From contig NZ_OY762276.1 in NCBI RefSeq assembly GCF_963665445.1, positions 3,051,501 through 3,115,500 of the forward strand: a DNA stretch of 64,000 nt, written 5' to 3'. The translations under genes were made by a program, and so were the position numbers. Position 1 is the stretch's first letter. Each line of letters begins with the position of its first letter. Source of the stretch: an uncultured Desulfobulbus sp. (GTDB taxonomy: Bacteria > Desulfobacterota > Desulfobulbia > Desulfobulbales > Desulfobulbaceae). The notes beneath the pieces were generated by a model, which saw nothing but the letters and a program-made list of their open reading frames with translations, did not search any database and was not told where the DNA came from. This document shows positions 1 through 64,000 of the stretch, one piece after another.

Positions 1-3000
1 GGACAGCAGGCCCAGGTCGCCAGACAGGCGGGCGCACAGCTTGCCTCCATGGAGGGCGTTGCCCTGGGCAACATCCTCTCCCAGAAGTTCAAGGGCCTCT
101 TTGGCGAGCGGCTCTATGAGCAGGTGATCAGCCAGGTTTCCGACGATCTGCTCGACGAGACAGTGGAACACCTCACCCCCAAACAGCTCAACCGCATGGT
201 CGCCACCCTCACCAGCGAGGTCCCCCTGTTTATCGGCAAGGACGGCGATCCGGACTTCAAACCCGCCGACGGATCCATTCTCAAACGGCTGGCCCAGACC
301 AAAAAAGGGCCAATGATCGAAAAGGCCATTGCCCACAACGTCGATGCCCGGCATCTACTCGCCAATCCCGAGACCACCATCGGCCAACTGCCGCCGCACC
401 TGTTGGAACGTCTCCACCAGCCGGAATGGTCGGCACCGGTGCTGGCCTCCGCTGCCCAGCAGGTGGTGACAAGCCAGGACGAACCCGGCACCAAGATCGA
501 TTTCACCGCCTTCAACCGCATGCTCGGCCAGTATGAGCAGCTCCTTGACCAGGGGCAGCAGGCCCAGGTCGCCAGACAGGCGGGCGCACAGCTTGCCTCC
601 ATGGAGGGCGTTGCCCTGGGCAACATCCTCTCCCAGAAGTTCAAGGGCCTCTTTGGCGAGCGGCTCTATGAGCAGATGATCAGCCAGGTTTCCGACGATC
701 TGCTCGACGAGACCGTGGAACACCTCACCCCCAAACAGCTCAACCGCATGGTCGCCACCCTCACCAGCGAGGTCCCCCTGTTTATCGGCAAGGACGGCGA
801 TCCGGACTTCAAACCCGCCGACGGATCCATTCTCAAACGGCTGGCCCAGACCAAAAAGGGGCCAATGATCGAAAAGGCCATTGCCCACAACGTCGATGCC
901 CGGCATCTGCTCGCCAATCCCGAGACCACCATCGGCCAACTGCCGCCGCACCTGTTGGAACGTCTCCACCAGCCGGAATGGTCGGCACCGGTGCTGGCCT
1001 CCGCTGCCCAGCAGGTGGTGGCAAGCCAGGACGAACCCGGCACCAAGATCGATTTCACCGCCTTCAACCGAATGCTCGGCCAGTATGAGCAGCTCCTTGA
1101 CCAGGGACAGCAGGCCCAGGTCGCCAGACAGGCGGGCGCACAGCTTGCCTCCATGGAGGGCGTTGCCCTAGGCAACATCCTCTCCCAGAAGTTCAAGGGC
1201 CTCTTTGGCGAGCGGCTCTATGAGCAGGTGATCAGCCAGGTTTCCGACGATCTGCTCGACGAGACCGTGGAACATCTCACCCCCAAACAGCTCAACCGCA
1301 TGGTCGCCACCCTCACCAGCGAGGTCCCCCTGTTTATCGGCAAGGACGGCGATCCGGACTTCAAACCCGCCGACGGATCCATTCTCAAACGACTGGCCCA
1401 GACCAAAAAGGGGCCAATGATCGAAAAGGCCATTGCCCACAACGTCGATGCACGGCATCTGCTCGCCAATCCCGAGACCACCATCGGCCAACTGCCGCCG
1501 CACCTGTTGGAACGTCTCCACCAGCCGGAATGGTCGGCACCGGTGCTGGCCTCCGCTGCCCAGCAGGTGGTGACAAGCCAGGACGAACCCGGCACCAAGA
1601 TCGATTTCACCGCCTTCAACCGCATGCTCGGCCAGTATGAGCAGCTCCTTGACCAGGGACAGCAGGCCCAGGTCGCCAGACAGGCGGGCGCACAGCTTGC
1701 CTCCATGGAGGGCGTTGCCCTGGGCAACATCCTCTCCCAGAAGTTCAAAGGCCTCTTTGGCGAGCGGCTCTATGAGCAGGTGATCAGCCAGGTTTCCGAC
1801 GATCTGCTCGACGAGACCGTGGAACATCTCACCCCCAAACAGCTCAACCGCATGGTCGCCACCCTCACCAGCGAGGTCCCCCTGTTTATCGGCAAGGACG
1901 GCGATCCGGACTTCAAACCCGCCGACGGATCCATTCTCAAACGACTGGCCCAGACCAAAAAGGGGCCAATGATCGAAAAGGCCATTGCCCACAACGTCGA
2001 TGCACGGCATCTGCTCGCCAATCCCGAGACCACCATCGGCCAACTGCCGCCGCACCTGTTGGAACGTCTCCACCAGCCGGAATGGTCGGCACCGGTGCTG
2101 GCCTCCGCTGCCCAGCAGGTGGTGGCAAGCCAGGACGAACCCGGCACCAAGATCGATTTCACCGCCTTCAACCGCATGCTCGGCCAGTATGAGCAGCTCC
2201 TTGACCAGGGGCAGCAGGCCCAGGTCGCCAGACAGGCGGGCGCACAGCTTGCCTCCATGGAGGGCGTTGCCCTGGGCAACATCCTCTCCCAGAAGTTCAA
2301 GGGCCTCTTTGGCGAGCGGCTCTATGAGCAGGTGATCAACCAGGTTTCCGATGCTCTGCTCGATGAGACCGTGGAACACCTCACCCCCAAACAGCTCAAC
2401 CGCATGGTCGCCACCTTCACCAGCGACATTCCCCTGCACATAGGCAAAGACCATGACCCGGACTTCAAGCCCGCCGACGACACCGTTCTCAAACGTTTGG
2501 CCCGGACAAGCAAGGGGCCGGAAATATCACAGGCCATCCCCCGACATATCGATGCCCATCACCTCCTGAAGGCATCGTCGCACTCCCACCAGTTTCCCGA
2601 TACTCTTGCAGCACGCCTTCATCAGCCGGACTGGTCGGCACCGATTCTGGTCGCCGCCACCCGTCAAATTCTCGATCAGGATATGGCGGAACCCGGTGCG
2701 CCCATGCATCTGGCAAACTTTGAACAATTACTGGAGCGCTACAGCAACCTCCTCAGCAGGGAAGAGCAGCTGCAGGTGGCCAGTCAGGCGGGAGCCGAGT
2801 TCGCCAGTTTTGAGGACCGAGAGCTGGGCCTTGTTCTGGTCAAAAAATATAAGAATCTTTTTGGTGAACAGCTCTACCAACAGGTCATTGCCCAACTTTC
2901 TCCGGAAAGGGTCGAACGGCTAGCGGCACAGTTCCGGGATCTGGCCGAGGGGCGAACGCCACGGCCTTCGGAGATGCACGACGTTGATGTCGAAGATGCC

Positions 3001-5352
3001 TACCGCAGCCTGATGGAAACGGTCCGTAGCGAAAAAATGAGGGCGATTATCGAGTTGCATCAGGAACAGAAAAAACAGAAGGAGGAGGCGCGCAAGGCCA
3101 CCATTGAAAGCAGCCTCGACGGACTGCTCAAAGGCGAGTTCAAGGAGCTTGAAAACCAGGCCTTTATCCAGGCCGTGCCCGAAGAGGTGCGTAATCTCCT
3201 GCTCAACAGTGAAGTCGCCACTGCGGACAACCTGTTGATGCAGTTGGCCATCGGCCTCTCCCATCAACAGCCCCTGATTCGGCACAACGCCTTTCGTGCC
3301 TTGGCTGCCACCGCCGAGCATCTGGCCCGTATCGGCGACTGGGAGCGGTTTACCAAACTCTTGCCTGCCCTGCAGCAGGGGATGCAGCAACAGGGCGCGG
3401 ATGCTGCCGGGTGCAGCCAGGCCCTTTCCGCCATTGGTGCGCTGACTGGCCATTATCTTGGTCAAGATGAGTATATCTCGGCTGTGGAGACGATCCATTT
3501 TCTCCAACGCTGCACCGATACAAACGCCCCGGCGTACCTGCAGGAGCCCGCTGGCGAGGCCCTCTCCTCACTCTGCACCGAGCAAGTACTCAAACGGCTG
3601 CTTGATCGTTTTCTCCATGGAGAGGAACAGCAGGATACGGTTGGCAAAATACTGGTCGACCTGGGACCGGACTCTGCCAAATTCCAACTGCAAACACTCT
3701 TTGACAGCGAGAGCCGCTTTGAACGAAAACGGCTGCTGGAGCTGATCAAGCAAACCGGCAACCCGGCGGTGGCCCTGCTGCTCGAGCAACTCCACAGGGA
3801 TGCGCCCTGGTATGTCCTGCGTAACGTTATCCGACTCCTGGGAGACATTGGCAACCCGGCGCTCTTCAGCAGGGTTCGCCCCTTCATCGGCCACAGTGAT
3901 CCCCGCGTCCAGCAGGAGGTTATCGGGACCGCTTTAAAAATCGGAGGGGACCATCTCAAGGATTTCCTCCTCCATGCCCTGCAGAACGTCGATGATTCGC
4001 TCAAGATTCGCGTGATCAATCATGTGGCCACAAACCACGATGAGCGGTTCGTCCGTCCACTGACCGACCTGCTGGAGAGTACCAAACCGTTTCTGGGAAA
4101 AAATAAAAACAATCTCCAGGTGAGTATCTGCAGAACCCTCGGTGCCATCGGCTCACGCCGGGCCACCGCCTCGCTGAACCGGGTGGTGCAGAGTAAGAAC
4201 ATGCTGGGATTGACCGGTTATGCCGATGAGGTCCGGGAGGCGGCGGAGCACGCCCTCAAGCAGATTCATCTGGCCAACCTCAACCAAGACGATACATTGC
4301 CGGAGCAGCCGGGCGAGTCCCCCGCAACAAAGGGTGCAGGCCCGGTAACTGCCGCTGCGGAATCGGTTCAGGCTGCAGAAGAGGCCATCTTTGCCCTGGT
4401 TCGGGAGGGCAAACAGGGTGAGGCCAGGCAACAACTGCTCGATCTGATCGGCAGCACCGCCAGGGCCGGTGATTTCGCCACCGCGGAGCGGTTGCGGGAG
4501 CGCATCTATGAGATCGACGCCATGCCGCTTTCGGATGTCATTCGCAGCGAGGAAATCATCCAGCAGGAAAAACAGGGCGGCATTCGCGAAGAGGACCTGG
4601 AGATTTGGGCGGAACTGACCGATCGGCTCGGCACCAAAGAGTTCCGCACCATTTATGAGGTCTTCACCGAGCGGCGCTTCAAGCCGGAGGAGACCATTGT
4701 CAGTCAGGGGGATAAAAACGATGCCCTCTTTTTCATCAACCAGGGCAGCGTCAAGGTCTCGCACCTGGTCGGCGAAAGGGAGCTTTTCATCACTAGCCTG
4801 AGCCGCGGGCAGCTGGCCGGGGAAAATTTCTTCACCCCCTCCCTGTGGACCGTGACCCTCACTTCCTTGACTCCATCGCGACTCTACCTGCTTCCCCAGA
4901 AGGCCCTGGCCCAATGGCAGGACAAATTTCCCGGCCTGCGGGCCAAGCTTTTTGAGTATTACCAGACCTATAACAATATCGGCCTGATGCTCAAGAAAAA
5001 AGGCCTTGATCGCCGCAAGGATCAGCGCTTTACCCTCGCCCGCAAGATTCAGGTCCAGCCGATCAGCAACCTCGATGCCCCCATCGGGCGTGGCTTTCGC
5101 TCGGAAACCGCGGATATCTCCCAGGGCGGCCTGGCCTTTCTCGTCCGCATCTCCCGCCAGGAAAATGCCCGCCTGCTCCTGGGCCGGAGGATGCAGGTTG
5201 TGCTGCCGGTGGGAGGAAAAATCGGTCACCTCAACTTCAAGGGGCTGGTCATCGGGGTGCAGCCCTACCGCCAGCTGCTGGGAAACTTTTCGGTTCATTT
5301 CAAATTCGACCACCCGCTTGACAGCCAGGACCTACAGGCCATCCTCGGCTAA
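1..5352 (+). CDS. Giant tandem-repeat protein with HEAT-like, cNMP-binding-like and PilZ domains (5' end outside window)
   Basis: The reading frame is already open at base 1, where the codons match the end of a repeat unit, so the true start lies upstream. The ATG at 49 is only a repeat-internal methionine. Five 184-residue units fill 49-2808, and a partial sixth (ELGLVLVKKYKNLFGEQLY) follows. About 3400-4280 encodes HEAT-like helical repeats; 4620-4960 a cyclic-nucleotide-binding fold (SQGDKNDALFFINQGSVKV). In that fold the phosphate-binding Arg expected after the GEN motif is absent, so cAMP binding is doubtful. 5008-5330 is PilZ with both c-di-GMP motifs, RRKDQR (RxxxR) and DISQGG (D/NxSxxG). 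No signal peptide or membrane segment is visible in the part shown. Inference: a large cytosolic scaffold that senses c-di-GMP. The role of the repeat is unknown. Confidence 0.85.
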   Translation, partial: GQQAQVARQAGAQLASMEGVALGNILSQKFKGLFGERLYEQVISQVSDDLLDETVEHLTPKQLNRMVATLTSEVPLFIGKDGDPDFKPADGSILKRLAQTKKGPMIEKAIAHNVDARHLLANPETTIGQLPPHLLERLHQPEWSAPVLASAAQQVVTSQDEPGTKIDFTAFNRMLGQYEQLLDQGQQAQVARQAGAQLASMEGVALGNILSQKFKGLFGERLYEQMISQVSDDLLDETVEHLTPKQLNRMVATLTSEVPLFIGKDGDPDFKPADGSILKRLAQTKKGPMIEKAIAHNVDARHLLANPETTIGQLPPHLLERLHQPEWSAPVLASAAQQVVASQDEPGTKIDFTAFNRMLGQYEQLLDQGQQAQVARQAGAQLASMEGVALGNILSQKFKGLFGERLYEQVISQVSDDLLDETVEHLTPKQLNRMVATLTSEVPLFIGKDGDPDFKPADGSILKRLAQTKKGPMIEKAIAHNVDARHLLANPETTIGQLPPHLLERLHQPEWSAPVLASAAQQVVTSQDEPGTKIDFTAFNRMLGQYEQLLDQGQQAQVARQAGAQLASMEGVALGNILSQKFKGLFGERLYEQVISQVSDDLLDETVEHLTPKQLNRMVATLTSEVPLFIGKDGDPDFKPADGSILKRLAQTKKGPMIEKAIAHNVDARHLLANPETTIGQLPPHLLERLHQPEWSAPVLASAAQQVVASQDEPGTKIDFTAFNRMLGQYEQLLDQGQQAQVARQAGAQLASMEGVALGNILSQKFKGLFGERLYEQVINQVSDALLDETVEHLTPKQLNRMVATFTSDIPLHIGKDHDPDFKPADDTVLKRLARTSKGPEISQAIPRHIDAHHLLKASSHSHQFPDTLAARLHQPDWSAPILVAATRQILDQDMAEPGAPMHLANFEQLLERYSNLLSREEQLQVASQAGAEFASFEDRELGLVLVKKYKNLFGEQLYQQVIAQLSPERVERLAAQFRDLAEGRTPRPSEMHDVDVEDAYRSLMETVRSEKMRAIIELHQEQKKQKEEARKATIESSLDGLLKGEFKELENQAFIQAVPEEVRNLLLNSEVATADNLLMQLAIGLSHQQPLIRHNAFRALAATAEHLARIGDWERFTKLLPALQQGMQQQGADAAGCSQALSAIGALTGHYLGQDEYISAVETIHFLQRCTDTNAPAYLQEPAGEALSSLCTEQVLKRLLDRFLHGEEQQDTVGKILVDLGPDSAKFQLQTLFDSESRFERKRLLELIKQTGNPAVALLLEQLHRDAPWYVLRNVIRLLGDIGNPALFSRVRPFIGHSDPRVQQEVIGTALKIGGDHLKDFLLHALQNVDDSLKIRVINHVATNHDERFVRPLTDLLESTKPFLGKNKNNLQVSICRTLGAIGSRRATASLNRVVQSKNMLGLTGYADEVREAAEHALKQIHLANLNQDDTLPEQPGESPATKGAGPVTAAAESVQAAEEAIFALVREGKQGEARQQLLDLIGSTARAGDFATAERLRERIYEIDAMPLSDVIRSEEIIQQEKQGGIREEDLEIWAELTDRLGTKEFRTIYEVFTERRFKPEETIVSQGDKNDALFFINQGSVKVSHLVGERELFITSLSRGQLAGENFFTPSLWTVTLTSLTPSRLYLLPQKALAQWQDKFPGLRAKLFEYYQTYNNIGLMLKKKGLDRRKDQRFTLARKIQVQPISNLDAPIGRGFRSETADISQGGLAFLVRISRQENARLLLGRRMQVVLPVGGKIGHLNFKGLVIGVQPYRQLLGNFSVHFKFDHPLDSQDLQAILG
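49..2808 (+). repeat. Tandem array of 552-bp coding repeats (five units in window, array continues left)
   Basis: Units begin at 49, 601, 1153, 1705 and 2257 with MEGVALGNILSQKFKGLFGE, exactly 552 bp apart. Units 1-4 are nearly identical in DNA, including third codon positions. Unit 5 matches for about its first 50 codons and then diverges strongly, as expected of an older boundary unit. The first 48 bases of the window match a unit end, so at least one more unit lies to the left. The total copy number cannot be read from this window. Confidence 0.97.
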
Positions 5353-5414
5353 CGGCAAACAATCCTCGGGCGTACGACCAAAGGACCAAGCTCTGCGAGC
5401 TACGGGAAAAAGAC

Positions 5415-7193
5415 ATGCACACACCTGATGCGATCAGCCGCTTTTACCTCCAGCACCTGCCTGAGGCCAAGCTCCACAATCACACCCTGCAGGCGCCCTG
5501 CCCCTTCTGCGGCACGCCCCCACGCGAGACAGGCGGCCGCATTCAGGTGCTCTTGAATACCGAGAGTTTTTTCCACGGCTACTTCCGCTGCACCGAGCGT
5601 TGCGTAACCGGCGGTTTTCCCCTCCACTTTGCCCGCCGGGCCAAGGTGCCGCTTTCCAGGGTACCGGGGTTTGATCCCGATCGGGAATACTACGGCCACG
5701 AGGCGGACTACCCGGTAAAAAATCTCAACAACGAACTCATCCAATTCACGGAAAAGCTCACCCCCGAGCAATGCGCCCCCTTTTTCGCCGCCGGGATCGG
5801 CGCCGAGGTGCTCGAAGAGATGCGCATCGGCTTCAATGGCAGATACCTGCTCTATCCCTACATCCAGCCCGACGGCAACTGCTACTCTGCCCGCTGCATC
5901 AACCCGGACCGTCCCGAGGATGCCTTCTGGTACGGGGACGAGCGTTTTTTTGCAGAGCAGTTCCGCCTATTCAACGGCCCGGAAATCGACTGCTGCGAGA
6001 ACGGCGCGCTCTTCCTGGTTGAGGAGGAAAAAAATCTCCTCCCCATCAAACAGCTCGGCTTTCCTGGTCTTGCCGTACCGGCAGCAGCCGACCTGGAGGC
6101 CATTGATCCTGCCCGCCTCAACTGGATCCACACCATCTTTCTCTGGGTGAACAACAACACCGAATCCGAGGCCAAGGCCCGCGCCTTTGCCACCCGCATC
6201 GGTTTCAAGGTCCGCATGATCCGCTGGCCCGAGGAGGCGGAGAAAAACGCGACCATCTTCTCCCTGGCGGTAAAAAATCCCGCATCCCTGGGAACAACCG
6301 TTGCCGCCCTGATTAAAAACGCCCGCGCCTTTTCCCCCTTCCCCACCCCCCAGGCTGAATACCAGGCCTTCAAGGAACGGTTGGTTCAGGAGGCGGGTAC
6401 GGCCTACACCCGGCTGGTCAGCGGTTTTCCCCGTCTTGATCAGGCCTTGGGCGGGATTCACGGCATCAACATCATCGGCGGCACCCCCAAGGCGGGTAAA
6501 TCGGCCTTCTGCATCCAGGTTGCCACGGAAATGGCGCAACAAAGCCTGCCGGTTCTCTACTATGACTTTGAAAACGGCCGCCAGAAAATTTACCTTCGCA
6601 CCCTCTGCCGACTCAGCCGCATCAGCATCGCCCAGATACAGCGGGGACCGCTGACCATCGAGCAACAGCAGCGCCTGCACCAGGCGCATCAACGCCTGAA
6701 AAAAATGCTCTTCTGGCTGCGGGTGATCAACGATCGCAAACTCTCACCGGAAACCATGCGCAGGCATATCGATTTTCTCCGCCATGAAACCAATTCCGCC
6801 TACACGGTGGTGGTGATCGACAGCCTGCACAAACTGCCGTTCAAGGATATCAGCGACAAACGCAGCGGCATCGATGGCTGGCTGCGTCAACTGGAGGCGA
6901 TTCGCGATGAGATGTCGGTCAGTTTTGTGGTGATCTCCGAGCTCGAGCGCAGCGGGGACGGTCAGTTCGACCGCCAGCCGCATCTGGGCTCGTTCAAGGG
7001 ATCCGGCGACATCGGCTACTCGGCCGACAACGCCATGGTCCTCATGCCGCAGTGGGATCCCTTTGACGACAGTGCAATCAGCAAGCGGTGCAACGAACTG
7101 TGGCTGGTGGCCAGCCGGGAGCAGAGTCCCGGCCGGGTTGCCGGCTATCGGCTGGATTACCCCTATTGGGGGTTTATCGAAGAAGAAGGCTAA
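5415..7193 (+). CDS. Twinkle/DnaB-like primase-helicase homologue with zinc finger, degenerate TOPRIM and RecA-type ATPase
   Basis: 592 residues. The N-terminus has a zinc-ribbon-like pair CPFC ... CTERC (residues about 29-60), as in T7 gp4/Twinkle-type primases. The middle resembles TOPRIM (LFLVEEEKNLLPIKQLGFPG), but the acidic DxD is replaced by asparagines (LWVNNNTESEA), so primase activity is doubtful. The C-terminal half is a RecA/DnaB-like ATPase: Walker A GGTPKAGKSAF, Walker B TVVVIDSLHKLPF, then a sensor region with SELERS and FKGSGDIGYSAD. It starts 62 bp after the repeat protein and ends 3 bp before the convergent trmFO stop. It looks like a mobile-element or phage-derived replication protein, but no other phage genes are nearby. 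Family placement is fairly secure; function is inferred. Confidence 0.72.
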   Translation: MHTPDAISRFYLQHLPEAKLHNHTLQAPCPFCGTPPRETGGRIQVLLNTESFFHGYFRCTERCVTGGFPLHFARRAKVPLSRVPGFDPDREYYGHEADYPVKNLNNELIQFTEKLTPEQCAPFFAAGIGAEVLEEMRIGFNGRYLLYPYIQPDGNCYSARCINPDRPEDAFWYGDERFFAEQFRLFNGPEIDCCENGALFLVEEEKNLLPIKQLGFPGLAVPAAADLEAIDPARLNWIHTIFLWVNNNTESEAKARAFATRIGFKVRMIRWPEEAEKNATIFSLAVKNPASLGTTVAALIKNARAFSPFPTPQAEYQAFKERLVQEAGTAYTRLVSGFPRLDQALGGIHGINIIGGTPKAGKSAFCIQVATEMAQQSLPVLYYDFENGRQKIYLRTLCRLSRISIAQIQRGPLTIEQQQRLHQAHQRLKKMLFWLRVINDRKLSPETMRRHIDFLRHETNSAYTVVVIDSLHKLPFKDISDKRSGIDGWLRQLEAIRDEMSVSFVVISELERSGDGQFDRQPHLGSFKGSGDIGYSADNAMVLMPQWDPFDDSAISKRCNELWLVASREQSPGRVAGYRLDYPYWGFIEEEG

Positions 7194-7196
7194 GGT

Positions 7197-8522
7197 TCAA
7201 TCAGCCAGGCTTTGTTGCCACTGCGCAAGGAGCTCCAAAGCCAATTTTGCACGGTGCCGGCCCCGCTCCTTTTTGGGGATCTTTTTGCCGCTGAAGATCA
7301 AGGGAGGAAAGAGGCCGAAGTTGACGTTCGAGGGTTGGAAATGGCGCGGATCGGACTGCACCAGGTGGGCTATCAACGCCCCATGGGCAGTCGCCGGCGG
7401 CGGAAAATAAAGCGGTTTCCCCTGCACCCTGCGGGCGGCGTGAATACCAGCGAGCAATCCCATGGCGGTCGACTCGATATACCCCTCGACCCCGGAGATC
7501 TGTCCGGCCAGAAACATGCCCGGAACCCGCTGCATCTGCAGACTGGCATCGAGTACCAGCGGCGCGCAGACAAAGGTATTGCGGTGAACGGACCCCAGAC
7601 GGAGGAAGACGGCCCGTTCCAGGCCGGGAATGGTGCGAAAGACCCGCTGCTGGGCCCCGTAGGTCAGTTTGGTCTGGAAGCCGACCAGATTATAGGCCGT
7701 GCCCTCGCTGTTTTCCGCCCTGAGCTGGACCACCGCATAAAATTTCTCTCCGGTGAGCGGGTGCGCAAGACCAATGGGCTTCATCGGCCCAAAACGCAGG
7801 GTGTCCGGACCACGTTCGCACATCACCTCAACCGGCAGGCAGCCCTCGAAGTAATGCGGCGTTTCAAAGGCGTGCAGGGGCACGGTTTCCGCGGCTGCAA
7901 GCATCTCGATAAAATGCTCATACTGGACCCTGTTCATCGGGCAGTTGAGATAGTCTCCCGGGCCCTCGTCGTCCCAACGGGACTTGCGGTAGACAATGTT
8001 CCAGTCCAGGCTGTCGGCATCGACAATCGGCGCGATGGCATCATAAAAGGCGAGGTGGTCTCCACCGGTGAGGCGCTGGAGCTGCTCGGCAAGGGGGCCG
8101 GTCAACAGCGGGCCTGCGGCAAGAATAACCGGGCCCTCCTCGGGCGGAGGGATCTGTTCCACTTCTTCACGGATAACGGTGATCAGCGGGTGCCTTTCAA
8201 TGGCCTCGGTCAGCCCCTGGGCAAATTGCTGTCGATCCACGGCCAGGGCTGTCCCGGCGGCAACAGCGGTTTCATCGGCCACCCGCATCACCAGGGAACC
8301 AAGCCTGCGCATCTCCTCCTTCAGCAGACCAGCCGCCGTGTCCGGCGCATTGGAGCGCAGCGAATTGGAACAAACCAGCTCCCCCAAGAGCGGCAACTCA
8401 TGGGCCGGACTGTACCTCTTGGGCTTCATCTCATAGAGACAGACCGGAATCCCCCGCTGGGCCACCTGCCAGGCCGCCTCGCAACCGGCCAGGCCGCCGC
8501 CGATAATCCTCACCTTGTCCAT
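7197..8522 (-). CDS. trmFO: Methylenetetrahydrofolate--tRNA-(uracil-54-C5)-methyltransferase, FADH2-oxidising
   Basis: Folate- and FAD-dependent enzyme that makes ribothymidine at position 54 of the tRNA T-loop. The N-terminal dinucleotide fold VRIIGGGLAGCEAAW and the family signature blocks EMKPKRYSPAHE and LVCSNSLRSN are intact. Length (441 residues) is normal for TrmFO. An in-frame GTG four codons upstream (8534) would extend it, but GGGAGA lies just before the ATG at 8522, so I chose that ATG. It follows ahcY on the same strand beyond a strong terminator, so it probably has its own promoter or lives on read-through. Confidence 0.96.
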   Translation of the reverse strand: MDKVRIIGGGLAGCEAAWQVAQRGIPVCLYEMKPKRYSPAHELPLLGELVCSNSLRSNAPDTAAGLLKEEMRRLGSLVMRVADETAVAAGTALAVDRQQFAQGLTEAIERHPLITVIREEVEQIPPPEEGPVILAAGPLLTGPLAEQLQRLTGGDHLAFYDAIAPIVDADSLDWNIVYRKSRWDDEGPGDYLNCPMNRVQYEHFIEMLAAAETVPLHAFETPHYFEGCLPVEVMCERGPDTLRFGPMKPIGLAHPLTGEKFYAVVQLRAENSEGTAYNLVGFQTKLTYGAQQRVFRTIPGLERAVFLRLGSVHRNTFVCAPLVLDASLQMQRVPGMFLAGQISGVEGYIESTAMGLLAGIHAARRVQGKPLYFPPPATAHGALIAHLVQSDPRHFQPSNVNFGLFPPLIFSGKKIPKKERGRHRAKLALELLAQWQQSLAD

Positions 8523-8534
8523 GTTTTCTCCCAC

Positions 8535-8568
8535 AAAAAAGGGCAGAGCGACATTGTCACCCTGCCCT
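8535..8568 (-). terminator. Intrinsic terminator after ahcY
   Basis: On the minus strand, AGGGCAG and CTGCCCT arms enclose an inner GTGAC/GTCGC extension (one G-U pair) and a 3-nt loop, followed by TTTTTT. The U-tract ends just upstream of the trmFO ribosome-binding site. Confidence 0.88.
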
Positions 8569-8590
8569 GTAGATCGAAGCGTTGTGCCGA

Positions 8591-9877
8591 TTAGTAGCGA
8601 TAGTGCTCCGGCTTATAGGGGCCTTTGACATCGACCCCAATGTATTCGGCCTGCTCAGGGGTCAGCTCGGTGAGCTTGACGCCGATCTTGGCCAGGTGCA
8701 GACGAGCCACCTTCTCATCAAGCTGTTTCGGCAGGAAGTAGACCTTGTTCTCGTAGGCCGAACCGTTGGTCCACAACTCCATCTGTGCCAAAACCTGGTT
8801 GGTGAAGGAATTGCTCATGACAAAGCTGGGATGGCCGGTAGCGCAGCCGAGGTTGACCAGGCGGCCCTCGGCAAGGACGATCAACCGTTTGCCGTCGGGA
8901 AAGATGACGTGATCCACCTGGGGCTTGATGTTCTCCCAAGGCAGCTGGCGAATGCCGGCGATGTCGATCTCTGAGTCGAAGTGACCGATGTTGCAGACAA
9001 TAGCCTGATCGGGCATGGCCTCCATATGGGCACGGGTGATGACCTTGAGGTTGCCGGTGCAGGTCACGAAGATGTTGCCCAGGGGGGCGGCCTCTTCCAT
9101 GGTAACGACCCGGTAGCCTTCCATGGCCGCCTGCAGGGCACAGATGGGGTCGATCTCGGTGACGAGCACGGTGGCCCCCATGCCCCGCAGGGCCTGGGCA
9201 CAACCTTTGCCGACATCGCCGTACCCGACGACAACGGCAATCTTACCGGCAACCATCACGTCGGTGCCGCGCTTGATACCGTCAATGAGCGACTCGCGGC
9301 AGCCATAGAGGTTGTCGAACTTGGACTTGGTGACCGAATCGTTGACATTGAAGGCCGGTGCCATCAGGGTCCCCTTCTTGGTCATCTCGTAGAGGCGATG
9401 CACACCGGTGGTGGTTTCCTCGGAGATGCCGCGGATTTCCTTCATCAGCTCGGGGTATTTCTGATGCATGACCAGGGTCAGGTCGCCGCCGTCGTCGAGA
9501 ATCATGTTCGGCCGCCAGTTGTCCGGGCCGAAGATGGTTTGGTCGATGCACCACCAGAACTCCTCCTCGGTCTCGCCCTTCCAGGCAAAGGTGGGGATGC
9601 CGGCAGCAGCCATGGCGGCGGCGGCGTGATCCTGGGTGGAAAAAATATTGCAGGACGACCAGCGCAGCTCAGCACCGAGATGCACCAGGGTTTCCATCAG
9701 GACCGCGGTTTGGATGGTCATGTGGAGGCAGCCGGCAATACGGGCCCCGGCAAGGGGTTTGCTGGCGCCGAATTCCTCGCGCAGCGCCATCAGCCCAGGC
9801 ATTTCCGTTTCAGCGATGGCGACCTCTTTGCGGCCCCATTCGGCCAGGCCCATATCGGCAACTTTATAATCACTCAT
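8591..9877 (-). CDS. ahcY: Adenosylhomocysteinase (S-adenosylhomocysteine hydrolase)
   Basis: Cleaves S-adenosylhomocysteine, the by-product of SAM-dependent methylation, to adenosine and homocysteine in the cytoplasm. The NAD-binding loop [10 protein letters not shown], the substrate segments [13 protein letters not shown] and [14 protein letters not shown] and the C-terminal [10 protein letters not shown] tail are all typical. Length (428) is that of the shorter bacterial form. ATG at 9877 has GAGGAAC upstream. It lies 42 bp after metK on the same strand, so the two probably form a methyl-cycle operon ended by the terminator at 8535-8568. No SAH riboswitch motif was seen in the short gap. 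Confidence 0.97.
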
Positions 9878-9919
9878 TGGTGTTCCTCACTGCCCCTGAC
9901 GGGGCTATAAAACTTCAGA

Positions 9920-11083
9920 TTACAGACCGGCAGCGTCCCGCAGGGCATCGATTTTGTCGGTCTTTTCCCAGCTGAACTCCGGCAACTCCCGTCCAAAATG
10001 GCCGTAGGCGGCGGTCTTGTGATAGATGGGGCGCAACAGATCAAGTTGCTGGATAATGGCTTTAGGGCGCAGGTCGAACACCTGGCCGACCACCTTGACC
10101 AACTGCTCCTCGGAAATCTTGCCGGTGCCGAAGGTCTTGACGTTGATCGAAACCGGTTGGGAAATGCCGATGGCATAGGCAACCTGGACCTCAACCTCGG
10201 TGGCCAGGCCTGCGGCCACGATATTTTTGGCCACATAGCGCCCCATGTAGGAGGAGGAACGATCAACCTTGGAGGGATCCTTACCGGAGAAAGCGCCGCC
10301 GCCGTGCGAGCCTCGGCCGCCATAGGAATCGACAATGATCTTCCGCCCGGTTACGCCGCAGTCGCCGACCGGACCACCGATGACAAACCGCCCTGTCGGG
10401 TTGATGAAGAACTTGGTCTGGCTATCGATCATCGCTGCCGGGAGCACCGGTTTGATGATCTCCTCCATCACGCCTTCCTTGAGGGTCTCGTAGCTCACAT
10501 CCGGGCTGTGCTGGGTGGAAAGCACCACCGCCTCGATCCGTTGGGGGATGTTGTCCACGTATTGAATGGTGACCTGGCTTTTGGCATCAGGGCGCAACCA
10601 GGAGAGCTTTCCGGATTTACGCACATCGGCCTGCTGCTTGGTCAAACGGTGGGCATAGGTGATGGGCATGGGCATGAGCACGCTGGTCTCGTCGCAGGCA
10701 TAGCCGAACATCAGCCCCTGATCGCCTGCCCCCTGGTCCAAGTCCACTCCGCTCCCCTCATCGACTCCCAGGGCTATATCCGCAGACTGTTTATCGATAC
10801 TGGTCAACACCGCACAAGACTGCCAGTCAAAGCCCATATCCGAAGAATTATAGCCGATCTCGCGGATGGTCTCGCGGACAATCTGCGGCATATCCACCCA
10901 TGCGGAGGTCGTGATCTCGCCCGCTATCATCGCCATGCCGGTGGTCACCAGACTCTCGCAGGCAACACGGGCATGTTTGTCCTGGGTTAGAATGGCATCG
11001 AGGATGGCATCGGAGATCTGATCGGCAACCTTGTCGGGATGCCCCTCGGAGACCGATTCCGAGGTAAAAAGATGTGTAGACAT
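9920..11083 (-). CDS. metK: S-adenosylmethionine synthetase
   Basis: Makes SAM from methionine and ATP. The N-terminal [11 protein letters not shown] block, the [12 protein letters not shown] loop and the glycine-rich [17 protein letters not shown]-loop-like signature are intact. The ATG at 11083 begins [11 protein letters not shown] and has AAGGAG six bases upstream; a longer frame to 11128 lacks support. 387 residues is normal. First gene of the metK-ahcY pair. Its leader carries a weak terminator-like hairpin (11108-11137) and a structured segment (11168-11321), so leader control is possible but unproven. No canonical SAM-I or SAM-II motif was recognised. Confidence 0.97.
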
Positions 11084-11107
11084 ACAAGTCTCCTTGTGGA
11101 GGAAAGG

Positions 11108-11137
11108 AAAAAAACAGCAAAACGGCATTGAAGCCGG
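11108..11137 (-). terminator. Weak terminator-like hairpin in the metK leader
   Basis: Minus strand: CGGC-TTCAAT-GCCG followed by TTTTGCTGTTTTTTT. The stem is only four pairs, but the T-rich tail is long and ends just before the metK ribosome-binding site. It could end an upstream RNA or act as an attenuator. Confidence 0.4.
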
Positions 11138-11167
11138 TAAAAATCAATCGTGATGACCTTGAATCGT

Positions 11168-11321
11168 TCTTGCTCGCTCGACCCACAATTTGAGGGCGCT
11201 CAAGTTCCGGAGAGGAAAGTCAGCATTCGTTGGCATAGAGGGTCTTGGGGGAAATCAGCTGCCAAAACGCTTGCATATCCGCTCTACCTGTTCACAGGTG
11301 CAGGTTCTCGAGACCGCAGAT
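11168..11321. ncRNA. Candidate structured RNA upstream of metK (6S-like shape, family not identified)
   Basis: A 52-nt hairpin at 11223-11274 pairs GCA/TGC, CG/CG and TTGGCA/TGCCAA across two symmetric internal loops, with a 24-nt apical loop. Flanking it are a TTGAG-GGCG-CTCAA hairpin (11190-11203) on one side and an ACCTGT-TC-ACAGGT palindrome (11286-11299) on the other. Outer arms 11170-11183 and 11303-11319 can close the whole with CTCGA/TCGAG and TTGC/GCAG. A closing stem, open middle with small hairpins and an apical stem recall 6S RNA, but I could not match conserved 6S sequence. Both strands fold almost equally, so the strand is open. Confidence 0.35.
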
Positions 11322-11506
11322 TGACCTGTCCAGTGTTTGGCGCTTAAAAAAGGGTGTAAAAATACTCAATCTTGCCTCATAATTCAATGGAAATGGCGCC
11401 CTATCCGGTACGATGGCGAACTTTCCAACAGAGGGTCAGAGCCTGTGCCCTCACCTAACTGCTGCACTTTCGGTGCGCCCCCCCGGATCAATTCATTGTG
11501 GAGACC

Positions 11507-11737
11507 ATGCACGTTTTTCGCCGAGTTTTTTATCTGATTATCGGATTCACCTTTCCCGGGTTCTGGGTGCTGCATGCATCCGGCCTCATGGCTGGCCTCT
11601 ATCTCCCCCTGCAACGACTGTTGCAGAGCAACGCCACCCTCTGGCCCTCGTTCATCTCAGCGGGCTGTCTCTACCTCGTTGCGATTGTCCTCTTTGAACT
11701 GGTTCGGCACCTGGCAGGCCGACTCAGCCGTGAATAG
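11507..11737 (+). CDS. Small two-helix membrane protein, function unknown
   Basis: 76 residues with two hydrophobic spans, VFYLIIGFTFPGFWVLHA and an FISAGCLYLVAIVLFELV segment. GGAG precedes the ATG at 11507; a GTG three codons upstream is an alternative start. It ends LAGRLSRE at 11737 and overlaps the convergent reductase gene by 14 bp. No family recognised. A plausible small inner-membrane protein, but short enough that it could be spurious. Confidence 0.5.
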   Translation: MHVFRRVFYLIIGFTFPGFWVLHASGLMAGLYLPLQRLLQSNATLWPSFISAGCLYLVAIVLFELVRHLAGRLSRE

Positions 11738-12476
11738 CATATCCCCCATCAACCACCAGGGTATGGCCATGGACCATGCCCGCCATCTCGCTGCAGAGAA
11801 AAAGCACCATATCGGCCACATCCTCGGGAACGGTCAAGCGCCCCAAAGGAGTGCGTTCCATGGCGGCGGCAATGATCTCCGCCCGGTTGGGAAACTTTTT
11901 TAAGGCATCGGTATCGACTACACCGGCACTGACAGTGTTTACCGTAATTCCTTTTGGCCCCAATTCAACCGCTAAATGACGCACCAGCGATTCAAGAGCG
12001 GCCTTTGAGGCTCCGACCACGGTATAGTTGGGCACGGCCCGTATGGCCCCAATGGAGGAGATGGCGACAATCCGCCCCCCCTTGACCATCATCGGCAGGG
12101 CCTGCTGGGTAATGAGCATCAGCGCCCGGGCATTGATGTTGACTGCCCAGTCCCAGTGCCGACTCCTGAGCTCCTCAACCGGTTTCAAAACGCCGGAAGC
12201 CGCGTTCGACACCACGATGTCGAGCCGCTCGTAACGTTTGCGGATTTCCGCAAACATGCTGTTCAGGTTTTCCTCGTCGGCCAGGTTGGCGCGCATGGCG
12301 AGACAGGTGCCGCCCCTGGTTTCGATCTCCGCAACCACCTCGTTGGCATTGGTGCGATGGCGCACATAGTTGATGATCACCTCGGCACCGCCCTCGGCCA
12401 AACGCCGGGCCACCGCCTTACCGATACCCCGCGATCCACCGGTCACCAACGCGACCTTCCCTTGCAAGTCGATCAT
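11724..12476 (-). CDS. FabL-like enoyl-ACP reductase / short-chain dehydrogenase
   Basis: 250 residues, classical SDR: cofactor loop TGGSRGIGKA, NAASG at the active-site edge, and Tyr-X6-Lys in NYTVVGASKAA. Most FabG-type SDRs have Tyr-X3-Lys, whereas X6 spacing is the mark of enoyl-ACP reductases. SNAASGVLKP, HWDW and VDTDALKKFPNR closely match the Bacillus FabL type. Likely role: NADPH-dependent last step of fatty-acid elongation. AAGGAGG precedes ATG 12476. It lies 77 bp downstream of the DUF362 gene on the same strand. Enoyl reductase is the best reading; a general SDR is the fallback. Confidence 0.82.
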   Translation of the reverse strand: MIDLQGKVALVTGGSRGIGKAVARRLAEGGAEVIINYVRHRTNANEVVAEIETRGGTCLAMRANLADEENLNSMFAEIRKRYERLDIVVSNAASGVLKPVEELRSRHWDWAVNINARALMLITQQALPMMVKGGRIVAISSIGAIRAVPNYTVVGASKAALESLVRHLAVELGPKGITVNTVSAGVVDTDALKKFPNRAEIIAAAMERTPLGRLTVPEDVADMVLFLCSEMAGMVHGHTLVVDGGYAIHG

Positions 12477-12553
12477 TCGTCCTCCTTTGTGTTGATTTGC
12501 CCTGTCATGAGAGCAAGGATAAAAAAAACAACACTGGGTCTGCGCTCCCCCAT

Positions 12554-13489
12554 CTATCGATTTCGAGAATGCACCAAGCGCTGCAGGGTACTTTTGACAA
12601 AACGAAAGGGATTGAAACGGACCGGCATCAGCTCCTCCGGAACGACAAACCCCTGCGCGTGCAACGATGAGGGAGCATCATGGGTACAAAGCAGATGTTC
12701 CAGGGCAGTGCCGGGCAAATTTTGCTGCTGAGCCGCCAGCCACAGGGGAGAAGATTGGCGATCAACCCCAAGCACGGCAAGAATCGCGGTGTCCACGGCC
12801 AGCGGATTTTCCCCAGCGGCAAGTATCCCCAACGGAAACGGCTCCCCATGAATGGGGCCGGTGACATGCATGGCCTCGATACCGTCAACCAGGGAATATC
12901 CTGCCGGCAGGACAGAGAGCAATTCAACTAGAAGATCGGCAAAACGACCGCCAGGGCCACCATGCACCATATGCCACCAGGGTTTACGCAGCCCGGAGAT
13001 ACAGCCAAAATAATTTTTCACCGCCAAGGTGACCCGCATCTGCGCATGCGCCTTCACCTTGGTGAGGTTGATGAGATGGTCGCACTCCAAAACAGGCCGG
13101 GCTATCTGCGCCAGCTGACCGCTAGGGAGCTTCGTGGGGATGTATTGGCGAAATTCGGCAACGCGGATATCCAGGCGTTCAAGATCCTGCAAGACACCAA
13201 TCCTGCGAAGCACCGACTCAGCCGAACCAAAGGCCGGCGAATCACCGACCGTAACCCGTGCCCCCAACTCTTTGAAAAAACTGACCGCGGCAAGAATCAC
13301 CCTGCCGTTGGTACAGGCGAGCCGACCGTTGGTGGCGGTAATCAGATTCGGCTTGATCAAGACCGAAGAAGAGCGACAGGTCGCAGGGGAAAACTGTGCG
13401 GCCAGCAACCGAGAAATTGAAGGATCCAGGGAACCGTCGTTGTACGTCGACTGGCGACAGAGGGCGACACGGGTATCAGTACAGAGCAT
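12554..13489 (-). CDS. DUF362 domain protein
   Basis: 311 residues matching the DUF362 family: IKPNLITA near the N-terminus, VGDSPAFGSAESVLRRIG, then INLTKVKAHAQMRVTLAVKNYFGCISG. The CxxC clusters found in ferredoxin-fused DUF362 proteins are absent, so this is the stand-alone form of unknown activity. The ATG at 13489 has no clear ribosome-binding site and sits only a few bases after the U-tract of the hairpin at 13494-13532. Translation may therefore be leaderless, or the start may be internal. Confidence 0.82.
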   Translation of the reverse strand: MLCTDTRVALCRQSTYNDGSLDPSISRLLAAQFSPATCRSSSVLIKPNLITATNGRLACTNGRVILAAVSFFKELGARVTVGDSPAFGSAESVLRRIGVLQDLERLDIRVAEFRQYIPTKLPSGQLAQIARPVLECDHLINLTKVKAHAQMRVTLAVKNYFGCISGLRKPWWHMVHGGPGGRFADLLVELLSVLPAGYSLVDGIEAMHVTGPIHGEPFPLGILAAGENPLAVDTAILAVLGVDRQSSPLWLAAQQQNLPGTALEHLLCTHDAPSSLHAQGFVVPEELMPVRFNPFRFVKSTLQRLVHSRNR

Positions 13490-13493
13490 CGTT

Positions 13494-13532
13494 CAAAAAA
13501 AACCGGCTTGATCCACAGTGAACCAAGCCGGT
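13494..13532 (-). terminator. Intrinsic terminator abutting the DUF362 start codon
   Basis: Minus strand ACCGGCTTG and CAAGCCGGT arms (perfect 9 bp, 13-nt loop) followed by TTTTTTTT. It would end leftward transcripts from serA; the U-tract lies about 5 nt before the DUF362 ATG. Confidence 0.85.
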
Positions 13533-13540
13533 AAAGGAGA

Positions 13541-13822
13541 GAAGAGATGAAGAATTGCTACTTTTAAAGCACGTAGCATGCCACTTCGAAGAAAAACAGC
13601 TACAGCAATAAAAATAATACATTATCAGCAAGTTAAAGACCAAGCCATACTTCGCACCAGCAAGAGAGGGGGGCAAAAAAGTTAAAAATTTAAACCCAGT
13701 CACCCCCAAAGCTCGCACATTTTATCAAAAATCAATGTCATATCAGCGAGTTGTCTAAAATACTATTTTTTATAAAACAAAACAAATCCAGAACCTTGCT
13801 GGGTACTCTTTACACACCGGGG
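13541..13822. other. AT-rich intergenic stretch, no gene seen
   Basis: Between the serA stop and the terminator at 13494-13532. Clearly more AT-rich than its surroundings. No convincing start with a ribosome-binding site, repeat or hairpin was found. Confidence 0.6.
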
Positions 13823-15019
13823 TCAGTTCCCGCGAATCTCCAGGGGAATGACACGTACGCGCATCACCCCTTCCTGCTGAGCGATTTTTTGCTGCACCTC
13901 AGGGGAGACCGGGCCGGCACAGTCAATGATATTGTACCCTACCGTGCCGTTACTCTTATTGTTGTAGTTGATAATATTGATTCTTTCATTACCAAGGAGA
14001 TTACTCACCATACCGATCATGCCCGGCTGGTCACGATTGATCACCGTCAGGCGGGTATGCACCTCAACCGTGGGAATGGTTTCAATGTTGGGAAAGTTGA
14101 CGCTATGGACAATATTGCCGAACTCCAGGTAATTTTTCAGTTCACGTACGGCCATGGTCGCACAATTTTCCTCGGATTCGGCGGTTGATGCCCCAAGATG
14201 AGGGGTGACGAGAATCTTCTCGTTGCCGAGGAATTTCACCGAGGGAAAATCAGAGATGTGGCCGCGCAGCTTGCCGCTCTCCAGGGCTGCCAGCACCGCA
14301 TCCTCATCCACGATCGGCCCGCGGGCATAGTTGATCAGCACCGCCCCCTCTTTGACAAATTCAAGAAAATCTTTATGGCTGACATAGCCGCGGGTGTTTT
14401 TGTTGAGCGGCATGTGCACCGAGATGAAATCGGCCTCGCTGAGCGCCTCCTTGCGCGAGCGGGCCAGGGTCACATTGGGATCCAGATGGTGAATATTCTC
14501 CAGGGCCGGAAACGGATCAAATCCAAGAACACGCATACCGTGATGCAGCCCGGCATTGGCCACGCCAACACCGATCTTGCCCAGTCCGAAAACGGCCATG
14601 GTCTTGCCGGACATCTCCTCGCCCTTGAAGATCTTTTTGCGGGCCTCGACCTCCTTGTTGATCTCCTCGTCGTTCATCCCGGTCAATCCCTGACAGAACT
14701 CGATCGATTTCTCCACATTACGCAGCCAAATCCCCAACGAGGTATAGACCAACTCAACAACCGCATTGGCGTTGGCTCCCGGCGTGTTGAACACGCAGAT
14801 TCCCTTTTCCGTGGCCTCGTCCACCGGGATATTGTTGACGCCGGCACCGGCACGGGCAATGGCCAGCAGATCCCCATACCCCTCGAGATCGATCTTGGTG
14901 CTACGCACCACGATTCCCTCCGGGTTGCTTTCCTCCGGGCCAACCTTGAACCGGTCGGTGAATAGGGCCAACCCCTCTTGGGCAATGGCATTGATGGTCT
15001 TGATGGTAAATTGCTTCAT
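13823..15019 (-). CDS. serA: D-3-phosphoglycerate dehydrogenase
   Basis: First step of serine synthesis, oxidising 3-phosphoglycerate with NAD. Domains: substrate domain with AIARAGAGVNNIPVDEA, NAD fold VFGLGKIGVGVANAG, catalytic NYARGPIVDEDAVL (Arg) and TPHLGASTAES (His), then a C-terminal ACT domain (RLTVINRDQPGMIGMVSNLL) probably for serine feedback. 398 residues is the short form without the extra intervening domain. GAGGACGAG precedes ATG 15019. It stands alone, with about 570 bp upstream and a terminator some 290 bp downstream. Confidence 0.93.
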   Translation of the reverse strand: MKQFTIKTINAIAQEGLALFTDRFKVGPEESNPEGIVVRSTKIDLEGYGDLLAIARAGAGVNNIPVDEATEKGICVFNTPGANANAVVELVYTSLGIWLRNVEKSIEFCQGLTGMNDEEINKEVEARKKIFKGEEMSGKTMAVFGLGKIGVGVANAGLHHGMRVLGFDPFPALENIHHLDPNVTLARSRKEALSEADFISVHMPLNKNTRGYVSHKDFLEFVKEGAVLINYARGPIVDEDAVLAALESGKLRGHISDFPSVKFLGNEKILVTPHLGASTAESEENCATMAVRELKNYLEFGNIVHSVNFPNIETIPTVEVHTRLTVINRDQPGMIGMVSNLLGNERINIINYNNKSNGTVGYNIIDCAGPVSPEVQQKIAQQEGVMRVRVIPLEIRGN

Positions 15020-15591
15020 GGTCTCGTCCTCTTCAATATTTGAATATGTGGAAATACTTCGGGGCGAACAACACGTTCCGCATAAGGTCGACAGGACCTA
15101 ACAATCTGCGAAATAGAACCAACTACAACTGACTGGAGATCAGGACCGGTACGCACCGGGCCATAAAATGTGGCAAAAATACGGCAACAGCTGTCGCTCT
15201 GTCAAGGGGATAGGATAAAGGAGGGGGATATTGGATGAGCTGAGAGGGGCCGAGGAATTGTTTTGCGGCAGGAACTCCTAAATTTTCAGAAAGAACATGG
15301 AGATAACCATTTGTTTTCAATTAATTAGTCATATTTTTCCGATTTTTCTTCCGGATTATTGGATTTTTCTCGCAAAAAATGTCAAGAAAACTTGGTCGCG
15401 AAGTGGGAGTCCGGTGAGGAAAAGATACTACGGGGAAGAGGTAACACAAGTTGGAGATGTTGATTGAATAAATCAGGGGACTGACCACATTTCTTCGTAA
15501 TGTTTCCCCTCAAAACAGAACACATTTTCAGCACCATTGATCTGTTACAATTTCTATATAAATTTTCATTTAATACTATTGTTCATAAAAT
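15020..15591. other. Intergenic region upstream of serA, nothing specific seen
   Basis: About 570 bp between serA and the PEP-CTERM gene terminator. It must hold the serA promoter, but I found no clear -35/-10 pair, repeat or coding frame with a ribosome-binding site. The part near 15540-15590 is very AT-rich. Confidence 0.6.
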
Positions 15592-15620
15592 GACGCCCCC
15601 AAGATAAACCAGAGGGCGCC
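15592..15620 (-). terminator. Terminator hairpin after PEP-CTERM gene
   Basis: Minus strand GGCGCCCTC and GGGGGCGTC pair over 9 positions with two G-U pairs, followed by ATTTTAT. It lies about 10 bp past the stop codon; the U-tract is weak. Confidence 0.6.
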
Positions 15621-15630
15621 AAATGAAAAA

Positions 15631-16173
15631 TTATTTTTTTATTCGTTTGCGGCTAAATGCAGTCAAAGCAGCAATCCCTGTACCAAAAAGCAGCATTGTT
15701 GTCGGCTCTGGTACAGGTGTATCAGTAATCCGAAAAACGTAATTTTTATAATAATCACCTACCGCCCAATCTGTAACATAACATGAATAATCTCCGGATT
15801 CATCAAATATTCCGTTTCCATTCACATCAATGATAGTCGTCTCAGCTAGCCTTGATCCTGCAGGATAACTTCCTTGCCCATTAGGCTCTATAGCTGCAAT
15901 TGTAGAATCACCTGAACCCCAGCCATTATACCATGCAAGATGATCAATCGTATTCGGATCACTCCCTACAGTAGATATCGCATAATCTGAAGAATTTCCC
16001 CCGAAGAGCATAGCTGCTATTGTTAAAGCATCCGCAGTCGAAGCTGTATAAGTACCCCAGGAAGGCCCATCATCAACTTGCCATGATCCGACATAGATAA
16101 TGTCTGCCTGTGCCGCGCTGGCAATAACCGTCAATCCTAAGGCTACAGCCAAGGCTTGAAAACTCTTTTTCAT
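15631..16173 (-). CDS. PEP-CTERM sorting-domain surface protein
   Basis: 180 residues. N-terminal signal peptide (MKKSFQALAVALGLTVIASAAQA) and a C-terminal sorting signal: VPEPTTMLLFGTGIAALTAF followed by the basic tail SRKRIKK. Such proteins are exported, then processed by exosortase/EpsH, usually in exopolysaccharide-producing Gram-negatives. The mature domain includes a DVNGNGIFDESGDYSC loop resembling an acidic calcium-type loop; no enzyme motif was seen. The gene is more AT-rich than its neighbours. A sigma-54-like element lies about 60 bp upstream. Cargo function unknown. Confidence 0.88.
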   Translation of the reverse strand: MKKSFQALAVALGLTVIASAAQADIIYVGSWQVDDGPSWGTYTASTADALTIAAMLFGGNSSDYAISTVGSDPNTIDHLAWYNGWGSGDSTIAAIEPNGQGSYPAGSRLAETTIIDVNGNGIFDESGDYSCYVTDWAVGDYYKNYVFRITDTPVPEPTTMLLFGTGIAALTAFSRKRIKK

Positions 16174-16230
16174 ACCCCTATCCTCCTTAATTAATTATAA
16201 ATATTAAAAATAAAACCGGAAATATTTTTA

Positions 16231-16249
16231 ATGCACAAAACAAGCCAAT
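16231..16249 (-). promoter_or_regulatory. Sigma-54-like promoter of the PEP-CTERM gene
   Basis: Minus strand TTGGCTTGTTTTGTGCAT: GG and GC are separated by exactly 10 bases, within TTGGC ... TTTGTGCA, close to the sigma-54 -24/-12 pattern. It would give a 5' leader of roughly 45 nt. A second such element precedes the other PEP-CTERM gene (20585-20601). Confidence 0.6.
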
Positions 16250-17036
16250 ATTCAAGGTAACTTAAAAACGAGACCATGGATAAAAAAATCAGGGGAGGAC
16301 AGACTGCATTCCCCCCCCAACTTCAACCACTCACACCTCCAATGCCTCATTAAGCCTAACACCGTATCAGTCATTCCAACTTAGTGTGCACGAACAATGC
16401 CTCGCCCTTGATTTTCCAGAATAGCGGAAACCATGGTAATCAACCAACCTTGCTTATCCACAGTACGACCCAACGCACAAGGGTGAGTTGCGCAAGAAAG
16501 ACGCAACCGAACCATAAACTTGTTTGGGGCCGAAATAATCTGCCCTTCAAAGGAAATAGCTGTTGAGCTGGAGTGGGTGGGAAGCGCCACCAGGATGGGC
16601 AACACAGAACTCATGGAGCAGGGGCGCTCCTTCGCCTGTTTAAGGGGGGAATAACTGAGCCTCGTCCACAAGCGAGGGACCATGCGACTCCTCTCCCTGA
16701 AGGTGCCCCGGGGCGTGTCATTTTTAATGATTTTTTAGGCACATCGTGAGTCTGCAGCACTGGCAAGCAAACAAGGATCGGAGCTTGATGACTGCGGCCA
16801 AATAACGATGTGCAATATCAACTGGCCCCCTGTTGGTAAAATGTGCTTCAGAAATAGAGGTAGAAATTCTTCTCCCTTAAACGTTTATTTTCGTATTGTT
16901 TCTATGGCACTCCAGGTGCCGAAACGTCACTTCACCGTCGACAACGGACCTTTGATGCCCCCCCGCCACGCCTCGATATAAAGGCAGTTTTTTTAGGCAT
17001 GAAAGGGGGATTATTGTGCCCCCAAAAAATTGTCGT
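16250..17036. other. Intergenic region with no convincing gene
   Basis: Contains a 100-codon minus-strand frame (16381-16683) with no recognisable domain or ribosome-binding site; it might be an eroded gene. Nothing else was identified up to the dispersed repeat at 17037. Confidence 0.5.
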
Positions 17037-17131
17037 TCTCGTAAAAAGCCTCGAGAACGACGTTTCGAGCTTCGTAAGTTGCTGATTTCACGATGCGTGA
17101 CATTCAGGTTTTTGACTTTTTACGAAGCCAT
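17037..17131 (+). repeat. Dispersed palindromic repeat, copy 1
   Basis: About 95 bp beginning TCTCGTAAAAAGCC and ending TTTTTGACTTTTTACGAAGCC. The outer ends are inverted (CGTAAAAAG / CTTTTTACG), with a conserved interior TTTCGAGCTTCGT and GCTGATTTCAC. Further copies lie at 41084-41180 and, reversed, at 42574-42653. Confidence 0.85.
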
Positions 17132-17264
17132 CAAAATTGCACTCGTGCATGCATTCCACCCGTAATCGTAAAACTCATCACAAATCCCAAACCACCTCCA
17201 TATTTCTGCCAAACCAAGACATTGTTGAGCAGCCGGGATGATCTATGTCCACCATGGACAGAGG

Positions 17265-17316
17265 AAAAAAGGAGAGAGCCCAGGGACAGGGAGGAACACT
17301 CTCCCTGTCCCTGGGC
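17265..17316 (-). terminator. Strong intrinsic terminator after the TPR gene
   Basis: Arms 17278-17293 and 17301-17316 pair perfectly over 16 bp around a 7-nt loop. On the minus strand the hairpin is followed by TCTCTCCTTTTTTCC. It begins 4 bp past the TPR stop codon. Confidence 0.85.
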
Positions 17317-17319
17317 CCC

Positions 17320-19392
17320 CTATTTCTTGCTCGATGCATCGAGCAATTTTTTCACTTCGTCAGCTTCTTCAAAATTTGACGAAAGGCTCAAGGCACGCTT
17401 GAACTCTTCCCTCCCAGCCTCTTCTTTCCCCATGGCAAGAAAAACACGGCCAAGATGATAATGGAACGTGGGACTATTGGAAGAAATCCGCAACGCTTTT
17501 TCAAAGTAGGGAACGGAGTCGGCATACTGTTTTTTCTGGAAAAGTATCCAACCTATCGTGTCAAGAACACTTGCATTCCCAGGTTGCAACGTATTGGCCT
17601 TCTGCGCCAGGAGCATGGCCGTATCCAACTCCAGACCTTTTTTTGCATAGAGCCAGGCCAACTGATTGTAGCCCACATAGTACTCAGGAGCTATTGCGAC
17701 CACTTTTTTGTACTGGGCAACAGCGGCTCCAACATTTCCTGTGTGCTCGAAGTAGAGGCCGAGCCTTATCAACACCCCCGCATCATCGTGAACTCGAGCA
17801 GCCTGCTGATAATATTCAGCTGCTGCATCGAAATTACCCTCGCTAAAATTAATTTCGCCAAGAGCATACAATGCCGAAAAGAAACTCGGCATGATTTTGA
17901 TCGAATTCTGCATGTACTGTTTTGCCTGTGATCGATCTCCCTTTCGGAGAAAGACCTGAGCTGATAGATACCTTGCCAGCAATGATTGCTTGTTGACGTC
18001 TGCAGCTTTCTTCAATTGCTGCAGGCTCAAGGAATAGAGTTGTTCCGAAAGATAGAGGACCGCCAAATCAACATATTTTGCCTCCTGCGGAGACACGACG
18101 CTGGCAAATTGCCCCTCATCAATGCCAAAAAGAGCAAAACCTGCGGCTTTCTGACCAGAATCGGCAAATGCCTGATACGCCGCATCGAAATGATGCTGCG
18201 ACAAGGCCTGGCAGCCAGAGGAGAAACGCAATAAATGTTGCTGCGCCACGGTTAACGAGTCAACGGAACTCGGAGAATCATCGCCAGCCATTCCGAGGTA
18301 GAGGCGCACTACCGAACGGGTATACTGTGCACCAAAATGGCGAGGGTTCTTTTTCGATAATTTTTCTACAACCTCAAGTGCAGGCTCATACTGGCCATCC
18401 GCCATTAAACAATATGCCTGCAGATAGGCGCCTTCGTCCGTGAGAGGAGCCACAATCGCCACATATCTGAGCGCCTCTGCCAGACTTCCCTTGTGGAGGT
18501 AGGCATTTCCCAAAAGCAGATAGGCGTTTACCTTCTCAAAAGGCTCCAACTTTTTTCCTAACTCTATGGCCTGGTCGTACTGCCCTGTCTGCAAAAACAG
18601 TTTTCCCGCCATTTCCAAGGCCATGCTGTTCGCAGGCTGCAACTCCATGCATCGTTTCAAGCTCTCTAAGGCGAGGACTTTCTGCCCGAGACTTTCATAG
18701 ACATTTGCCAGCCCCCAGAATGCTGCAAAGGAGGCTTTATTTTTTACGATTGCCTCTTTGAACAAAATTACAGCCTCGTTCATCTGCCCCATTGCGAAGG
18801 CAATGGTGCCAGCATTGATATAGGCTACAGTGAAATTCTTGTTCAGCTCAATGCATTTGCGATAACACTCCATGGCCTGGGCATATTCCTTCTGATCAAA
18901 GTAGATCTTTCCCAGGATGTTCCACGGATAAGGGTGAATGGGTGCTTTCGCTATGGCCTGCCTGCATCGTTTTTTCGCTTCACTATGTTTTTTTTCATTG
19001 TGAAGCATGACTGCATCGACGGAATCAAGATAGAACGAATCAGCCTTGTGTTGCCTGGCCTGCTGCAGATGGTCACGCGCCTGAACGCGTTGACCGTGAA
19101 GCGCGAGATACAGGCTTTTCAGCGCATGACCATTGCCATTTTCCGGATGCGATTTGAGCAATGCTGTTGCAAGCACCCCTGCCTGTTCAACATTGCCATC
19201 AACAAGGGCCTGTTGCATCTGCTCTTCAAGGGTCACCGGAGATTGGGCGAAAGAGGTGGGGAGAGTTCCAGCATCATCAACGTCTACCATCTGCAAGGTC
19301 ACGGCGGAACCTTCTGCACCAAGCGTCCAAGTAATGAGAACGATAATTAACGATAGGAACATGCGAAATTTGTGGATCCTTGGCTGTCTCAT
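17320..19392 (-). CDS. Exported TPR-repeat protein, probably part of the PEP-CTERM locus
   Basis: 690 residues from the ATG at 19392, chosen because GGAGGAGAG precedes it and it begins a signal peptide (MRQPRIHKFRMFLSLIIVLI). An upstream extension to 19479 lacks support. Nearly the whole mature protein is tetratricopeptide repeats, for example PWNILGKIYFDQKEYAQAME and AYINAGTIAFAMGQMNEAV; the last units near the C-terminus are also canonical. It sits between two PEP-CTERM genes and resembles the large TPR proteins (PrsT-like) associated with PEP-CTERM/exosortase systems, but there is no lipobox Cys. Likely a periplasmic scaffold. The assignment to the sorting system rests on context. Confidence 0.82.
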   Translation of the reverse strand: MRQPRIHKFRMFLSLIIVLITWTLGAEGSAVTLQMVDVDDAGTLPTSFAQSPVTLEEQMQQALVDGNVEQAGVLATALLKSHPENGNGHALKSLYLALHGQRVQARDHLQQARQHKADSFYLDSVDAVMLHNEKKHSEAKKRCRQAIAKAPIHPYPWNILGKIYFDQKEYAQAMECYRKCIELNKNFTVAYINAGTIAFAMGQMNEAVILFKEAIVKNKASFAAFWGLANVYESLGQKVLALESLKRCMELQPANSMALEMAGKLFLQTGQYDQAIELGKKLEPFEKVNAYLLLGNAYLHKGSLAEALRYVAIVAPLTDEGAYLQAYCLMADGQYEPALEVVEKLSKKNPRHFGAQYTRSVVRLYLGMAGDDSPSSVDSLTVAQQHLLRFSSGCQALSQHHFDAAYQAFADSGQKAAGFALFGIDEGQFASVVSPQEAKYVDLAVLYLSEQLYSLSLQQLKKAADVNKQSLLARYLSAQVFLRKGDRSQAKQYMQNSIKIMPSFFSALYALGEINFSEGNFDAAAEYYQQAARVHDDAGVLIRLGLYFEHTGNVGAAVAQYKKVVAIAPEYYVGYNQLAWLYAKKGLELDTAMLLAQKANTLQPGNASVLDTIGWILFQKKQYADSVPYFEKALRISSNSPTFHYHLGRVFLAMGKEEAGREEFKRALSLSSNFEEADEVKKLLDASSKK

Positions 19393-19465
19393 TTTGCGCT
19401 CTCCTCCAACTTGTCCGCGTCGACGGTTCTGTATTGATGCACTTCCTTGAAGTGTTTGCCTGCTC

Positions 19466-19496
19466 AAAAAAAAAGGCAAGCATTTTCATGCTTGCC
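19466..19496 (-). terminator. Intrinsic terminator after the vWA PEP-CTERM gene
   Basis: Minus strand GGCAAGCAT-GAAA-ATGCTTGCC, a perfect 9-bp stem with a GNRA loop, followed by nine T. It separates the vWA gene from the TPR gene. Confidence 0.92.
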
Positions 19497-19520
19497 CTTT
19501 CTAAAGATGAAACCTGAGAA

Positions 19521-20534
19521 TCAGGATCTTCTCATTCTGCCAACTCCAGCCAACCCGGCAAGTCCTACCCCGAAGAGTAACATGGTGGTGGGTTCAGGAA
19601 TGGGGTTGTCGCAACGAACACCGTTGAGCGTCCACTCTGCAGAAGCCGTGGAGCCATCATCACCATAGGCATCCACACGGAAAAGATTGGCGCCCAATGC
19701 GAGCGTGTAGCCGAGGGAAAAGTTGCCCAAACCATCGGTGGCATAGTCAGCCAGGACAGTTCCATCAGGCAGGGTAACGTCGATGTGATCAAGCCCGACC
19801 AGGTTCCCGCTGGTTCCGGAAAAGATGCCTACCAAGGCACTCAGATCTGCACCGACATACATACCGTAATCGTCAGCATTCCCATAAGTATCGTCAACAC
19901 CATTGACCACCGCCTTCAACGCAGCATCAGAGACATACGGTCCCATTCCAACGGAATGAATGGCATCTACCTTTCCAGAAGCCATTGCTGTGTCGGCAGC
20001 ATTGTCAGCGGAAGTTATATCTGACTCACCATCAGACATGACAACCATGGCCTGGATCCTGCTGGCATCCGCTGCCCCTGCAAGGACAGATGCTCCCTGT
20101 GCAACCCCAGCGTGAATGGCAGTTCCACCGGATGCGTCAACGCTATTGATGGCGCTATTCACCGCGGTGTTGGTGCCGTCAAGCGGTGTCAGCCCAATGA
20201 CGGTGGAAGTATAGGAATCAAATTGAACGATACCAACAGAGGTGGTGGCCTGGGGAAGGGCAGCAACAAGTGCCAAGGCAGCATTCCGCTGTGCGATCTG
20301 TCCCGCGGTATACATGCTCCCGGAAGAATCCATGACCAAGACAAGGTCAAGGCCGCTACCGCCAACTTGGCCCTGACCAGCGGCCTGGCCGGTCAAGGTA
20401 ACAGCGGTTCCAACGCAGTACGAAGAGCCGTCCGGCGGAGAAATCCATGCAGCGGAAGTGGCAGCCTGTGCACCGGAGTTGAGCAACGCGGTGGTAGAAA
20501 GAGCGAGTGCGCTGAGAAGTAGAGTCTTTTTCAT
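19521..20534 (-). CDS. PEP-CTERM protein with von Willebrand factor A domain
   Basis: 337 residues. Signal peptide MKKTLLLSALALSTTALLNS; vWA domain with a complete MIDAS metal site: LVMDSSGSM (DxSxS), GGTAIHAG (Thr) and VVMSDGESD (Asp). A short C-terminal domain follows, then the sorting signal IPEPTTMLLFGVGLAGLAG with the basic tail GRMRRS. Probably a surface-anchored adhesion or matrix protein binding its ligand through a divalent cation. Its own terminator and a sigma-54-like element mark it as a single transcription unit. Confidence 0.92.
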   Translation of the reverse strand: MKKTLLLSALALSTTALLNSGAQAATSAAWISPPDGSSYCVGTAVTLTGQAAGQGQVGGSGLDLVLVMDSSGSMYTAGQIAQRNAALALVAALPQATTSVGIVQFDSYTSTVIGLTPLDGTNTAVNSAINSVDASGGTAIHAGVAQGASVLAGAADASRIQAMVVMSDGESDITSADNAADTAMASGKVDAIHSVGMGPYVSDAALKAVVNGVDDTYGNADDYGMYVGADLSALVGIFSGTSGNLVGLDHIDVTLPDGTVLADYATDGLGNFSLGYTLALGANLFRVDAYGDDGSTASAEWTLNGVRCDNPIPEPTTMLLFGVGLAGLAGVGRMRRS

Positions 20535-20584
20535 ACTGTTTCCCTCCTGAATGTAAGTTGAGCAACTAAAATCTTAAGCTTTCT

Positions 20585-20601
20585 TTGCAAAACATGATCC
20601 T
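20585..20601 (-). promoter_or_regulatory. Sigma-54-like promoter of the vWA PEP-CTERM gene
   Basis: Minus strand AGGATCATGTTTTGCAAAG: GG-N10-GC spacing with a good TTTTGCA -12 box; the -24 box is weaker (AGGATC rather than TGGCAC). About 50 bp upstream of the start codon, like the element at 16231-16249. Confidence 0.5.
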
Positions 20602-20813
20602 TTTTTCACGAACGTTGAGATAAAGAAACAACATCTTGATTTTATTGACAAAAATAATGAGGATGTTCGTCAACCGAGGAACTTGACTTTCCAGAGAAGT
20701 TCGAAAAAGCGGAAGAGCTCTGAATATCAACAATGCTGAATTTTTTTTTGCAAAAAATAGAGGGTGTTACCTGCACGCGACCAGACCAGTCAACGATCCG
20801 GAAATGAGGAAAT
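20602..20813. other. Spacer between folP and the vWA gene
   Basis: AT-rich with several homopolymer T runs. No gene or clear terminator hairpin for folP was found. Confidence 0.5.
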
Positions 20814-21596
20814 CTAAGACAACGTTTCCTGCAGGGTAAGGGCCTGTTTGGTCATCGCAACATTGTGCACCCGTACATAGGAGGCGCCCTGCTGCAGGCA
20901 CCATCCGGAAATTAACGCTGTGCCAAAGTCGCGTTCCCCAACGCCAACGCCCAACAACTGTCCCAAAAACGATTTTCTCGAATGACCAACAAGCAGAGGG
21001 GAGCCAATTTGTCGTAAAACCTTAATATTTCGAAGGAGCAGAAGATTATGCTCCATGGTTTTTCCAAATCCTATTCCCGGATCGAGAATAACCCGCGATC
21101 GGAAGACGCCTTGGTTTTCAAGCCATTGCAAACGTTCTGCAAAGAAGGCCTCAACCTCTGCAACAACATCAAAATACTGAGGATTTACTTGCATGTTACC
21201 CGGCGTTCCCTGCATGTGCATGAGCACCACCTGCCCGGAGAACGATTGCACCACCTCGATCATAGCCGGATCATGGCGGAGGGCGGATATGTCGTTGATC
21301 ATGGTGGCCCCGGCGGCTATGGATTCCTTGGCGACCAAGGCCTTGGTGGTATCGATGGAGATGGGTATACCGCTCATCTCACGAATTTTCCGGATAGCCG
21401 GAATAACTCGTTGAAGTTCTTCGTCGGCGCTGACCGGCTCGGCAAAGGGCCGGGTGGATTCGCCGCCGACATCGATGATATCGGCCCCTTCGCTGATCAA
21501 CTGATGGATACGCTTTTCAAGCGCTACCTGACTCAACCATTTGCCGCCATCGGAAAAGGAGTCGGGAGTGACATTGAGAATGCCCATAATTTTCAT
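20814..21596 (-). CDS. folP: Dihydropteroate synthase
   Basis: Condenses p-aminobenzoate with dihydropterin pyrophosphate in folate synthesis; target of sulfonamides. Motifs: MGILNVTPDSFSDGG, DVGGESTRPFAEPV, INDISALRHDP, LDPGIGFGKT and LVGHSRKSFLG. 260 residues, ATG 21596 with GGAGG upstream. It follows ftsH on the same strand, as in many proteobacteria, but here about 450 bp and a palindrome separate them. Confidence 0.96.
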   Translation of the reverse strand: MKIMGILNVTPDSFSDGGKWLSQVALEKRIHQLISEGADIIDVGGESTRPFAEPVSADEELQRVIPAIRKIREMSGIPISIDTTKALVAKESIAAGATMINDISALRHDPAMIEVVQSFSGQVVLMHMQGTPGNMQVNPQYFDVVAEVEAFFAERLQWLENQGVFRSRVILDPGIGFGKTMEHNLLLLRNIKVLRQIGSPLLVGHSRKSFLGQLLGVGVGERDFGTALISGWCLQQGASYVRVHNVAMTKQALTLQETLS

Positions 21597-22046
21597 CTGG
21601 ATTCCTCCATAAAAAATGGGCTGCCCTCATATCCTGAAGACAACCCATGGTTTCATCTTGTAACGCAGTCGTGCGTCGCACCTGTCGAACATCCCTTTCA
21701 CTCAAGAGGTTCTCCAAACAATAACGCGGGCATGGCCCGCTCCTACAAACCATCCTCAGACTGTAGGAGCAGGCCATGCCCGCGAAAAATGAGGTAATTG
21801 AACCTTCAGATTTTCCTTGCCCCGCCTGTATGGAGGCGTGGCCAGTAAACCTGGAAAAACCTAAAATTTATGCACGTACCACCAATGCTCAGCTTGAAAA
21901 GACGAGATCTCTCCCGTTGGTCGAGATGACATCCGGGTTGGGTGACTCGCCCCCGAAAGAGCGGCAATATCGATATCATTCCGAACAAACGTGATAAATC
22001 TCAAGAGGTAATCCCACAGCTGATGTTCAGTGGTAATCAGGAATAG
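21597..22046. other. ftsH-folP spacer without genes
   Basis: 450 bp. Apart from the palindrome at 21725-21784 I see no coding frame with a plausible start, and no obvious promoter. Confidence 0.6.
21725..21784. repeat. REP-like GC-rich palindrome
   Basis: Arms 21725-21747 and 21762-21784 (23 bp each, one mismatch) around a 14-nt centre. The arms read TGTAGGAGC ... CATGCCCGCG, the style of REP/BIME elements common in gammaproteobacteria. It could also act as an mRNA-stabilising or terminating hairpin between ftsH and folP. Only one copy is in the window. Confidence 0.75.
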
Positions 22047-23882
22047 TTATGCGACCGTAGTTTCCTCGGCCTCGATGACCTCGCCGCCACCACGTAACTC
22101 ATTAATAATTCGTTCCATATCCTCGAGCATGATGGTTTCTTTTTCCAACAGTTCGTCGGCAATGGCCTTGAGAATATCCATGTTCTCCTGGAGCAGATTG
22201 GTCACCCGATCATTGGCCTCGATGATGATCTGTTTGACCGCGGCATCGATCTTTTGGGCGGTGTCTTCACTGTAGTCGCGATGCTGGGCTATCTCGCGCC
22301 CGAGGAAGATATGCTCCTCCTTCTTGCCGTAGGCGAGCGGCCCAAGGTCTTCGCTCATGCCCCATTCGCAAACCATCTTGCGCGCCAACTGGCTGGCCCG
22401 CTCGATATCGTTGCCCGCGCCGGTGGTGATCTCGTCAAAGACCAGTTTTTCCGCCACCCGGCCGCCAAAGAGAATGGCGATCGAGTTAAGGAGGAAGCCC
22501 TTGGCATGGGTGTATTTTTCATCCATGGGCAGCTGCATGGTCAGGCCGAGGGCCCTGCCGCGGGGAATGATGGTCACCTTGTGGATCGGATCGGTGCCGG
22601 GCAGGAGCTTGGCCACCAGGGCATGACCGGCCTCGTGATAGGCGGTGATCTCCTTTTCCTTGGGGCTGATGATCATGGACTTGCGCTCGGCGCCCATCAT
22701 CACCTTGTCCTTGGCCCGCTCGAGCATGGCCGCGTCGACCATGTCCCTGTTATCTCGAGCGGCCATCAAGGCCGCCTCGTTGACCAGGTTCTCCAGATCA
22801 GCGCCGGAGAATCCGGGCGTACCGCGGGCAATGACCGCCATGTCGACGTCATCGGCCAGCTTGGTCTTTTTGCCGTAAATCTCGAGAATCTTTTCCCGGC
22901 CTTTGACATCCGGCACCGGAACTACCACCTGACGGTCGAATCGACCGGGGCGAAGCAGAGCCGGATCGAGGACATCGGGGCGGTTGGTGGCGGCGATGAT
23001 AATCACCCCGTCATTGCCTTCAAAGCCGTCCATCTCAACCAACAGCTGGTTCAGGGTCTGCTCGCGCTCGTCATGGCCGCCGCCCAGACCGGCGCCGCGA
23101 TGACGGCCCACTGCATCGATCTCGTCGATAAAGATGATGCACGGCGCATGCTTTTTGCCCTGGGCGAAGAGATCACGCACCCGGGAGGCGCCCACGCCGA
23201 CAAACATCTCGACAAAATCAGAACCGGAAATGGTGAAAAAGGGCACGCCGGCCTCACCGGCAATGGCCCGGGCAAGCAGGGTCTTGCCGGTTCCCGGAGA
23301 TCCGGCGAGCAGCACGCCTTTGGGAATGCGGCCGCCGAGTTTGGTGAACTTTTGTGGATCACGGAGAAAATCGATGATTTCCTCAAGCTCTTCCTTGGCC
23401 TCGTCGATACCTGCCACATCCTTGAAGGTGACCTTGACCTCCCCCTCGCCCTGCAGTTTTGCACGGGTCTTGCCGAAGGAAAGTGCTCCGCCCTTGCCGC
23501 CCATCTGCATCTGACGCATGAAAAAAATCCATACACCGATCAGGAGCAGCATCGGGAACCAGGAAATGAAAATAGTGAGATACCAAGGGGTTTCTTCAGG
23601 TTTTTTCACCAAGATATCAACATCGGAATCCCTCAGCATGGGGATGAGTCCGGCGTCGTCAGGGGCCACGGTCTTGAAGGGACGTCCATCCTGCCCCACT
23701 CCGGAGATCTCTTCCCCCTGAATGCTGACCTTGTTGATCGCCCCCTTCTCCACGCTTGACCAGAATTCGCTGTAGGTGATGGAATGGCTCTGGCTCTGCG
23801 GCTTGTTGAACAGCTGGAACAACAGGATCATGGTGAGCCCGATGACCAGCCACATGCTTAGGTTTTTATAGAAGGTATTCAA
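22047..23882 (-). CDS. ftsH: ATP-dependent zinc metalloprotease FtsH
   Basis: Membrane-anchored AAA protease that degrades misfolded and regulatory membrane and cytosolic proteins. N-terminal helix [15 protein letters not shown], periplasmic domain, second helix near [21 protein letters not shown] domain ([21 protein letters not shown]), and zinc site HEAGH. I place the start at TTG 23882 (LNTFYKNL as in other FtsH proteins) because GGAGAGG lies 5 nt upstream. A longer frame to 23924 also begins with TTG and has weaker support. Resulting length 611. It follows carB by about 97 bp on the same strand. Confidence 0.96.
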
Positions 23883-23979
23883 ATATCCTCTCCAAAAAAT
23901 CGTCGTGAAAGTAGGTGCGCCCAAGCGGGCGCATCTCCATTTTTTCTATTGGATAACCTACATTAACATCGATTTTGCG

Positions 23980-27204
<3,225 letters not shown>

Positions 27205-27231
27205 CGTTTGTCTTCCTTATCCGCCGAGCGC

Positions 27232-28344
27232 TCAGCTCGCCTGCTCCATCAGTTGAATGAACCGGTCAAAGAGATATTCCGCATCGTGCGGGCCTGGGGC
27301 ATACTCGGGATGGTACTGAACCGAAAAGGCCGGGTACTCTTTGTGCCGCATCCCCTCGAGGCTACCGTCGTTGAGATTGATATGGGTCACCTCGACGCTC
27401 TCAGGCAGGCTTTTGGGGTCAACGCAGAAACCATGGTTCTGCGAGGTGATCTCCACCTTGCCGGTGAGCAGATCCTTGACCGGCTGGTTGCCGCCGCGAT
27501 GGCCGAATTTGAGTTTGTAGGTCGTGCCACCGTAGGCCAGACCAAGCATCTGGTGGCCAAGGCAGATACCGAAGATGGGCAGTTTGCCGAGCAGGTGCTG
27601 GATGTTTTCGACCACCCCCTTGACGCCGGCGGGATCGCCGGGGCCGTTGGACAGGAAGACACCATCCGGCGAAAGCGCCAAGACCTCTTGGGCGGAGGTG
27701 GTCGCCGGCACGACCAGCACGCGGCATCCCTTTTGCGTCAACAGGCGCAACTGATTGTATTTGATACCGAAATCATAGGCAACGACCTTAAACCGACCGT
27801 CGGCTGTCTGCGGAAATCCCGTGCCGTTGACCGGTGCGCCTTCCCAGCGATACATGGTCGGGCTGGCAACCCGCTCCACCATGTCGCGTCCAACCAGACC
27901 CGACCATTCCCGGGCCCGTCGGACCACCGATTCCGGGTCAAGATCCTCGGTGGTAATCAGCGCCTTCATCGCGCCGGTGGTCCTGATCTTGCGGGTGAGC
28001 ATGCGGGTATCAAAGCCCTCAACACCCAACACACCGTACTGCTTGAGAAAATCAGCCAGGTTGCCGGTTGCGCGGTGATTGCTCGGCCGATCCTGATATT
28101 CACGAACAAGAAAAGCGCGGGGATGCACCCCGGCTGATTCCATGTCCTCCGGGTTGACACCGTAGTTGCCAATGAGCGGATAGGTCATGGTGACCAACTG
28201 GCCGGTATAGGAAGGATCGGTCAGGACCTCCTGATACCCGCTCATGCTGGTGTTGAACACTATTTCCCCCACCGCCTCACCGGGGCCGGTAAAGGAACGC
28301 GCGGTCATTACCGTGCCGTCTTCAAGTCCGATTAACGCTTTCAT
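27232..28344 (-). CDS. carA: Carbamoyl-phosphate synthase small (glutaminase) subunit
   Basis: Class I glutamine amidotransferase supplying ammonia to CarB. N-terminal CPSase domain ([17 protein letters not shown]) and glutaminase domain with nucleophile Cys in [13 protein letters not shown] and the His/Glu pair in [12 protein letters not shown]. 370 residues, normal. First gene of the carAB pair. Confidence 0.98.
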
Positions 28345-28467
28345 AGTCTACCTAAAGAAAAGAACGAGGTTCCGATTCCAGCGCCTGCCCTCACCGGGTG
28401 GCCACTGCAACCGTTTGCTGTGTTATGATAAGCATGCACGCTGAGAGCGCCAGTCGACTCAGGCAAC

Positions 28468-29775
28468 TCAACCTCTTTCAGCGTGGTCGTCAGGCCTACT
28501 CTCCAAAGCCTGCAGCACAATCGCCATCTGGCGCGCAACCGCACCGCGTTGACTGGCCGCAGTCTCTGCTGCCCGCTGACAGGCAAGCATGTAGGCTTCG
28601 GGATGGGAATGGTGGTCACGCATGAGCGTGAGCAGCGCCTGGATGTCAGCCACCTGGAATCCACCGCCGCTGTCCCGGAGCAACGTGGCGGCATCTTTAT
28701 GATCTTTCACGTGAGGGCCGTAATAGACCGGTCGTCCCCAACGAGCTGCCTCCATTATATTATGTCCGCCGCGATCCACCAGGCTGCCTCCGCAGAAAAT
28801 AAAATCCGCTGCGCAGTAGAGATCCGCAAGATCTCCGATGGTATCGACCAGGACCACCTCATGGCTGCGGATGGTCTGCGAGAGTTCTGAATAGAGGTGG
28901 TAGGCAAAGCCCCGCTGTTGAAGAAGAGTGATCACCGCCGGTATTCGTTCCAAGTGCCGGGGGGCGACCACCCAGATCAGCGGCCACTGCTCCTGCAGGG
29001 TCTGCACCAGCGGAGCGAGCAAGGCCTCCTCTCCTTCGTGGGTGGAGCCACAGAGAAAAACAGACTGATCGCCGGTAACACCAAGCCTTCGACGCAGTTG
29101 CCGTCGTTTGGCCTCCCCCTGCTCGGCAGGCATGTCGTATTTGAGGTTGCCGCAGACCTCAACCTTGTCCGCTTGCGCACCAAGTGCGAGAAACCGTGTC
29201 CGATCATCGGAGCCGATGACACACAGGGTCTGAAACCCGCGAATGAGAGGTGCGAAAAAATCGAAAAGGTGACGGTATCTCTTGACCGATCGCTCCGAAA
29301 TCCGCCCATTCAAGAGCAGTTTCGGGACATTGGTGCGCCCAAGGGCCGTCAACATCACCGGCCACAACTCGGTCTCGAGGCCGATGTACAATGTCGGCCT
29401 AAAAAAATAAAGGGTCCGTCGAACTGCCGGCGGAAAATCAAGGGGTGCGAGCACACAGGGAATGTTTGCTCCCAATCGGGCGGCAGCCATTTTCTGCCCC
29501 TGCTCCGTGGTCGAAGAGAGAACGAGCTGTACGGATTTGTCCGCGCCCAGCAAGGCGTTGATCAGGATGAGTGCGGCCTGAACCTCACCGACAGAGGAGG
29601 CGTGAATCCAGAGGAGAGGGCGCGATCCATCCGGCTTGATCTCTGGGTCATAGCGCCCGAGTCGTTGACCCAAGCCATAGGCGTATCGACGGCCGAAAAT
29701 CCCGGCCACTGGCAACAACAGTACCAGGAACGCATAGAGCGCATATCCCAGGGTACTGTAGAGCAGATAGAGCAA
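28468..29775 (-). CDS. waaA: 3-deoxy-D-manno-octulosonic acid (Kdo) transferase
   Basis: Adds Kdo to lipid A precursor at the inner membrane, which implies an LPS-bearing outer membrane. N-terminal membrane anchor (YALYAFLVLLLPVAGIFG), GT30 blocks WIHASSVGEVQAA, ETELWPVML, LLNGRISERS and GGSLVDRGGHNIMEAARWG. 435 residues. The start is TTG 29775 with a rather distant GGAGG, so the exact start is uncertain. carA follows 124 bp downstream. Confidence 0.95.
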   Translation of the reverse strand: MLYLLYSTLGYALYAFLVLLLPVAGIFGRRYAYGLGQRLGRYDPEIKPDGSRPLLWIHASSVGEVQAALILINALLGADKSVQLVLSSTTEQGQKMAAARLGANIPCVLAPLDFPPAVRRTLYFFRPTLYIGLETELWPVMLTALGRTNVPKLLLNGRISERSVKRYRHLFDFFAPLIRGFQTLCVIGSDDRTRFLALGAQADKVEVCGNLKYDMPAEQGEAKRRQLRRRLGVTGDQSVFLCGSTHEGEEALLAPLVQTLQEQWPLIWVVAPRHLERIPAVITLLQQRGFAYHLYSELSQTIRSHEVVLVDTIGDLADLYCAADFIFCGGSLVDRGGHNIMEAARWGRPVYYGPHVKDHKDAATLLRDSGGGFQVADIQALLTLMRDHHSHPEAYMLACQRAAETAASQRGAVARQMAIVLQALESRPDDHAERG

Positions 29776-30158
29776 GATTGTCTTCGGCCTCCGGATGAGA
29801 GTGAGTGTTCAGTGCAAAAATCTACCTATTTAACAAAATGCCCCTTGAGGCGTCAAGCCTCTTGTACAATGGTACCGAATTTTCTTTTCCTCCCCCTGAT
29901 CCCCTGGGCCGAACAACCAGGCTCGACCGGAAAAAGAGCGGAGCACCGACCGAGGGCAACAGACAGAGGTCCCATTTTCTGTTGACAAGCAGACTCCATC
30001 CAAGTAAGCAACCCTGATTCTCACAAGAGGCCTCCCCCTTCTCCGGGAAGCCAACCATGATGGATTTGTCCAATGCCCGGATCTCCGTTTTCCGAGGCCC
30101 TGCTCAACAACACCCATCATCAACAACGAACAAAACGTATTATTAGGCGGAGACTTCC
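29776..30158. other. Divergent intergenic region between waaA and the PPIase gene
   Basis: No coding frame stands out. On the plus strand TTGACA at 29982-29987 is followed 17 bases later by TAAGCA, a possible but weak promoter for the PPIase gene. No hairpin or repeat was recognised. Confidence 0.4.
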
Positions 30159-31226
<1,068 letters not shown>

Positions 31227-31252
31227 CCCTTTCCTTCTTCAAGAAGGATAGT

Positions 31253-31286
31253 AAAAAAAAAGGCGGGATGTATTCCCGCCTTTTTT
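31253..31286. terminator. Bidirectional terminator between PPIase and trpS
   Basis: GGCGGGA-TGTAT-TCCCGCC with an A-run on the left and TTTTTT on the right, so it works for the plus-strand PPIase gene and the minus-strand trpS gene. Confidence 0.92.
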
Positions 31287-31326
31287 CATGCCTCCAATGT
31301 CTTGCCTGTGGCAGGCAAAGGTTTCT

Positions 31327-32295
31327 TCAGTACTTCAAGCCCATTCGCTCCCGCACCATATCCATGGTCATACTCGCCTTGGCCCGTGCCTTCTCCGCCC
31401 CCTGCCGCAACACCTGACGCAGATAGTCCGAATTATCGAGCAACTCCTTCTTTTTTGTCCTGGCAGCGGAAAAATGATCGTTGATCAACTCGAACAGATC
31501 CTGCTTGAGGTAGCCATAGGCAGCACCACCGTTGACATAGAGATCATGCACCTCAGCCATTTTCTCTTGTGAAGCGAACAGTTTCAACAGCGCGTAGAGA
31601 TTGCAGGTATCCGGATCCTTGGGCTCCTCCACCGGGGTCGCATCGGTCTGAATGGCCATGATCCGCTTGCGCAGGGGTTTCTCCTCAAGAAAAATCGGAA
31701 TGGTGTTGTCATAGGATTTGGACATCTTTTGCCCGTCCAATCCCGGCACAATGGCGGTGGACTCGCTGATCAACGGCTCCGGAAGGACAAAGGTCTCGCC
31801 AAAGGTGTTATTGAACCGTTGGGCAATATCGCGCGCCACCTCGACGTGCTGTTTCTGATCCTTGCCCACCGGAACCACCTCGGACTGATAGAGGAGAATA
31901 TCGGCGGCCATCAACACCGGATAGGCAAAAAGGCCGTGACTGGCCGGAATGTTTTTCGCCACCTTGTCCTTGTAGGCGTGGCAGCGCTCAAGCAGGCCCA
32001 TGGGGGTCAGGGTCGACAGCAGCCAGGAAAGCTCGCACACTTCGGGGACATCGGACTGCACCCAGAAGATGCACTTTTCGGGATCGAGGCCCAGGGCGAG
32101 AAAGTCGGCTGCGGCCTCCAGAGTGCCCTTGCTCAAGCGCTCACGGTCCTGGACCGAGGTCAGGGCATGGAGGTCGACGATGAACACATAGAGTTCCGAG
32201 TTGTCCATCTGCTGCAGCATGGGCTGCATCATGCCAAAGTAGTTCCCAATATGGAGTTTTCCTGAAGGTTGTATTCCTGAAAGTGTTCGTTTCAT
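31327..32295 (-). CDS. trpS: Tryptophanyl-tRNA synthetase
   Basis: Class I aminoacyl-tRNA synthetase. HIGH motif as [14 protein letters not shown] motif as KMSKSYDN, with [10 protein letters not shown] at the N-terminus. 322 residues, normal bacterial TrpRS. GAGAG precedes ATG 32295. It lies downstream of dnaK but is separated by a terminator. Confidence 0.97.
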
Positions 32296-32370
32296 AGGTC
32301 TCTCTTCTTGTCAACGGGTTGTCTCACGGGCAAACCGCAACGTTATAGCGCAATTCCTCAAAAATTGGCA

Positions 32371-32405
32371 AAAAAAATGGGAGCGCGGCTTGCCACCGCG
32401 CTCCC
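32371..32405 (-). terminator. Intrinsic terminator after dnaK
   Basis: Minus strand GGGAGCGCGG and CCGCGCTCCC, perfect 10-bp stem with a 7-nt loop, followed by A then eight T. Confidence 0.93.
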
Positions 32406-32445
32406 TCAACGTCGAATTTCGTTACAACTGCTCGAAGACGCCTGG

Positions 32446-34371
32446 TTATTTGACTTCTTCGAAATCGGCGTCGACAACGTCATCGTCGTCCTTGCCGCCT
32501 TTCTTGGCCTGGCCGCCGGCAGCACCGCCGGTCGGGCCTCCATCACCAGGTGCTGCTCCCTGCGCCTTGGCCTGGGCATACATCAACTCGGCCAGTTTAT
32601 GGGAAGCCTGGGTCAGGGCATCGGTTGCGGCCTTGATCGCTGCTGCGTCCTCACCTTCCATGACCTTTTTCAGATTCTCGATCTCACGCTCGACGTTGGC
32701 CTTGGTCTCGGCATCCACCTTGTCGCCGAGTTCGGTCAGGGTCTTGGTGGTCATGTGGATCATGGAGTCGGCATTGTTCTTGGCCTCGACCAGCTCTTTA
32801 CGTTTCTTGTCTTCCTCGGCATGGAGCTCGGCATCCTTTTTCATCCGCTCGATCTCTTCCTCGGACAAACCGGAGGAGGCGGTGATGCGGATCGACTGCT
32901 CTTTGCCGGTCCCCAGATCCTTGGCCGACACATGAAGAATACCGTTGGCATCCAGGTCAAAGGTGACCTCGATCTGCGGAACGCCGCGTGGTGCCGGCGG
33001 GATGTCGGCTAATTCGAAGCGACCGATGGTCTTGTTGTTTGCGGCCATCTCACGCTCCCCCTGAAGGACGTGGATGGAGACCGCCGGCTGGCTGTCGGCT
33101 GCGGTGGAGAAGACCTGGCTCTTCTTAGTCGGAACGGTGGTGTTCTTCTCGATCAGCTTGGTCATAACTCCGCCCAGGGTCTCGATTCCCAGGGAGAGCG
33201 GGGTGACATCGAGGAGGAGGACGTCCTTCACGTCGCCTTTGAGGACACCACCCTGGATCGCGGCACCGATGGCCACGACCTCGTCCGGATTCACGCCCTT
33301 GTGCGGATCCTTGCCAAAGATGGCCTTGACCTTCTCCTGCACCTTGGGCATACGAGTCATACCGCCGACCAGGATAACCTCGTCGATCTCGGAGGCGTTT
33401 AGGCCTGCATCCTTGAGCGCGGTACGGCAGGGTCCCTCGCAGCGATCGATCAGGTCCTCAACCAGGGCCTCCAATTTCGCCCGACTGAGTTTCACGTTGA
33501 GATGTTTGGGACCGGAGGCATCTGCGGTGATGAACGGCAGGTTGATGTCGGTCTCCATAGCCGAGGACAGCTCTTTCTTGGCCTTTTCCGCCTCTTCCTT
33601 CAGCCGCTGCAGGGCCATCTTGTCGTTGCGCAGATCAACGCCCTGGTCGCGCTTGAACTCGTCGGCGAGCCAGTTGACGATGCGCATGTCAAAGTCCTCG
33701 CCGCCAAGGAAGGTATCGCCGTTGGTCGATTTTACCTCGAAGACGCCGTCGCCGATCTCGAGGATGGAAACGTCGAAGGTACCGCCGCCGAGGTCGAAGA
33801 CCGCGATTTTTTCCTCACCTTTTTTGTCAAGGCCGTAGGCCAGGGAGGCGGCGGTGGGCTCGTTGATGATACGCTGGACATTGAGGCCGGCAATCTTGCC
33901 CGCATCCTTGGTGGCCTGACGCTGGGCATCGTTGAAGTAGGCCGGTACGGTGACAACGGCGTCGGTGACCGACTCGCCCAAATATTCCTCGGCGGTCTGT
34001 TTCATCTTGCCAAGGATCATGGCGGAAATTTCCGCTGCGGTGTAGGTCTTGCCGTCAACTTCGACCACTGCATCGCCTCCGGGGCCTTCAACAATGGCAA
34101 AGGGGCTGACACCGATCGATTTTGTGACCTCGGGGTCAGTGAACTTGCGGCCGATCAACCGCTTGATGGCGAACAGTGTGCGGGTGGGGTTGGTCACCGC
34201 CTGACGCTTGGCAATCTGTCCGACCAGACGCTCGCCGCTGTCGGAAAACGCGACGATGGACGGAGTGGTCCGGTTCCCTTCGGTATTTTCGATAACCTTC
34301 GGGTCACCACCCTCCATAATGGCCACACACGAGTTGGTGGTGCCTAAGTCAATTCCAATAATCTTACCCAT
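32446..34371 (-). CDS. dnaK: Chaperone DnaK (Hsp70)
   Basis: ATP-dependent chaperone acting with GrpE and a J-protein. Start at ATG 34371 ([15 protein letters not shown]), with AAGGAGAG upstream; a longer frame to 34410 is unnecessary. ATPase motifs include [17 protein letters not shown] and [12 protein letters not shown]; the substrate domain contains [20 protein letters not shown]; the tail ends [12 protein letters not shown], the usual EEVD-like end. 641 residues. Preceded by grpE; neither dnaJ nor hrcA is next to it here. Confidence 0.98.
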
Positions 34372-34465
34372 AATTCGACTCTCCTTCTCTCCTGTATTTA
34401 CATCCGGCAAAAGCCTAAAAATTTCACAATATCAACTTGTAACAATGTGCTCAAACCGACGCTTG

Positions 34466-35056
34466 TCAAGCCGCTTTTCCCGGACCACTGGAAACGACCA
34501 CCTGGGCATGGCGCAGGACGCGATCCTTGAACCGGTACCCCTTGGCAAACTCACGCAGCACATGGTTGGCCGGAATCTCGTCGCTGGATTCCATGGTCAG
34601 GGCATCGTGCTCGTCGGGATTGAAGCTCAAGCCAATGGCGTCCAGCGCTTCCACGCCGTACCGCTCCAGGGTGGCCGCCAGTCCCTTTCTCGTCAGCTCG
34701 ATGCCTTGCAGCATGGATTCAAGTTTTTTGGCGGTGTCCTCGGCATCCGCACTGCCCTGCTCAACGGCCCGATCGAGGTTGTCGATCGTGGGCAGCAGAT
34801 CGCGGAGAATATTTTCGCCGGCGTATTTAAGCAGCTTGCTTCGCTCGCGCTCCATTCGTTTTTTATAATTTTCGAATTCGGCAGCGACGCGCATCAACTG
34901 GTCTTGAGTGGCAGCCAGCTTTTCCTGCAAGGCCTCGGACTCACAAGTCTCAGCGGTCTCCTCCTCTGTAATAGTCTCCACATCGCCCAGGTCTTCGGGG
35001 GTCTCTGTTGACTGCTGATCACCGACAGGATCCTGTTTGTTTGTCTCGTCTATCAC
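34466..35056 (-). CDS. grpE: Nucleotide exchange factor GrpE
   Basis: Releases ADP from DnaK. Acidic N-terminus, long coiled coil (AAEFENYKKRMERERSK), then the family signature LLPTIDNLDRAV and C-terminal beta domain (GFSFNPDEHDA-like LSFNPDEHDALT). Start is GTG 35056 with AAGGAG 8 nt upstream. 196 residues. Cotranscribed with dnaK across a 94-bp gap. Confidence 0.96.
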   Translation of the reverse strand: MIDETNKQDPVGDQQSTETPEDLGDVETITEEETAETCESEALQEKLAATQDQLMRVAAEFENYKKRMERERSKLLKYAGENILRDLLPTIDNLDRAVEQGSADAEDTAKKLESMLQGIELTRKGLAATLERYGVEALDAIGLSFNPDEHDALTMESSDEIPANHVLREFAKGYRFKDRVLRHAQVVVSSGPGKAA

Positions 35057-35178
35057 CTACGCTCTCCTTTGTCTGCTGTTGCGGTTTTTCGTCTGGTTGG
35101 GGTGTACGGCGCGGTGAGCACCGACGGCCCTGTCCATGTCACCGTTGATGACAGCCGGGCCGGTCAAATCTGGTGCCA

Positions 35179-35207
35179 ACAATAAGTATGGCAAAATACA
35201 GTGTCAA
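35179..35207 (-). promoter_or_regulatory. Likely sigma-70-type promoter of grpE-dnaK
   Basis: Minus strand TTGACA (35202-35207), 17-bp spacer, TATTGT (35179-35184). The perfect -35 and correct spacing support it. CTTGACA also resembles a heat-shock sigma -35, but no CCCCAT-type -10 sits at the right distance. No CIRCE inverted repeat was found. Confidence 0.55.
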
Positions 35208-35285
35208 GGGAAGGAAACCGGCTTTTACTGAAGATTAGCCCATGAAAAATCCCAAGAAAAACAACGACAAATGATTATTGCCCAC

Positions 35286-35325
35286 AAAAAAAATCCCCTG
35301 CCGCCGGCAAGGCGGGAGGGGATTG
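35286..35325 (-). terminator. Intrinsic terminator after the aminotransferase
   Basis: Minus strand AATCCCCT..CCGCC and GGCGG..AGGGGATT arms followed by eight T, about 25 bp past the stop codon. Confidence 0.88.
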
Positions 35326-35349
35326 GATGCAAACCCTGGAACTGGTTAC

Positions 35350-36681
35350 TCAACAGCAGTGGCCGCAGCCCTGGGACGAGTTGACATAGCGGGTGATACT
35401 GTCGGCGATGGTGTTAAAAATCTGCACGAACTCCTCCTCCTCTTTTTCAAGGAGCGTGACCCGGAATCCCTGGAGATCGGTGGCAAAGGAAGACAGCGGC
35501 ACCACGCAGATGCCGGTGGAGGCCAGCAGATAATAGACGAAACGCTTGTCTGGCTGAATATTGGGTCCGGAAACAAGCCGCTCGATGGTTTCCCGCACCT
35601 CGCTGTTCTCGATCGGCAGGCTTTGCTTATGGTTGAGCACCCACTCTTCAAACACCGCACTCATGTAGAAGGCGCCGTTGGCTCGATTGACCAGCAGTCC
35701 TTTGACGTTTTTGAGAATATCGTAGGCCAGATTGGAAAATCGCTCGTAGCGTTTGATGCGGCTCTTGAGATGCTCGAGATAGAGCGGATGCGATTTGATC
35801 CGGGGCAGAACCATCTGCGGCAGGGTGGTGGAACAGACCTCGAGCATCTTGGCGTTGAGAATGGACTGCACGTAGGTGGCGAACATCGGATCCCGATGCC
35901 GGTTGTAGACCTCGATCCAGCCGCAACGAGCCCCCGGCCAGGGCATCTCCTTGGAAATACCCCGCATGCAGATCGCGGGCACCTTGTCGCCGATCACCGT
36001 GCACAGGGGTGCGGAGGCGGTGCCGTTGTAGGTCATGTTCTGGTAAATTTCGTCGCAGATGATGAACAGTTCGTTTTTCTCGCAGATCTCGACGAGCGCC
36101 CGCATCACGTCCGCCGGATAGACTGCACCGGTGGGGTTGTCCGGGTTGAGCAGGAGAATGCCGGCAACGGCTGGGTTGTACTTGATATGGTTCTCGATAT
36201 CCTCCAGATCCGGATACCAGAGGTGGTTGGGGTCGAGGATATAGGTGACCGGCTGGGTTCCGGCATGGGCCGCTTCGGCGGAACTGTGGGTGGTGTAGCT
36301 GGGGGTGGGCACCAGCACGCGGGCTGTGGGTTTGAGCAGGCCATACACCTTGGAGATGGCATCGCCCAGGCCGTTGAAGAAGATGACGTCCTCGGCATCG
36401 ATCTGCACGCCGCCACGGCTGTTGGTGCACTGGGCAACAAATCTGCGGGTCTCCAGTAAGCCCTTGGTCGGACTGTAGCCGTAGCTCGCATTTTCGAAGA
36501 CCGCCTCGGCGACGATCTCCTTCATCCAATCCGGAACCGGCTCGCCCTTGGCAATGGGGTCACCGATGTTCTCCCAGTTGACCTGAACGCCCAGACTCTG
36601 CAGCTTTTCACCGACATTGACGATATTGCGGATCTCGTAATTCAGCTCACCCGCGCCGACGTGTAAAATATCCGTACGCAT
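35350..36681 (-). CDS. PLP-dependent aminotransferase (class I/II) with C-terminal Cys-rich tail
   Basis: 443 residues from ATG 36681 (MRTDILHVGAGELNYEIRN); the frame is open further upstream, but homology starts there. Fold-type I aminotransferase: YSPTKGLLETRRFVA, NPDNPTGAVYPAD, ICDEIYQNMTYNG, PLP lysine in ISKEMPWPGARCGW and phosphate or carboxylate Arg in GFRVTLL. Closest in style to alanine/aspartate aminotransferases; substrate not determined. Odd feature: the last residues are SSQGCGHCC before a TGA stop, a possible metal- or redox-active tail. Monocistronic with its own terminator. Confidence 0.85.
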   Translation of the reverse strand: MRTDILHVGAGELNYEIRNIVNVGEKLQSLGVQVNWENIGDPIAKGEPVPDWMKEIVAEAVFENASYGYSPTKGLLETRRFVAQCTNSRGGVQIDAEDVIFFNGLGDAISKVYGLLKPTARVLVPTPSYTTHSSAEAAHAGTQPVTYILDPNHLWYPDLEDIENHIKYNPAVAGILLLNPDNPTGAVYPADVMRALVEICEKNELFIICDEIYQNMTYNGTASAPLCTVIGDKVPAICMRGISKEMPWPGARCGWIEVYNRHRDPMFATYVQSILNAKMLEVCSTTLPQMVLPRIKSHPLYLEHLKSRIKRYERFSNLAYDILKNVKGLLVNRANGAFYMSAVFEEWVLNHKQSLPIENSEVRETIERLVSGPNIQPDKRFVYYLLASTGICVVPLSSFATDLQGFRVTLLEKEEEEFVQIFNTIADSITRYVNSSQGCGHCC

Positions 36682-36938
36682 TGCTCTAACTCTATCTTCT
36701 TCGCAACCGGCTTGGAAAAACGGGTTCCGCCTGACCGATCTCCCGTCAGGGCACAACCGCGGTTTTTCGCTTGTGGAGCTGTTGCGAGGCTCTCTTCGTT
36801 TATGGTTTAAGCGTGGAGTTGTTCCCAGGAACACCAGGCGGCGACTTTTTTCAACCTCCCCCGTAGAAAAAGCCCGCCACAAGAGGAAAAACAAGTTGGG
36901 GTATTACCACAGGGGGTAACAGGCGTCAACTGCCCTTT

Positions 36939-39587
36939 TCAGGGAGGCGGCAGGAGATTGCCGATCTCGGCAGGACCAAGGGGGGCGGAGAAAAAGCTCC
37001 CCTGGACCAGATCGCAGCCGACCTCCGCGAGGAAGCGGTGCTGGTCCGGCCGCTCGACCCCGTCGGCCACCACCCTCACTTCAAAGGCGTGACAGAAGGG
37101 AACCAGGGCGGCGACCAACTGGCTACTCTCCTCATCGTGGGGAATTTCATCGATGATCTCCCTGTCGAGTACGACCGCTCGCACCGAAACAGACTGCATC
37201 TTCAGAAAAAGCGAACGACCGCTGCCGAATGCTCCGATGGCCAGGCCAAGCCCCCATGCATTGAGCCGCTGCAGGCATTCCAGCAGCTGACTGGTAGCCT
37301 CGGTGACCACCCGTTCCCGCAACTCGAGCGTCAGCAGGCCCGGCCGGAGATCGTACTGTTGCCACCAGCGCTCGATCATGGAGAGAAAACCGGCATCCAG
37401 CATCATTCGACTGCTGCAGGGGAGACTGACCGGCAGAACCTGTTTTCCCTGGTCGTGCCACCTGTGTATATCCTCGGCAAGCCGACCAAAGAGCCAATCG
37501 GCCAAGGGCCCGAGCATATCGCACTCCTGGCTGGCGGCGACAAAGGCCTCGGGCAGCAGCAACCCCATGTCCGGGTGCTGCCAACAGGGCAAGGCCTGCA
37601 GACCGAGCATCTGCTCGTCGCCCAAGGTATAGCGCGGCTGATACTCGATGAAGAGTTCTCCGGTGGTGAAGGCCCGGCGAAACTGCTGGGCATTGAGCTG
37701 GCGCCGATTACCGGTATTGGGCAGATTTTGGCTGAAAAACTGGTAGTTGCTGCGCCCAACCTCTTTGGCTGCATACAGGGCCATATCGGCACGCTTAATC
37801 ACCTCATCGATGTTTTCCGCATCAATGGGGTAGATGGCAATACCGATGCTGGTCGACACCTGAATCCGGTGTTCCTTGGCCTGGACCGGCTGCGCCAAGG
37901 CGGCCATGATCTTCTCGGCGACCACACCTGCATCCTTGTGCTCGTTGATATTCTCGAGCACAAAGACAAACTCGTCCCCGCCGAGACGGGCCACGGTATC
38001 CGACTGGCGGCACTGCCGCTGCAGGCGAATGGCGACCTCCTTCAACAGCACATCGCCGATATCGTGGCCAAGGGTATCGTTGATGGTTTTAAACCGGTCC
38101 AAATCAAGAAAGAGCACCGCAACGCCGACCTTGTTTCGATCCGCCTTGCTCACCGCCTGGTTGAGGCGATCGCGAAACAGGAGACGATTGGGCAGGCCGG
38201 TGAGCGTATCGTGGTGGGCCAAGCGGTAGAGATGCGACTGGCTCTCCCGGAGCTCTTTTTCGATGCGCAACCGGTCGGTGATGTCGCGTGCCACCTCGAT
38301 CATCCCGTAGAGGTTGCCCTGGCGATCGAGCAGCGGTGAGACCTCGAGCTCAAAGGTATTCTTGACCCCATTGCCGTGATAGGGGTTGTGCACCATCTTG
38401 ACCTGTTTTTTCTCCTCCATGACCCGGACAACAGGGCAGGGATAGCGCTGGTCCTGACAGGGCTTTTGGCTGCAGGAAAACAGACGATAACATTTTTCCC
38501 CCTGGGCAATCTCGGCACCGTGCTCCCGACACACCAGGCGCATCGCAGCCTGGTTGATCAAGAGGACATTGAATTCGAGATCGACCACCATAACCGGATC
38601 ACCGGCACTGTCGATCACGGTCTGGAGGAAATTGCGTTCGTGATTGACCGCCTCATGCAGCTGCTGCTGGACAAGGGCGACCGCCTGATCCTGTTTTTTC
38701 TGCAGGGTAATGTTCTGATGGGTGCCGGTCATGCGCACCGGCATGTTGTTGCCGTCCCGCTCGACCACCCGGCCACGATCAAGAAACCAGGTCCACTCGC
38801 CGTTTTTCTCCTTGACCCGATACTCGATACGATACTCGTCGGTCTTGCCGGAAAGATGCTCATTGAGCACCGCCAGCACCTGATCCCGGTCGTCGGAATG
38901 AATAAAGCGCCGCGGCACTGCAGGATCGGATGCTTCGGCCCGGTAATCGAGCAGTTCCCACTGATCCGGACTGGTGTACATCTCACCGGTGCTGATGTTC
39001 CAGTCCCACAAGCCCGCCTGGGAGGCCTGAAGGGCCAACTCATAGCGCTCTTCGATCAGTTCAAGCTCATGTTGCCGCTGTTTGACCGCCTCTTCGGCAA
39101 AGAGCTGGCGCAGGGCAACCCCCAGGGACTCGGCAAGTTCGGTGAGAATGGTGGTTTCAACCGTTGTCGGCCGGAAATCGGCCGGAAATTTAAGGGTAAG
39201 GAAACCCGACAAACTCGAGGTGCAGTGAAGGACGATGGTCACCCCCAGGGACCGCTCCGCCTCGCCCTCGCCGCAAAGACCGCAGCTGCACTGCTCGCAC
39301 AGAACCACCTCACCCCTGTCGGGTTCCATGGCCCGGCGCCCGCAATCGGGCAACTGGCCCTTCTGCAGGCCGTCCACTAAGGGCTGGAGCACGTCCTGCA
39401 GACCGGTCTCGGCGGTGATAATGCCCCCCGAATCGCGATCAAGGAGAACAATCAGCGCCGCCCGCGCAGTCCCTGCACCGGTCAATCGATCACAGACGCC
39501 CTGGAGCAGATTGGCGAGATCTCGTTCCTGAAGGAGAAAACGGCTGACGTCATAGGCAGCTTCCAGCAGAGTCGGGGTTCGTTGCAT
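36939..39587 (-). CDS. GAF-PAS-PAS-GGDEF-EAL signalling protein with degenerate EAL
   Basis: 882 residues, no membrane segment. GAF about 10-170, with a Cys-rich insert (VVLCEQCSCGLCGEG); PAS about 190-310 (GLWDWNISTGEMYTSPDQWE); second PAS about 325-450 with clustered Cys (CYRLFSCSQKPCQDQRYPCP). GGDEF about 465-620 has an intact GGDEF motif and an RQSD inhibitory I-site five residues before it, so it probably makes c-di-GMP with feedback. In EAL about 635-880 the catalytic set is eroded: LQAL for EAL, GAFGSG for DDFGTG, LRER for the ELTE-type Glu motif, ADGVE for AEGVE. Hydrolysis is unlikely; binding is possible. Downstream of the response-regulator gene on the same strand. Confidence 0.9.
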   Translation of the reverse strand: MQRTPTLLEAAYDVSRFLLQERDLANLLQGVCDRLTGAGTARAALIVLLDRDSGGIITAETGLQDVLQPLVDGLQKGQLPDCGRRAMEPDRGEVVLCEQCSCGLCGEGEAERSLGVTIVLHCTSSLSGFLTLKFPADFRPTTVETTILTELAESLGVALRQLFAEEAVKQRQHELELIEERYELALQASQAGLWDWNISTGEMYTSPDQWELLDYRAEASDPAVPRRFIHSDDRDQVLAVLNEHLSGKTDEYRIEYRVKEKNGEWTWFLDRGRVVERDGNNMPVRMTGTHQNITLQKKQDQAVALVQQQLHEAVNHERNFLQTVIDSAGDPVMVVDLEFNVLLINQAAMRLVCREHGAEIAQGEKCYRLFSCSQKPCQDQRYPCPVVRVMEEKKQVKMVHNPYHGNGVKNTFELEVSPLLDRQGNLYGMIEVARDITDRLRIEKELRESQSHLYRLAHHDTLTGLPNRLLFRDRLNQAVSKADRNKVGVAVLFLDLDRFKTINDTLGHDIGDVLLKEVAIRLQRQCRQSDTVARLGGDEFVFVLENINEHKDAGVVAEKIMAALAQPVQAKEHRIQVSTSIGIAIYPIDAENIDEVIKRADMALYAAKEVGRSNYQFFSQNLPNTGNRRQLNAQQFRRAFTTGELFIEYQPRYTLGDEQMLGLQALPCWQHPDMGLLLPEAFVAASQECDMLGPLADWLFGRLAEDIHRWHDQGKQVLPVSLPCSSRMMLDAGFLSMIERWWQQYDLRPGLLTLELRERVVTEATSQLLECLQRLNAWGLGLAIGAFGSGRSLFLKMQSVSVRAVVLDREIIDEIPHDEESSQLVAALVPFCHAFEVRVVADGVERPDQHRFLAEVGCDLVQGSFFSAPLGPAEIGNLLPPP

Positions 39588-39699
39588 GCAGAGTCGTCGC
39601 TTGTCTATTGGCTCAAGGTTACAAGAGAGAGGGTGGGAGGCTCACCCCATATCACTCCCCCCAATTGGCGGAGGGCATTGTTAACACTGTGTTTATGGA

Positions 39700-41052
<1,353 letters not shown>

Positions 41053-41083
41053 GAACCTGTCGCCGCCTCAATCATTTGTATCG

Positions 41084-41180
41084 GTCTCGTAAAAAGCCGC
41101 GAAAACGGGGTTTCGAGCTTCGTGACACGCTGATTTCACATGACGTGAGATACAGGTTTTTGACTTTTTACGATGCCATC
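41084..41180 (+). repeat. Dispersed palindromic repeat, copy 2
   Basis: About 97 bp, same orientation as copy 1 (TCTCGTAAAAAGCC ... TTTTTGACTTTTTACGATGCC) with matching interior TTTCGAGCTTCGTGA and GCTGATTTCACA. It fills the divergent gap between the response-regulator and rlmD-like genes. Confidence 0.85.
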
Positions 41181-41236
41181 TTTGTTGTTGCATCTTTACA
41201 AGGGGCATACTCGCGGGAAACGGGTATAGTGCCCCC

Positions 41237-42529
41237 ATGGAACATATGCTGACAATACACAAGCTCATCCACGGAGGCAAGGGGCTCGGCACCCTGGCCG
41301 ACGGCATGGTGGTCATGGTTCCCGGGGTTCTTCCCGGAGAAACGGTACGGGTACGCGAAGTCAAGGCCCACCGCGGCCACAAGGAGGCCGAATTGATTCG
41401 CATCGAGGAGCCCTCACCCGATCGGGTCACTCCGCCCTGTCCCTATTACGGTCGCTGCGGCGGCTGCAACCTGCAGCATGCGGGGTATGCGGCCCAACTG
41501 CGCAGCAAACGCGAGATCCTACGCGAATCCCTGGTGCGGGCACGCCTGGAGCTAGCGGAAGATCAGCCGCTGCCCACCCTGCCCTCACCCGAGAGCTTTG
41601 CGTATCGCTTTCGCATCCGCCTCCACCTGGACGACAAGGACCGACCGGGATATCACCGCAGCCAGACCAACCAGGTTGTCGCGATCGAGCACTGTATGCT
41701 GGCCACCGACCCAATCAACCGGGTTCTCAAAAACCTTGCTGCTCAAGACCTCTCCGGGCTGTTCAAGGGCCGCATCCAGGCAATCGAGTTGATTCAATCT
41801 CCGACCGACGGACGGGTCGTGCTGGTGTTGCATCCGCACAAAAACAGGGGCAAGCAGAATCTCTCCGACTTAAGCAGCCTGAGCGGCCTGGCTGACGAAC
41901 TGGTTCTCGCTTCGAGCAAACCAGGCAGGGGCAAACAGGCCACAGCCACTTTACTGGCACAGGATTTCCTTATTCGGGATCACGCGTACCGCCTGCAATG
42001 GACGCCTGCCTGCTTTTTCCAGGTCAATGCTTTGCAGAATCCGCGCCTGATCAGTCTCGCCACCGAGGCCGCCACCATTCTCGAGCCCCCCTACGGCCTG
42101 CTTGATCTTTTCTGCGGTATGGGCAACTTCTCCCTGCCGCTCGCACTTGATGGCGCGCAGGTCTTTGGTATCGAGCACAATCGGGAAAGCATCCATTGGG
42201 CGGCCCGCAACTGCAGAGACAACGCCGTGGGCACGGCCCGTTTCATGGCCGCCGACGTGGAGCGCGAGTTGCAAAGACTTATCAGCAAACGGCAAGAGGT
42301 GGATTGCATCCTTCTCGACCCGCCCCGGCAGGGCCTGGGCAAGGCCGCAGCCCTGCTGCCACTGTTGCAGCCGCGGCTGATCATCTCCATCTCCTGCGAT
42401 CCGGCCACCCACGCCCGCGACCTGCAGACGCTCACAGTCGGCGGCTACAGACTCTGCCGGATCACACCGGTGGACATGTTCCCCCAGACACATCACATCG
42501 AATCCCTGGCCGTCCTTGAAAGGAATTGA
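41237..42529 (+). CDS. rlmD: RlmD/TrmA-family rRNA (uracil-C5)-methyltransferase
   Basis: 430 residues. N-terminal TRAM domain (IHKLIHGGKGLGTLADG), iron-sulfur cysteines CPYYGRCGGC plus a later IEHC, SAM-binding LLDLFCGMGNFSLPLA, catalytic DPPRQGLG and SCDPATHARDL. Methylates uracil C5 in 23S rRNA; RlmD (U1939) is the most likely member, RlmC/TrmA-like relatives are alternatives. The start ATG 41237 has no strong ribosome-binding site; a second ATG lies three codons on. The promoter region is occupied by dispersed repeat copy 2. Confidence 0.88.
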   Translation: MEHMLTIHKLIHGGKGLGTLADGMVVMVPGVLPGETVRVREVKAHRGHKEAELIRIEEPSPDRVTPPCPYYGRCGGCNLQHAGYAAQLRSKREILRESLVRARLELAEDQPLPTLPSPESFAYRFRIRLHLDDKDRPGYHRSQTNQVVAIEHCMLATDPINRVLKNLAAQDLSGLFKGRIQAIELIQSPTDGRVVLVLHPHKNRGKQNLSDLSSLSGLADELVLASSKPGRGKQATATLLAQDFLIRDHAYRLQWTPACFFQVNALQNPRLISLATEAATILEPPYGLLDLFCGMGNFSLPLALDGAQVFGIEHNRESIHWAARNCRDNAVGTARFMAADVERELQRLISKRQEVDCILLDPPRQGLGKAAALLPLLQPRLIISISCDPATHARDLQTLTVGGYRLCRITPVDMFPQTHHIESLAVLERN

Positions 42530-42573
42530 CATCCGCAATCCTGCGAACTATTTTGGTGGCTTTGGTCAAAATA

Positions 42574-42653
42574 TGACGGCTTCGTAAAAAAGTCCAAAAC
42601 TGAAGATCACACCTCGTGAAATCAGTCCCTTACAAAGCTCGAAACTCGCTAAC
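42574..42653 (-). repeat. Dispersed palindromic repeat, copy 3 (reverse orientation, truncated)
   Basis: Reads GGCTTCGTAAAAAAGTCC ... CTCGTGAAATCAG ... TTACAAAGCTCGAAACTCG, the reverse complement of copies 1 and 2, lacking the far outer arm. It lies just upstream of lysS. Confidence 0.75.
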
Positions 42654-42728
42654 CGTCTCTCCCCGTCTGCATTTTTCCAAATGGATAATCTCCAGGCCGG
42701 GTGCATACCAACAGATCATACATACTCC

Positions 42729-44216
42729 ATGGAAACAACAAGCAATCTTCTCAAGCAGCGTCGTGAAAAAGCCGATTCCCTGGCCGAGGCCGGCGTCAAG
42801 CTGTTCAGCAACAGTTTCAAGACTCCGCAACCCATTGACGATATCATCCCCCTCGGCGCGGAACTTGCCGCAGAGGAACATGACGACTCCGGCCATCGCT
42901 ACCGTATAGCCGGCCGGGTGATGTCGATGCGCAAATTTGGCAAGGCGGCCTTCTTCCATGTCCAGGACAGCGGCGCGCGGATGCAGGTCTATGCCCGCCG
43001 TGATCTGTTGGGCGAGGAGATCTTTGGTCAGTTCAAGAAGTGGGATGTGGGCGATATCGTCGGCGTGGAGGGTATCCTGTTCAAGACCAAGACCGGAGAG
43101 TTGTCGCTCGAGGCCCAAAGCCTGAACATGATCACCAAATCGTTGCGCCCCCTGCCGGAGAAGTTTCACGGGCTGACCGATGTCGAGACCCGCTACCGCC
43201 AGCGCTACCTGGATCTGATCGTCAACCCCGAATCGCGCGAGGTGTTCAAGAAACGGGTCGAGATCATTCGCCTGATCCGCGAGTTCCTCAACAACCGTGG
43301 CTATATGGAAGTGGAAACACCGATGATGCAGCCGGTACCCGGCGGTGCCACGGCCAAGCCCTTCCGCACCCATCACAATGCGCTTGATATGGATCTCTAC
43401 CTGCGCATCGCCCCGGAGCTCTACCTCAAACGGCTTCTGGTGGGCGGCTTTGAAAAGGTGTTCGAGATCAACCGCAACTTCCGCAACGAAGGACTGTCCA
43501 CCCGCCACAATCCCGAATTCACCATGCTCGAGTTCTACCAGGCCTACTCGACCTACCACGACCTGATGGACCTGACCGAGGAGATGGTCTCCTGGCTGGC
43601 GCACGAGGTCACCGGTTCGATGGACATCACCTACCAGGGGATGGAGGTCGACCTTGCACCGCCCTGGCAACGGCTGACCATGGAGGAGTCCCTGGTGCAG
43701 ATCGGCGGCATCGACCCGGCCATCCTCGCCGACGACGATGCGGTGATGGCCCTGGTCAAGGAAAAGGGGATCAAGCTGCAGCCCGAGGCCGGAATCGGCA
43801 AGGCCAAGACCGAGCTTTTCGAGCTGCTGGTCGAGGAAAAACTGATCAACCCGACCTTCATCACCTCCTACCCCACCGAGGTTTCGCCGCTTGCCCGCCG
43901 CAACGAGGAGGATCCCAGCGTCACCGACCGGTTCGAGTTGTTCATCACCGGCCGCGAGATCGCCAACGCCTTCTCCGAGCTCAACGACCCCATCGATCAG
44001 TTGCAGCGGTTTCAGAAACAGATCGACGAGCGCGGCGACGACGACGAGATCCATCCGGTGCTCGACCGCGACTATGTCCGTGCCCTGGAATACGGCATGC
44101 CGTCGGCGGCGGGCGAGGGGATTGGCATCGACCGTCTGGTGATGCTGCTCACCGACTCGCCCTCGATCCGCGACGTGATCCTCTTTCCGCACATGAAGGC
44201 GGAGGCTGGCGAGTAG
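42729..44216 (+). CDS. lysS: Lysyl-tRNA synthetase (class II)
   Basis: Start placed at ATG 42729 (METTSNLLKQRREK), where LysS homology begins; the frame extends to 42681, but neither start has a clear ribosome-binding site. OB-fold anticodon domain about 55-140, then class II motifs: motif 1 near FLNNRGYMEVETPM, motif 2 FEINRNFRNEGLSTRHNPEF and motif 3 GEGIGIDRLVML. 495 residues, normal. Followed 17 bp later by the Lol permease, an arrangement seen in other bacteria. Confidence 0.97.
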   Translation: METTSNLLKQRREKADSLAEAGVKLFSNSFKTPQPIDDIIPLGAELAAEEHDDSGHRYRIAGRVMSMRKFGKAAFFHVQDSGARMQVYARRDLLGEEIFGQFKKWDVGDIVGVEGILFKTKTGELSLEAQSLNMITKSLRPLPEKFHGLTDVETRYRQRYLDLIVNPESREVFKKRVEIIRLIREFLNNRGYMEVETPMMQPVPGGATAKPFRTHHNALDMDLYLRIAPELYLKRLLVGGFEKVFEINRNFRNEGLSTRHNPEFTMLEFYQAYSTYHDLMDLTEEMVSWLAHEVTGSMDITYQGMEVDLAPPWQRLTMEESLVQIGGIDPAILADDDAVMALVKEKGIKLQPEAGIGKAKTELFELLVEEKLINPTFITSYPTEVSPLARRNEEDPSVTDRFELFITGREIANAFSELNDPIDQLQRFQKQIDERGDDDEIHPVLDRDYVRALEYGMPSAAGEGIGIDRLVMLLTDSPSIRDVILFPHMKAEAGE

Positions 44217-44232
44217 TCGGGGACTGACCAGC

Positions 44233-45451
44233 ATGGCCTCGTTCGAATGGTTTGTCAGCCTGCGCTACCTGCGGGCCAAGCGCAAGCAGAAGTTCATTTC
44301 GCTGATCACCGTCATCTCCATTCTCGGGGTCGCGGTGGGCGTATTGGCGCTGATTGTGGTCCTCTCGGTGTATACCGGCTTCACCGAGGGGCTCAGGGAT
44401 CAGATCATCGGCGTCAATTCCCATGCCCTGGTGCAGCGGTTCGGCACGGTGATCACCGAAACCGAGGTGGTCCAGGCCAAGGTCGAGACGGTTCCCGGGG
44501 TGGAGGCAACCACCCCCTATATCTACGGCCAGGCCCTGATCAGCTCCGCCGCGCAATCCTCGGGCATTGTCCTGCGCGGCATCAATGCGGCCTCGGCCAT
44601 GCGGGTGATCAATATCGGCAAGAAGATGCAGGACGGAGCACTGACCGATCTCGACAAGGTGCTGGAGGTTCCGGGAATCGTGCTCGGTCGCGATATGGCG
44701 ACCCAACTGCAGGTCTGGGTGGGCGACAAGGTGCGGCTCATCTCCCCCAACGGTCCGCTCTCGCCCATGGGCGTCCTGCCCAAGGTGCGCACCTGTCAGG
44801 TGGTGGGGGTGTTTGAGACCGGCATGTTCGAGTACGACTCCACCATGGGCTATATCAGCCTGGAGACCGCGCGCAGCCTCACCGACCTGCGCCAGGGCGT
44901 GCATGGGATCGAGATTCGCGTCAGCGACATCGACCGGGCCGACCAGATTGCAGCTGCGGTGCAGCAGGCACTGGGCCGGGGGTATTCGGTGCGCGACTGG
45001 ATGCAGCTCAACCGCAACCTCTTTGCCGGACTCAAACTGGAAAAGATGGGGCTCTTTATCGCCCTTGACCTGATCATCCTGGTGGCCGCACTCAACATCA
45101 TCAGCGCCCTGATCATGGTGGTGATGGAGAAGACCCGCGATATCGCCATCCTCAAATCCATGGGCGCAACCACCAAAGCGATCATGCGCATCTTTTTCTA
45201 CCAAGGCATGGTGATCGGTATCTCGGGCACGGTTTTGGGGGTGATCGGCGGGCTTGGCCTCTGCGGACTGCTGTCGCGCTACAAGATCATCGAGTTGCCG
45301 CCCAATGTTTATCCCATGTCCACCATGCCGATCAAGGTGGTACCCTTTGATGTCAGCCTGATCGCCATCTCGGCCATTCTCATCACCCTGTTGGCGACCC
45401 TCTATCCCTCGTGGAAGGCATCACGGGTCCGTCCGGCGGAGGCGCTCAGCT

Positions 45452-45459
<8 letters not shown>
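44233..45459 (+). CDS. lolC: Lipoprotein-releasing ABC transporter permease, LolC/LolE family
   Basis: Inner-membrane subunit that extracts lipoproteins for transfer to the outer membrane. Four transmembrane helices in the MacB/Lol layout: one near the N-terminus (FISLITVISILGVAVGVLAL), a large periplasmic domain, then three at the C-terminus, ending WKASRVRPAEALSYE. 408 residues. Only one permease gene is present, so the complex may use a homodimer (LolF-like) or a second subunit elsewhere. It overlaps lolD by 8 bp. Confidence 0.93.
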
Positions 45460-46126
<667 letters not shown>

Positions 46127-46147
46127 CCTCAGCATTTCGGGATCGCT

Positions 46148-46924
46148 ATGCACCGGCCCTGTCGGCTTCTCTGTTCCCTGACCCTTGGCCTCCTCTTGCT
46201 GCAGAGCTGTGGCCAACATCCCCATTCCCCGTCCACCGCCGCACCTGCCTGTGAAGACGCCTCGACCGAGGCGCAGCCCTTCTCGCAAGAATCGTCAGAG
46301 GCCGCAACGGAGGCCGGCCCCTTCATTGATCCTGCAACGGTGCGCAGCAGCGAGCTCAATCGGGCTGGCTGTTACAACCTGCGACCGGCTCCTACCGTGG
46401 TGACCAGGCAAACAATCCCCGACAAAGGTAAGGGCAAAGGGAAAAAAACCAAGATCGCGACCAAGAAATCATCGGCGAAATACACCCAAAAGAAAGCGCG
46501 TCGAACGACAAAGGTTGTGCGCACCGTCGGGCTCTGCCAGCCGCAAAGCCTGATCTATGCCCGCTGCCGGACCGGGATCGACACCTGCCGTCTGGGCAAC
46601 ACCAGCCCGGTGCAGTGGTTTGCCTGCGCCGAGAAAAACGGCGCGACCTCCAAGATGCCTGTGGCGGGATCGGTGATCGTGATTGACGCCCATCCTAAAC
46701 GAAGGATCCACACCGGCCATCCGGCCTATGTCGAGGAAGCCCGCTGCAATGGCGACGGTACCTGGAGTCTGCGCATCAGCCACACCAACTATGACCGCAA
46801 ATGCCATTTGGACCTTGATGCCACAGTGATCTTTTATCCCCGCACCATGACCGCCACCTTTGTGAGCGGTCATTGGTCTGGGTGGGCAAAGGGTCTGAAG
46901 GTACTGGGGTTTATTCTCCGATAG
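46148..46924 (+). CDS. CHAP-domain lipoprotein, putative cell-wall amidase/peptidase
   Basis: 258 residues. Lipobox LLLQSC after a signal segment suggests outer- or inner-membrane anchoring. A low-complexity stretch rich in Ser/Glu, then a basic GKGKGKKTK linker, precede a CHAP-like domain about 125-245: candidate nucleophile Cys in YARCRTG, His in HTGHPAYVEE and a polar residue in ISHTNYDRK. Several further Cys could form disulfides. Such domains cut peptidoglycan cross-links or amides. It lies 21 bp after lolD, so it may be cotranscribed. The CHAP call rests on motif order and is moderately secure. Confidence 0.7.
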   Translation: MHRPCRLLCSLTLGLLLLQSCGQHPHSPSTAAPACEDASTEAQPFSQESSEAATEAGPFIDPATVRSSELNRAGCYNLRPAPTVVTRQTIPDKGKGKGKKTKIATKKSSAKYTQKKARRTTKVVRTVGLCQPQSLIYARCRTGIDTCRLGNTSPVQWFACAEKNGATSKMPVAGSVIVIDAHPKRRIHTGHPAYVEEARCNGDGTWSLRISHTNYDRKCHLDLDATVIFYPRTMTATFVSGHWSGWAKGLKVLGFILR

Positions 46925-47002
46925 AATTCATCCAGCAATGGTCTTTTCAGCATTTTTCTGGATGGATATGCGTTAACAACCACGTCCGCTACCGACACGC
47001 CC

Positions 47003-50000
47003 ATGACGCTCTCTCTCAACGATCCGACGTTTCAGGCTCTCCTGCAAAGGGTTGACCAACTTTCCCCCTCGGAGTTGGCTGTTCTCCAAGTCCTGGCCGT
47101 GGCCGATGAACCCATGAAAGCCACGGAAGTTCTGCCTCTCTGTACCCGAACGGGACTGTTGCCCGCTCCTCCCGAAAGTCTGGCCCCCGAGTTACGTCGA
47201 CTCAAAAAACTGGGCCTCATTGACAACGATCACCAGGTCAATGAGATGATTGTCGAAGTGATTGTTCGTCGGGTCTTTGGAGACGAGCAGACCAAAGTCA
47301 CCCCTCCCAGGCCGGCGGAAAACAAAACCAAAGGTCCCAAGGCCCAGAAACTGCCGATTATCCCGGAGCAGCCGGTCGCCAAGCAGCCGTCCGTGCCCCT
47401 GGCCCAGGCCATCGTCGATACGATTCGAACCCAGTTGCCGGTCGTTGATTACTTTTTTCACTTAGAGGGCAATAAGTTAACCAGGGCCTGCCGTCGAAAA
47501 TTGCGCGAACTCAGGCTGTGCCTTGTCGGCAAAGACGACACTGAGATGCACTATCTGACCCACCAACTGATGGCCTACTGCCTTCCATCCTCCTCAGCCG
47601 CCGCCCCCTGGGTTGATCCGGTGGTACGCATGGTAAACACCCCCTTTGACCCAGCCTGGATCAAGTCGCTGCCACCGAACCGGCAGGCCTCTCTCTTCGA
47701 GCGAATTTTCATCCACTCCCATTACAACCTCGAGGACGATCACCAGGCCCTGGAAGCGGCACTCGATCCGGAGCTGTATAACCGCCTGACACCGAAACGG
47801 AGAATAGATCTGATCTTTCGCCTCGTGGTTCGCCTGATTCTGGCCGGACGGTTTGAAGCGGCGCGGGCATTGTTGCACATCATGCACGAAAAGGATACCG
47901 GCGACTATGATTTCGGCCTGAACGGCTGGATTGCGCTGCTCACAGGCAATGTCCAGGAGGCATCGACCCTGTTTGAGGAGCAACTCAAGCTGCTGCGAAA
48001 GCGGCACCGAAAACGGACCATTTTTTTGAACAACCAGACCGGTCCGTATTACATCCTGACCCTGCTTCGGCGGGGCGACCTGGCCGGTCTGACCCAGGCC
48101 GGGACCTTGCTCAATCAGGCGAACAAGCAGAATGACGACGCATTCCCGGTCGAATACGAAGCCCTGGAGGCAATCCTGGCCAGCCTGAACGGGGCCGAGC
48201 CGGAGGCTGCCCTTGAGTATCTGCCGCAGCTGAGCCCGAACCTGCTGTTCACAGACGGGCCACTGGGACCACTGTTTGTGGCCATGGCCCTGCTCTCCAT
48301 CAACGGACGGTTAAGCCGCAAGGACATCTCGGTGCTCGAGCAGGCTCGCGAGCGCTGCCAGCATGCCGGACTTGACTGGCCGGCCCTGGAATACACCCTG
48401 TTGCTCTGCCGGGCCGACAAGGAAACCGCTGAACGCCGCCAATACATCGACCGAGTTCTCCAGGATACCGGCATCACACCGCTGGTGCAGGCAATCACGA
48501 TCGAGGAACCCTGGCGCAAAAGCCTGCGCGCCTTGCAACTGACAGTGGAAGAGGCGGCCAACCCCAAAAACAGGGTGGAGAAGGCGGCCTCGCAATCACG
48601 CATCGCCTATCTGCTCGCATTCAACGGTTCCACCTCGCTGACCGACATCATCCCGCTGGAGCAGAAACTCAGTGCCAAGGGCATCTGGAGCAAGGGGAGG
48701 ACAATCGCCCTGGAACGGTTCATGAGCGGACAAAAACTCGAAGGTCTAAACGAAACCGACCTGGCCCTGCGTACAGCGATCAGCCGCTCCCCTTATTACG
48801 GCCGTCAATACGAGTTCAATTGCGAAGATGCCCTGCCCTTTCTCGTAGGCCACCCCCTGCTGTTTCTTGCCAACTCGCCCACCACGCGGGTGGAGATCAT
48901 TCGTGGGGAGCCCGAACTCCAGGTGGTGGCGCAGGGCAAGGCCATTGTCGTTCGCTTCACTCCCGAGGTCGCCCCGGAGGCACACTCCACCCTGATCCGC
49001 GAGACACCAACCCGTTACCGATTGGTCGAACTGAACGAAACCCACCGCCATATGGCACGCATCCTCGGCTCCAAGGGATTGAGTCTGCCAGCCTCGGCCA
49101 TTAATGAACTGAGCCCCCTGCTCTCCTCGGCCGCAGCCCTGCTCCCTGTCCACTCGACGTTCCCGGGCACGGCTCTTTCCGTGGAAACCGTGTCCGCCGA
49201 CACCCAGCCCAGGGCCCACCTTCTGCCCCATGGCGAGGGCTTGCGCCTGGAAATTTTTGTCAAGCCACTCGGCAAGGGGGGACCGTATCTCAAACCGGGC
49301 TTGGGGGCCGGCAATCTGATGGCCGATATCGACGGTCGGCGTTGCCAGGTCGAGCGCAACCTGGAAGAGGAAAATCAACGGGCAGACGTCCTGGTCCGAG
49401 GTCTTCCCAGCTTGGCCGTCCTGCCGGAAATGGATGGCCAGTGGTTTGCCGACCAGGTCGACGAGGCCTTGCAACTGCTGCTGGATCTCCAGGCGGCCCA
49501 GGCGCGGGACGAAGTGAGGGTGGAATGGCCGGAGGGGGAAAAACTGCGAATCGGCAGGCCGTTGTCCTTTGCCGATATGCACCTGCGCCTCGGCAGCGGC
49601 CAGTCCTGGTTCGATGTCGACGGAGAGATCCGCGTCGATGATGGACGGGTGCTGGACATGCGCCAGCTACTCGATCTGCTCGCGACCACACCTCACCGCT
49701 TTCTTCCCCTGGGCGAGGGCGAGTTCATGGTGCTCTCCCGCGAGCTGCGCAAGCGGCTCGACGAGTTGGCCGCCTATGCCGATCACAAGGGCAAAAAACT
49801 ACGGCTCCATCCCCTGGCGGCCCTAGCCATGGAGGAGTTGACCGATCAGGTCGGCATGCTTGATGCCGCACCTCAGTGGCGCGAGCGACTTGCCTCGATC
49901 CGTGCGTCCATGGCGCAGACACCTGAGCCGCCGTCCACCCTCAAGGCCAATTTGCGCGACTACCAACTGGAGGGTTTTCAGTGGCTGGCCCGGTTGGCCC

Positions 50001-51322
50001 AACTCGGTTTCGGCGCCTGCCTTGCCGACGACATGGGCCTGGGCAAGACCATCCAAGCCCTGGCCACCATCATCCACTGCGCCGATAAAGGTCCGACCCT
50101 GGTGGTTGCGCCCACCTCGGTCTGCGGCAACTGGCTCTTGGAGGCCCACCGTTTTGCGCCAACACTCAAACTGATTCCCTTCGGCGGCACTGACCGCGCA
50201 GGACAGTTGACTGATCTCGGCCCCCTGGACCTGGTGATCACCAGCTACGGCCTGCTCTACCAGGAGGCGGAATTGCTCACAGCCGTTGAATGGCAGACCG
50301 TGGTCCTGGACGAGGCCCAGGCGATCAAAAACGCCGCCACCAAGCGTTCCCAGACAGCGATGCACCTCCAGGCCAACTTTAAGCTGATCACCACCGGCAC
50401 GCCAATCGAAAACCATCTGAGCGAGTTCTGGACCCTGTTCAACTTCATCAATCCCGGTCTGCTCGGTTCCAAAGAACGGTTCAACACCCGCTTTGCAGTC
50501 CCCATTGAGCGGCTGCACGACCGCGAGGCAGGCCGGCGCCTGAAAAAGCTGGTGCGCCCCTTTATCCTCCGTCGCCTCAAGAGCCAGGTGCTCGAGGAGC
50601 TTCCGCCTCGCACCGAGGTCATACTCGAGGTGGAACTCAGTCCGGAGGAGACTGCCTTTTACGAGGCCCTGCGCCGCCAGGCCCTAGAACGGATCGAGGC
50701 CGAGCAGGACGCAAACGGCGGCGCCCCGATGCGCATCCTTGCCGAGATCACCCGGCTGCGCCAGGCCTGCTGTCATCCGAAACTGATTGCTCCCGAAAGC
50801 AAACTGAGCGGCGCCAAACTACAGCTCTTTGCCGAGGTGATCACCGAACTGCTGGAAAATGGGCACAAGGCCCTGGTGTTCAGCCAATTTGTGGGCCATC
50901 TCTCCCTGATCCGTGCATACCTGGAGAGCAAAGGTATCGACTATCGCTATCTGGACGGTTCCACCCCGGCCAAGCAACGACAGCAGGAGGTCGAAGCCTT
51001 TCAGGCCGGTCAGGGTGATCTTTTCCTCATCAGCCTCAAGGCCGGCGGCCTCGGCCTTAACCTGACCGCGGCCGATTACGTCATCCACATGGATCCCTGG
51101 TGGAATCCGGCGGTGGAGGATCAGGCCTCGGACCGGGCTCACCGCATGGGCCAGGAGCGGCCGGTCACCGTGTACCGGCTGGTGGCCAAGCACACCATCG
51201 AAGAAAAAATCGTCCGCCTCCACGCGGAAAAACGCGATCTGGCCGACAGCCTCCTCGAGGAAACCGAGACCGGCGCCACCTTGTCCGCAGACGAGCTGCT
51301 GCGGTTGATTCGGGAAACCTGA
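47003..51322 (+). CDS. SNF2-family DEAD/DEAH-box helicase with large N-terminal region
   Basis: 1439 residues. The C-terminal 480 hold the Swi2/Snf2 ATPase: LADDMGLGKTIQ (Walker A), VLDEAQAIKN (DEAQ box), ITTGTPIEN, then helicase C lobe VFSQFVGHLS, LISLKAGGLGLNLTAA and DRAHRMGQ. The first 950 residues start with a winged-helix-like segment (LAVLQVLAVADEPM ... LKKLGLI), followed by long helical stretches and a predicted SNF2-associated region near 790-900. Probably remodels DNA- or RNA polymerase-bound complexes; related in core to RapA but much longer. It stands alone, 79 bp after the CHAP gene, without a strong ribosome-binding site. Confidence 0.92.
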   Translation: MTLSLNDPTFQALLQRVDQLSPSELAVLQVLAVADEPMKATEVLPLCTRTGLLPAPPESLAPELRRLKKLGLIDNDHQVNEMIVEVIVRRVFGDEQTKVTPPRPAENKTKGPKAQKLPIIPEQPVAKQPSVPLAQAIVDTIRTQLPVVDYFFHLEGNKLTRACRRKLRELRLCLVGKDDTEMHYLTHQLMAYCLPSSSAAAPWVDPVVRMVNTPFDPAWIKSLPPNRQASLFERIFIHSHYNLEDDHQALEAALDPELYNRLTPKRRIDLIFRLVVRLILAGRFEAARALLHIMHEKDTGDYDFGLNGWIALLTGNVQEASTLFEEQLKLLRKRHRKRTIFLNNQTGPYYILTLLRRGDLAGLTQAGTLLNQANKQNDDAFPVEYEALEAILASLNGAEPEAALEYLPQLSPNLLFTDGPLGPLFVAMALLSINGRLSRKDISVLEQARERCQHAGLDWPALEYTLLLCRADKETAERRQYIDRVLQDTGITPLVQAITIEEPWRKSLRALQLTVEEAANPKNRVEKAASQSRIAYLLAFNGSTSLTDIIPLEQKLSAKGIWSKGRTIALERFMSGQKLEGLNETDLALRTAISRSPYYGRQYEFNCEDALPFLVGHPLLFLANSPTTRVEIIRGEPELQVVAQGKAIVVRFTPEVAPEAHSTLIRETPTRYRLVELNETHRHMARILGSKGLSLPASAINELSPLLSSAAALLPVHSTFPGTALSVETVSADTQPRAHLLPHGEGLRLEIFVKPLGKGGPYLKPGLGAGNLMADIDGRRCQVERNLEEENQRADVLVRGLPSLAVLPEMDGQWFADQVDEALQLLLDLQAAQARDEVRVEWPEGEKLRIGRPLSFADMHLRLGSGQSWFDVDGEIRVDDGRVLDMRQLLDLLATTPHRFLPLGEGEFMVLSRELRKRLDELAAYADHKGKKLRLHPLAALAMEELTDQVGMLDAAPQWRERLASIRASMAQTPEPPSTLKANLRDYQLEGFQWLARLAQLGFGACLADDMGLGKTIQALATIIHCADKGPTLVVAPTSVCGNWLLEAHRFAPTLKLIPFGGTDRAGQLTDLGPLDLVITSYGLLYQEAELLTAVEWQTVVLDEAQAIKNAATKRSQTAMHLQANFKLITTGTPIENHLSEFWTLFNFINPGLLGSKERFNTRFAVPIERLHDREAGRRLKKLVRPFILRRLKSQVLEELPPRTEVILEVELSPEETAFYEALRRQALERIEAEQDANGGAPMRILAEITRLRQACCHPKLIAPESKLSGAKLQLFAEVITELLENGHKALVFSQFVGHLSLIRAYLESKGIDYRYLDGSTPAKQRQQEVEAFQAGQGDLFLISLKAGGLGLNLTAADYVIHMDPWWNPAVEDQASDRAHRMGQERPVTVYRLVAKHTIEEKIVRLHAEKRDLADSLLEETETGATLSADELLRLIRET

Positions 51323-51411
51323 TTGTTTTTTGAGCGGGAGAGACCTGCCTTCGGGTTCAGAATGGTTATACTCTGTGGTATTCCCGTGAATCCAACCCGA
51401 GGAGGTTTTCC

Positions 51412-52386
51412 ATGTTCAAATCTCTGTTTTTTGTCTTCGCCTCGTTCATTGCACTCCTTTCGGTTGCCCCTCTCCATGCCCAGGCCCCGCCGGTCGGCAC
51501 CCAGGTGCCCGGCTATTATCGGATGCAACTGGGAAAATTCGAAATCACCGCCCTGTACGACGGTGCGGTCCAGCTTGACACCAAACTGCTGCACAACATT
51601 GGCCAGACCGATCTTCATCAGCTGCTCGCGAGAAAATTTGTCGGCAGTCCCAAGATGCAGACCGCGGTGAACGCGTATCTCATCAACACCGGCGAGCATC
51701 TGATGCTCATCGATGCAGGGGCAGGCGACCTGTTTGGCTCAACACTTGGTTTTATTCGGAAAAACATGGAGGCCAGCGGCTACCACCCCGATCAGGTGGA
51801 TACCGTCATCCTCACCCATCTGCACCGCGACCATATTGGTGGCCTCAACGATGGGGATGACAAACCGTTCTACACCAGAGCCACGGTCTGGGTGGCAGCA
51901 GCGGAGAATGATTATTGGCTCTCCGATACGCAGGCAGCGGCTGCACCGGAAGGACGCCGTCCTGGATTTGAGACGGCCAAGGAGGCATCCGCCCCGTACC
52001 GGGCCGACAAACGGTGGCAGACCTTTTCTGCGGGCACGGTGATTGTTCCCGGTATCCAGGCGGTTACGGCAAACGGCCATACACCGGGACATACCGCCTT
52101 TGCCATCGAATCCGAGGGAAAAAAACTGTTGATCTGGGGCGACATCGTCCACGCCCATGCGGTGCAGTTTAGCAGGCCTGAGGTCTCGATCGAATTTGAT
52201 GTCGACCAGAAGCAAGCAATAGCCACCCGTAAGGCGCTGATGGCGGAGGTGGCGAACAGGGGTGAACTGGTGGCGGGGATGCACCTGCCTTTTCCGGGAA
52301 TCGGCCATGTTCGTGCCGACGGTGCAGGCAGGTACGCCTGGGTACCCATCGAATTTGCCCCTTTGCCGGTCCGGCCGACAAACTGA
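51412..52386 (+). CDS. Exported metallo-beta-lactamase-fold hydrolase
   Basis: 324 residues. Signal peptide ending near PLHAQA; zinc motifs THLHRDH (HxHxDH), NGHTPGHT (His) and IWGDIVHAH (Asp). The overall pattern matches periplasmic MBL proteins often annotated as lactonase-like or quorum-quenching, but the substrate cannot be read from sequence. GAGGAGG precedes ATG 51412. Converges on asd with a shared terminator. Confidence 0.9.
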   Translation: MFKSLFFVFASFIALLSVAPLHAQAPPVGTQVPGYYRMQLGKFEITALYDGAVQLDTKLLHNIGQTDLHQLLARKFVGSPKMQTAVNAYLINTGEHLMLIDAGAGDLFGSTLGFIRKNMEASGYHPDQVDTVILTHLHRDHIGGLNDGDDKPFYTRATVWVAAAENDYWLSDTQAAAAPEGRRPGFETAKEASAPYRADKRWQTFSAGTVIVPGIQAVTANGHTPGHTAFAIESEGKKLLIWGDIVHAHAVQFSRPEVSIEFDVDQKQAIATRKALMAEVANRGELVAGMHLPFPGIGHVRADGAGRYAWVPIEFAPLPVRPTN

Positions 52387-52403
52387 GTTTTTTAGTCTCA
52401 ATC

Positions 52404-52442
52404 AAAAAAAGCCGCCTCCCTCTGGGGGAAGCGGCTTTTTTG
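52404..52442. terminator. Bidirectional terminator between MBL hydrolase and asd
   Basis: GCCGC..CTCCC and GGGGGAAGCGGC arms with seven A on the left and seven T on the right; usable by both convergent genes. Confidence 0.9.
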
Positions 52443-52470
52443 TTCTCAATAAAACCCGTAGCAGCAATGC

Positions 52471-53589
52471 TTAACCGATGTACTCCAGGGCGATCTTGAG
52501 CATGCGGCGAACCGGCTCGGCCGCCCCCCAGAGGAGCTGATCGCCCACGGAAAAGGCACTCAAATACTGGGGCCCGAGGTTCATCTTGCGCAGGCGGCCC
52601 ACCGGGATATCGAGAGTGCCGGTCACCCGGGCCGGGGTCAGCTCTTTCAAGGTCTGCTCCTTGGTGTTCTCCACCAGGTAGACCCACGGGTTGTGGCTAG
52701 CGATGACCTGCTCGATCTCGGCCAGGGGGATATCCTCTTTGAGCTTGATGGAAAAGGCCTGGCTGTGGCAGCGCATGGCACCGATACGCACGCAGCAGCC
52801 ATCCACCGGGATGGTTCCGGGATTCAGGCCAAGAATCTTGTTGGTCTCGGTAATGCCCTTCCACTCCTCGCGGGTCTGGCCGTTGTCCATGGCCGAATCG
52901 ATCCAGGGGATGAGGCTGCCGGCAAGAGCGGCACCGAAGTTGGTAGTGGGAAAGGCAGGATTGCGCAGGGTTTCGACCACGTTGCGATCCAGATCAAGGA
53001 TAGCCGTGGAAGGATCATCCAAAAGCATCTCCGCATTCTCGCCCACCAGCCGCATCTGGCTGACCAGCTCGCGCATGTTTTTCGCCCCGGCACCGGAGGC
53101 GGCCTGGTAGGTCTGGCTGGTGATCCACTCCACCCAACCCTTTTCAAACAGCCCGCCCAGGGCCATCAACATCAGGGAGACAGTGCAGTTGCCACCGATG
53201 TATTTCTTGATCCCTTTGGTCAAGCCCTGATCGATCACCCCGCGGTTGACCGGATCAAGGACAATGATCGAATCCGCATCCAGACGCAGTTTGGAGGCGG
53301 CATCGATCCAGTACCCCTGCCAGTTTTTCGCCATCAATTGGGGATAGACCTCGGCGGTGTAGCTGCCACCCTGACAGGAGACGATGATATCCATTTCGGC
53401 AAGCAGGGCCACATCGAGAGCGTCAAGCAGCTCATAGACCGTGCCGTTGACCTCCGGCCCGCCCTGGCCGGCCTGGGATGTGGAAAAAAAGCGGGGCTCG
53501 TACCCTTGAAAATCTCCTTCCTGGCGCATCCGCTCCATGAGCACGGAACCAACCATACCGCGCCAGCCGACAATACCTACCTTTTTCAT
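52471..53589 (-). CDS. asd: Aspartate-semialdehyde dehydrogenase
   Basis: Reduces aspartyl phosphate on the way to lysine, diaminopimelate, methionine and threonine. NADP fold [14 protein letters not shown], catalytic Cys in [10 protein letters not shown], substrate-binding blocks [15 protein letters not shown] and [14 protein letters not shown]. 372 residues, the long gammaproteobacterial-type enzyme. AAGGAAA precedes ATG 53589. It lies 38 bp after the Prs-like gene and downstream of leuB, suggesting an amino-acid operon. Confidence 0.96.
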
Positions 53590-53627
53590 ATTTTCCTTCC
53601 GCTTGTATTCATAAAGGTGACGCCTGC

Positions 53628-54548
53628 CTACTGCAGGCGAAAATAACTTTTCAGTTCATCGGCAATGACCGGGGCCACGGTGTAGGCCTGCACCAGGTCG
53701 TCGCTGACCGTGCCCGGATAGGTGTCGGCGCCGATAATACAGCCGATCCCCTTTTCGAGAAAACGCTCGCGTGCATTGCCCGCAAGCACCAGGTGGGTGG
53801 CCATGACCATCACCCCCACGGCCCCGGCCTGATAGCAACGATCCACGGTCTGCAACATGGAGCCGCCGGTACGGATCATGTCGTCGCAGATGATCGCGGT
53901 CCGCCCGCGCACCGCCCCGGACAGTTGGCCGACAATGGTCTTGTCGACGTCGTAGCGGTCCTTGTTGGCCGCGGTGTGCGGACAGTCGAGCAGGCCGGCC
54001 AGCCGGGCAACCCGTTTGGAAAAACCATAGTCCGGCGAAACGAGCACAATGTCGCTCAGCGACATCTGTTTGATCTTCTCCGCAGCCAACTGCTCGGTCC
54101 AGAGGTGGCGGGTACGGATCTCACCGCTATGGGCATGCATCACCGACTCGGAATGAAGATCGAGAAAGGCGACATAATCCGGCCGGGCACGAAAGATCTG
54201 CCGGGTGCGGGTGATCCCCTTGGGAATCTCGCCCGAATCGGGCTTGGCCCGCTCCATGGTCGAATACCCCAGGTAGGGGATAATCACGTTGACCGAGAGC
54301 GCGTTCCAGTAGCGGGCACCGGCGATCAAGTCGATCAACTCCTGGTGCGAACTGTCGTCCGGCGTGCTGGCGACTATCACAAGGTCGCAGCCGGCGATAT
54401 CGCGGGGAAAGGCATGATAGGTCTCACCGTCGGCAAAGGTGCGGGTGATCATTTCGGTCACCGCTACATCCAGTTCCCGGGCAACCTTGGCCGTGAGTGC
54501 GGTGGTTGCGCTGGTTCCTATCAGAACCATATTTTTTCTTCGTGGCAT
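53628..54548 (-). CDS. Divergent ribose-phosphate pyrophosphokinase homologue
   Basis: 306 residues with the PRPP-synthetase plan: [28 protein letters not shown] (metal/ATP site), catalytic-loop-like AANKDRYD, and a phosphoribosyl loop as [12 protein letters not shown] instead of the usual VDDMIDTGGT. ADGET in place of the usual DGE motif context and an unusual [13 protein letters not shown] segment mark it as a paralogue rather than housekeeping Prs. Enzyme activity is likely but not certain. It sits between leuB and asd, 38 bp from asd. Confidence 0.78.
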
Positions 54549-54642
54549 CCCCTTCCCTCCCTTGGCTCTGGAAACCGGCCCGTGTGGACGGGTCGGCTCT
54601 CATTCATGGAAATGGCCGGGAGGATGTTCCCGGCCATGCAGG

Positions 54643-55803
<1,161 letters not shown>

Positions 55804-55978
55804 TCACACTATAGCTGAAAACGACAGATATATTTCTTCAAGCCAGGCGGCGAAATGCGGAATGGTTCTTCCTGTTCTGCCGCCACTGTACACCCTGCAT
55901 GCAAGAGAGCCTGCAACGTTGCGACTTTTTCCTGCCCTCCCCGGTCGGCAAGAATGCAGCAACTCAAGCCCCTGCCCC

Positions 55979-56629
55979 TCAGGCGGCTCCAACCATGGCC
56001 AACAGCCGCGGGGCCGAGGAAAAGGGGAGGGTCAGCCGATGGAGTGCCCGTATTCGCCAGAACCCGTCATCCAGGTGATCGAGTGAAGCAAGTGCCTGCT
56101 CATGGGCCAGCATGAGCAACACCTCGACCTGCGGCGTCACCAAACCGCGAATCAGGGGGAGAAAAAGGGCGGGTTCGGCCACGGCCCGGCTGGTAATATG
56201 GGTGAACCGGCCCTGCCACTTCGCGATGAACGGTTCGATCCGGTCGGCCACTACCTCGGTATTGGTCAGCCCCAGGGTACGAATGACATGGCGCAGGAAA
56301 CTGACCCGCTTCTGCCGCGGCTCCACCAGGGTAAAACATGCCTCGGGCAGCACCGAGGCCAGTACCAGCCCGGGAAAACCGGCACCGGTGCCGACATCGA
56401 GCAGGTGGATCTCCCGTCCCTGAAGCAGCGGCAGCAAGGTCAGCGAGTCGAGAAAATGATTTTCAATGACCTGCGGCTCCGGGGTATCGCGGGCAATGAG
56501 GTTGACCTTGCGCCGCCACTTGAGCAACTCCCCCAGGTAGACAAGCAACCGCTCGAGCCCCTGCTCGTCGACATCGAGGCCAAGCTGCTCAATGCCCCGC
56601 GCGAGCAGGTCGCGATTAGTTGTCGCCAA
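55979..56629 (-). CDS. rsmG: 16S rRNA (guanine-527-N7)-methyltransferase
   Basis: 216 residues. SAM-binding LLDVGTGAGFPGLVLA, FTLVEPRQKRVSFLRH and ITSRAVAEP are the RsmG/GidB signatures. Loss of this activity is known to give low-level streptomycin resistance in other bacteria. It overlaps hisD by 14 bp, so the two are translationally coupled. Start ATG 56629. Confidence 0.95.
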   Translation of the reverse strand: MATTNRDLLARGIEQLGLDVDEQGLERLLVYLGELLKWRRKVNLIARDTPEPQVIENHFLDSLTLLPLLQGREIHLLDVGTGAGFPGLVLASVLPEACFTLVEPRQKRVSFLRHVIRTLGLTNTEVVADRIEPFIAKWQGRFTHITSRAVAEPALFLPLIRGLVTPQVEVLLMLAHEQALASLDHLDDGFWRIRALHRLTLPFSSAPRLLAMVGAA

Positions 56630-57929
56630 GGCGAATCGCCACCGAGTTGCCGTGGGCGGTCAGCCCTTCCAAGGCCGCCAAACGTCTGATATGGGCACCA
56701 TCGTTTTCCAGGGCGGTTTTCGAATAGGAGATGATCGAGCTTTTCTTCAAAAAGGTCTCAACTCCCAGGGCCGAGGAAATGCGGGCGGTGCCCATGGTCG
56801 GCAGGACATGGTTGGGGCCGGCCACATAGTCGCCAGCGGCCTCCGGAGTCCAGGGGCCGAGGAAAATTGCCCCGGCATGGCGGATTTTCGGCAGCCACTG
56901 CCAGGGCTCGACGATCTGCAGTTCCAGATGCTCGATGGCAATCTCGTTGGCCAGCTCGATCGCCCGGGAGAGATCCTCGGCAACCAGGATCAGGCCGCGA
57001 TTTGCAAGGCTTGTCCGCGCGATTTCGACCCTCGGCAATTTGGGCAGCTGATCGGCCAGGGCGGCCTTGATGCCGTCAACCAGGGGCTCGCTGGTGGTGA
57101 TGACGATGGCCAGGGCCTGGGGATCGTGCTCGGCCTGGGCCAGCATATCGGCGGCGACAAAGGCGGGATCCGCGCTCTCGTCGGCCACGATCAGCACCTC
57201 GCTTGGCCCGGCAATCATGTCGATCCGCACTCGACCCATGACCTGACGCTTGGCCTCAGCCACGTACTGGTTGCCCGGACCGACGATCACATCCACCGCC
57301 GGGATCGACTCGGTTCCAAAGGCCAGTCCGGCAACAGCCCAGGCGGAACCCACCTTGTAGACCTCATCGATACCGATCTCGCTCGCGGCCGCCAACAGGG
57401 CCGGACTCACCTTGCCCTCGGGATTGGGCGGGGTCACCATCACCCGTTTGCCAACACCGGCAATCTGGGCGGGAATGCCGTTCATCAAGACAGAGGAAAC
57501 AAGCGGCGTGGAGCCTTCCTTGCCACCGGGGACATAGAGGCCGGCACTGTCCACCGGGCGCACCAGACGACCGGTGATGGTGCCGTCCTCCCGGGTCATC
57601 ATCCAGGAATCTTCCAGTTCGCGCTCATGAAAACGACGGATGCGCTCGGCAGCCAGCTTGAGGGTGGTGCGGAACTCGGCATCCACCGCCTTTTCGGCCT
57701 CGGCAAACTCCTCGGGGCTGACCCGGAGGTGTGCCAGGTCCATGACCGGGCAGTCAAAGCGGCGGCAGTAATCCACCAGGGCCACGTCACCTTCCTGGCG
57801 AACCCGCTCCAAAATTTCCGTCACCGTTTTGCGGCAGGTATCGTCGCTTTCCTCGGCAAAACGGTTGCGCAGGGCCGCCCGGCACCGCTCCCCCTCGGGG
57901 GTACTGATCGTTATCGTCTTCACATCCAT
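56616..57929 (-). CDS. hisD: Histidinol dehydrogenase
   Basis: Last two oxidations of histidine synthesis, zinc- and NAD-dependent. Blocks YVPGGKEGSTPLVSSVLM, VDVIVGPGNQYVAEAKRQV, IDMIAGPSEVLIVADE, and catalytic/metal residues in QAEHDPQA and GPNHVLPT. Start at ATG 57929 (MDVKTITIST) rather than the longer frame to 57995. 437 residues. No other his genes nearby; the gene overlaps rsmG. Confidence 0.96.
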   Translation of the reverse strand: MDVKTITISTPEGERCRAALRNRFAEESDDTCRKTVTEILERVRQEGDVALVDYCRRFDCPVMDLAHLRVSPEEFAEAEKAVDAEFRTTLKLAAERIRRFHERELEDSWMMTREDGTITGRLVRPVDSAGLYVPGGKEGSTPLVSSVLMNGIPAQIAGVGKRVMVTPPNPEGKVSPALLAAASEIGIDEVYKVGSAWAVAGLAFGTESIPAVDVIVGPGNQYVAEAKRQVMGRVRIDMIAGPSEVLIVADESADPAFVAADMLAQAEHDPQALAIVITTSEPLVDGIKAALADQLPKLPRVEIARTSLANRGLILVAEDLSRAIELANEIAIEHLELQIVEPWQWLPKIRHAGAIFLGPWTPEAAGDYVAGPNHVLPTMGTARISSALGVETFLKKSSIISYSKTALENDGAHIRRLAALEGLTAHGNSVAIRLGDN

Positions 57930-58045
57930 CGCGTCTATCAACCTCTCTACGAACAACCACCGGAAACCGGTCTGAAAAAGCCGTTTTTTTAGCATGAAAG
58001 CAGGGCCAGTGTCAATGTACCCTGCGGGAAAATCCGAGAAAAAAT

Positions 58046-59935
58046 TCAGCCGCCGTGGCGATGGAACCAGCGCTCCACCTCCTGGGCGGTAAAGGCCTTG
58101 ATCACCGGGCGACCATGGGGGCAGTGGGAAAAAACGGAGCTCGCCTCCATCTGCGCCAAAAGCTTCAACATCTCCTCGGGTTGCAACCGGTTCCCCGCCT
58201 TGATCGCCGCCTTGCAGGCCATGGAAGCGAGCAAATCATCCACTGCCTGGGTCAGCGGACGTTTACCCTGCTCCGCCCGGGTGCCGCGCAGGCCGTCAAG
58301 GACCTCGCGTAACAGGCTGCCGGGATCTTCCTGGCGGACCAGCGCGGGAACGGCCTTGATCACATAGGTGGCATCGCCGAAATGGACAGCCTGCAGGCCA
58401 AGGGCGACCATGGTCGCTTGATGCGCCTCCAAGGTCTCCTGCTGAACGGGTGTCAACTCCACAGTGGCCGGGAAGAGCAAACTCTGTTGAGGAATCCTAG
58501 CGGCCTGATAGCCCTGGAGCAACTGCCCGTACAACAACCGCTCATGGGCCGCGTGCTGGTCGATCACAATCAACTCGCCCTCTTTCTCACAGAGCAGGTA
58601 GAGGGAAAAGAGCTGACCGATGAGGTGGAGTCCGCCATAGGCGGTTTCCATCACTTCGCCAGCAAGGGAATCGGGGGGCTCGGATTCCTCCACCGGACTT
58701 GTCGGCTGCAACGGTATTTCCCGGACTGCTGCAGGCTGTGGCACTGTCCTTCCAGGAGTGCTTCTGCCTGTTGGCGGCAGCCGTGGCTGACGAGGTTCCG
58801 GCTCGGCGGTCCTCAGAACGGCCTCTGCAGGGGCAGATGCGATAACCGCGACCGGGGAATGGTGAGCCGGCTCGACGGGTTTATCTAGCGGGAGCGGTCG
58901 TCCTTCCTGGGGCAGGCCGAAGAGACTGGTCCGCAGGGTTTCCTGATGCGCTTCCAGCGCCTTGCGCACCGCTGCGGCGATGAACCTGTGTACGCGCTCC
59001 CCCTGGCGAAAACGAATCTCGCGTTTTGCCGGATGAACATTGACGTCCACCTGGTCCGGGGCAACGGTGAGGAGCAAGGTACCGGCGGCCTGGTAGCCTT
59101 TCATGAGAAAACCCTGCATCCCCTCGGCCACGGCATGGCGGATCATCGCATCCTGCACCGGACGGTCGTTGACCAGAATGCGCAGCCGGGCGGTTGAGGC
59201 CGGGGCTGTTTCCGGCAGCAGCAAATAGCCTTCCAGGGCAAGAAGCTCCTCTTCACCCGCCTCGGCGCGCAATCCGAGCAGCTTGCCGCGGTAACGGAAC
59301 ACCTCCCGCACCCGCTGTTCAAGGCTCGCGCCGGGCTGGTATTCAAGGCTTACCCGGCCATCGACATGAAGGGTGAAACCGACATGGGGGTGGGCCAGGG
59401 CCTGGTTCTTGACCACCTCCTCGATATGGTGCATCTCGGTACGCGCCGATTTGAGAAATTTCTTGCGCGCGGGCATGTTGCCGAACAGGTGGCGAATCTC
59501 GATCAGGGTGCCGTAGCTGCAACCGTGTTCATGCACTGCCTGCAGACTGCCGTAGCGGATCTCTACCCGCGTGCCCAGTTCCTGCTGCCGGGTCCTGGAG
59601 ACGATGGTCATCCAGGAAACCGAGGCGATACTGGGGATGGCCTCACCACGAAAGCCCAAGGTGGCTATGGCCGCCAACTGTGCCTCCTCGCGAATCTTGG
59701 AGGTGGCATGACGTTCCAGGGAAAGGAGCACATCATCGCCATCCATGCCTTCGCCGTTGTCGGCGATGCGCAGCAGACGGGAACCGCTGCCCTCGACATG
59801 AATATCGATCCGGTCGGCGCCGGCATCAAGACTGTTTTCCACCAGTTCCTTGACCACCGAGGCGGGACGTTCCACCACCTCGCCGGCGGCAATCTGGTTG
59901 GCCAACTGTTCGGAGAGAATGCGTATGCGAGACAA
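58046..59935 (-). CDS. mutL: DNA mismatch repair protein MutL
   Basis: 629 residues. N-terminal GHKL ATPase with ANQIAAGEVVERP, KELVENSLDAGA, DNGEGMDG and TLGFRGEAIPSI. C-terminal dimerisation/endonuclease domain with DQHAAHERLLYG, ACKAAIKAG and CPHGRP. The second Glu of the DQHAx2Ex4E endonuclease motif is Gly, yet the other endonuclease motifs remain. Start taken as TTG 59935; no ATG or clear ribosome-binding site lies upstream before an in-frame stop. A low-complexity Pro-rich linker separates the domains. Confidence 0.95.
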   Translation of the reverse strand: MSRIRILSEQLANQIAAGEVVERPASVVKELVENSLDAGADRIDIHVEGSGSRLLRIADNGEGMDGDDVLLSLERHATSKIREEAQLAAIATLGFRGEAIPSIASVSWMTIVSRTRQQELGTRVEIRYGSLQAVHEHGCSYGTLIEIRHLFGNMPARKKFLKSARTEMHHIEEVVKNQALAHPHVGFTLHVDGRVSLEYQPGASLEQRVREVFRYRGKLLGLRAEAGEEELLALEGYLLLPETAPASTARLRILVNDRPVQDAMIRHAVAEGMQGFLMKGYQAAGTLLLTVAPDQVDVNVHPAKREIRFRQGERVHRFIAAAVRKALEAHQETLRTSLFGLPQEGRPLPLDKPVEPAHHSPVAVIASAPAEAVLRTAEPEPRQPRLPPTGRSTPGRTVPQPAAVREIPLQPTSPVEESEPPDSLAGEVMETAYGGLHLIGQLFSLYLLCEKEGELIVIDQHAAHERLLYGQLLQGYQAARIPQQSLLFPATVELTPVQQETLEAHQATMVALGLQAVHFGDATYVIKAVPALVRQEDPGSLLREVLDGLRGTRAEQGKRPLTQAVDDLLASMACKAAIKAGNRLQPEEMLKLLAQMEASSVFSHCPHGRPVIKAFTAQEVERWFHRHGG

Positions 59936-60049
59936 GGGCGGATGGGCAGGTTGGGGTTTAGCGATGCTGAATTGCTCAATTCATGGTAACAATGGTGGAA
60001 ACGATTCCACCTGTTCTTCAACCAGCAACACTACAGCGTCTTTGTTCTC

Positions 60050-61897
60050 TTGTCCACCATCGCATCGAACCAACCCGAGCAGTGCCCCGATCCGCCGCCC
60101 TTTCGCGGCCGGGTACTGAACCAGCATCATCTCACCAAGTTGCTGCTGGTGATCGCCGGAATTCTCACCGTTTGCATCGGTACGGCCCTGGCCTGGTTTT
60201 CCTCGCTGCCGGATATTCGCTCCATCAACGACTACCATCCCCAGGTGGCGACCCTGATCCTGGATAGAAAGTACCAGCCCATCGATGCCATCGGCAAAGA
60301 ATTCCGCATTCTTATTCCGTATGAGGAGTTTCCGCCCCTGCTGCCCAAGGCCTTTGTCGCCGCCGAAGACAGTCGCTTCTGGGAGCACGAGGGGTTGGAC
60401 CTGTGGTCCATTGCCCGCGCCGCCTTCAACAACCTCCGCTCCGGCCGCCGCAGTCAGGGGGGCTCCACCATCACCCAGCAGGTCACCCGCGCCCTGCTGT
60501 TGACTCGGGAAAAAAGCTATACCCGAAAACTGGCCGAGGTCATTCTCTCCTACCGGCTGGAGCATATGCTGAGCAAGGAGGAGATCCTCACCATCTACCT
60601 CAACGAGATCTACCTCGGCGAGGGTGCCTACGGGGTCGAGGCGGCGGCGAGGACCTACTTCGGCAAACATGCCCGGGAGCTGAATCTGGGGGAGGTCGCC
60701 CTGCTGGCGGGCCTGCCGCAGTCGCCGTCGAACTACTCACCGCTCAGGCAAGCGGAGGCGGCGAGGAACCGGCAGCGTTACGTACTCAATCGCATGGCCG
60801 AAGACGGTATCGTCAATGACGAGGAGGCCCGCCGGGCCTATGACCAGGGGCTGCAGTTGACCGGCAACTGGCGCAAATCGACCAACGGCTATTTCGGCCT
60901 CTATGTCCGCAGTCTCCTTCTGGGCACCTACTCGGAAAAGGATCTCTTTGAAAAGGGCCTCTCCGTGGCCACCACCGTGGATTCACGCCTGCAGGAATAT
61001 GCGGCCAAGGCCGTTCAGGCCGGGGTCACCCGGATCGCCATGCGCCACCTTGATACCCCGCCTCCCCAGGGCGCCCTGGTGGCCATCGACAGTCGTAGTG
61101 GACATCTTCTGGCCATGATAGGGGGAGCGGACTTCACCGAGAACCAGTTCAACCGGGCGGTGCAGGCCAACCGCCAGCCCGGATCCGCCTTCAAGCCGGT
61201 GGTCTATGCCGCGGCCCTGGAGCAGGGGGTGGTTCCGTCCACCCGCTATAACGATGCCCCCATTTCCCTCAACAGCGGCGGCAAACATCCCTGGCGGCCG
61301 CATAACTTCGCCCAAAAGTATCGCGGTTCCATCCCCCTGGGCGAGGCTCTGGTGCAATCGAGCAATGTGATTGCCGTCCGCCTGCTGCAGCAGATTGGGG
61401 TGGATGCGGCCGCGCACATGGCGAAAAAACTGGGCATCAGCGCGCCGCTGGCGGGTAACCTGACCCTGGCCTTGGGCGCCTCTCCTGTCTCGCTCTTGGA
61501 GTTGACCTCGGCCTACACCTGTTTTGCCAACCAGGGTATCCATGCGCCGTCGGTGGCCATCACCCGCGTTCGCGAGCAAGACGGCAACATCAGGATATGG
61601 CCGAGGGAATCCGCACACCGGGTGGTTTCAGAGTATACCGCAGCCTGGATGCAGGAGGCCATGCGCCAGGTGGTGGAACGGGGAACAGGAAAAAACGCCT
61701 CGGGCGTGCCGGGCGCTGTCGGCAAGACCGGCACCACCGACAACAATATCGACGCCTGGTTCGTCGGCTCGGCTCAGGGACTGACGGCAGGGGTTTGGTT
61801 CGGCCACGACCGCGACACCCCCCTCGGCAATGGTGAGACCGGTGGAAGGGCCGCAGCCCCTGCCTGGAAACACTTCATGCAGCAAGCCCTCAACTAA
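60050..61897 (+). CDS. Class A penicillin-binding protein (transglycosylase-transpeptidase)
   Basis: 615 residues, compact for PBP1A. One N-terminal transmembrane helix (KLLLVIAGILTVCIGTALAW). GT51 domain with EDSRFWEHEG, QGGSTITQQ and RKLAEVILSYRLE; transpeptidase with SAFK (catalytic Ser), SSN and KTGTT. Polymerises and cross-links peptidoglycan. The start is uncertain: TTG 60050 is the only plausible one and lacks a good ribosome-binding site; the frame closes at 59987. Followed 11 bp later by the Cys-rich orphan. Confidence 0.93.
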   Translation: MSTIASNQPEQCPDPPPFRGRVLNQHHLTKLLLVIAGILTVCIGTALAWFSSLPDIRSINDYHPQVATLILDRKYQPIDAIGKEFRILIPYEEFPPLLPKAFVAAEDSRFWEHEGLDLWSIARAAFNNLRSGRRSQGGSTITQQVTRALLLTREKSYTRKLAEVILSYRLEHMLSKEEILTIYLNEIYLGEGAYGVEAAARTYFGKHARELNLGEVALLAGLPQSPSNYSPLRQAEAARNRQRYVLNRMAEDGIVNDEEARRAYDQGLQLTGNWRKSTNGYFGLYVRSLLLGTYSEKDLFEKGLSVATTVDSRLQEYAAKAVQAGVTRIAMRHLDTPPPQGALVAIDSRSGHLLAMIGGADFTENQFNRAVQANRQPGSAFKPVVYAAALEQGVVPSTRYNDAPISLNSGGKHPWRPHNFAQKYRGSIPLGEALVQSSNVIAVRLLQQIGVDAAAHMAKKLGISAPLAGNLTLALGASPVSLLELTSAYTCFANQGIHAPSVAITRVREQDGNIRIWPRESAHRVVSEYTAAWMQEAMRQVVERGTGKNASGVPGAVGKTGTTDNNIDAWFVGSAQGLTAGVWFGHDRDTPLGNGETGGRAAAPAWKHFMQQALN

Positions 61898-61908
61898 TTG
61901 GTTATTTT

Positions 61909-62436
61909 ATGTATTCCAGCACACGTTTTCAGAAGTGGTACAACGGCAGCCCCAAAGAAAAACTCGCGGAAGCCAGAGCCCTGTTCTCCCACCTTACAAC
62001 CGATGCGCGGCTCGACGCTCCGTTCCTATTAAAAATCGAAGGCTTACGCAACGGTTGTCATGAGTTGTCTACCCACATGAACACCATGCAACTGGGCCAG
62101 CTCTGCTGCCGCTGTGGTTCGCAGCCGGGGGGGGGCTGCTGCAGCGCCTACATGGCCGACAATACCGACAGCATGCAGATGGTGATCAACCTGCTGCTCG
62201 GGGTGGAGCTGTCCCCACGGGAACCGGCGGATAACGACTGCTGTTTCCTCGGGCCCCGGGGCTGCCTGTTCATGGCCAAACCGATCTTCTGCCTCAATTA
62301 CAACTGCACCCACATTCTCACGGGTGGTGCCCCGACGGCACTGGTCGTGCTGGAGCAGTGCACGGCATCGGTGCTCACGCTGCAGATCGAAATCGAGACC
62401 CTGCTCCTCGAGATTCTTCGCCACGGCGATCGGTAA
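61909..62436 (+). CDS. Cysteine-rich protein of unknown function
   Basis: 175 residues, no signal peptide. At least ten cysteines, clustered as QLCCRCGSQPGGGCCSAYMA (about 65-84) and NDCCFLGPRGCLF followed by FCLNYNC (about 109-131). The pattern suggests an iron-sulfur or zinc protein; the C-terminal third is a predicted helix. I do not recognise the family. It starts 11 bp after the PBP stop and ends 10 bp before ogt, so it is probably cotranscribed with both. Confidence 0.8.
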   Translation: MYSSTRFQKWYNGSPKEKLAEARALFSHLTTDARLDAPFLLKIEGLRNGCHELSTHMNTMQLGQLCCRCGSQPGGGCCSAYMADNTDSMQMVINLLLGVELSPREPADNDCCFLGPRGCLFMAKPIFCLNYNCTHILTGGAPTALVVLEQCTASVLTLQIEIETLLLEILRHGDR

Positions 62437-62446
62437 AAAAAGCGCC

Positions 62447-62944
62447 ATGCTAGCCTTTTCCCGAATCAGTTCGTCCCTTGGAATTTTCACCCTTGCCATC
62501 GACAACCAGGGCCTCTGTGCCCTCCACCTGCCAAGCACGGGACCTCGCCTCCTCGTTGAGCCCACGGAGGAAATCGATCTCCAGGCCCATCCCCTGCTCG
62601 CCGAGGCCGGGCGGCAACTGCAGGCTTACCTTGCCGGAGAATTGCACGTCTTTGATCTGCCCCTGTCCCTCACAGGCACCCCATTTCAACAGCAGGTCTG
62701 GCGGGAACTGCTCTCCATCCCCTATGGCGAGACACGGACCTACGGAGAACTGGCCAAGCGTCTCGGCAACCGGGGCAAGGCCAGGGCGGTGGGCGGAGCG
62801 GCCCATGCAAATCCCATTGCCATTGTCGTCCCCTGCCATCGGTTGCTCGGCGCCGGGGGCAAACTCACCGGGTTCGGCGGCGGCCTGCCGATGAAGCAGG
62901 CCCTGCTCGATCTGGAAAAAAACAGCCTGCCACGGCGCAAATAA
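62447..62944 (+). CDS. ogt: Methylated-DNA--protein-cysteine methyltransferase
   Basis: Suicide repair protein removing alkyl groups from O6-guanine. Active site IVVPCHRLLGAGG, DNA-binding helix FQQQVWRELLSIPYGETRTY and RAVGGAAHANP. 165 residues from ATG 62447; a longer upstream frame overlaps the previous gene and is not homologous. Lies 10 bp after the Cys-rich gene. Confidence 0.95.
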   Translation: MLAFSRISSSLGIFTLAIDNQGLCALHLPSTGPRLLVEPTEEIDLQAHPLLAEAGRQLQAYLAGELHVFDLPLSLTGTPFQQQVWRELLSIPYGETRTYGELAKRLGNRGKARAVGGAAHANPIAIVVPCHRLLGAGGKLTGFGGGLPMKQALLDLEKNSLPRRK

Positions 62945-63008
62945 CACGCGAATTTTTGATAAAAATAGGCTAGGTAGGGGGGCAAAAGAATATCAAGGAG
63001 GAAATTGC

Positions 63009-63281
63009 ATGGTCGATATTATCATCGGCTCAATCGAGCCCATTACCCCATCCCCCACGCAACCGCCCCCCAGCCCCAAAACGGTGGAAGCGGAATTGCT
63101 CAATATTCGGGAACCACGACAACGGGTCATCGGCCCCCTAGGACAGGAACGGCGACGACAGCCACGACAAGATCCGCAGCGGGGGAGAGTACTCACCCTG
63201 CTCATTCCCGATGGTTCTTCCCTGCCCAAGGACCTGGACATCAAAAACTATAAGGTCATGCTTCGATTCATGAAGAAGTGA
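63009..63281 (+). CDS. Small Pro/Arg-rich protein, function unknown
   Basis: 90 residues. A strong AAGGAGGA ribosome-binding site 6 nt before ATG 63009 and a strong terminator just downstream support a real gene. N-terminal TPSPTQPPPSPK, a basic QERRRQPRQDPQRGR middle, and a C-terminal LLIPDGSSLPKDLDIKNY segment. No recognised family. Confidence 0.75.
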   Translation: MVDIIIGSIEPITPSPTQPPPSPKTVEAELLNIREPRQRVIGPLGQERRRQPRQDPQRGRVLTLLIPDGSSLPKDLDIKNYKVMLRFMKK

Positions 63282-63289
63282 TCCCCCAA

Positions 63290-63331
63290 AAAAAGCCCCC
63301 GACAGAGGTTCTGTCGGGGGCTTTTTACTGT
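63290..63331. terminator. Bidirectional terminator at the right end
   Basis: AGCCCCCGACAGA-GGT-TCTGTCGGGGGCT, perfect 13-bp stem, with A-run left and TTTTT right; serves the small gene (+) and the EAL gene (-). Confidence 0.94.
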
Positions 63332-63369
63332 GCACTCCGCCGTGATTGGATCACTGCTAGGCCTGGTTT

Positions 63370-64000
63370 CTAGGCAGGCTCCACCAAAACCGGCTCCTGG
63401 AGAGCGTTTCCCTGCAGGGCATCGATATTGAGGGGAGAGAGCATCTCAACCTGCTGCACCGTCTCGACATTTTTCATGATCACCTTCACCCCGATGCTGT
63501 GGGCAACTGAACACAGGGCATTAATGAAAAATCCGACCTCATGGTTCTGCCGCAGAAGATCATCGGTTATTGCGCGATCCAATTTGACATAATCAGGCAT
63601 GAGCCACTGCAGGTAGGTCAAGCCGGTCCCTCCCTGACCGAAATGATCCACACCGATGCCATGCCCTGCGGTTTTTACTGCCGCGGCAAAGTCCTTGACC
63701 AGACCGCCATGGGTTGTGAGGGATGTTTCAGGCAGCTCAAGGGTGAAATGCAGACCGGTGTTGCCGCACTTGACCAACTGCTCGCAGATCCAGGAGAAAA
63801 AGGAGGGGTCGGCAAGTGAGCTCGGCGAAATATTGAGTGTAATGGGTTGAGCAAACAGCTGTTGCAGGGGAAGCTGCAGCAGCTTCTCGACAATCATCTG
63901 CTCCAGATCGGCGGTCAAACCGAATTGTTCGGCCACGGCCAGGTACATCCCCAGGGAAACATGTGCACCAGAGGAGTCCACCACCCGGGTAAAGACTTCC
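63370..64000 (-). CDS. C-terminal part of a protein with degenerate EAL domain (5' end outside window)
   Basis: About 210 residues of an EAL fold; the frame runs through the right edge (EVFTRVVDSSGAHVSLGMY). Substrate-site blocks are recognisable: LNISPSSL, LELPETSL, VDHFGQGGTGLTYLQ and DYVKLDRAI. DHFG replaces DDFG and IMKNVE replaces AEGVE, so the metal-binding set is broken and it probably binds but does not hydrolyse c-di-GMP. VDHFG ... TYL recalls LapD-type receptors. N-terminal domains are unseen. Confidence 0.82.
   Translation of the reverse strand, partial: EVFTRVVDSSGAHVSLGMYLAVAEQFGLTADLEQMIVEKLLQLPLQQLFAQPITLNISPSSLADPSFFSWICEQLVKCGNTGLHFTLELPETSLTTHGGLVKDFAAAVKTAGHGIGVDHFGQGGTGLTYLQWLMPDYVKLDRAITDDLLRQNHEVGFFINALCSVAHSIGVKVIMKNVETVQQVEMLSPLNIDALQGNALQEPVLVEPA

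Follow-up and report, generated by a model that had tools for sequence, protein, structure and literature searches.

A homogenised tandem array of 552-nt units in a large Desulfobulbus gene, with signs of unequal recombination between the units

The window, that is, the 64,000-nt stretch of Desulfobulbus DNA analysed here, opens inside a large gene that carries an array of repeat units in one open frame (Table 1). The genome is assembled as one 5.08-Mb contig, in which the repeat gene is complete; it is cut by the window start, window base 1 being base 7501 of L008. Completed from the upstream stretch and counted from its ATG, the gene encodes 2203 aa, with a GTG located 22 codons before the ATG as another possible start. 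The protein consists of an N-terminal domain, a partial unit (unit positions ~48-184), the units U1 to U4, U5, a second partial unit, HEAT repeats, a cyclic nucleotide-binding (cNMP)-like domain and a PilZ domain, in this order.

Table 1. Positions of the repeat units, protein domains and adjacent gene in the window
Feature	Position	Strand	Basis or remark
Open frame of the repeat gene, 3' part	1..5352	+	Gene start 1260 nt upstream of the window; full gene L008:6241-12852
U1 (184 aa)	1..552	+	Unit alignment/profile
U2	553..1104	+	Unit alignment/profile
U3	1105..1656	+	Unit alignment/profile
U4	1657..2208	+	Unit alignment/profile
U5, chimera as judged from unit trees	2209..2760	+	Resembles U1-U4 up to nt ~130; the tree of the final 93 aa joins it to the last units of G001 and D. 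rhabdoformis
C-terminal partial unit (unit positions 1-53)	2761..2922 (end approximate)	+	Unit profile
HEAT repeats (best stretch of PF13646)	3772..3999	+	Pfam match
Cyclic nucleotide-binding-like domain (PF00027)	4669..4914	+	Pfam match
PilZ domain (PF07238)	5008..5343	+	Pfam match
592-aa DnaB_C-type ATPase, neighbouring gene	5415..7193	+	Pfam domain; homologue shares the contig in 15 of the 17 relatives examined

The two domains at the C-terminus pass the curated Pfam cut-offs, with 49.5 vs 27.5 bits for the cNMP-binding domain and 29.9 vs 22.5 bits for PilZ. The key residues of PilZ domains are the RxxxR and [DN]xSxxG motifs, and the RxxxR and DxSxxG residues are invariant in all 12 aligned sequences (window and 11 relatives). 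The consensus of cNMP-binding domains includes a phosphate-cassette arginine, which is not evident in the alignment of the window's protein with 11 relatives, so that ligand binding by this domain is doubtful. The N-terminal domain and the unit have no convincing known family in Pfam, NCBIfam or PDB. MgtE_N, BTAD, NitrOD2 and TIGR00305 exceed their curated cut-offs when the long frame is scored as a whole, yet no single stretch passes alone; these scores were taken as sums over the repeats, and the assignments were rejected. A 19-residue hydropathy scan of the repeat protein, a crude measure, peaks at 1.17 and detects no hydrophobic N-terminus or transmembrane-like segment, which suggests that the protein is cytosolic.

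U1-U4 are the near-identical 552-bp coding repeats described in the first-pass annotation: they lie head-to-tail in exact 552-nt register and are 98.6-99.5% identical in DNA and 98.9-100% in amino acid sequence, each pair differing at 3-8 nt. Because 552 nt equal 184 codons, the reading frame is kept when units are gained or lost. The array has diverged edges on both sides. Just upstream of the window lies the diverged partial unit, the last ~156 nt of which match the array except at two sites that are polymorphic within it, and downstream, the first ~130 nt of U5 agree with U1-U4 except for one site that is already polymorphic among them, after which U5 diverges, its overall amino acid identity to U1-U4 being 66.7-67.2%. 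The homogenised tract thus starts at about nt 397 in the upstream partial unit and ends at about nt 130 in U5, covering roughly 2.5 kb. All 7 unit matches in this genome fall within the repeat gene, so that no donor copy was detected elsewhere in the genome. Tandem Repeats Finder, with a longest period of 500 nt that makes it uninformative for a 552-nt unit, reported nothing for the array.

The AlphaFold2 model of two units, built on an alignment of 15 rows including 4 from the window, consists of helices only, ten per unit (pLDDT 81.6, pTM 0.78). The model of the N-terminal 604 aa of the D. rhabdoformis protein is poorer (pLDDT 72.6, pTM 0.52), with a mixed alpha/beta fold up to residue ~150 and low-confidence stretches, followed by helices that lead into the unit. 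Foldseek returned no match at E <= 0.001 for these models; the TM-scores do not exceed 0.33 among the 50 matches shown per search, which are largely alpha-solenoids, all weak. The unit of the window matches 0 Pfam families at E <= 1; over 35 unit members, HEAT_EZ appears in 1 (E 0.32), and the commonest family, MgtE_N, in 7 (best E 0.048). The unit resembles HEAT/ARM alpha-solenoid proteins in its all-helical model and in that its best Foldseek matches, all weak, include armadillo, Pumilio and importin folds; unlike them, it is 184 aa long and has no significant sequence or fold match in Pfam or Foldseek, so that the unit itself is not a member of this class by either profile or fold.

The relatives of the repeat protein are Desulfobulbaceae, mostly Desulfobulbus. 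A scan of named genomes with an alignment of the C-terminal 863 aa (window and 11 relatives) yielded 37 loci, of which the closer ones belong to Desulfobulbus and Desulfogranum and include D. rhabdoformis DSM 8777 and D. alkaliphilus DSM 24258; the other loci are labelled Desulfobulbaceae, Desulfofustis, Desulfoprunum or Desulfocapsaceae. A viral origin was discarded: in a search covering the C-terminal part, this part has no confirmed relative in viral contigs. With the window's own genome counted, the unit alone finds matches in 20 of 75 genomes, and the unit profile in 27 of 73 genomes of the family; D. rhabdoformis brings the number of species with a unit match to 28. Outside these 28, the Desulfobulbus MAG Emb289P4bin76 encodes a homologue (L062, 9317-12175, 953 aa) in which nothing between the N-terminal domain and the HEAT part matches the unit.

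Partial end units persist across species, and the number of full units between them ranges from 0 to 5 across the 22 readable species: five in the window's genome, G009 and D. rhabdoformis; three in G001, G010 and Desulfogranum japonicum; two in G017, G023, G043 and G087; one in G002, G004, G006, G007, G016 and G033; and none in G022, G029, G039, G075, G076 and G080. The number expected for D. alkaliphilus DSM 24258 is one. G006 and G016, in which the upstream partial unit is damaged or missing, were counted as having one unit, as was G004, in which the profile does not detect the downstream partial unit; G084 was taken as Desulfogranum japonicum (the same 1828-aa frame) and G075 as L070, in both cases on identical frame lengths only. 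G011, G015, G019, G035, G077 and G086 were left out of this count owing to contig ends, split frames or partial genes. In G011 (L044 3836-9150), two frames each contain a portion of the array, and the unit at their junction is incomplete, which could represent either a natural frameshift or an assembly collapse. The first-pass annotation had called for comparison of copy number among relatives and had named a fixed number in all of them as evidence against its reading; at the species level, this is contradicted by the observed range.

The annotation had also warned that assemblies may collapse the array, and this fits the at least four draft genomes in which contigs end inside a unit. The same contig ends speak for a true number of units other than the assembled one, and the four near-identical units may be a minimum. 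We nevertheless consider an assembly artefact quite improbable: U1-U4 can be told apart by the 3-8 differences within each pair, the genome of the window is in one contig, and assemblies of other species also contain 2-5 units.

In at least three genomes, inner units resemble those of their own array and not those of the other genomes. Within a gene, the DNA identity of inner units is 99.5-100% for u1-u4 of G009, 94.4-96.0% for u1-u3 of D. rhabdoformis, 89.3% in G023 and 82.9% for u1-u2 of G010, against a best between-genome unit match of at most 82% (rounded) for any two of 17 genomes. Other arrays are not uniform, the units of G001, G017, G043 and Desulfogranum japonicum sharing only 46-68% DNA identity, and in G023, protein-changing codon differences outnumber silent ones, 27 vs 17. 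In trees built from 40 units for the two ends of the unit (the first 60 aa and the last 93 aa), U1-U4 form their own clade, with support of 0.82 and 0.99, respectively; u1-u4 of G009 form no separately supported clade apart from G015 and G009_u5. The edges of the G009 tract are sharp, with identity rising from 0.33 to 0.98 in adjacent 60-nt steps. Together with the window's array, the family thus presents a graded series of array ages, with inner-unit identities of ~99.5-100, 98.6-99.5, 94-96, 89 and 83% in five genomes, which is useful for studying how domain repeats arise, are evened out and diverge.

Such identity could, in principle, be held by selection on the protein and its codons, without any homogenisation. 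Indeed, of the 12 variable sites across U1-U4, 10 are silent and only 2 change the protein, compared with 76% expected for random changes (P = 2e-5), so that these units look constrained. Constraint as the cause of the identity of the units is, however, rejected by the comparison of silent codons, made for chosen pairs rather than every pair. Among codons for the same amino acid, 1.1-3.9% differ within U1-U4 (3 of 6 pairs), 1.7% within G009 (1 pair; its four units have 3 silent differences in all) and 10.4-13.5% within D. rhabdoformis (2 pairs), against 43-50% between U1 and the units of four other genomes. A silent difference of 1-4% within the gene as opposed to 43-50% between genomes is not explained by constraint, and we regard selection without homogenisation as barely credible. 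The recent amplification or homogenisation proposed from the near-absence of silent differences among U1-U4 is supported by these values and by the clade that the four units form in both trees.

The variants singled out in the first-pass annotation were read correctly: ACA/GCA at site 469 (T/A) separates U1 and U3 from U2 and U4, and sites 288 (CGG/CGA) and 348 (GCC/GCA) split U1-U2 from U3-U4, as does site 171 (CAC/CAT), which it did not mention. The mosaic that it saw in this pattern exists, but the conflict is weaker than was stated: the three incompatible site pairs all involve site 469, so that the mosaic among U1-U4, taken alone, is a weak signal of exchange. From the upstream partial unit to U4, site 469 reads G,A,G,A,G, all neighbours being different. 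Two further sites are out of neighbour order as well, the upstream partial unit agreeing with U2 at site 519 and U2 with U5 at site 3. Repeated mutation at site 469, a single transition, could remove the conflict among U1-U4. The array could then have arisen through a single, recent episode of tandem duplication that was not followed by any exchange, its variants being new mutations, as would be compatible with the few differences (12 sites) and with the sharp tract edges in G009. By a hand argument made without simulation, though, no last duplication of a single unit fits site 469 unless a mutation is repeated, and a last duplication of two units conflicts at sites 171, 288 and 348.

Stronger evidence of recombination than the mosaic among U1-U4 comes from the chimeric edge of the array and from the relatives. 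In the tree of the first 60 aa, U5, the last unit of the window's genome, groups with U1-U4 (0.88); over the last 93 aa, it joins the last units of G001 and D. rhabdoformis instead (0.99). This conflict in placement marks U5, on the evidence of the unit trees, as a chimera. By the same grouping, the last unit is orthologous in the three genomes, and U5 looks like the ancestral last unit, the start of which has been overwritten. In the last-93-aa tree, u1-u3 of D. rhabdoformis are also placed with u1 of G001 (0.94), u4 with u2 (1.0) and u5 with u3 (0.82), a pairing from which it would follow that the D. rhabdoformis array has grown by two copies of one unit since the split or else that the G001 array has lost them.

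An apparent contraction is found in G022, which has 0 full units. Before the FGxxLY motif, its end unit shares 31 of 39 residues with the G002 inner unit and 16 of 39 with the G002 end unit; after the motif, it shares 6 of 22 and 17 of 22, respectively. In the 11 other genomes among the 12 for which end-unit coordinates were available, the end unit matches the first full unit of its own gene at 10-24 of 38-39 residues before the motif. The end unit of G022 thus appears to be a unit/end hybrid of the kind left by a crossover deletion. This reading depends on the split at the motif, given that BLAST with the whole segment ranks the G002 end unit first (90.9 bits vs 80.1 for the inner unit). The chimeric U5 and the apparent contraction product in G022 agree with the unequal crossing-over suggested initially, and both count against a burst of duplication with no later exchange, which we find improbable.

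Unequal recombination inside the repeat gene is, by comparison of the units within and between genomes, well supported. We consider it highly probable that the gene harbours an in-frame array which has been resized and kept uniform by unequal recombination, and which has a putative cytosolic scaffold role. Under this scenario, unequal homologous recombination between the gene's own 552-nt units would change the length of the array and keep it uniform, via crossing-over between sister chromosomes, possibly along with gene conversion, and presumably by a RecA-type mechanism. Recombination may still be taking place and might be frequent or polymorphic within the species. With less certainty, the units may make up an arm of alpha-helices, solenoid-like in shape, within a cytosolic protein, in which the C-terminal PilZ domain, a probable c-di-GMP domain, and the cNMP-like domain might control what the arm scaffolds, and the number of units would set the length of the arm or the number of binding sites. 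From its domain make-up, we infer that the repeat protein could be a cytosolic, possibly c-di-GMP-responsive scaffold of adjustable length.

The process itself is already known. In the accounts of PMC8201768 and PMC9704523, long, near-identical, length-variable arrays in bacteria are best described in surface proteins, with adhesion or host immunity as the presumed driver. The Periscope proteins (SasG, Rib, Sgo_0707, CdrA) are described there as cell-surface stalks with high-identity tandem domains in variable number, for which intragenic homologous recombination is the proposed cause. The search rule given in PMC8201768 is tandem repeats of more than 50 residues with at least 80% identity, and U1-U4, at 184 aa and 98.9-100% amino acid identity, fall within it; that study reports varying repeat number in 84 groups and confirms 56 of them as Periscope proteins, and the remaining groups may already include non-surface cases. 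As portrayed in these papers, Periscope proteins share with the present array the long tandem domains, very high DNA identity within one gene and varying number. The differences are that the variation in number is here seen between species (0-5) and in Periscope proteins between closely related strains, and that the repeat protein lacks surface features by the crude hydropathy scan and contains HEAT, cNMP-like and PilZ domains. Periscope arrays are rod-like, with domains that can fold individually; for the present array, two units were modelled as helices (pTM 0.78). Spider silk genes, as presented in PMC3933166, are similar in having tandem repeats, non-repetitive flanks and homogenisation within the gene, and differ in that the present unit is bacterial and helical and belongs to a protein with a predicted role in signalling. 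Of the four subjects PilZ domain, HEAT repeat, cyclic nucleotide-binding domain and Desulfobulbus, a literature search found no paper that combines three or more. The occurrence of such an array in an apparently cytosolic, signalling-related protein suggests that intracellular reach or valency may be adjusted in a like manner. A bolder proposal, that the protein is an intracellular counterpart of Periscope proteins, in which recombination alters the copy number of the helical arm within populations and this number is under selection as a means of tuning the reach or valency of a scaffold responsive to c-di-GMP, appears to us rather unlikely.

In L051, L064 and L074, ~2.5 kb separate the gene for the neighbouring DnaB_C-type ATPase from the repeat gene (or homologue), and a functional link between the ATPase and the repeat protein is possible. 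By eye, the N-terminal CPFC...C..C stretch of the ATPase looks like a zinc finger or primase. The upstream neighbour, which, from reading its sequence, we take to be a Maf-like gene, likewise shares the contig in 15 of the 17 relatives examined. Elsewhere in the window, positions 17320-19479 (-) encode a 719-aa protein consisting largely of TPR repeats, and positions 36939-39587 (-) encode an 882-aa PAS-GGDEF-EAL protein, likely an enzyme of c-di-GMP turnover, which the window contains alongside the PilZ protein.
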